DNA from: an uncultured Ruminococcus sp.
GTDB taxonomy: Bacteria; Bacillota; Clostridia; Oscillospirales; Acutalibacteraceae
Direction of reading: 5' to 3'
DNA length: 10,102 bases
Assembly (NCBI GenBank): GCA_902802975.1
Contig: CADCOF010000180.1
Coordinates: forward strand, 1-10,102
This document shows, piece after piece, positions 1-10,102 of the stretch (position 1 is the stretch's first letter; every line of letters begins with the position of its first letter). A program made the position numbers and the translations under genes. The notes beneath the pieces are model-generated. The model saw only the letters and a program-made list of their open reading frames with translations, was not told where the DNA came from and ran no database searches.

Positions 1-129
1 AGAGAAATGAAATTCGTTCGATAGAGAACTTTTGTATTCTGAATAGTTACAATTATTGTATCGAAATTCCAACCGCTCAGGTAGAGCTGCATACTGTTTG
101 TTTGATTCCGCATAAATCTTATTTTTCAT
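1..129 (-). CDS. Probable 5' part of an unrecognised gene, cut by the window edge
   Basis: An open frame begins at the ATG complementary to 127-129 and runs 43 codons without a stop to the window edge. It overlaps the end of the transporter gene (stop 119-121) by 11 nt, an arrangement typical of translationally coupled genes. The predicted start is MKNKIYAESNKQYAALPERL, followed by a charged, tyrosine- and asparagine-rich stretch, so it looks soluble. I do not recognise the family. There is no clear Shine-Dalgarno sequence, which fits coupling but weakens the call. A second frame starting at an ATG at 111-113 is also open to the edge, so the frame choice rests mainly on the stop/start overlap and the more protein-like composition. 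Confidence 0.4.
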   Translation of the reverse strand, partial: MKNKIYAESNKQYAALPERLEFRYNNCNYSEYKSSLSNEFHFS

Positions 130-703
130 TGCCATTGTGATATTTCGGTAAATAGTTCTTGAGTGCTTTATGGAGAGGAGTTATCAATAGCAGCGAGCCT
201 ACTATTGCAACTATTTGATTTATCCCTGACGTAATCATTTTTGGTGCGCACGCTGCTGCCGCCGCGCTGAAGGCACTTCCGGTTATCATTAGTTTTACTA
301 TGCTTTCGGTTATGTATAGCAGCCAGTATACGGCACCTGCGGAAATTGCTCCCACTGCATTGCGCTTCATCGATAATTCTTTGCTGTTTTTCGGGTTTGA
401 TATTAAACCGCACACGAGTCCCATTATAAAAAACTTGGCAAATGTCAGAGGTGCGCTTGTGATATAAACCGGGTCAAGCAGATCATAAAGTCCGTTGCCT
501 ATTCCCGCTGAAAGTCCGCCGAAAATACCGCCAAACAGCATGCCCGAGAGCAGAACAAGTATATTGCTTACTTTTAGCATCGTTTGTCCTGCCGGAGTTG
601 GTATTGGAATTTTCAAAAAATATGTTGTCACGAATATCATTGCAGACATCAGAGCAGCAAAAACATAATACAAGAGCCTTTTCTGTTTTAGATTTGGTTT
701 CAT
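119..703 (-). CDS. ECF transporter S component (substrate-binding membrane protein)
   Basis: A 194-residue, very hydrophobic protein with about five to six membrane segments (roughly residues 9-30, 45-80, 83-102, 115-137 and 155-180). It has a basic N-terminus and a polar, basic tail. Length, Gly/Ala-rich helices and the motif run PAGQTMLKVSNI followed by GGIFGGLSAGIGNGLYDLL fit the S components of energy-coupling-factor importers, which bind a vitamin, metal or other small molecule and dock on shared EcfA/EcfA'/EcfT subunits. Those subunits are not in this window, as is usual for group II ECF systems. The substrate cannot be read from the sequence. The start is set by AGGAG (complement of 714-718), 10 nt before the ATG, and there is a consensus promoter just upstream. 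A partly overlapping gene follows at its 3' end. Confidence 0.75.
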   Translation of the reverse strand: MKPNLKQKRLLYYVFAALMSAMIFVTTYFLKIPIPTPAGQTMLKVSNILVLLSGMLFGGIFGGLSAGIGNGLYDLLDPVYITSAPLTFAKFFIMGLVCGLISNPKNSKELSMKRNAVGAISAGAVYWLLYITESIVKLMITGSAFSAAAAACAPKMITSGINQIVAIVGSLLLITPLHKALKNYLPKYHNGNEK

Positions 704-732
704 AATCGATCATCTCCTTTTTATTTGACCAT

Positions 733-761
733 ATTATAATACGAAATCGGCACTCTGTAAA
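733..761 (-). promoter_or_regulatory. Sigma-A promoter of the ECF S-component gene
   Basis: Read on the minus strand, TTTACA (complement of 756-761) and TATAAT (complement of 733-738) are separated by exactly 17 nt. Transcription should start near 726, leaving a leader of only about 23 nt that holds little besides the ribosome binding site. A riboswitch between this promoter and the gene is therefore unlikely. Confidence 0.75.
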
Positions 762-771
762 TGCCATAATA

Positions 772-966
772 TTAAATTTCAAGATGTACAGTTTTCAGGA
801 TTAAGTGCTTCCTATCGTTTAACTTTGGTTTCAGGAATGTTTTTATCTGTAATTTTATGACAGGATAGGAAAATATACTTTGGGTTTCGCCTGTCGGTTG
901 CCAGCCAACACCTGTGCCTTCTATAGGCTGAACTTTATAAAAACACCTGTTTTCAAGTTTTGACAA
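772..966 (-). other. Block of unexplained sequence with small inverted repeats; possible interspersed repeat or decayed reading frame
   Basis: This block lies between two outward-facing promoters and belongs to neither leader. On the minus strand it carries a 64-codon frame starting at TTG with no ribosome binding site. The predicted peptide (for example EGTGVGWQPTGETQSIFSYP, ending LKTVHLEI) resembles no domain I can name. The block contains inverted repeats: TTCCTATC at 809-816 with GATAGGAA at 864-871, GACAGG at 859-864 with CCTGTC at 890-895, and CAGCC at 902-906 with GGCTG at 926-930. The 9-mer AACACCTGT occurs twice (907-915 and 942-950). It could be a genomic repeat, a structured RNA or a gene remnant; I would not call it a protein-coding gene on this evidence. 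Confidence 0.35.
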
Positions 967-1012
967 AATAAAAAAGTGAGTAACCGCAAAAACAAATGTT
1001 GTATAATAAAAC

Positions 1013-1030
1013 TTGACTCAATTGACTCAA
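1013..1030. repeat. Perfect 9-bp tandem repeat upstream of a promoter
   Basis: TTGACTCAA occurs twice head to tail (1013-1021 and 1022-1030). The junction also forms the 8-bp palindrome TCAATTGA at 1018-1025. It ends 23 bp before the -35 hexamer of the downstream ligase gene, a position where activators often bind. A regulator-binding role is inference. Confidence 0.5.
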
Positions 1031-1053
1031 TAATGATAAAAGTAAAAAAAGCC

Positions 1054-1082
1054 TTGACAACATGAAAATAACGCTGTATAAT
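1054..1082 (+). promoter_or_regulatory. Perfect consensus sigma-A promoter for the GCS2-family ligase gene
   Basis: TTGACA at 1054-1059 and TATAAT at 1077-1082 match the sigma-A consensus at every position and have the optimal 17-nt spacer. The start point should fall near 1089, giving a 5' leader of about 55 nt before the ATG at 1145. It is the strongest-looking promoter in the window. Confidence 0.85.
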
Positions 1083-1132
1083 AAGCATACTAAACAAATA
1101 GGAATTATAAGAAATTATTCGATTTATTTGTC

Positions 1133-1137
1133 GGAGG
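1133..1137 (+). promoter_or_regulatory. Ribosome binding site that selects the second ATG
   Basis: GGAGG ends 1 nt before a first in-frame ATG (1139), too close to serve it, and 7 nt before a second in-frame ATG (1145), which is ideal. The protein therefore most likely begins at 1145. Confidence 0.7.
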
Positions 1138-1144
1138 TATGAAA

Positions 1145-2530
1145 ATGGATAAAGAAACAATTTACCGTGCAATTTATGATAAATATATAGCACCTACAAA
1201 AATTGCCAGAAAAAATTATATAGGCGTCGAGATAGAAATGCCCGTTGTTGCTCTTGATGGTGGAAGTGTAGATGAGAATACAGTTCACGAGATTGCCGAT
1301 CTTTTTTCTGAAAAATTTGGTTTTATTCCCGTTGGTTATGATGCGCAAGGCAGCGTCACATCTTTTAGAAATAACAAAAACGGCGATATTCTTTCGTTTG
1401 ACTGTTCATACTCAAACCTTGAACTGTCATTTGGCAGAGCTGAAACTCTTTTCGAAATACATTATCGTTTTAAAAAGTATTATGCTTTTCTCAACAACCG
1501 ATTTTATTCTAATGGCTGCATACTTACAGGAATGGGAATAAATCCGAATGCCGCACAGGTTCATGGAAAGCCTATACAAAACGAGCGTTACAGAATGCTT
1601 TATCATTATCTTCACTCATACAAAAAACATATTTCGGAGTTTGGCATCAGTTTTCATGATCGCCCGGACTTTGGCACTTTTACAAGTGCATCGCAGGTGC
1701 AGCTTGATGTTTCTTATGATCGCCTTATTGATGTTATAAATGTTACCGGGCTGCTTGAGCCGTATAAGGCTATGCTTTTCGCGAATTCATATCTGCCCGA
1801 TCATCCCAAATATCTCTGTGTGAGAAATATGCTGTGGGAGCATAGTATGCAGGGCTATAATCCGCATAACGTTGGTATGTTTTCGCTTCCGATTCACAGT
1901 GCAAATGAGCTTGTGGAATATATAGGTACGCAGTCGATATACTGTACCATGAGAGATAAAAAATACATAGATTTTAAACCTGTCAAAGTATGCGATTATT
2001 TTGACAGAGAAGAGATATACGGACAGTACTTCAATGGTGAAAGTTACAGTGATATTACATTTAAACCGGAAAAAAGCGATATTGACTATCTGAGAACGTT
2101 CAAGTTTGAAGATCTCACTTTCAGGGGAACTATTGAATACCGCAGCTCCTGCTGCCAGCCGATAAGCGATGTGATGACGGTTGCAGCGTTCCATACAGGA
2201 ATAAATGAGCGCATATCCGAAATTAAAGAACTTCTTGAAAACGACCGTGTGATATATTCCCACGGCTACAGTCCAACAGAGCTTGTGAAAATGTTTTCAA
2301 AAAGAAAATATCCCGATTTTGCAGAAAAATCGGAGCTTTCAAAGCAGCTTCAGCGCATATTGGAGCTTGCTGAGGATGGACTTAGATACAGGGGTAATGG
2401 TGAAGAAGTATTTCTTGTGCCTCTTTTTGAGCGCGCCGAACACTTGACTAATCCTGCAAGAGAAATGGTAACAGGCATCGAAAACGGCGTATCAATGAGA
2501 GAATTCATTGAGAAATATTCGGTGCTGTAA
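1145..2530 (+). CDS. Glutamate-cysteine ligase family 2 (GCS2, plant/EgtA-like) protein
   Basis: A 461-residue soluble protein resembling the GCS2 branch of ATP-dependent carboxylate-amine ligases, whose members (plant GCL, actinobacterial EgtA, YbdK) join the gamma-carboxyl of glutamate to an amine, classically cysteine. Visible signatures are GVEIEMP (27-33; acidic metal/ATP-binding strand), LELSFG (92-97), SASQVQLD (181-188; the place of TxVQVNLD in the family) and RGTIEYRSSC (327-336), followed by a helix resembling the family's C-terminal region. The length fits the family. It is unrelated in sequence to the GshA-type ligase encoded 1 kb downstream. It has its own consensus promoter and stands as a single gene, converging on and overlapping the serine hydrolase gene by 26 bp. 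The ligase fold is well supported. The exact substrates are not: it could make gamma-glutamylcysteine or another gamma-glutamyl amide. The start at 1145 rather than 1139 is set by ribosome-binding-site spacing. Confidence 0.8.
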   Translation: MDKETIYRAIYDKYIAPTKIARKNYIGVEIEMPVVALDGGSVDENTVHEIADLFSEKFGFIPVGYDAQGSVTSFRNNKNGDILSFDCSYSNLELSFGRAETLFEIHYRFKKYYAFLNNRFYSNGCILTGMGINPNAAQVHGKPIQNERYRMLYHYLHSYKKHISEFGISFHDRPDFGTFTSASQVQLDVSYDRLIDVINVTGLLEPYKAMLFANSYLPDHPKYLCVRNMLWEHSMQGYNPHNVGMFSLPIHSANELVEYIGTQSIYCTMRDKKYIDFKPVKVCDYFDREEIYGQYFNGESYSDITFKPEKSDIDYLRTFKFEDLTFRGTIEYRSSCCQPISDVMTVAAFHTGINERISEIKELLENDRVIYSHGYSPTELVKMFSKRKYPDFAEKSELSKQLQRILELAEDGLRYRGNGEEVFLVPLFERAEHLTNPAREMVTGIENGVSMREFIEKYSVL

Positions 2531-3374
2531 GCGAGTGCGCAAATTCGTTCATATAACGGTACAGTTCTTCGCTTTTTTCCGGCTGATATGATAGATATGC
2601 TATCACAAGCTCGTGTTCCGGATATATCATACAGCGTTGTCCCCATTTGCCAACCATTGAAAAGTGATCATCGGCTATACGAAAGAAATATCCGTAGCTG
2701 TCGCCTTTATTTGTTTTTATATATGGTGTAACGGCCTCAGAGACAAACTGCGGAGGAATAATATTTGTTCCATTGTAAGTGCCATTTTCCAGATATAGCC
2801 TGCCCAAAAGTGTAAGCTCGGAAACAGAAAGAGTCATTCCTGTAGCACCATAGAAAAAGCCCTCGGGAGACGTTTCGCAAATTGGACGCGGTATTCCGAG
2901 AGGTTCAAACAACCTGCGATCAAGGTATTCGATGAGGTGTTTTCCAACCGCATTCTCAACAGCTGCCCCTAAAATGTATGCCGGAATATTTGAATAATGA
3001 AACGATCTGTCAGAAAAATCGATATTAAGCAAAAGTATTGTTTCCAACCAGTCATTTCCACATGGCCGAAACGGAAACTCTCCTGCGGTCATAGTGAGAA
3101 ATCTTTTTGAAGGCAGCAATGCAAAATCCCGATTCATCATGCTTTTATAACGGTTAGGTAAAAATTCCGAAACAGGTGTTTCTGCTGTCAAAAGTCCGTC
3201 TGCACAGGCAAGCAAAAACGCTGATGATGTAATAGATTTTGTAACAGAGTAAATTGGGTATCTTTTGTTTTTTTCAGCACTATAATGAAATATCGTTTCA
3301 CCGGCTAAGTATGCTTCCATTGCGTAAATATCAATGCTATCCGCTTTCAGGCGGTCTAAATAATTACCGTACAT
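2505..3374 (-). CDS. Serine hydrolase, beta-lactamase/penicillin-binding-protein (class C) fold
   Basis: A 289-residue protein of the beta-lactamase-related family (Pfam Beta-lactamase, MEROPS S12-like). The nucleophile motif S-V-T-K is at 43-46 (IYSVTKSITSSAFL), the second motif Y-S-N at 127-129 (HYSNIPAYILG), and a GKWGQ turn at 242-246 takes the place of the third (KTG or HxG) motif. The core is short for the family. There is no signal peptide or membrane segment, so it should act in the cytoplasm, which argues against a cell-wall enzyme or a secreted beta-lactamase; an esterase, amidase or peptidase role is more likely. GGAGGG (complement of 3381-3386) lies a proper distance before the ATG. 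The gene points away from gshA and ends inside the 3' end of the upstream ligase gene. Its substrate is unknown. Confidence 0.85.
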   Translation of the reverse strand: MYGNYLDRLKADSIDIYAMEAYLAGETIFHYSAEKNKRYPIYSVTKSITSSAFLLACADGLLTAETPVSEFLPNRYKSMMNRDFALLPSKRFLTMTAGEFPFRPCGNDWLETILLLNIDFSDRSFHYSNIPAYILGAAVENAVGKHLIEYLDRRLFEPLGIPRPICETSPEGFFYGATGMTLSVSELTLLGRLYLENGTYNGTNIIPPQFVSEAVTPYIKTNKGDSYGYFFRIADDHFSMVGKWGQRCMIYPEHELVIAYLSYQPEKSEELYRYMNEFAHSLTAPNISQ

Positions 3375-3405
3375 AGTTTTCCCTCCATATACATTATATT
3401 ATAAT

Positions 3406-3434
3406 ATTATACTGCTGTGTTTCGGATTTTTCAA
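3406..3434 (-). promoter_or_regulatory. Sigma-A promoter of the serine hydrolase gene
   Basis: On the minus strand, TTGAAA (complement of 3429-3434) and TATAAT (complement of 3406-3411) are 17 nt apart. The leader would be about 25 nt. The -35 overlaps the ribosome binding site of gshA on the other strand, so the two divergent genes share a 69-bp intergenic region. For the plus strand only a -10-like TATAAT (3400-3405) is visible, with no convincing -35. Confidence 0.65.
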
Positions 3435-3443
3435 GGAGGATAT

Positions 3444-4580
3444 ATGGCTAAAAGATCAATATTTAAGGGGAATTTCGGTCTGGAGCGCGAAACTCTCCGT
3501 GTAGATAAAAACGGTGCGCTTTCCCAAACGCCGCATCCATTTGGTTTAGAAAAAAATATCACGCGTGATTTCTGCGAAAATCAAGTCGAATTGATAACGC
3601 CTGTTTGCGCTTCTGTTGATGAAGCTCTTAATGAATTAAAAAAACTTGACGAACGCGCAAGCCAAACGATCTCAAAGATCGGTGAACGGTTTTGGCTGTA
3701 CAGCAATCCGCCGCATATTGAGACAGAGGACGATATCCCCATAGCTGTTTTTACAGGTGCGCAAAGTGCTAAAAGTGACTATCGCCTTGCTCTCCAAATG
3801 AGATACGGAAAACGTCTTATGCTGTTGTCGGGTATACACTTCAATTTTTCATTTTCAAGCGAGTTTCTTGACGAACTATCAAAAGGCAAATCAGACAGAA
3901 AATTTAAGGACTCGTTGTATCTTCGACTTTACAAACAGCTTATGCGTCATAGCTTTTTGCTCGTACTTGTTACTGCATCGAGCGCATATTATGACAGGTC
4001 GTTTGATAAAGACGGTGAGTACGGTACTGTATTGAGCAAGTATTCATCTTTCAGAAACAGTGAGCGTGGGTACTTTAATACGTTCGTTCCAATACTCGAT
4101 CATACCGATATCAAAAGTTTCTGCAAAAGCGTTGACTACTATATACAAAAGGGCATGCTTTTTTCAGCAAGCGAACTGTATTTACCTATCAGAATTAAAC
4201 CAAGAGGCGAAAACAGTCTCGCAGCACTTAAGGACAACGGTGTAGATCATATAGAGCTGAGAATGTTTGATATTAACCCGAAGGCACCGCTGGGTATAGA
4301 CGGGCGTGACTTAAATTTTGCTCACCTTTTAATAATTTATCTGACGACTTTGCCTGATTTCGAATTTACCGAGGAACTGCAGATGCAGGCAATTATGGAT
4401 CACCAGAATGCGGCACTGCTTGAAACAGAACCGGAAATCATAAATCGCGCCGAGCGTATTCTTTCAGATATGTTAAAGTATTTTTCGGGCGAAAAAGAAG
4501 CACTGGATGTAATCAATTACGAAATATCTAAACTCAGTCAAAATACAGAGGAGAGATTTGAGAATTACTACCGGAGGTGA
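3444..4580 (+). CDS. gshA: Glutamate-cysteine ligase (GshA type)
   Basis: Catalyses ATP-dependent formation of gamma-glutamylcysteine from glutamate and cysteine in the cytoplasm, the first step of glutathione synthesis. The 378-residue protein shows the hallmarks of the E. coli GshA/GshF branch: FGLERETLRV (11-20), ITRDFCENQVELITP (39-53), SGIHFNFS (129-136), SSFRNSERGY (201-210) and HIELRMFDINP (269-279). It is shorter than E. coli GshA (about 518 residues) and has no ATP-grasp domain, so it is not a bifunctional GshF; the shortening falls in the C-terminal half. The start at 3444 is preferred over an upstream in-frame ATG (3417) because AAGGAGG (3433-3439) sits 4 nt before it and the family's conserved region begins directly after. 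It opens the seven-gene run ending in sufU; the next gene begins 5 nt after its stop. Identity is confident. That gamma-glutamylcysteine is the end product in this organism is only a possibility. Confidence 0.9.
   Translation: MAKRSIFKGNFGLERETLRVDKNGALSQTPHPFGLEKNITRDFCENQVELITPVCASVDEALNELKKLDERASQTISKIGERFWLYSNPPHIETEDDIPIAVFTGAQSAKSDYRLALQMRYGKRLMLLSGIHFNFSFSSEFLDELSKGKSDRKFKDSLYLRLYKQLMRHSFLLVLVTASSAYYDRSFDKDGEYGTVLSKYSSFRNSERGYFNTFVPILDHTDIKSFCKSVDYYIQKGMLFSASELYLPIRIKPRGENSLAALKDNGVDHIELRMFDINPKAPLGIDGRDLNFAHLLIIYLTTLPDFEFTEELQMQAIMDHQNAALLETEPEIINRAERILSDMLKYFSGEKEALDVINYEISKLSQNTEERFENYYRR
4573..4577 (+). promoter_or_regulatory. Ribosome binding site that fixes the amidotransferase start at Met-Cys
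   Basis: GGAGG lies 8 nt before the ATG at 4586. Other in-frame starts (GTG 4577, ATG 4580) overlap or abut the site and would place three extra residues before Met-Cys, burying the nucleophilic cysteine. The site lies inside the last codons of gshA. Confidence 0.8.
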
Positions 4581-4585
4581 TGAAA

Positions 4586-5338
4586 ATGTGCGAGTTGTTC
4601 GGTTTTTCCGGAAAAAACAACACCAACTTGACCAATAGTTTGAAATCATTTTTTTCGCACAGCAATATGCACCCTCATGGTTGGGGTATGATGTATTCGG
4701 GCGGTATTGTAAGAGAGCCTGTCAAGGCATCCGAAAGTAAGCTTCTGCCTCTTATACTGAAATCAATGGAGCCACAAAAGAATATGCTCGCGCATATTCG
4801 CTATGCGACTGTTGGCAGCGTGAAGGAGGAAAATTGCCACCCTTTTGAAGGCAGTGATATTTCAGGGCGTGAGTGGACGATGATACACAACGGCACGATT
4901 TACTCCGTAAAAGGTACCTACAAGTATTATAAAACGCAGTCTGGAGATACAGATTCCGAGCGGCTGTTTTTGTCATTTCTCGACAAGATGAATGACTGTT
5001 TAAGCAGTGGCAGCCTTAGCGAAAGAGCGCGTTTTAATACGGTTGCTGCATTTATAGCGGACAATGCGCCTCGCAATAAGCTCAATTTGATGCTGTTTGA
5101 CGGTGAACTTTTGTATGTACACAAAAATCTTAAAAACACACTAAGTTTCAGATACTTAGATGACGGCATTCTTATTTCTACACAACCGCTTGATAATAAT
5201 ACCTTGTGGATGCCATTCCCGATGGCTCAGGTAATAGCCTTTAAAAACGGGCGCGAGGTATATAGGGGCGATCGTCATAAGGGTGTGTTTGTTCCAACAC
5301 TGGAGTATATTACTGCTCTCGATGCAATGAATATTTGA
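4586..5338 (+). CDS. Class II glutamine amidotransferase (YafJ/EgtC/Dug3-like)
   Basis: A 250-residue Ntn-fold enzyme. Removal of Met1 would expose Cys2 (MCELFGFSG) as N-terminal nucleophile. Further family motifs are HPHGWGM (29-35), AHIRYAT (69-75; arginine contacting the glutamine/gamma-glutamyl carboxylate), NCHPF (83-87), HNG (101-103) and GDTDSE (120-125). It is a stand-alone amidotransferase domain without a synthetase domain, so it should hydrolyse a gamma-glutamyl amide rather than feed ammonia within one chain. Characterised stand-alone relatives are EgtC, which removes gamma-glutamate in ergothioneine synthesis, and yeast Dug3, which takes part in glutathione breakdown. Its place between gshA and sufC suggests it acts on gamma-glutamylcysteine or a derivative; that is inference. 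No EgtB or EgtD homologue is visible here. Glutaminase activity for another pathway remains possible. Confidence 0.88.
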   Translation: MCELFGFSGKNNTNLTNSLKSFFSHSNMHPHGWGMMYSGGIVREPVKASESKLLPLILKSMEPQKNMLAHIRYATVGSVKEENCHPFEGSDISGREWTMIHNGTIYSVKGTYKYYKTQSGDTDSERLFLSFLDKMNDCLSSGSLSERARFNTVAAFIADNAPRNKLNLMLFDGELLYVHKNLKNTLSFRYLDDGILISTQPLDNNTLWMPFPMAQVIAFKNGREVYRGDRHKGVFVPTLEYITALDAMNI

Positions 5339-5358
5339 ATAAACGAAAGGAAATCAAA

Positions 5359-6099
5359 ATGTGCGATATACTGAAAATAGAAAATCTCTGTGTCTGTGCG
5401 GAGAATAAAGAATTGCTTCATGATATAAATATCAATATTGCACGCGGTGAAACACATGTTCTGATGGGTCATAATGGCGCGGGAAAATCAACACTCGGCT
5501 GTACTATAATGGGCAGCCCCGAATATAAAATAACGGGCGGTAGGATATTTTTTAACGGTGAAGATATTACGAACGAATCTGCCGATAAGCGTGCCCGAAG
5601 AGGAATATTTCTCTCTTTCCAAAACCCTGTTGAGATACCCGGAGTCACGCTTTCGGAGTTTTTGCGAAATGCACTTGAACAGATTTCAGGCAAGCGGCAA
5701 AAGCTTTGGGAATTTAAGAAGCAGCTTAATACCGCTATGGAAGTTCTCGACATGGATAAATCGTATGCCGACAGAGAATTAAATGTCGGTTTTTCAGGCG
5801 GCGAGAAAAAGAAGGCAGAAATACTCCAACTTCTTATGCTTAAACCTAAACTCGCTATATTGGACGAAACAGACTCCGGACTTGATGTTGATGCAGTGAA
5901 GACAGTATCAAAAGGCATAGAAGAATATCGTAAGGAAACCGGAGGTACATTGCTTGTTATAACGCACAACACAAAAATTCTGGAATCACTCACCGTTGAT
6001 AAAACTCATATACTGTCAAACGGCAGAAATGCAAAAAATGGTGGTGGAGAACTTGCTTTTGATGTTCTTGAAAATGGTTTCGGCGAGGTGTTTGTATGA
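5359..6099 (+). CDS. sufC: Fe-S cluster assembly ATPase SufC
   Basis: The soluble ABC-type ATPase of the SufBCD scaffold, which uses ATP to reshape SufB/SufD during cluster assembly. All nucleotide-binding elements are present in the 246 residues: Walker A GHNGAGKST (37-45), Q-loop Gln88 in SFQNPVEIPG (a stretch characteristic of SufC), signature FSGGEKKK (145-152), Walker B LAILDE (165-170), D-loop SGLD (173-176) and H-loop His203. There are no membrane segments. The start at 5359 is set by GAAAGG (5345-5350), 8 nt before the ATG; an upstream TTG at 5335 overlaps the previous stop and is not needed. It follows the amidotransferase by 20 nt, the widest gap in the operon, and overlaps sufB by 4 nt (ATGA). 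The protein starts Met-Cys and has three cysteines in its first 13 residues, which I would not expect to matter for the ATPase. Confidence 0.95.
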   Translation: MCDILKIENLCVCAENKELLHDININIARGETHVLMGHNGAGKSTLGCTIMGSPEYKITGGRIFFNGEDITNESADKRARRGIFLSFQNPVEIPGVTLSEFLRNALEQISGKRQKLWEFKKQLNTAMEVLDMDKSYADRELNVGFSGGEKKKAEILQLLMLKPKLAILDETDSGLDVDAVKTVSKGIEEYRKETGGTLLVITHNTKILESLTVDKTHILSNGRNAKNGGGELAFDVLENGFGEVFV

Positions 6100-7505
6100 G
6101 TGAAAAAACGCAGATAGCAGATATCGACCGTTCACTTTACGACTTTCGTTTTGAGGAAGACGAGCAAGATAGATTGTCGAGTGGAATAACTCCGGAGATA
6201 ATATCGGAAATATCACATGAGAAAAACGACCCGGATTGGATGAGAAAATTTCGTCAGCACTGTCTGAAAGTATACAACAAAATGGAAATGGTAAAATGGG
6301 GTGCGCCAATCGACGGTCTTGATATTAATAATATAGTAACATATATTCGTCCAAAGTCAAGAATGAATACAGATTGGGAGAATGTTCCCGAGAGCGTGAA
6401 GGAGACGTTCGAGCGGCTCGGTATTCCGAAAGCGGAGCGCGAAAGTCTTGCAGGAGTGGGTGCTCAGTATGACAGTGAACTTGTGTATCATAACGTGCGC
6501 TCGGAGGTGGCAAGGTCGGGTGTTGTCTACACCGATTTAGAAAGTGCCATGCATGACGAGAGGTATGCAGAGATAATAAAAAGTCACTTTATGAAGTTGG
6601 TGCCGCCTACAGATCACAAATTTGCCGCACTTCACGGTGCAGTGTGGTCAGGCGGATCGTTTGTATATGTTCCCAAAAATGTTAATCTCGAAATACCGCT
6701 TCAGTCGTATTTCAGACTTAACGCAAAGGGCGCAGGACAGTTCGAGCATACGCTTATTATTCTTGAAGAAAACAGTTCGCTGCATTTTATCGAGGGCTGT
6801 TCTGCACCGAAATATTATGAGGCGGGACTTCATGCAGGTTGTGTGGAGTTATTCGTTGGTAAGTGTGCGAAACTGCGCTATTCGACTATCGAAAATTGGT
6901 CAAAGAATATGTACAATCTCAACACAAAGCGCGCTCTAGTTGAAGATGGCGGCAAGATAGAGTGGGTGTCCGGAAGTTTTGGTTCGCATGTTTCATATCT
7001 CTATCCGATGAGTATATTAAACGGAGCGGGCGCGTCTGCCGAATTTACAGGGATAACGTTTGCAGGCGAAGGGCAAAATCTTGATACCGGTGCAAAGATT
7101 GTCCACAATGCTCCCAATACTTCATCGTATATAAACACGAAATCTATCAGCAAATCCGGTGGTATAAGCACATTCAGAAGTTCCGTTATAATAAACCAAA
7201 ATGCTGTTGACAGCAAGTCATCAGTAAATTGCGAATCACTTATGCTCGACAAAATATCGCGCTCCGACACAATACCGGCGATAGATATAAAAACAGACAA
7301 ATGTGATGTAGGACATGAGGCGAAAATAGGGCGCATAAGCGATGAGGCAATATTTTATCTTACATCGCGCGGGCTTTCAGAAGAAGAAGCGAAAGCAATG
7401 ATCGTCCGTGGTTTTGCCGATAACGTGTCAAAAGAACTGCCGCTTGAATACGCTGTTGAAATGAATAATCTCATTTCTCTTGAAATAAACTCAAACGTCG
7501 GTTAA
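6096..7505 (+). CDS. sufB: Fe-S cluster assembly scaffold SufB
   Basis: A 469-residue scaffold protein on which the nascent cluster is built in complex with SufC and SufD. The sequence is SufB-like throughout: HKFAALHGAVWSGGSFVYVP (174-193), FIEGCSAPKY (231-240), ENWSKNMYNLNTKRA (266-280), NCESLML (378-384), SRSDTIPAIDI (388-398) and the C-terminal ELPLEYAVEMNNLI (447-460). Length is normal for Firmicute SufB. Cysteines at 235, 249, 257, 379 and 403 include candidates for sulfur acceptance or cluster ligation; as in Bacillus-type SufB, the region before DTIP lacks the extra cysteine of the E. coli protein. Its start codon overlaps the sufC stop by 4 nt, so translation is probably coupled, and a strong AAGGAGG for sufD begins within its own stop codon. 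Confidence 0.96.
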   Translation: MSEKTQIADIDRSLYDFRFEEDEQDRLSSGITPEIISEISHEKNDPDWMRKFRQHCLKVYNKMEMVKWGAPIDGLDINNIVTYIRPKSRMNTDWENVPESVKETFERLGIPKAERESLAGVGAQYDSELVYHNVRSEVARSGVVYTDLESAMHDERYAEIIKSHFMKLVPPTDHKFAALHGAVWSGGSFVYVPKNVNLEIPLQSYFRLNAKGAGQFEHTLIILEENSSLHFIEGCSAPKYYEAGLHAGCVELFVGKCAKLRYSTIENWSKNMYNLNTKRALVEDGGKIEWVSGSFGSHVSYLYPMSILNGAGASAEFTGITFAGEGQNLDTGAKIVHNAPNTSSYINTKSISKSGGISTFRSSVIINQNAVDSKSSVNCESLMLDKISRSDTIPAIDIKTDKCDVGHEAKIGRISDEAIFYLTSRGLSEEEAKAMIVRGFADNVSKELPLEYAVEMNNLISLEINSNVG

Positions 7506-7519
7506 GGAGGATTTTTCTT

Positions 7520-8395
7520 ATGAAAACAACTAAGCTTAATATTCTTCCGATACCTACGTTTTCTCACCTAGGCGTAAATTTTACGGATCGCAGGATTGAA
7601 AATGCAATTTATGACAACATAACGCTGCAAAGCGGCAGCACCGATATAACAAAAAATGCACAATGCACACTAACCGCCGAAAACGGAGAACACAAAAGCG
7701 TATTGCAGTATGTCCGTGCAGACAATGCAGTATTGATCGACACAAGCGTAAAGGTAGAAAATGGTGCCGTTGCTGTTCTTGTTCAGATTTTTGATACGAC
7801 CGAGCCTATTGTGTCAAAGCTTAATGTGGATATTGCGGAAAATGCACATTTTGAGCTTGTGCAGCTTTATATTGGCGGAAGAGACACTGTAAGTGAGATC
7901 AAAGCGGAACTTTCGGGGCGTCACTCCGGGTTTGTATCTGATATTGCGTATAAGCTTGATAATAATGATAAGCTCGACTTGAACCTTATTGCTGATCACT
8001 TTGGAAAAAACAGCATGTCTAAAATAACGGTAGGCGGTGTTATGAGTGAAAATGCTGATAAGATATTTAAAGGAACAATTAATTTTAAATGCAGCGCATC
8101 CGGTGCAAAGGGCACGGAAAATGAAGATGTTTTGCTGATCGGTGAGAAAGTTCGCAGCAGGACTGTTCCCGTTATACTCTGTTCGGAGGAAGATGTTGAG
8201 GGCAGCCACGGTGCAACAGCGGGACGAATAGACAACGCAAAAATATTCTATATGCGCTCACGCGGCTTTTCGGATGAACGCATAATGCAGATACTGGCAC
8301 AGGCTAAAATATCGCGTGTCATTGAAAAAATAAACGATCCGCAAACAAAACACCGCGTATATGATTCTTTGGGGTGGTGCGATATTTATGAATGA
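7520..8395 (+). CDS. sufD: Fe-S cluster assembly protein SufD (short form)
   Basis: The partner of SufB in the SufBCD complex. At 291 residues it is much shorter than typical SufD (about 420-435), because the N-terminal helical region is missing; what remains is the beta-helix core and C-terminal helices that contact SufC. Recognisable parts are the strand-rich core (about 55-200), GSHGATAGRID (228-238, with His230 at the place of the conserved SufD histidine) and KIFYMRSRGFSDERIMQIL (241-259), which parallels the C-terminal part of SufB. The start follows AAGGAGG (7504-7510) by 9 nt. The frame is intact and joins sufB and sufS tightly, so this is a short natural form rather than a broken gene. 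It overlaps sufS by 8 nt. Confidence 0.88.
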   Translation: MKTTKLNILPIPTFSHLGVNFTDRRIENAIYDNITLQSGSTDITKNAQCTLTAENGEHKSVLQYVRADNAVLIDTSVKVENGAVAVLVQIFDTTEPIVSKLNVDIAENAHFELVQLYIGGRDTVSEIKAELSGRHSGFVSDIAYKLDNNDKLDLNLIADHFGKNSMSKITVGGVMSENADKIFKGTINFKCSASGAKGTENEDVLLIGEKVRSRTVPVILCSEEDVEGSHGATAGRIDNAKIFYMRSRGFSDERIMQILAQAKISRVIEKINDPQTKHRVYDSLGWCDIYE

Positions 8396-9602
8396 CAGAA
8401 AAAAGGACTTTCCGATATTCAATAAGTATCCAGGTACAGTTTACCTTGATAATGCCGCTACTTCTCAAAAGCCGCAATGCGTTATTGAAGCCGTGACAAA
8501 ATATTATCGGGAAGAAAACGCAAACCCATTGCGTGGACTTTATGATTTGAGTGCAAAAGCAACGGAAAGCTACGAAACAGCGCGAAAATCAGTCCGGAAT
8601 TTTATCGGCTCAAAGAGTTCAAGCGAGATTGTATTCACACGAAACGCAACTGAAAGTCTTAATCTTATCGCATACAGCTTTGGTCTTGAAAATCTCTGCG
8701 CCGGTTCGGAAATACTTATTGCAATATCCGAACATCACTCAAATCTTTTGCCGTGGCAATATATTTCACAAAAAACCGGTGCAAAACTAAAATATCTTGA
8801 ATGCGATAAAAACGGAGAATACACATGCGATTCGCTCGAAAACGCGCTTACTCCCAACACAAAAATATTTGCTATAGCGCAGATCTCTAACGTGTTCGGG
8901 CGAATAAACCCGATAAAAGAATTTGCGGAAATATGCCATAAAAACGGTACGTTAATCGTATGTGATGGCGCACAGAGTATTCCTCATATCCCGATTGACG
9001 TAAACGATCTAGGAGTAGATTTTCTTGCGTTTTCGGGACATAAGCTCTATGCTCCTATGGGAATAGGTGTACTTTATGGAAGACGCGAACTGCTTCAAAA
9101 AATGCCGCCGTTTCTTTTTGGCGGCGAAATGATTGATTATGTAACACGTGAAAACGCGACATTTGCAGAGCTTCCGCATAAATTTGAGGCAGGCACGGTA
9201 AATGTGGGCGGTGCTGTAGGACTTCACGCAGCAATAGACTATATAATTTCTATTGGCTTTGATGAGATAATTAAGCATGAGAAGTATTTAACGGAGCTTG
9301 CCATTTCGGAAATGCAGCGCATACCCGAGGTAAATATTATCGGATCAAACAACGCCCATGATCATAATGGGATAATTACATTTACTATAGACGGAGTTCA
9401 TCCGCACGATATTGCTGCTGTTTTCGACGCAGACAATATTGCTGTTCGTGCAGGTCACCATTGCACTCAGCCACTGCATCAGTATCTTAAAGTGCAGTCT
9501 ACAGCGCGAATGAGTATAGGTCTGTACAATGACGAGCATGATATAGAGTTGTTCATTGAAACACTTAAAACAGTAAGAAGGAGAATGGGATATGAGCGAT
9601 AA
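8388..9602 (+). CDS. sufS: Cysteine desulfurase SufS
   Basis: A PLP-dependent enzyme that converts cysteine to alanine and carries the sulfur as a persulfide for transfer to SufU. The 404-residue protein is a group II (SufS/CsdA) desulfurase: YLDNAATSQKP (19-29), SEHHSN (114-119; histidine stacking on PLP), VCDGAQS (191-197; aspartate to the pyridine nitrogen), FSGHKLYAPMGIGVLYG (215-231) with PLP lysine Lys219, the FEAGTVNVGG segment (266-275), and RAGHHCTQP (354-362) with catalytic Cys359 on the short loop typical of group II enzymes. The start at 8388 lies just inside the 3' end of sufD (8-nt overlap) after a G-rich ribosome binding site (8371-8377); an upstream ATG at 8361 would add nine residues that do not fit the family. 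It overlaps sufU by 11 nt. All catalytic residues are present. Confidence 0.96.
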   Translation: MNDRKKDFPIFNKYPGTVYLDNAATSQKPQCVIEAVTKYYREENANPLRGLYDLSAKATESYETARKSVRNFIGSKSSSEIVFTRNATESLNLIAYSFGLENLCAGSEILIAISEHHSNLLPWQYISQKTGAKLKYLECDKNGEYTCDSLENALTPNTKIFAIAQISNVFGRINPIKEFAEICHKNGTLIVCDGAQSIPHIPIDVNDLGVDFLAFSGHKLYAPMGIGVLYGRRELLQKMPPFLFGGEMIDYVTRENATFAELPHKFEAGTVNVGGAVGLHAAIDYIISIGFDEIIKHEKYLTELAISEMQRIPEVNIIGSNNAHDHNGIITFTIDGVHPHDIAAVFDADNIAVRAGHHCTQPLHQYLKVQSTARMSIGLYNDEHDIELFIETLKTVRRRMGYER

Positions 9603-10023
9603 TATTTACAACGAGGTTCTTCTCGATCACAATCTGCACCCAATCCATCGCTGCGAACTTAAATGTGCAACGTGTTCGGTAAACGGGATAAATCCCTCGT
9701 GCGGAGATCAGCTAACACTGCACCTTGTAATGGAAAACGGCATTATAAAGGACGGCTCATTCACCGGTGTCGGCTGCGCTGTGTCGCAGGCCTCTACAGA
9801 CATAATGCTCGATTTGATAATAGGCAAGACTTCGGAACAGGCAAAGCATATGCATGATCTTTTCTCGAAAATGATAAGCGGGGAGATAACCAACGAAGAA
9901 CTTGAAGAACTGGAAGAAGCGGGTGCTTTGCAGAACATATCAAAAATGCCCGCGAGGGTAAAATGCGCAAAGCTTGGCTGGAATACGCTCGAAATGGCAT
10001 TGAATGAAAACAAGGCTGAATAA
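9592..10023 (+). CDS. sufU: Sulfur acceptor / IscU-like protein SufU
   Basis: A 143-residue zinc-dependent sulfurtransferase that accepts the persulfide sulfur of SufS and hands it to the SufBCD scaffold. The conserved ligands are Cys37 and Asp39 in NPSCGD (35-40), Cys62 in GVGCAVSQASTDIM (59-72) and Cys124 in RVKCAKLGW (122-130). The SufU-specific insertion between the second and third cysteines is present, including an acidic helix (102-110, EELEELEEA), which separates it from IscU. AGAAGGAGAA (9576-9585) gives a good ribosome binding site within the sufS 3' end. Oddly, three extra cysteines (21, 25, 28) form a C-x3-C-x2-C group just before the first ligand. It ends the operon within the window; no convincing terminator follows in the remaining 79 bases. 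Confidence 0.94.
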   Translation: MSDNIYNEVLLDHNLHPIHRCELKCATCSVNGINPSCGDQLTLHLVMENGIIKDGSFTGVGCAVSQASTDIMLDLIIGKTSEQAKHMHDLFSKMISGEITNEELEELEEAGALQNISKMPARVKCAKLGWNTLEMALNENKAE

Positions 10024-10102
10024 ATACATCAATCCATACATGATATATGTTGCAAAAATAGTATATTCGAGATATCATAAAAAATAACAAAAACAACGCT
10101 CC

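Follow-up and report, generated by a model that had tools for sequence, protein, structure and literature searches.

A predicted gamma-glutamyl-thiol gene pair adjoins the sufCBDSU operon in a Ruminococcus contig and in related genomes

The window analyzed in this work is a stretch of 10,102 nucleotides that makes up a whole contig of a draft genome (84% complete) of an uncultured Ruminococcus sp. and ends 79 nt past sufU. Its plus strand carries a run of gshA (positions 3444-4580), a gene for an amidotransferase-fold protein, hereafter GAT (4586-5338), and sufCBDSU (5359-10023). The gap between the end of gshA at 4580 and the Met-Cys start of GAT at 4586 is 5 nt, and the gap between the end of GAT at 5338 and the sufC ATG at 5359 is 20 nt. 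Rechecking of the gene boundaries confirmed these gaps, coordinates and strand as given in a previous sequence-only reading of this DNA, which had described the genes as head-on; they are arranged head to tail. The same reading had noticed neither a terminator nor a promoter inside the run. There are no plus-strand terminator-like sites between the starts of gshA and sufC; two weak plus-strand promoter-like matches there (9/12, at 4558 and 4834) come from a scan that returned 38 sites in the window versus 27.5 +/- 4.8 in shuffles. Neither the window nor seven relatives show an Rfam RNA switch at gathering score ahead of the operon.

The gshA product is a predicted stand-alone glutamate-cysteine ligase. 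It matches the type 1 glutamate-cysteine ligase family (PF04262) with 208 bits versus a cut-off of 27, and its nearest solved structures are those of the ligase half of GshAB, also known as fused GshF (PDB 3ln6, E 3e-40, and 3ln7). In contrast to glutathione synthesis by GshA/GshB or GshAB, the synthetase half is absent, and the protein scores under all NCBIfam equivalog cut-offs for GshA/GshAB (154.4 vs 393.3, 168.4 vs 656 and 255.6 vs 425). An alignment to E. coli GshA (1v4g) shows that it keeps the positions that we take, from the E. coli residues, to be the metal, glutamate and cysteine sites, and these positions are also kept in relatives.

GAT encodes a predicted hydrolase of the class II (Ntn) amidotransferase fold with an N-terminal Cys2 (PF13230, 111 bits). 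Its best fold match is EgtC (4zfk, E 8e-14), and it has the Ntn fold, the N-terminal Cys and the glutamate-binding residues of an EgtC-type enzyme. The residues C2, R72, T75, N102, G103 and D123, whose catalytic and glutamate-binding roles we presume from known Ntn enzymes, are kept in relatives. Overall, all checked catalytic and substrate-site residues of the ligase and the hydrolase are kept in relatives, the exceptions being missing positions in four sequences that are truncated or gapped. GAT resembles EgtC of ergothioneine synthesis and Dug3 of the yeast glutathione-degrading complex in being a single-domain class II Ntn protein with Cys2. However, it is just 18% identical to EgtC across the aligned fold and lies far under the EgtC equivalog cut-off (TIGR03442, 56.7 vs 218.65 bits), and hercynine pathway genes are absent among the window genes. 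Altogether, gshA is present in 88 of 93 distinct GAT loci. A role of GAT as an ammonia-supplying subunit of the ligase was set aside, because gshA keeps its glutamate-site residues and the pair would then presumably merely remake glutamine.

Among the SUF genes, sufC (5359-6099; TIGR01978, 299 bits), sufB (6096-7505; TIGR01980, 656 bits), the cysteine desulfurase gene sufS (8388-9602; TIGR01979, 552 bits) and the sulfur-transfer gene sufU (9592-10023; TIGR01994, 159 bits), all on the plus strand, pass their curated NCBIfam cut-offs. The plus-strand sufD (7520-8395) is a short form that remains below its own curated cut-off (TIGR01981, 141.7 vs 222 bits), though this is its best family match and PF01458 is passed with 154.6 bits; we read its product as a probable divergent SufD. 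Gene content and the C-B-D-S-U order are the same as in the Bacillota sufCBDSU operon, and in some relatives an Rrf2 regulator is encoded close by. The difference lies in the closely spaced gshA and predicted Ntn gamma-glutamyl hydrolase that precede the operon here.

Further upstream on the plus strand, orf1 (1145-2530) encodes a second, plant-type glutamate-cysteine ligase homologue of 461 aa, which the sequence-only reading had overlooked. It was recognized by fold, which it has in common with the plant/proteobacterial GCS2 ligases (PF04107) across 411 residues; however, it is only 18% identical to them and shares its cluster with a type-1 GshA, and its ligase role is a prediction. A phmmer search of orf1 against PDB sequences gave no match, and no profile link to gshA was obtained (hhalign probability 0.3). 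The two proteins belong to the same superfamily and are related at the fold level only. The gene is often a member of the set and is absent in 14 of 55 genomes. A consensus promoter, TTGACA-17-TATAAT with 12/12 consensus positions, lies ahead of orf1 on the plus strand at 1054-1082, and a similar promoter precedes orf1 in most of the relatives compared. Between orf1 and gshA, a beta-lactamase-fold gene (PF00144) runs antisense (2505-3374, minus strand). It occupies the same position in several relatives and is absent from others; it is a frequent bystander and was left out of the module.

Of 55 genomes, 52, including the 84%-complete genome of the window, gave no match to PF02955 (GshB), and the remaining three have matches above the cut-off. 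The best match to the GshAB profile is limited to the ligase half in all 55 genomes, ending by position 420 of 756. Because the active sites are kept and synthetase matches are missing from those 52 genomes, gamma-glutamylcysteine could be an end product. A cycle that makes gamma-glutamylcysteine and releases its cysteine is plausible.

The order gshA-GAT-suf was found in 11 loci including the window, two of which (L071 and L078) end at contig ends within suf; another, L016, is from Ruminococcus sp. YE71. The gap between GAT and sufC is 13-22 nt in nine of them, and 114 and 240 nt in the remaining two. The recurrence of this junction in other genomes rules out contamination or a one-off arrangement confined to one or two strains. 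In two further genomes (G151 and G152), a divergent triad in the other order, gshA-GAT-orf1, precedes suf, and in G161 the triad stands tail to tail with suf. Conservation of the order, which the sequence-only reading had suggested as a check, is supported by the 11 loci and by this rearranged run. In the GAT tree, the suf-linked loci belong to two clades that lie far apart, with all direct-order loci in one clade. The two forms are also split by the SufB tree with 100/100 support, and the triad form matches the suf form in seven of eight genomes of the genus having both, G157 being mixed. The run occurs in some gut and rumen bacteria; we found no report of this arrangement in the open-access literature.

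Linkage of the pair to suf is not a general rule. SufB matches are absent in 34 of 50 genomes carrying these genes, which led us to reject the idea that the pair strictly requires Suf; in seven of the 16 SufB-bearing genomes, SufB lies on a separate contig. Phylogenetic co-occurrence of GAT and SufB in the family is weak, as both were found in only three of 250 genomes of the family sample, in two of these on separate contigs. Genes for cysteine desulfurases, sulfur carriers and tRNA thiolation, picked post hoc, stand near many Suf-less loci.

The pair operon and unlinked suf operons have a promoter element in common, the palindrome CCTAYTNNNNNARTAGG, which often covers the -35 box. An automatic 26-base matrix built from 32 orf1 promoters mixed two elements, and a plain palindrome with counted mismatches was used instead. 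With this pattern, chosen post hoc and fixed after viewing the suf promoters, 36 of 70 full-flank loci have a match in the 3.2 kb preceding gshA (~1 expected), and 21 of 82 loci have one within 300 nt of the first pair-operon gene (~0.09 expected), versus three matches in 800 kb of control DNA. Of the 14 suf promoters that do not lie behind GAT in genomes with some triad gene, 11 have the same post hoc pattern; it is missing from nine of 12 suf promoters in genomes where no triad gene was found. In the window, the sole match at one mismatch or fewer is the operator-like site CATACTAAACAAATAGG (1086-1102, plus strand; one mismatch), which sits at the orf1 promoter. Ahead of gshA itself the window has no such site at up to two mismatches, and the antisense gene stands between the orf1 promoter and gshA.

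Rrf2 genes immediately follow sufU in L008, L010, L011 and L016, and are found after GAT in L050 and between orf1 and sufC in L127; no Rrf2 match was found behind sufU in three of the seven linked loci with room there (L129, L013 and L019). One palindrome at pair-operon and suf promoters, as expected of an Rrf2 (CymR/IscR) regulon, was found in relatives with the post hoc pattern, and an Rrf2 protein may bind it. Since the element is common to unlinked suf operons, we argue for common control of the pair and suf, and co-regulation, probably through an Rrf2 repressor, is our preferred account of their fusion. For comparison, the C. perfringens Rrf2-iscS-iscU-trmU cluster, up 3-6 fold upon cysteine limitation, likewise groups genes for a cysteine desulfurase and a scaffold with a regulator of the Rrf2/CymR type (PMC2940859). 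In contrast, it has IscS/IscU instead of SUF, and gamma-glutamyl genes do not appear in the cluster as described there (PMC2940859).

We tentatively favor the reading that gshA and GAT, with or without orf1, form a gamma-glutamyl-thiol module of the Fe-S assembly regulon that became fused to sufCBDSU in two lineages. We propose the following substrates and course of the flux, with a possible handover of cysteine to SufS. At low cysteine or Fe-S status, an Rrf2-family repressor of the CymR/IscR type would come off palindromic operators that lie on or close to the -35 box. GshA would then store cysteine more safely in the capped form of gamma-glutamylcysteine, the Ntn hydrolase would strip the glutamate to return cysteine, and SufS, or another desulfurase where Suf is absent, would consume it. 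The sequence-only reading had proposed a similar cysteine cycle. The joining of the pair to suf on which it builds is supported by the conserved order and operon-like spacing, and the common promoter element argues for shared control; confining the cycle to Suf-based Fe-S assembly is too narrow, because 34 of the 50 genomes with these genes lack a SufB match. Against the module count these genomes and those with SufB on a separate contig, the rare co-occurrence in the family sample, the absence of orf1 from some genomes, the CCTAYTNNNNNARTAGG operator being present in only about half of the pair loci and missing from most suf promoters of genomes where no triad gene was found, the linked loci with no Rrf2 match behind sufU, and the antisense gene ahead of gshA in the window. 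Moreover, a cycle that forms a bond and breaks it again would waste ATP if it were not regulated.

A somewhat unlikely alternative is that the pair passes nothing to Suf and is merely induced by the same stress; gamma-glutamylcysteine would then be the last thiol made and would serve in redox or metal buffering, while GAT would turn over other gamma-glutamyl compounds. The many genomes with these genes but no SufB match, the scarcity of synthetase matches and the operator common to pair and suf promoters agree with it, but the near-constant pairing of hydrolase and ligase is left unexplained, as are the post hoc picked desulfurase, sulfur-carrier and tRNA-thiolation genes near Suf-less loci. 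It is less likely that the operons fused neutrally and that the fusion was inherited and transferred along with the suf block, their proximity having no functional meaning. The single GAT-tree clade of direct-order loci and the patchy presence across the family fit such a history; however, the divergent triad is also suf-linked in another gene order, tight GAT-sufC spacing is kept in most linked loci, and the same palindrome occurs where pair and suf stand apart. Rather improbable is a dedicated sulfur-delivery route of Ruminococcus-type anaerobes, in which one or two ligases would make a gamma-glutamyl carrier of cysteine or its persulfide and an EgtC-like hydrolase next to the desulfurase would release the cargo, with a single Rrf2 operator governing both this route and Fe-S assembly. 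An anaerobic line resembling ergothioneine synthesis, with gamma-glutamylcysteine made by the ligase and coupled to an acceptor by some further enzyme, glutamate removed by GAT and the C-S bond cleaved by a class V PLP enzyme, is very improbable: EgtC is the nearest fold to GAT, orf1 is of the GCS2 type, which we take to be the family of EgtA, and SufS has a remote similarity to EgtE (81 bits), but GAT is well under the EgtC cut-off, SufS is a full SufS (EgtE score 80.8 vs 400), the ten window genes scanned include no sulfoxide synthase or methyltransferase, and the sulfur step of the mycobacterial route requires oxygen.

Little is known about how cysteine is kept available yet harmless in anaerobes without a recognizable glutathione synthetase, or about which small thiol supports their Fe-S assembly. 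Several Ruminococcus proteins of this kind that are named "glutathione synthase" may instead be ligases that have no synthetase partner. A ligase-hydrolase pair that has a promoter site in common with suf, and in places is fused to it, would be a specific and testable candidate for this role.

The window (one of the 333 contigs of a 1.98-Mb draft genome, 84% complete) carries on its plus strand gshA, for a glutamate-cysteine ligase (3444-4580), the gene of an EgtC/Dug3-like class II amidotransferase-fold hydrolase (GAT, 4586-5338), and sufC, sufB, sufD, sufS and sufU (5359-10023). The gaps given by the sequence-only reading, 5 nt between gshA and GAT and 20 nt between GAT and sufC, were confirmed on rechecking the coordinates, and a plus-strand scan from the gshA start to the sufC start found no terminator-like sites. 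The best choice of GAT start, at 4586, places a cysteine at position 2, as Ntn nucleophile. Upstream lie orf1, a GCS2-type glutamate-cysteine ligase homologue (1145-2530, plus strand) that forms a triad with the gshA-GAT pair, an antisense beta-lactamase-fold gene between orf1 and gshA (2505-3374, minus strand), and the gene for a folate/riboflavin-type S component of an ECF transporter (119-703, minus strand).

Searching species genomes with an alignment of GAT sequences yielded 281 confirmed stretches. The best 80 of these, titled Ruminococcus, Oscillospiraceae, Clostridia and similar and often from rumen samples, were combined with loci from the window's genus into 93 distinct GAT loci (97 with duplicates). 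Among the 93, gshA was found in 88, a nearby orf1 in 53 and suf in 15; the corresponding numbers are 91, 56 and 15 with duplicates, and 76, 42 and 10 for the best 80 of 281 alone. Counting the window, sufC directly follows GAT in 11 loci; nine have a gap of 13-22 nt, and the exceptions are L011 (114 nt) and L129 (240 nt). Complete sufCBDSU is visible in nine of the 11, while L071 and L078 end at contig ends. Placement is reversed in L050, where GAT follows sufU and the gshA-profile match lies on a different contig of the genome.

All direct-order linked loci fall into one clade of 17 on the GAT tree (SH-aLRT 84), and a second, divergent form falls into a distant clade; at least five linkage changes are required, a count that does not give the number of gains among them. 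GAT is present in 15 of 22 genomes of the window's genus, six being of the window's type (at least 73%) and nine of the other type (41-44%). The second-type order is mostly gshA-GAT-orf1, except for one copy of GAT-orf1-gshA (G160:C330). This triad lies directly 5' of suf on the same strand in genomes G151 and G152; in G161 it and suf are arranged tail to tail, and in G148 each has a short contig of its own. The SufB tree is split into two groups (support 100/100) that track triad type: triad and suf are both of the window's form (A) in the window's genome, G162 and G163, the last with the two on different contigs, and both of the second form (B) in G148, G151, G152 and G161. G157 is mixed, and G159 has suf with no match to the triad.

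SufB was surveyed at E 1e-60 or better in 50 author-chosen genomes behind 50 of the 80 GAT loci, mostly with longer contigs. It matched in 16, beside GAT in nine and on a different contig in seven, and had no match in 34. Of 250 genomes sampled from the family, 15 have GAT, 18 have SufB and three have both (on separate contigs in two). No SufB match was found in 13 of the 22 genus genomes, some given as 97-100% complete, nor in the genome of the locus closest by GAT (L004), whose 3.3 kb downstream lack suf. As the pair often occurs without SufB or apart from it, it is a unit of its own. orf1 was found in 41 of 55 genomes.

Where suf is missing, the pair is often near a gene for a MoeB-like E1, rhodanese, TcdA-like, NifS-like, TtcA-like, MnmA, MetK or MetY protein (the last four assigned by eye). 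One or more genes of this sulfur list, counting suf and Rrf2 (a CymR/IscR-type regulator family), occurs in 29 of 41 loci of at least 16 kb vs 2 of 40 control stretches, which is a description rather than a test, since the genes were chosen from these very loci, which are related to one another, and only ten genomes supplied the controls. NifS-like desulfurase, TcdA-like E1 and TtcA-like genes accompany the pair in varying combinations in L053, L058, L062, L063, L064, L068, L073 and L075. In L017, L018, L021, L030, L031 and L037, from R. flavefaciens-type genomes, a MoeB-like E1 and a rhodanese gene adjoin the pair, and an ACT-domain gene is often 5' of orf1 or gshA.

Upstream sequences contain a TTGACA-TATAAT promoter with palindromic elements, described by the operator pattern CCTAYTNNNNNARTAGG with at most one mismatch. 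The pattern was set after both pair-operon and suf promoters had been viewed, so the counts are not a blind test. In control stretches totalling 800 kb, taken from ten of these genomes, it occurs three times. It lies no more than 300 nt from the first pair-operon gene in 21 of 82 loci (window's clade 7/16, basal 2/6, second form 2/9, remainder 10/51), and within 3.2 kb upstream of gshA in 36 of 70 full-flank loci vs 0.012 expected per locus. Among suf promoters not behind GAT, it is present in 11 of 14 from genomes with any triad gene; the other suf promoters have it in 3 of 12. The single site in the window is at the orf1 promoter, with no site of up to two mismatches upstream of gshA itself. 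In L016 and L019, both lacking orf1 at the locus, an operator-promoter past the antisense beta-lactamase-fold gene is directed at gshA, suggesting transcription through that gene. Several R. flavefaciens-type loci have the operator 5' of the ACT-domain or MoeB-like E1 gene.

Rrf2, proposed to act on this operator, is encoded immediately 3' of sufU in L008, L010, L011 and L016 and 3' of GAT in L050; in L127 its gene is flanked by orf1 and sufC. No Rrf2 match was found behind sufU in L129, L013 and L019 despite enough sequence; the window stops too early there. A C-x5-C-x5-C motif is present in the L127 protein and absent from those of suf-linked window-form loci. The Rrf2 proteins encoded next to suf of the second form (L127, 7631-8050; L133; L134) have IscR-like cysteine spacing, which the suf-linked window-form ones lack.

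Active-site residues were checked in window-form plus second-form rows (GAT 81 + 10, gshA 73 + 10, orf1 40 + 9; shorter pieces excluded). GAT C2, R72, T75, N102, G103 and D123 are kept in all ungapped sequences of both forms, and EgtC is the top fold match of the predicted GAT model (pLDDT 84). GshA is alignable to GshAB and E. coli GshA, and the positions of its metal, glutamate and cysteine sites are likewise kept in all sequences ungapped there. In each of 55 genomes the top GshAB-profile match stays within the ligase half; additional matches (24-63 bits, positions 475-595) are read as other ATP-grasp enzymes. Glutathione synthetase family PF02955 had no match in 52 of the 55 genomes, and three pair-bearing genomes have tandem ATP-grasp matches above the family cut-off (best 47-51 bits; G446:C5, G448:C20 and G444:C79).

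A cycle in which gamma-glutamylcysteine is made and released is compatible with these enzymes, although we infer it rather than observe it. Excerpts of published work describe an Rrf2-iscS-iscU-trmU cluster of C. perfringens that is induced by cysteine limitation (PMC2940859) and the similarity of CymR and IscR motifs (PMC3828012). The window's locus, in which a thiol module is joined to a Suf operon, is judged to have a real, though not proven, functional meaning; common control most simply accounts for the joining of Suf, in two forms, to a gamma-glutamyl pair that can do without it.
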